This document shows positions 1 to 9,183 of a stretch of 9,183 nt of DNA, one piece after another. Both the position numbers and the translations under genes were made by a program. The notes below the pieces were generated by a model. That model saw only the letters and a program-made list of their open reading frames with translations. It was not told the origin of the DNA and did no database searches. The stretch comes from an uncultured Gemmatimonadota bacterium (GTDB lineage: Bacteria; Gemmatimonadota; Gemmatimonadetes; Gemmatimonadales; GWC2-71-9), in the NCBI GenBank assembly GCA_913009915.1, contig CAJVYZ010000078.1:1-9183 (forward strand). Direction: 5' to 3'. Within the stretch, counting starts at the first letter, position 1. Each line of letters opens with the position of its first letter.

Positions 1-62
1 GGTTGTATATGTTCAATTACATTGTTGACGATGATGTTGTATTTTTTGTTATTTTTTTTTTT
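1..62. other. Non-genomic tail beyond adapter (low-complexity plus poly-T)
   Basis: These bases lie outside the Illumina adapter that begins at 63. They are AT-rich and T-rich and end in an 11-base T run (52-62) that directly abuts the adapter. This is what reads look like when they run off the end of a library molecule, seen on the opposite strand. No gene or motif is supported, and the stretch should be trimmed. Confidence 0.9.
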
Positions 63-128
63 CAAGCAGAAGACGGCATACGAGATATATCAGTGTGACT
101 GGAGTTCAGACGTGTGCTCTTCCGATCT
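63..128 (-). other. Illumina TruSeq index (P7) adapter contamination
   Basis: The stretch begins with the P7 primer (CAAGCAGAAGACGGCATACG...), followed by an index segment ATATCAGT at 87-94. The standard read-2 adapter sequence follows and ends in GCTCTTCCGATCT at 128. Read on the other strand the index is ACTGAT followed by AT, which I recall as TruSeq index 25. The biological insert starts at 129. Translation of this segment gives the familiar contaminant peptide MTGVQTCALPI, which is wrongly fused to the next gene if the adapter is not trimmed. Confidence 0.98.
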
Positions 129-130
129 GG

Positions 131-612
131 CCGCTTCGCGTCGCCATACTTACCGTGTCGGATGCGGGGAGTCGGGGTGAGCGCGAGGACACGTCCGGCG
201 AGGCCATCGCCCGATGGGCCGGCAACCGCGACTACCACGTGGCGGCGCGTTCCCTGGTGCCTGACGAAACCGGGGAGATCGTGCGCACCTTGGTGCAGTG
301 GGCCGATAGCGGTGACATCGACCTCATTCTGACCACTGGAGGAACCGGGCTGACGTCGCGCGACGTAACGCCCGAAGCCACCGGCGCCGTGCTCGACCGG
401 CATGCTCCCGGTATCGCCGAGGCCCTGCGAATGACCGCCTACCCCCGGTTGCCCGCTGCCGCGCTGGCGCGCGGGCCCGCGGGCGTGGGGGGCCGAACCC
501 GGAGCGGCAAGCTTCCCGGGAGCCCGGGCGGCGTCGGCGACGGACTAGCCGTGCTCGCAGGGTTCGTCGATCACGCCGGCGACCTCCTGCGCGACCTCAA
601 GCGGGGACATCC

Positions 613-616
<4 letters not shown>
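131..616 (+). CDS. moaB: MoaB/Mog family molybdenum cofactor biosynthesis protein (5' end missing)
   Basis: This is a 161-residue fragment starting at the adapter junction, and probably only a few N-terminal residues are missing because the family is about 160-180 residues long. Members bind molybdopterin and, in the MogA type, adenylylate it before molybdenum insertion in the cytoplasm. The fragment opens with the typical first strand LRVAILTVSDAGSRG. It contains TTGGTG at residues 68-73, then the family sequence TSRDVTPEAT (75-84) and LPGSPGG (128-134). The segment before that last motif (GRTRSGK) is oddly charged where the family usually has a hydrophobic strand, so local sequence errors are possible. 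The stop overlaps the GTG start of the downstream sigma-54 activator by 4 bases (GTGA), which suggests translational coupling. MoaB and MogA cannot be separated here. Confidence 0.88.
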
Positions 617-2127
<1,511 letters not shown>

Positions 2128-2146
2128 GTCTTTCTCCCAAGGCGAT

Positions 2147-3967
2147 TTGCGGAGCCCGGAAGGGTTGACAATCCCGGCCTACGGCCCCGATATTGTTGAT
2201 CATCTCATCCCGTTCAAACCGGCTGGGCCTTTGCAGTTCACTATCGACGCTCCTTCCTGTGTCGCGTGTCTCGCGTGCGTCCGTGTGTGCCCCACGGCGG
2301 CGGTGGCGGTCGACGGTGAGGACGTGCGGATCGTCGACGAGGCGTGTATCCGTTGCGGCCAGTGCGTCCCGGCCTGTCCCCACGACGCCGTCAAGGTGTC
2401 CGGCCAGATCGGAAAGGCCCTGGCGGTTGCGGCCAAGGGTGACGGAATTCTTACGCTGTGCCCCGAGGCGGCAGCCCACTTCTACCCGGCCACCCCGGAA
2501 CAGGTGGTCAACGCCTGCTACGCGGCAGGGTACCGGGCCGTCTATCGCGGCATCATCGGCGACGAACTGGTGGCGGCTGAATATCAGCGACTGTGGGATG
2601 AGGAAGACTGGGGTACCATGATCCGCTCCACCGACCCAGCGGTGGCGGAGACGATCCGTACCGAGTATCCCGAGCTGGTGCCCTACCTTGCGCCGGTAGC
2701 CATCCCCGCCGTGGCTGAGGCCAGGTACCTCAGGGCCCGATATGGCCCGGAGATAGGCATCGTCTACGCCGGCATCAGCCCGCCGATCAACGATCCGGAG
2801 TTCACGGCGGCGATTACCTTCGAGGATCTTGAGTTGATCTTCCGGTTGCGTGGCGTCAGCCCTCTGTCGCAGTCAGACTACTTCGTGCGGGTGCCGGAGG
2901 AGCGGCGGCGCCACCTCAGCGCCGCCGGAGGATTGCCGCTCAAGATGTTGCAGGAAGCCCGGCACACCAGCAGCCGGTTCCTCAAGGCGCGCGGCCTCGA
3001 CGCCATCCCGGCATTGTCGCACGCCATCACGGAGACGCGGATCGACCTGGGGTTCGTCGACCTGCTATCGTACGAGGGGATGCTCGATCATCCCCTGTCG
3101 GGGCCACCGAATGAGTTGTTCTGGCGCCGGCAGTTGGTGGCCAGCACCGAGCCGCCTCGGAGTGACACCCCGGTGGTGGACCAGACCGTTGTCATGTGCG
3201 TAGGCGCCACGTTCGACATCAGGAGCCGGCCGGCCCGGCCCGACGCCGAAGCCGTGGCTAGCCTGCTCGAAGCCATCGGCACCGGACCCAACGGCCAGCC
3301 ATGGGATTGCGGGGCTTGTGGCTTCCCGACCTGCACCCGCTTCGCCGAAGCGGCGGCGCTCGGCCGGGCCACGCTGCGGCAGTGTGCCCCGTTCCAGGAA
3401 CGGCGGGCGGAGGCAGCCGCCGAGGAGGCCGCCACCGACGCGTTGACGCAGTTGGCCACGGTCAGGGTGTTGCGCGACCGCTTGTCGTACGAGGTCGAGC
3501 GGTCCAAGCGCAGCGCCGAGGGCTTTGCGGTGCTGTTCATCGACCTCGACCGGTTCAAGGAGGTCAACGACGCCCACGGCCACGAGGCCGGCAACGACGT
3601 GCTGCGGGCCGTGGCGGCCGAAATCCGCGGTGCCGTACGGGCCTCGGACCTGGCGGCGCGCTACGGGGGAGACGAGTTTGTGGTGTTGCTGATCCGGACC
3701 GACATGTCCGGGGCCGGTCGGGTGGCGGAGGCCATCCGGGCGGGTATCGAGGGGGTGGGGCGCCGGTTGGGCTATCCGGCCGGATTTGTCACCGCGAGCA
3801 TAGGACTTGCAGAATTCGACCCGGGGGACCCCGATATCGGCGATCTACTGGTCACCGCCGACCGGGCGCTTTATTTGGCTAAGTCTAAGGGCCGCAACAT
3901 GGTAGCGGATAAACCCGGCGACCGTACAAACACCGAAACCGGCCACATCAAGGCGGGCCAGACCTGA
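2147..3967 (+). CDS. Ferredoxin / [FeFe]-hydrogenase-like / FeS-domain diguanylate cyclase (GGDEF) fusion
   Basis: This 606-residue soluble protein has no membrane segment and probably makes c-di-GMP in response to a redox or gas cue. Residues 38-48 (C38, C41, C44, C48) and 67-77 (C67, C70, C73, C77) form a 2x[4Fe-4S] ferredoxin module. Residues about 98-345 resemble the large-subunit C-terminal domain of [FeFe] hydrogenases (YPELVPYLAP 174-183, ITFEDLELIF 223-232, ELFWRRQLV 323-331). The H-cluster motifs there are lost: STDP at 161-164, SPPIND at 211-216 and YEGM at 309-312 replace cysteine motifs, so no hydrogenase activity is expected. A further FeS module follows (DCGACGFPTC 387-396, plus C413). 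The GGDEF domain spans about 428-585, with FIDLDRFK (464-471), inhibitory-site RASD (498-501) and intact GGDEF (507-511). The start is uncertain: TTG 2147 and TTG 2165 are both possible. The stop overlaps the next ATG by one base (TGATG). Confidence 0.9.
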   Translation: MRSPEGLTIPAYGPDIVDHLIPFKPAGPLQFTIDAPSCVACLACVRVCPTAAVAVDGEDVRIVDEACIRCGQCVPACPHDAVKVSGQIGKALAVAAKGDGILTLCPEAAAHFYPATPEQVVNACYAAGYRAVYRGIIGDELVAAEYQRLWDEEDWGTMIRSTDPAVAETIRTEYPELVPYLAPVAIPAVAEARYLRARYGPEIGIVYAGISPPINDPEFTAAITFEDLELIFRLRGVSPLSQSDYFVRVPEERRRHLSAAGGLPLKMLQEARHTSSRFLKARGLDAIPALSHAITETRIDLGFVDLLSYEGMLDHPLSGPPNELFWRRQLVASTEPPRSDTPVVDQTVVMCVGATFDIRSRPARPDAEAVASLLEAIGTGPNGQPWDCGACGFPTCTRFAEAAALGRATLRQCAPFQERRAEAAAEEAATDALTQLATVRVLRDRLSYEVERSKRSAEGFAVLFIDLDRFKEVNDAHGHEAGNDVLRAVAAEIRGAVRASDLAARYGGDEFVVLLIRTDMSGAGRVAEAIRAGIEGVGRRLGYPAGFVTASIGLAEFDPGDPDIGDLLVTADRALYLAKSKGRNMVADKPGDRTNTETGHIKAGQT

Positions 3968-4710
3968 TGGCACATAACTCGGCAGAGCAACCGGAGCTGG
4001 AACAGCGAGGCAACCAGCCGATCGGCGGGCCCGACGCGCCCGACCCCTGGGGGGTCCGGCGGGCCGAGAACCTGCTGACCAGCCTGGAGGGCGTGCTGTC
4101 CGCCCGGGTGGTGACCACACCGCTGGGCGAGGTGACCGAGGTCCACATCCTGGCGCAGGCGGGGCTGAGTCCCAAGCAAGTGGTGCGGAATGTGGAATCG
4201 GCGATGCTGGCCCAGCTGGGGCTCAAGGTCGATCACCGCAAGATCAGCGTGGCCCAAACTGCTGACGTCAAGCCGATCGAGATCCTGGAACAACAGGCCG
4301 TGCGCGAGCAGATACTGCAGCGTTCGGTGTTGTTCGAGGACCTGCAGGTAATGCCGGGGTCGCGGCCGCATAGGATAGGGTTGACTGTCAGTCTGTCGTA
4401 TAACGGCATCCGCGAGACAGCCGAGGCGGAGAGTTCCGACACGCCACGGAGCCGAGTGGAGGCGGCTGCGCGGGCGACGATCAACGTGTTGGACCGGTTG
4501 CTGGACGATTCGTCGGTGGCGCTGGAGGGGGCCAAGATCGTGGAAGCGTTCGATCGGGAATTTGCCTTCGTGGCGGTGCAGGGGTTGGGGGGTCGCGAGA
4601 CGTTGCTGTTGACCGGCACGGCCGAGATCCGGGAGAGTAGCGAGCGGGCGGCGGTGTTCGCCGTGCTCGACGCCACCAATAGATGGACCGAATTGCGCCG
4701 ACCGAAGTAG
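3967..4710 (+). CDS. Conserved hypothetical protein with two alpha/beta modules, translationally coupled to the GGDEF gene
   Basis: This is a 247-residue soluble protein of unknown function. After a disordered, Gln/Pro/Gly-rich start (1-28), residues about 31-97 read as helix, two strands (LSARVVTTPLGEVTEVHILA), helix and strand. That is an ACT- or ferredoxin-like pattern, with the conserved-looking SPKQVVRNVESA and DHRKISVAQ. A charged helical linker (about 103-120) leads to a second module (about 119-242) with a strand SLSYNG, the signature SDTPRSRVEAAARATI and a last helix VFAVLDATNRW. I recall similar two-module proteins as uncharacterised actinobacterial families, but cannot verify this here. 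The ATG shares one base with the GGDEF gene's stop, so the two are probably made together, and the protein may be a partner or ligand-binding subunit of the sensor. No catalytic motif or cysteine cluster is visible. It is the last gene of the high-GC operon. Confidence 0.8.
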   Translation: MAHNSAEQPELEQRGNQPIGGPDAPDPWGVRRAENLLTSLEGVLSARVVTTPLGEVTEVHILAQAGLSPKQVVRNVESAMLAQLGLKVDHRKISVAQTADVKPIEILEQQAVREQILQRSVLFEDLQVMPGSRPHRIGLTVSLSYNGIRETAEAESSDTPRSRVEAAARATINVLDRLLDDSSVALEGAKIVEAFDREFAFVAVQGLGGRETLLLTGTAEIRESSERAAVFAVLDATNRWTELRRPK

Positions 4711-4746
4711 CAATTGTTGATAGTGGTTTTACTGGGGTGAGGGCAG

Positions 4747-4792
4747 GGTGGTGTGCCAGGTGGCACGTCCATGGGATGGGTTGGTCACCACC
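4747..4792 (+). promoter_or_regulatory. Two-tier hairpin after the operon, containing a sigma-54-like -24 motif
   Basis: The outer stem pairs GGTGGTG (4747-4753) with CACCACC (4786-4792), 7 bp perfect. The inner stem GTGCC-AGGT-GGCAC (4753-4766) shares one base with the outer arm, so the two are partly alternative. No U-tract follows, so a classic intrinsic terminator is not supported. The right half TGGCACG (4761-4767) equals the sigma-54 -24 consensus, but the -12 position reads TGGG instead of TTGC. It may be an operator palindrome (TGCCA-N2-TGGCA), an mRNA 3' structure, or chance. Confidence 0.3.
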
Positions 4793-4840
4793 ATGTAACA
4801 GAAAGGAGAGCGAGGGAGGGGACCCGAACAGTCTTTGTAG

Positions 4841-4879
4841 TGCCGAGCGGAGCGCGTAGCGGCGTTGCTGAGCGGAGCG
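4841..4879 (+). repeat. 14-nt direct repeat, two copies 25 bases apart
   Basis: TGCCGAGCGGAGCG (4841-4854) and TGCTGAGCGGAGCG (4866-4879) match at 13 of 14 positions, with a 25-base period. They lie in the gap between the operon and the small ORF, about 67-105 bases upstream of its ATG. Tandem operator half-sites, an RNA structural element or decayed repeat DNA would all fit. No clear -35/-10 promoter was found beside them. Confidence 0.5.
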
Positions 4880-4931
4880 TCAGGTGGGTCATAGCGGGAC
4901 TCGCCACTTCCGAGAGAGTTCATACCCTCAC

Positions 4932-4940
4932 AGGAGGTGA
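4932..4940 (+). promoter_or_regulatory. Strong Shine-Dalgarno for the small ORF
   Basis: AGGAGGTGA is fully complementary to the 16S rRNA anti-Shine-Dalgarno sequence. Its AGGAGG core ends 8 bases before the ATG at 4946. It is the best ribosome binding site in the window and decides the start of the 35-codon ORF. Confidence 0.85.
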
Positions 4941-4945
4941 CGCTC

Positions 4946-5053
4946 ATGTCGCTGAGAAGTGTAGCTACTGCGTCCAACGAAGATTCCTTGATCAGCAAGG
5001 TCATGGCAATCATCCTTGGGCTCTTCATGGCTGTCGACCAAACTTGGGAATAA
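4946..5053 (+). CDS. 35-residue small protein with hydrophobic core (putative membrane or signal peptide)
   Basis: A short ORF follows a perfect Shine-Dalgarno sequence: ATG at 4946, TAA at 5051-5053. The peptide begins MSLRSVATASNEDSLISK. It continues with a hydrophobic run VMAIILGLFMAV (about residues 19-30) and ends DQTWE. The hydrophobic run is short for a full transmembrane helix, but could anchor the peptide or be an amphipathic or secretion segment. There is no cysteine. It lies 40 bases upstream of the best start of the HD-GYP gene, within the loop of a long inverted repeat. It could be a leader peptide that controls HD-GYP translation, a small membrane partner of that protein, or a peptide signal sensed by it. 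I recognise no family. The evidence that it is translated is the ribosome binding site and the tight placement. Confidence 0.6.
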   Translation: MSLRSVATASNEDSLISKVMAIILGLFMAVDQTWE

Positions 5054-5093
5054 CAGCCATCTAAGGTCGGGTCCCCTTCTTCCTCCATCCTCC

Positions 5094-6503
5094 ATGTCAA
5101 GAGCTCTAGGAATAGGACGGTATGTGGCGTTCGTTGGTGTTGCGGCTATTGCTGCCATCATCAGCCTCTGGCCGTTTAGAGAACCGTTCCCAGGCCTGTT
5201 TGAATTTGCGAGTTTTGTACTCGTCGGGGTACTCGTCGAGCGGCTGAATACCCAACTCCGAGTTGGTGCACATGGGTCGATCGTCTTCTTAGTTTACCTC
5301 ACAACGGCAATTCTATTCGGCGGCGTCTGGGGGGCGCTGATGGCGGGCTTGGCCACTGGGATTAGCCAGTTAGTGAGAGGAATTGCACCGATCAAGTTGG
5401 TCTTCAACGTTTCCCAGAGGGTTCTTTCAGTCACTATTGGTATGATCGTCTACCGTCTTCTTGGGGGCGGTATCCCACCTGAGTTCCTGAAAACAGTCGG
5501 TACGATCAGCAGTTCCGCAGTCCAGCGGGATCTTCTCCTCTTCTTTGCGTTCGCAGCTACCTACTTTGGTGCCAATTCTGTCCTTGTTTCGGGGGCCGTA
5601 TCTATAAGTACTGGGAGGCCGCTGAGAGAAGTTTGGGATCTAAATACACGAGGCATGATCGGCTATGATCTGGGCTCGAGTGCCGCCGCGTTGCTCCTTG
5701 CGTGGTTTTACGTTCGAGCCCAGACAGTGATCCCCTTTGGCTTGGGACCTCTAAGTCTAGTATTGGTGATCTTCCCTGTCGTCGTCCTACGGCATATTTA
5801 CGGGTTGTATTTCAGGCTGCAGGAGAGTGGGAGAGAGCTTCTTCAGGTTATGGTCAAGGCGATTGAGGCACGGGATCCATATACTTCCGGTCACTCAATT
5901 CGCGTGTCTAGCTTGGCGAGATCGATCGCGGTTCACCTCGGCCTTTCAACCAAGGCGTTAGAAGAGATAAGCACTGCGGGTCTTCTCCATGATGTTGGGA
6001 AGATCCATGAAGAGTTCGCTCCGCTACTTCGAAAGAATGACAAACTCACGGATGAGGAGTTCGCGCTGCTACAGACACATTCTGTGAAGAGTGCTGACTT
6101 AGTAGGGATTATCTCTAGTTTCCGTGGGCCGATTCAATCAATGGTCCGCAGTCATCATGAGCGGTGGGATGGACACGGCTATCCTGATGGATTGGGTGGA
6201 GAAGAAATACCGCTTGGCTCTCGGATCATTATGGTGTCAGACACCATTGATGCCATGACGACGGATCGACCTTACAGAAATGCGATGCCCCTGGACCGAG
6301 TGATTTCTGAGCTGCAGCGCTGTAGTGGGACCCAGTTCGACCCACATCTCGTTGAAGTTGTGCTGTCATCGCTGGCAGTCCGGCGGTTGATGGCAGAGCA
6401 ATCTGGACAGCAGCTTCCAGCCGCACTGCAAAACATGGACACGACAGGAGGCTCCCAGCGAGTTGTCAAGTCTCCAGCACTCTTCCGGAAATCTGGGCGG
6501 TAG
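5094..6503 (+). CDS. Multi-pass membrane HD-GYP protein, probable c-di-GMP phosphodiesterase
   Basis: From ATG 5094 the protein has 469 residues. Residues about 10-232 contain roughly seven hydrophobic segments (near 10-26, 36-49, 62-85, 100-123, 147-170, 193-207 and 215-232), forming an integral membrane sensory region of MASE-like character whose ligand is unknown. The cytoplasmic HD-GYP domain follows, with TSGHS (H267), HDVGKI (299-304), QTHS (H329), HHERWDGHGYP (354-364, GYP at 362-364) and SDTIDAM (382-388). The metal-binding residues look complete, so hydrolysis of c-di-GMP is predicted. No good ribosome binding site precedes ATG 5094, where the upstream bases are pyrimidine-rich. GTG 5124 after AGGAATAGGA, or TTG 5016 inside the small ORF, are alternatives. 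Spot counts give about 55% GC, lower than the operon upstream. It opposes the activity of the GGDEF protein encoded 1.1 kb upstream. Confidence 0.93.
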   Translation: MSRALGIGRYVAFVGVAAIAAIISLWPFREPFPGLFEFASFVLVGVLVERLNTQLRVGAHGSIVFLVYLTTAILFGGVWGALMAGLATGISQLVRGIAPIKLVFNVSQRVLSVTIGMIVYRLLGGGIPPEFLKTVGTISSSAVQRDLLLFFAFAATYFGANSVLVSGAVSISTGRPLREVWDLNTRGMIGYDLGSSAAALLLAWFYVRAQTVIPFGLGPLSLVLVIFPVVVLRHIYGLYFRLQESGRELLQVMVKAIEARDPYTSGHSIRVSSLARSIAVHLGLSTKALEEISTAGLLHDVGKIHEEFAPLLRKNDKLTDEEFALLQTHSVKSADLVGIISSFRGPIQSMVRSHHERWDGHGYPDGLGGEEIPLGSRIIMVSDTIDAMTTDRPYRNAMPLDRVISELQRCSGTQFDPHLVEVVLSSLAVRRLMAEQSGQQLPAALQNMDTTGGSQRVVKSPALFRKSGR

Positions 6504-6526
6504 TTATCCAACGTCATGGGTCAGTG

Positions 6527-6546
6527 GTGGAAGGGCAACTTGCCAC
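6527..6546. terminator. Weak hairpin between convergent genes
   Basis: The 51-base gap between the HD-GYP stop (6503) and the minus-strand gene's stop (6555) can form a stem of GTGG plus AAG paired with CTT plus CCAC, with one bulged G and a five-base loop. There is no T-tract on either side. It may be a modest bidirectional 3' structure, but support as a terminator is weak. Confidence 0.22.
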
Positions 6547-6554
6547 GGTCCTGC

Positions 6555-8981
6555 TCAGACTACTCCCAATCGTATCAACTGGTCCTCTACGGCAGGCGGC
6601 ATACTCCTCAGGTCGCGTTCTAGGGCGGTGCCAATCATGTTGGAGGCGCTGGCATCGCTTCCACCGAAGACTAGCAGCATAGCCGCTTGAACCTCGATCC
6701 GGTCCATCTTGTCGAGCTGAGCAGATTGTTGGTCCAATGAAGACAGAATATGCTTTCCGGTTTCAGCTTCTGCACTAGACAAACTTCCTGTCAGGTTTAG
6801 ATGAGCTAGCCACCGGGCCAGTCCTCCAGCATGTGCCATGGAAGTAGGTTCGAACTGGACCGAAACAGCGTTAGCAGCCTGCTCTAGGGCTGCTGCCCTT
6901 TCGCCACAAAGAAAGAGAATGTCTGCACTACGGATAGCCCACCATTGTTCGTCAATATCAGGTTGCGATCCACTCGTGGCTCCCTCACGAAGCGCTTGAA
7001 TCGCTTCCTGCTTGTTCCCGATCATTGCTTGACTAAACGCTAGATAGTAGTGTGCCTTGAGTCGCTTATCGGGGCGGCCCCCGTTGGCGAACAGAGTTAT
7101 GGCTCGACGAGCCCACTGTGCCTGTTCTGCATACCTACCAAGTCTCCCCAAACAGAGCGCCACGTTCGTAACGAGGGATGGTGCAAGCCATTCACTGGAA
7201 AGCTTCACCGCATTTGCACGAGCGGCCATGAGGTCGGCCAGTGCCTCCGCGTAGTGTCCGTCAGCGCATTGAACCGCCCCTCGTCCGACTAACAGTGTCC
7301 CCAAGAGAGAGTTGGTAATCTTGTGCTCTCTTAGGCTAGATATCGCCTCGGAAATGACTTCTCTGGCCTCATTGAGATTCCTAGACAGGTAGAGCAACCG
7401 TGCGTGAACCATGGCTAGATTGCCTAGCTCTTCAGGTGTGGAGACGCGATCCCTCAGCAAATTCAAGGCGGCTGAGAGTGCCCGAGTGGTTTCTTCAGGC
7501 GCGCTTGCTACCAGCAGGGTGCTAGCCAAACTCAAAGCCCTTGAGGAGGCCACCGAACGTTCACTTGACGAGGCAATGTCAAGCAGTTCTTTGAGTTGTT
7601 CTTCCAAAGTGACTTGGTCGATTCCCTCTAGGACAGTTGAAGCGTGAGTTCGGAGGACGGTTCTCCGCATCGCGAGGTCCTTGGAGTATGCAAAGTTCTC
7701 CTCCTCCAGAACCCGAAGCGATTCCTGTAGCTTCCCCTGTTCCTGTAACGACTCCGCCAGCAGGATCACCGCCTCGCTCCGGGCCGGTTCCTCGAGATGA
7801 TCCATCGCGGACGACAAGGCCCGTTCCGCCTCGTTGGGTGCCCCGTGACGCATGGCCACCTTCGCCCCGTTCAGGAGATACGGCGGTGCCTCGGGCCCAC
7901 GACCGGCCCGGATCAGGTGCCAGGCGATCTCCAATCCCGGCACGTCCCGCCCCTCTCGGTCGTCGCCCAACAACCGATCCGCGATCCCGGCGTGCAGCAC
8001 CCGCCGCAGCGGTGACGGAATGGCCAAGTACGCCTCGCGCCTGATCAACTCGTTGATGAACTCGAGTTGCCGCCCGCCGTCCCGCAGCACCCGGAGCGAG
8101 GTGAGTTGAATCAGCCCGGTCATCATCTGGCCCAGGCTCAAGTCCGCCAGCCGGTACATCCGGGGATCGTGCAACCGGGCGCCCAACACCGCCGCCAGAT
8201 GCAACACGTTCTTGGTCAGCGGGTCGAGCTGGCGGTAGATGCGCTCGAAGCTCTGCCGGTACGTGTGGCTGGGAAGGTCGCCCACGGCGACGTCTTCGGT
8301 CATGGCGTCCAGCGAGAGGGCCAGGCACTGATTCCCGTGGGTCCGCCAGTCGCGCACCAACAACTCGAGCGCCATGGGGAACCCGGCACCGGCCCGCAAC
8401 ACCGCCTTGCGCGCGGTGCCGGTTGGGTGCGCCTCTCCCGGCGGAATCAGGGTGTCGATCAGGGATTCGCTTTCCGTCGCCGACAGCGGTCCCAATTCCA
8501 GCGACTGCAAGCGGATCCGGCCTCCCGCCTCGGTCAGCCGGCGGCCACTCGGCAACTCCGCGAGGTCGGCGATCCGCGCAGCCGCCAGAATCATCACCGG
8601 CGTGGTTGTCAGCTTGCGCATCAAGAGGTGCAGCACGGCGATGCTGGCGTCGTCCGCGTGGTGCAGGTCGTCCACCACCAACACGACCGGTTGTTCCTCC
8701 GCCACGTTCACCAGCAGACGCTCCACGCTCTCGGCCAGCCGGATGCGGGTAGCCTCCCCCTGCATGGCCGGAACCCGTGGCAGATCGGGGAACCGGTCCC
8801 CGACGCGGGTGATGATCTGAGCCAGATCGGCCAGGGCCGCCGGCTCGGTGCACGACGCTCCAGGCCGGTCTATCAGGTCCTCCACCAGGGCGCCGATGGC
8901 CGCATACGGCACCTTCTGCTCCAGGGCATGGCCTTGTGCCCGGGCCGGCACCGCACCCTCCAGACCTGCCGCCGTGGCCAG
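6555..8981 (-). CDS. Large AAA/TPR signalling ATPase, SARP/LAL (STAND) type regulator (N-terminus missing)
   Basis: This is an 808-residue C-terminal fragment; the 5' end is cut at the adapter junction. Residues about 1-240 are the remainder of a STAND/AAA-16 ATPase domain. The text resumes shortly after where Walker A should be, and Walker B is VVLVVDDLHHADD (99-111). A winged-helix-like region (about 245-340) follows, containing LDPLTKNVLHLAAVLG. From about 365 to the end the protein is helical and Ala/Leu/Glu-rich with TPR-like repeats, for example NLNEAREVISEAISSL and DGHYAEALADLMAARA. LAL regulators carry a C-terminal LuxR helix-turn-helix, but this protein ends in LIRLGVV without one. 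Any DNA-binding (SARP/BTAD) or other output domain would thus be in the missing N-terminus. GC changes from about 65-70% (codons before about residue 413) to about 52-58% after it, without a frame break. It converges on the HD-GYP gene. Confidence 0.82.
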   Translation of the reverse strand: MATAAGLEGAVPARAQGHALEQKVPYAAIGALVEDLIDRPGASCTEPAALADLAQIITRVGDRFPDLPRVPAMQGEATRIRLAESVERLLVNVAEEQPVVLVVDDLHHADDASIAVLHLLMRKLTTTPVMILAAARIADLAELPSGRRLTEAGGRIRLQSLELGPLSATESESLIDTLIPPGEAHPTGTARKAVLRAGAGFPMALELLVRDWRTHGNQCLALSLDAMTEDVAVGDLPSHTYRQSFERIYRQLDPLTKNVLHLAAVLGARLHDPRMYRLADLSLGQMMTGLIQLTSLRVLRDGGRQLEFINELIRREAYLAIPSPLRRVLHAGIADRLLGDDREGRDVPGLEIAWHLIRAGRGPEAPPYLLNGAKVAMRHGAPNEAERALSSAMDHLEEPARSEAVILLAESLQEQGKLQESLRVLEEENFAYSKDLAMRRTVLRTHASTVLEGIDQVTLEEQLKELLDIASSSERSVASSRALSLASTLLVASAPEETTRALSAALNLLRDRVSTPEELGNLAMVHARLLYLSRNLNEAREVISEAISSLREHKITNSLLGTLLVGRGAVQCADGHYAEALADLMAARANAVKLSSEWLAPSLVTNVALCLGRLGRYAEQAQWARRAITLFANGGRPDKRLKAHYYLAFSQAMIGNKQEAIQALREGATSGSQPDIDEQWWAIRSADILFLCGERAAALEQAANAVSVQFEPTSMAHAGGLARWLAHLNLTGSLSSAEAETGKHILSSLDQQSAQLDKMDRIEVQAAMLLVFGGSDASASNMIGTALERDLRSMPPAVEDQLIRLGVV

Positions 8982-8982
8982 T

Positions 8983-9048
8983 AGATCGGAAGAGCACACG
9001 TCTGAACTCCAGTCACACTGATATATCTCGTATGCCGTCTTCTGCTTG
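8983..9048 (+). other. Illumina TruSeq index adapter contamination
   Basis: It begins AGATCGGAAGAGCACACGTC, carries index ACTGAT at about 9016-9021, and ends with the P7 sequence TATGCCGTCTTCTGCTTG at 9048. It is the exact reverse complement of 63-128. On the minus strand it translates to the well-known contaminant peptide KQKTAYEI...WSSDVCSSDL, which spuriously extends the reading frame of the AAA/TPR gene. It should be trimmed from 8983 onward. Confidence 0.98.
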
Positions 9049-9183
9049 AAAAAAAAAAAAACTATTCCACAACTTCTACCGTACCATTCCCGGCAGTAAC
9101 CACGTCCGGTATTTGCTCGGAACTCGTCTCGTCTGCCCTCCGCTTGCACTACATTATCTTTTCTGCCGTCTCCTCCTTACACA
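9049..9183. other. Non-genomic tail (poly-A plus read-through noise)
   Basis: A 13-base A run (9049-9061) follows the adapter, as produced when Illumina reads pass the end of the molecule. The remaining 122 bases are pyrimidine-rich, resemble nothing else in the window and contain no supported feature. They are most likely low-quality read ends assembled by chance. Confidence 0.88.

Follow-up and report, generated by a model that had tools for sequence, protein, structure and literature searches.

A predicted Gemmatimonadota diguanylate cyclase with an [FeFe]-hydrogenase-like sensor region that lacks the H-cluster cysteines

Which signal reaches a GGDEF domain when the sensor in front of it resembles an [FeFe]-hydrogenase? 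The question is raised by a protein encoded in the 9,183-nucleotide stretch analyzed here (the window), contig C78 of a draft Gemmatimonadota genome (3.47 Mb, 676 contigs, 76.5% complete), for which a first-pass annotation had proposed a redox- or gas-responsive diguanylate cyclase (DGC). Each part of this protein is ordinary, while their union is uncommon. In the portions of the HydDB article available to us, [FeFe] groups C1–C3 are histidine kinase-linked, chemotactic, and phosphatase-linked, and "diguanylate cyclase-linked" appears under [NiFe] 2c only (PMC5037454); the output types given there (kinase, chemotaxis, phosphatase) do not include an [FeFe]-like sensor joined to GGDEF. We found no report of an [FeFe]-hydrogenase-like GGDEF protein in the open-licence PMC literature, and in the available excerpt of PMC8921683 the hydrogenase and GGDEF terms refer to separate genes. 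The Vibrio cholerae protein Bhr-DGC, as described in the accessible text of PMC9388753, is likewise a metal-center redox sensor fused to GGDEF, but its sensor is a di-iron hemerythrin domain, whereas the sensor of the window protein is an Fe-S, hydrogenase-like one.

Domain organization of the predicted cyclase

In a Pfam search, the frame matched Fer4 (two stretches), Fe_hyd_lg_C, FeS (PF04060), and GGDEF, all in one protein and all with scores above the respective cut-offs (Table 1), in agreement with the modules that the first-pass annotation had named. Its eight ferredoxin cysteines fall into two CxxCxxCxxxC motifs, with Fer4_10 at residues 33–78. The hydrogenase-like region, for which an empty profile search had been the stated risk, matched Fe_hyd_lg_C (PF02906) best over residues 114–241, with 30.5 bits where 22.1 are required; the match is partial and covers profile positions 24–170 of 245. 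Residues 44–305 also matched the NCBIfam model of group B1 [FeFe]-hydrogenases, with 76.9 bits, far below its cut-off of 450. The Cys4 module is FeS PF04060 (residues 387–415, 35.3 bits against 23), and the GGDEF domain scored 132.8 bits against 23.8 over residues 428–584. Artificial joining of the GGDEF part by misassembly is ruled out because relatives from other assemblies share both the domain order and the fixed spacing from the last PF04060 cysteine to GGDEF.

Table 1. Positions of the features within the window.
Feature	Position	Strand	Remarks
Sigma-54 activator (AAA+, Fis HTH)	613..2127	+	Receiver-like N-terminus without phospho-acceptor Asp
Fe-S / hydrogenase-like / GGDEF protein	2147..3967	+	606 codons from TTG 2147; likely start TTG 2231 (578 aa)
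Two ferredoxin [4Fe-4S] motifs, CxxCxxCxxxC	2243..2395	+	Cys 38, 41, 44, 48; 67, 70, 73, 77
[FeFe]-hydrogenase-like domain, H-cluster cysteines absent	2438..3181	+	Residues 98–345; Pfam, predicted fold, alignment
C124, cysteine outside every cluster motif	2516..2518	+	Kept in 398/404 relatives
D163, site of P1 H-cluster cysteine	2633..2635	+	RSTDP here, RSTCP in four-Cys relatives
S211, site of P2 cysteine	2777..2779	+	YAGIS here, YAGVC in four-Cys relatives
Y309 to M312, sites of two P3 cysteines	3071..3082	+	SYEGM here, PCEGC in four-Cys relatives
FeS domain PF04060, Cx2Cx4Cx16C	3305..3391	+	Cys 388, 391, 396, 413
Predicted linker helix, last cluster cysteine to GGDEF	3386..3433	+	Residues 414–429; structure model
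GGDEF domain	3428..3898	+	Residues 428–584; GGDEF motif 3665–3679, RxxD I-site 3638–3649
ORF3, conserved unknown protein	3967..4710	+	ATG shares one base with DGC stop (TGATG)
MASE9 + HD-GYP protein, predicted c-di-GMP phosphodiesterase	5016..6503	+	

The protein probably starts later than position 2147, with TTG 2231 the likelier codon, because conservation among relatives sets in near residue 31 of the 606-residue frame, residues 1–27 have a pLDDT below 50 in the structure model, and a database protein of 96% identity is 578 residues long, which fits TTG 2231. Residue numbers refer to the 606-residue frame.

When a second aligner was run over Foldseek's own candidates, the best structural matches of the predicted sensor model were CpI hydrogenase chains; Foldseek's own best 50 were GGDEF-containing chains. 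Because CpI chains lead the matches of the sensor model, the sensor very likely folds as a ferredoxin domain followed by an H-domain, so that in its predicted fold the window protein has the H-domain of an [FeFe]-hydrogenase. At the output end, RASDLAARYGGDEF contains the GGDEF signature (residues 507–511) and an RxxD I-site (R498 and D501). Both the GG(D/E)EF A-site and the inhibitory RxxD of diguanylate cyclases are thus found, the domain looks intact, as had been claimed for it, and we predict diguanylate cyclase activity with RxxD feedback.

This organization recalls known sensory hydrogenases. In the available text of PMC8163306, group C [FeFe]-hydrogenases have a Cx2Cx4Cx16C motif between the H-domain and a PAS domain, and the putative sensory enzymes of groups C/D (M2f/M2e; TmHydS, TamHydS) share two N-terminal [4Fe-4S] motifs, the H-domain, and the C-terminal Cx2Cx4Cx16C. 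The N-terminal motifs and Cx2Cx4Cx16C are both present in the window protein, but the H-cluster cysteines are missing, no HydG was found in its genome, and GGDEF takes the place of PAS or kinase. Because the H-cluster ligands are absent, we regard it as a relative of group C/D and not a member.

H-cluster ligand sites and hydrogen metabolism

Ligand sites were fixed through L099, a hydrogenase-histidine kinase from G001, a deep Gemmatimonadota genome. Its TTCPS, GPCIAKK, and CCNGCIMGAG stretches were aligned by HMMER to SCCP, MPC..K, and CxGGC of solved hydrogenases. L099 matches the family profile over positions 7–388 of 390 (E 6.2e-48) and has the same order of Fer4-Fer4, H-domain, PF04060, and output, but, unlike the window protein, it keeps TTCPS, GPCIAKK, and CCNGC and has a HisKA + HATPase output, with HydE, HydG, and HydF encoded nearby. 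Its locus further holds a second histidine kinase, and a group A6-type [FeFe]-hydrogenase, HoxE/NuoE-type and NuoF-type genes, and Rex adjoin the sensor; such a locus is rare in the phylum sample. In the alignment, all four H-cluster cubane cysteines of the window protein are replaced (D163, S211, Y309, and M312), and by this ligand test on the aligned residues it is not a hydrogenase.

Could the domain nevertheless bind an H-cluster and let H2 set GGDEF activity? The hydrogenase-like predicted fold, a domain order as in the group C/D sensory hydrogenases (PMC8163306, available text), and a [NiFe] hydrogenase large subunit in the window's genome, which makes H2 metabolism likely there, speak for a hydrogen sensor. 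Against it stand the four replaced ligands, the lack of any other Fe_hyd_lg_C match in the window's genome (76.5% complete), and the maturases: TIGR03955 (HydG) scored above cut-off in one genome out of 395 (G001, with a 259-bit fragment in G009, both of family f11) and in none of the 83 genomes that carry the sensor family. The best HydG match in the window's genome reached 18.6 bits, the cut-off being 312.15; that genome is incomplete, but the other carriers agree. Two partial HydG matches, L083 in G366 (the best HydG score among the 83 carriers) and L082 in G104 (an f1 genome in which the family was not matched), score better as ThiH. Even where the four cysteines persist, a Lys within four residues of the P2 cysteine occurs in only 3 of 144 rows, and one of these is L099, a true hydrogenase. 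On ligands and maturase we reject an H-cluster-based hydrogen sensor, a reading we find scarcely credible. Of the earlier proposal, redox control therefore survives as the most likely reading and hydrogen sensing does not, and the c-di-GMP signal is likely controlled by oxygen or redox state and not by hydrogen.

Distribution of the family and of its cubane cysteines

Of 7994 candidates scored in a protein search, at least 1802 qualified as relatives (E 0.001 or better), and a genome scan gave at least 42 loci, 41 of them titled Gemmatimonadetes, Gemmatimonadota, or Gemmatimonadales. The remaining one (L045), on a contig titled Betaproteobacteria and likely misbinned, is the sole exception among the best 120 matches listed per search, whose organisms are otherwise Gemmatimonadota or "marine benthic group bacterium." The closest named relative among the matches listed in the genome scan is a Gemmatimonadetes MAG with 95% identity (L007), and the assignment of the window to Gemmatimonadota is based on it. 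The sensor profile matched at 1e-20 in 113 of 395 Gemmatimonadota genomes: 65 of 82 in f1 (counts were made by hand, and the figure of 82 depends on the listing order of unmatched genomes), 18 in f7 and f9 (other orders), 28 distant matches in f2, and 2 in f11. We treat the f1 and f7/f9 sets, 83 genomes counted by sensor profile and including a few fragments, as the family, which is conserved and likely functional.

Among 404 relatives, four cubane cysteines occur in 143, one in 66 (a lone P2 in 62), none in 195, and two or three in no row, the share of the four-cysteine branch mirroring the best-hit lists rather than nature. These rows derive from 447 sequences (best-hit lists and fetched loci) minus repeats, of which 12, including the window's own, remained; L099–L104 and the second frame of L047 are left out. 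The split is the same in kind on 392 distinct cores. This all-or-none pattern fits one shared cluster that is kept or dropped whole, but the counts are inflated by relatedness, since a 41-row tree accounts for the trait with no more than 2 changes. In that tree (41 of 291 rows, built by a quick method and with a very long outgroup branch), the window's branch comprises 16 rows with Asp at P1 (SH-aLRT 99), and seven f7/f9 rows have Ser. We take the cubane cysteines as the older state because they are found in true hydrogenases; the tree itself gives no direction.

A set of 290 readable rows that includes L099–L104 has three cysteines in four rows (L100, L101, L102, and L104), whose third motif is spaced differently. 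In L100–L104, five f2 loci, the hydrogenase-like domain stands alone: it has four cubane-type cysteines and is accompanied by a long low-complexity region and by no ferredoxin motifs; a membrane helix was seen by eye in several. The distant f2 matches occur twice in some of the 28 genomes.

Loss of the H-cluster ligands in more than one branch could be decay, in which case the sensor half would be a relic and the GGDEF domain constitutive or controlled by its I-site only. We judge this improbable: the rest of the sensor is strongly constrained, with about 80 columns invariant in 45 chosen proteins (82 counted up to residue 420), the near-universal retention of C124, and fixed cluster spacings. 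The ferredoxin-motif spacing is identical in all rows with four Cys, and C70 of the second motif is replaced by Val, Ala, Ser, or Thr in 56 four-Cys rows and one other row. Across relatives, clusters seem to be tuned rather than all lost.

A further point of comparison is Nar1, a eukaryotic [FeFe]-hydrogenase-like protein: in the accessible part of PMC12621388 it is without the [2Fe]H cofactor, and O2 rapidly destroys two of its clusters. Whereas Nar1 functions in Fe-S assembly and has a conserved pair of [4Fe-4S] sites, the window protein lacks the H-domain site and carries a GGDEF domain. The four-Cys relatives, with the cysteines of the Nar1-like H-domain site, are closer to Nar1 than the window protein is. 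The ancestor may have been a sensory hydrogenase carrying a signal domain, from which the hydrogen chemistry would have been lost while the cluster chain and scaffold were retained and the output swapped. We are evenly divided on a fuller scenario, namely that Gemmatimonadota co-opted a sensory [FeFe]-hydrogenase as a c-di-GMP switch, losing the diiron site first and then the whole cubane in at least two lineages (the Asp-type family of the window and the Ser-type of other orders), with the scaffold reading redox or O2 through its other clusters and the four-Cys branch a living intermediate whose Nar1-like [4Fe-4S] cubane drives GGDEF. If true, a hydrogenase fold would have been reused as a signaling sensor after its hydrogen chemistry was lost, with likely intermediates persisting in relatives.

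From the C-terminal cluster to the output and the conserved neighbors

The distance from C413 to DxLT is 18 residues in 369 of 369 rows in which DxLT was found (of 400 rows with C413), and that from C413 to GGDEF is 94 residues in 391 of 393. A constant-length helix leading from the cluster to the GGDEF dimer could reasonably act as a transmission element. Since these proteins have no H2 center, input through the ferredoxin clusters or through damage by O2 is likelier, and we lean toward a predicted diguanylate cyclase switched by the redox or oxygen state of its Fe-S clusters, of which three, all [4Fe-4S], are predicted. Electrons or oxidative cluster damage would change the ferredoxin or C-terminal cluster; the altered cluster would shift the linker helix and so set the geometry of the GGDEF dimer; and the HD-GYP protein encoded downstream would remove c-di-GMP. 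Such a protein would probably link c-di-GMP to redox state in a phylum that is large but little studied. It would also offer a natural experiment on how sensory hydrogenases signal through the Cx2Cx4Cx16C domain, itself an open question, with that domain fixed 18 residues from an easily assayed enzyme output.

Several observations weigh against a redox switch. In TamHydS (group D), the C-terminal cluster was not reduced by H2, and the authors, in the available text, deem redox signaling there unlikely (PMC13104023). The first Cys of the PF04060 motif, which by motif spacing and numbering would be the site of TamHydS C379, gives way to Ser or Thr in 135 of the 400 relatives that could be read, the other sites of the motif being invariant, so four Cys ligands at this cluster are not needed everywhere; in TamHydS, C379A largely converted [4Fe-4S] to [3Fe-4S] (PMC13104023, available text). 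Fe-S clusters can moreover be purely structural, and no electron-donor gene is recognizable within the window. If the clusters are structural, the protein could in truth respond to another input, such as a small molecule or a partner protein (the co-encoded ORF3, for example), an account we consider unlikely but worth keeping in view. ORF3 matched no Pfam or NCBIfam family above cut-off; the C-terminal half of the protein is predicted to be similar to a ligand-binding regulatory domain, that of LeuA and citramalate synthase. Of the 42 loci whose flanks reach far enough, 41 show ORF3 after the DGC, as in the window, and the ORF3 family occurs in 289 of 395 Gemmatimonadota genomes.

The other neighbors are conserved as well: where the flanks reach far enough, the HD-GYP gene keeps its place in 20 of 21 loci and the sigma-54 activator lies upstream of the DGC in 42 of 42. 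Between activator and DGC, two relatives encode a MacB/FtsX-type permease (L087) or a protein of no family (L040), neither a redox lead. The activator has GAFTGA or GSFTGA in 44 of 44 rows, and its receiver-like domain carries Thr (39) or Ser (3) at the phospho-acceptor Asp site in 42 of 43 further rows, including the window copy L001. The gene beside the DGC would then encode a pseudo-receiver activator, with the architecture of FleQ/FlrA. We do not claim FleQ-like c-di-GMP binding for it; in alignment to an FlrA-type chain, the Arg-Asn pair of the ARN stretch, which we take to bind c-di-GMP in FleQ, is replaced by Lys-Ala.

Window GC drops from about position 5100 onward. A foreign origin of this lower-GC stretch is ruled out, as the HD-GYP gene is lower in GC than the DGC gene also in 6 of 6 relatives measured. 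In one relative (L092, 5428–9168), a 1247-residue frame joins the Fer4/H-domain/FeS/GGDEF protein to a DUF5916 match, by fusion or frameshift. Near both ends of the window's contig, Illumina adapter (P7 end and index-read primer) occurs at 63–128 and 8983–9048; two frames there, MoaB (before 129) and AAA/TPR (minus strand, above 8982), are encoded at least in part by adapter rather than genomic sequence.
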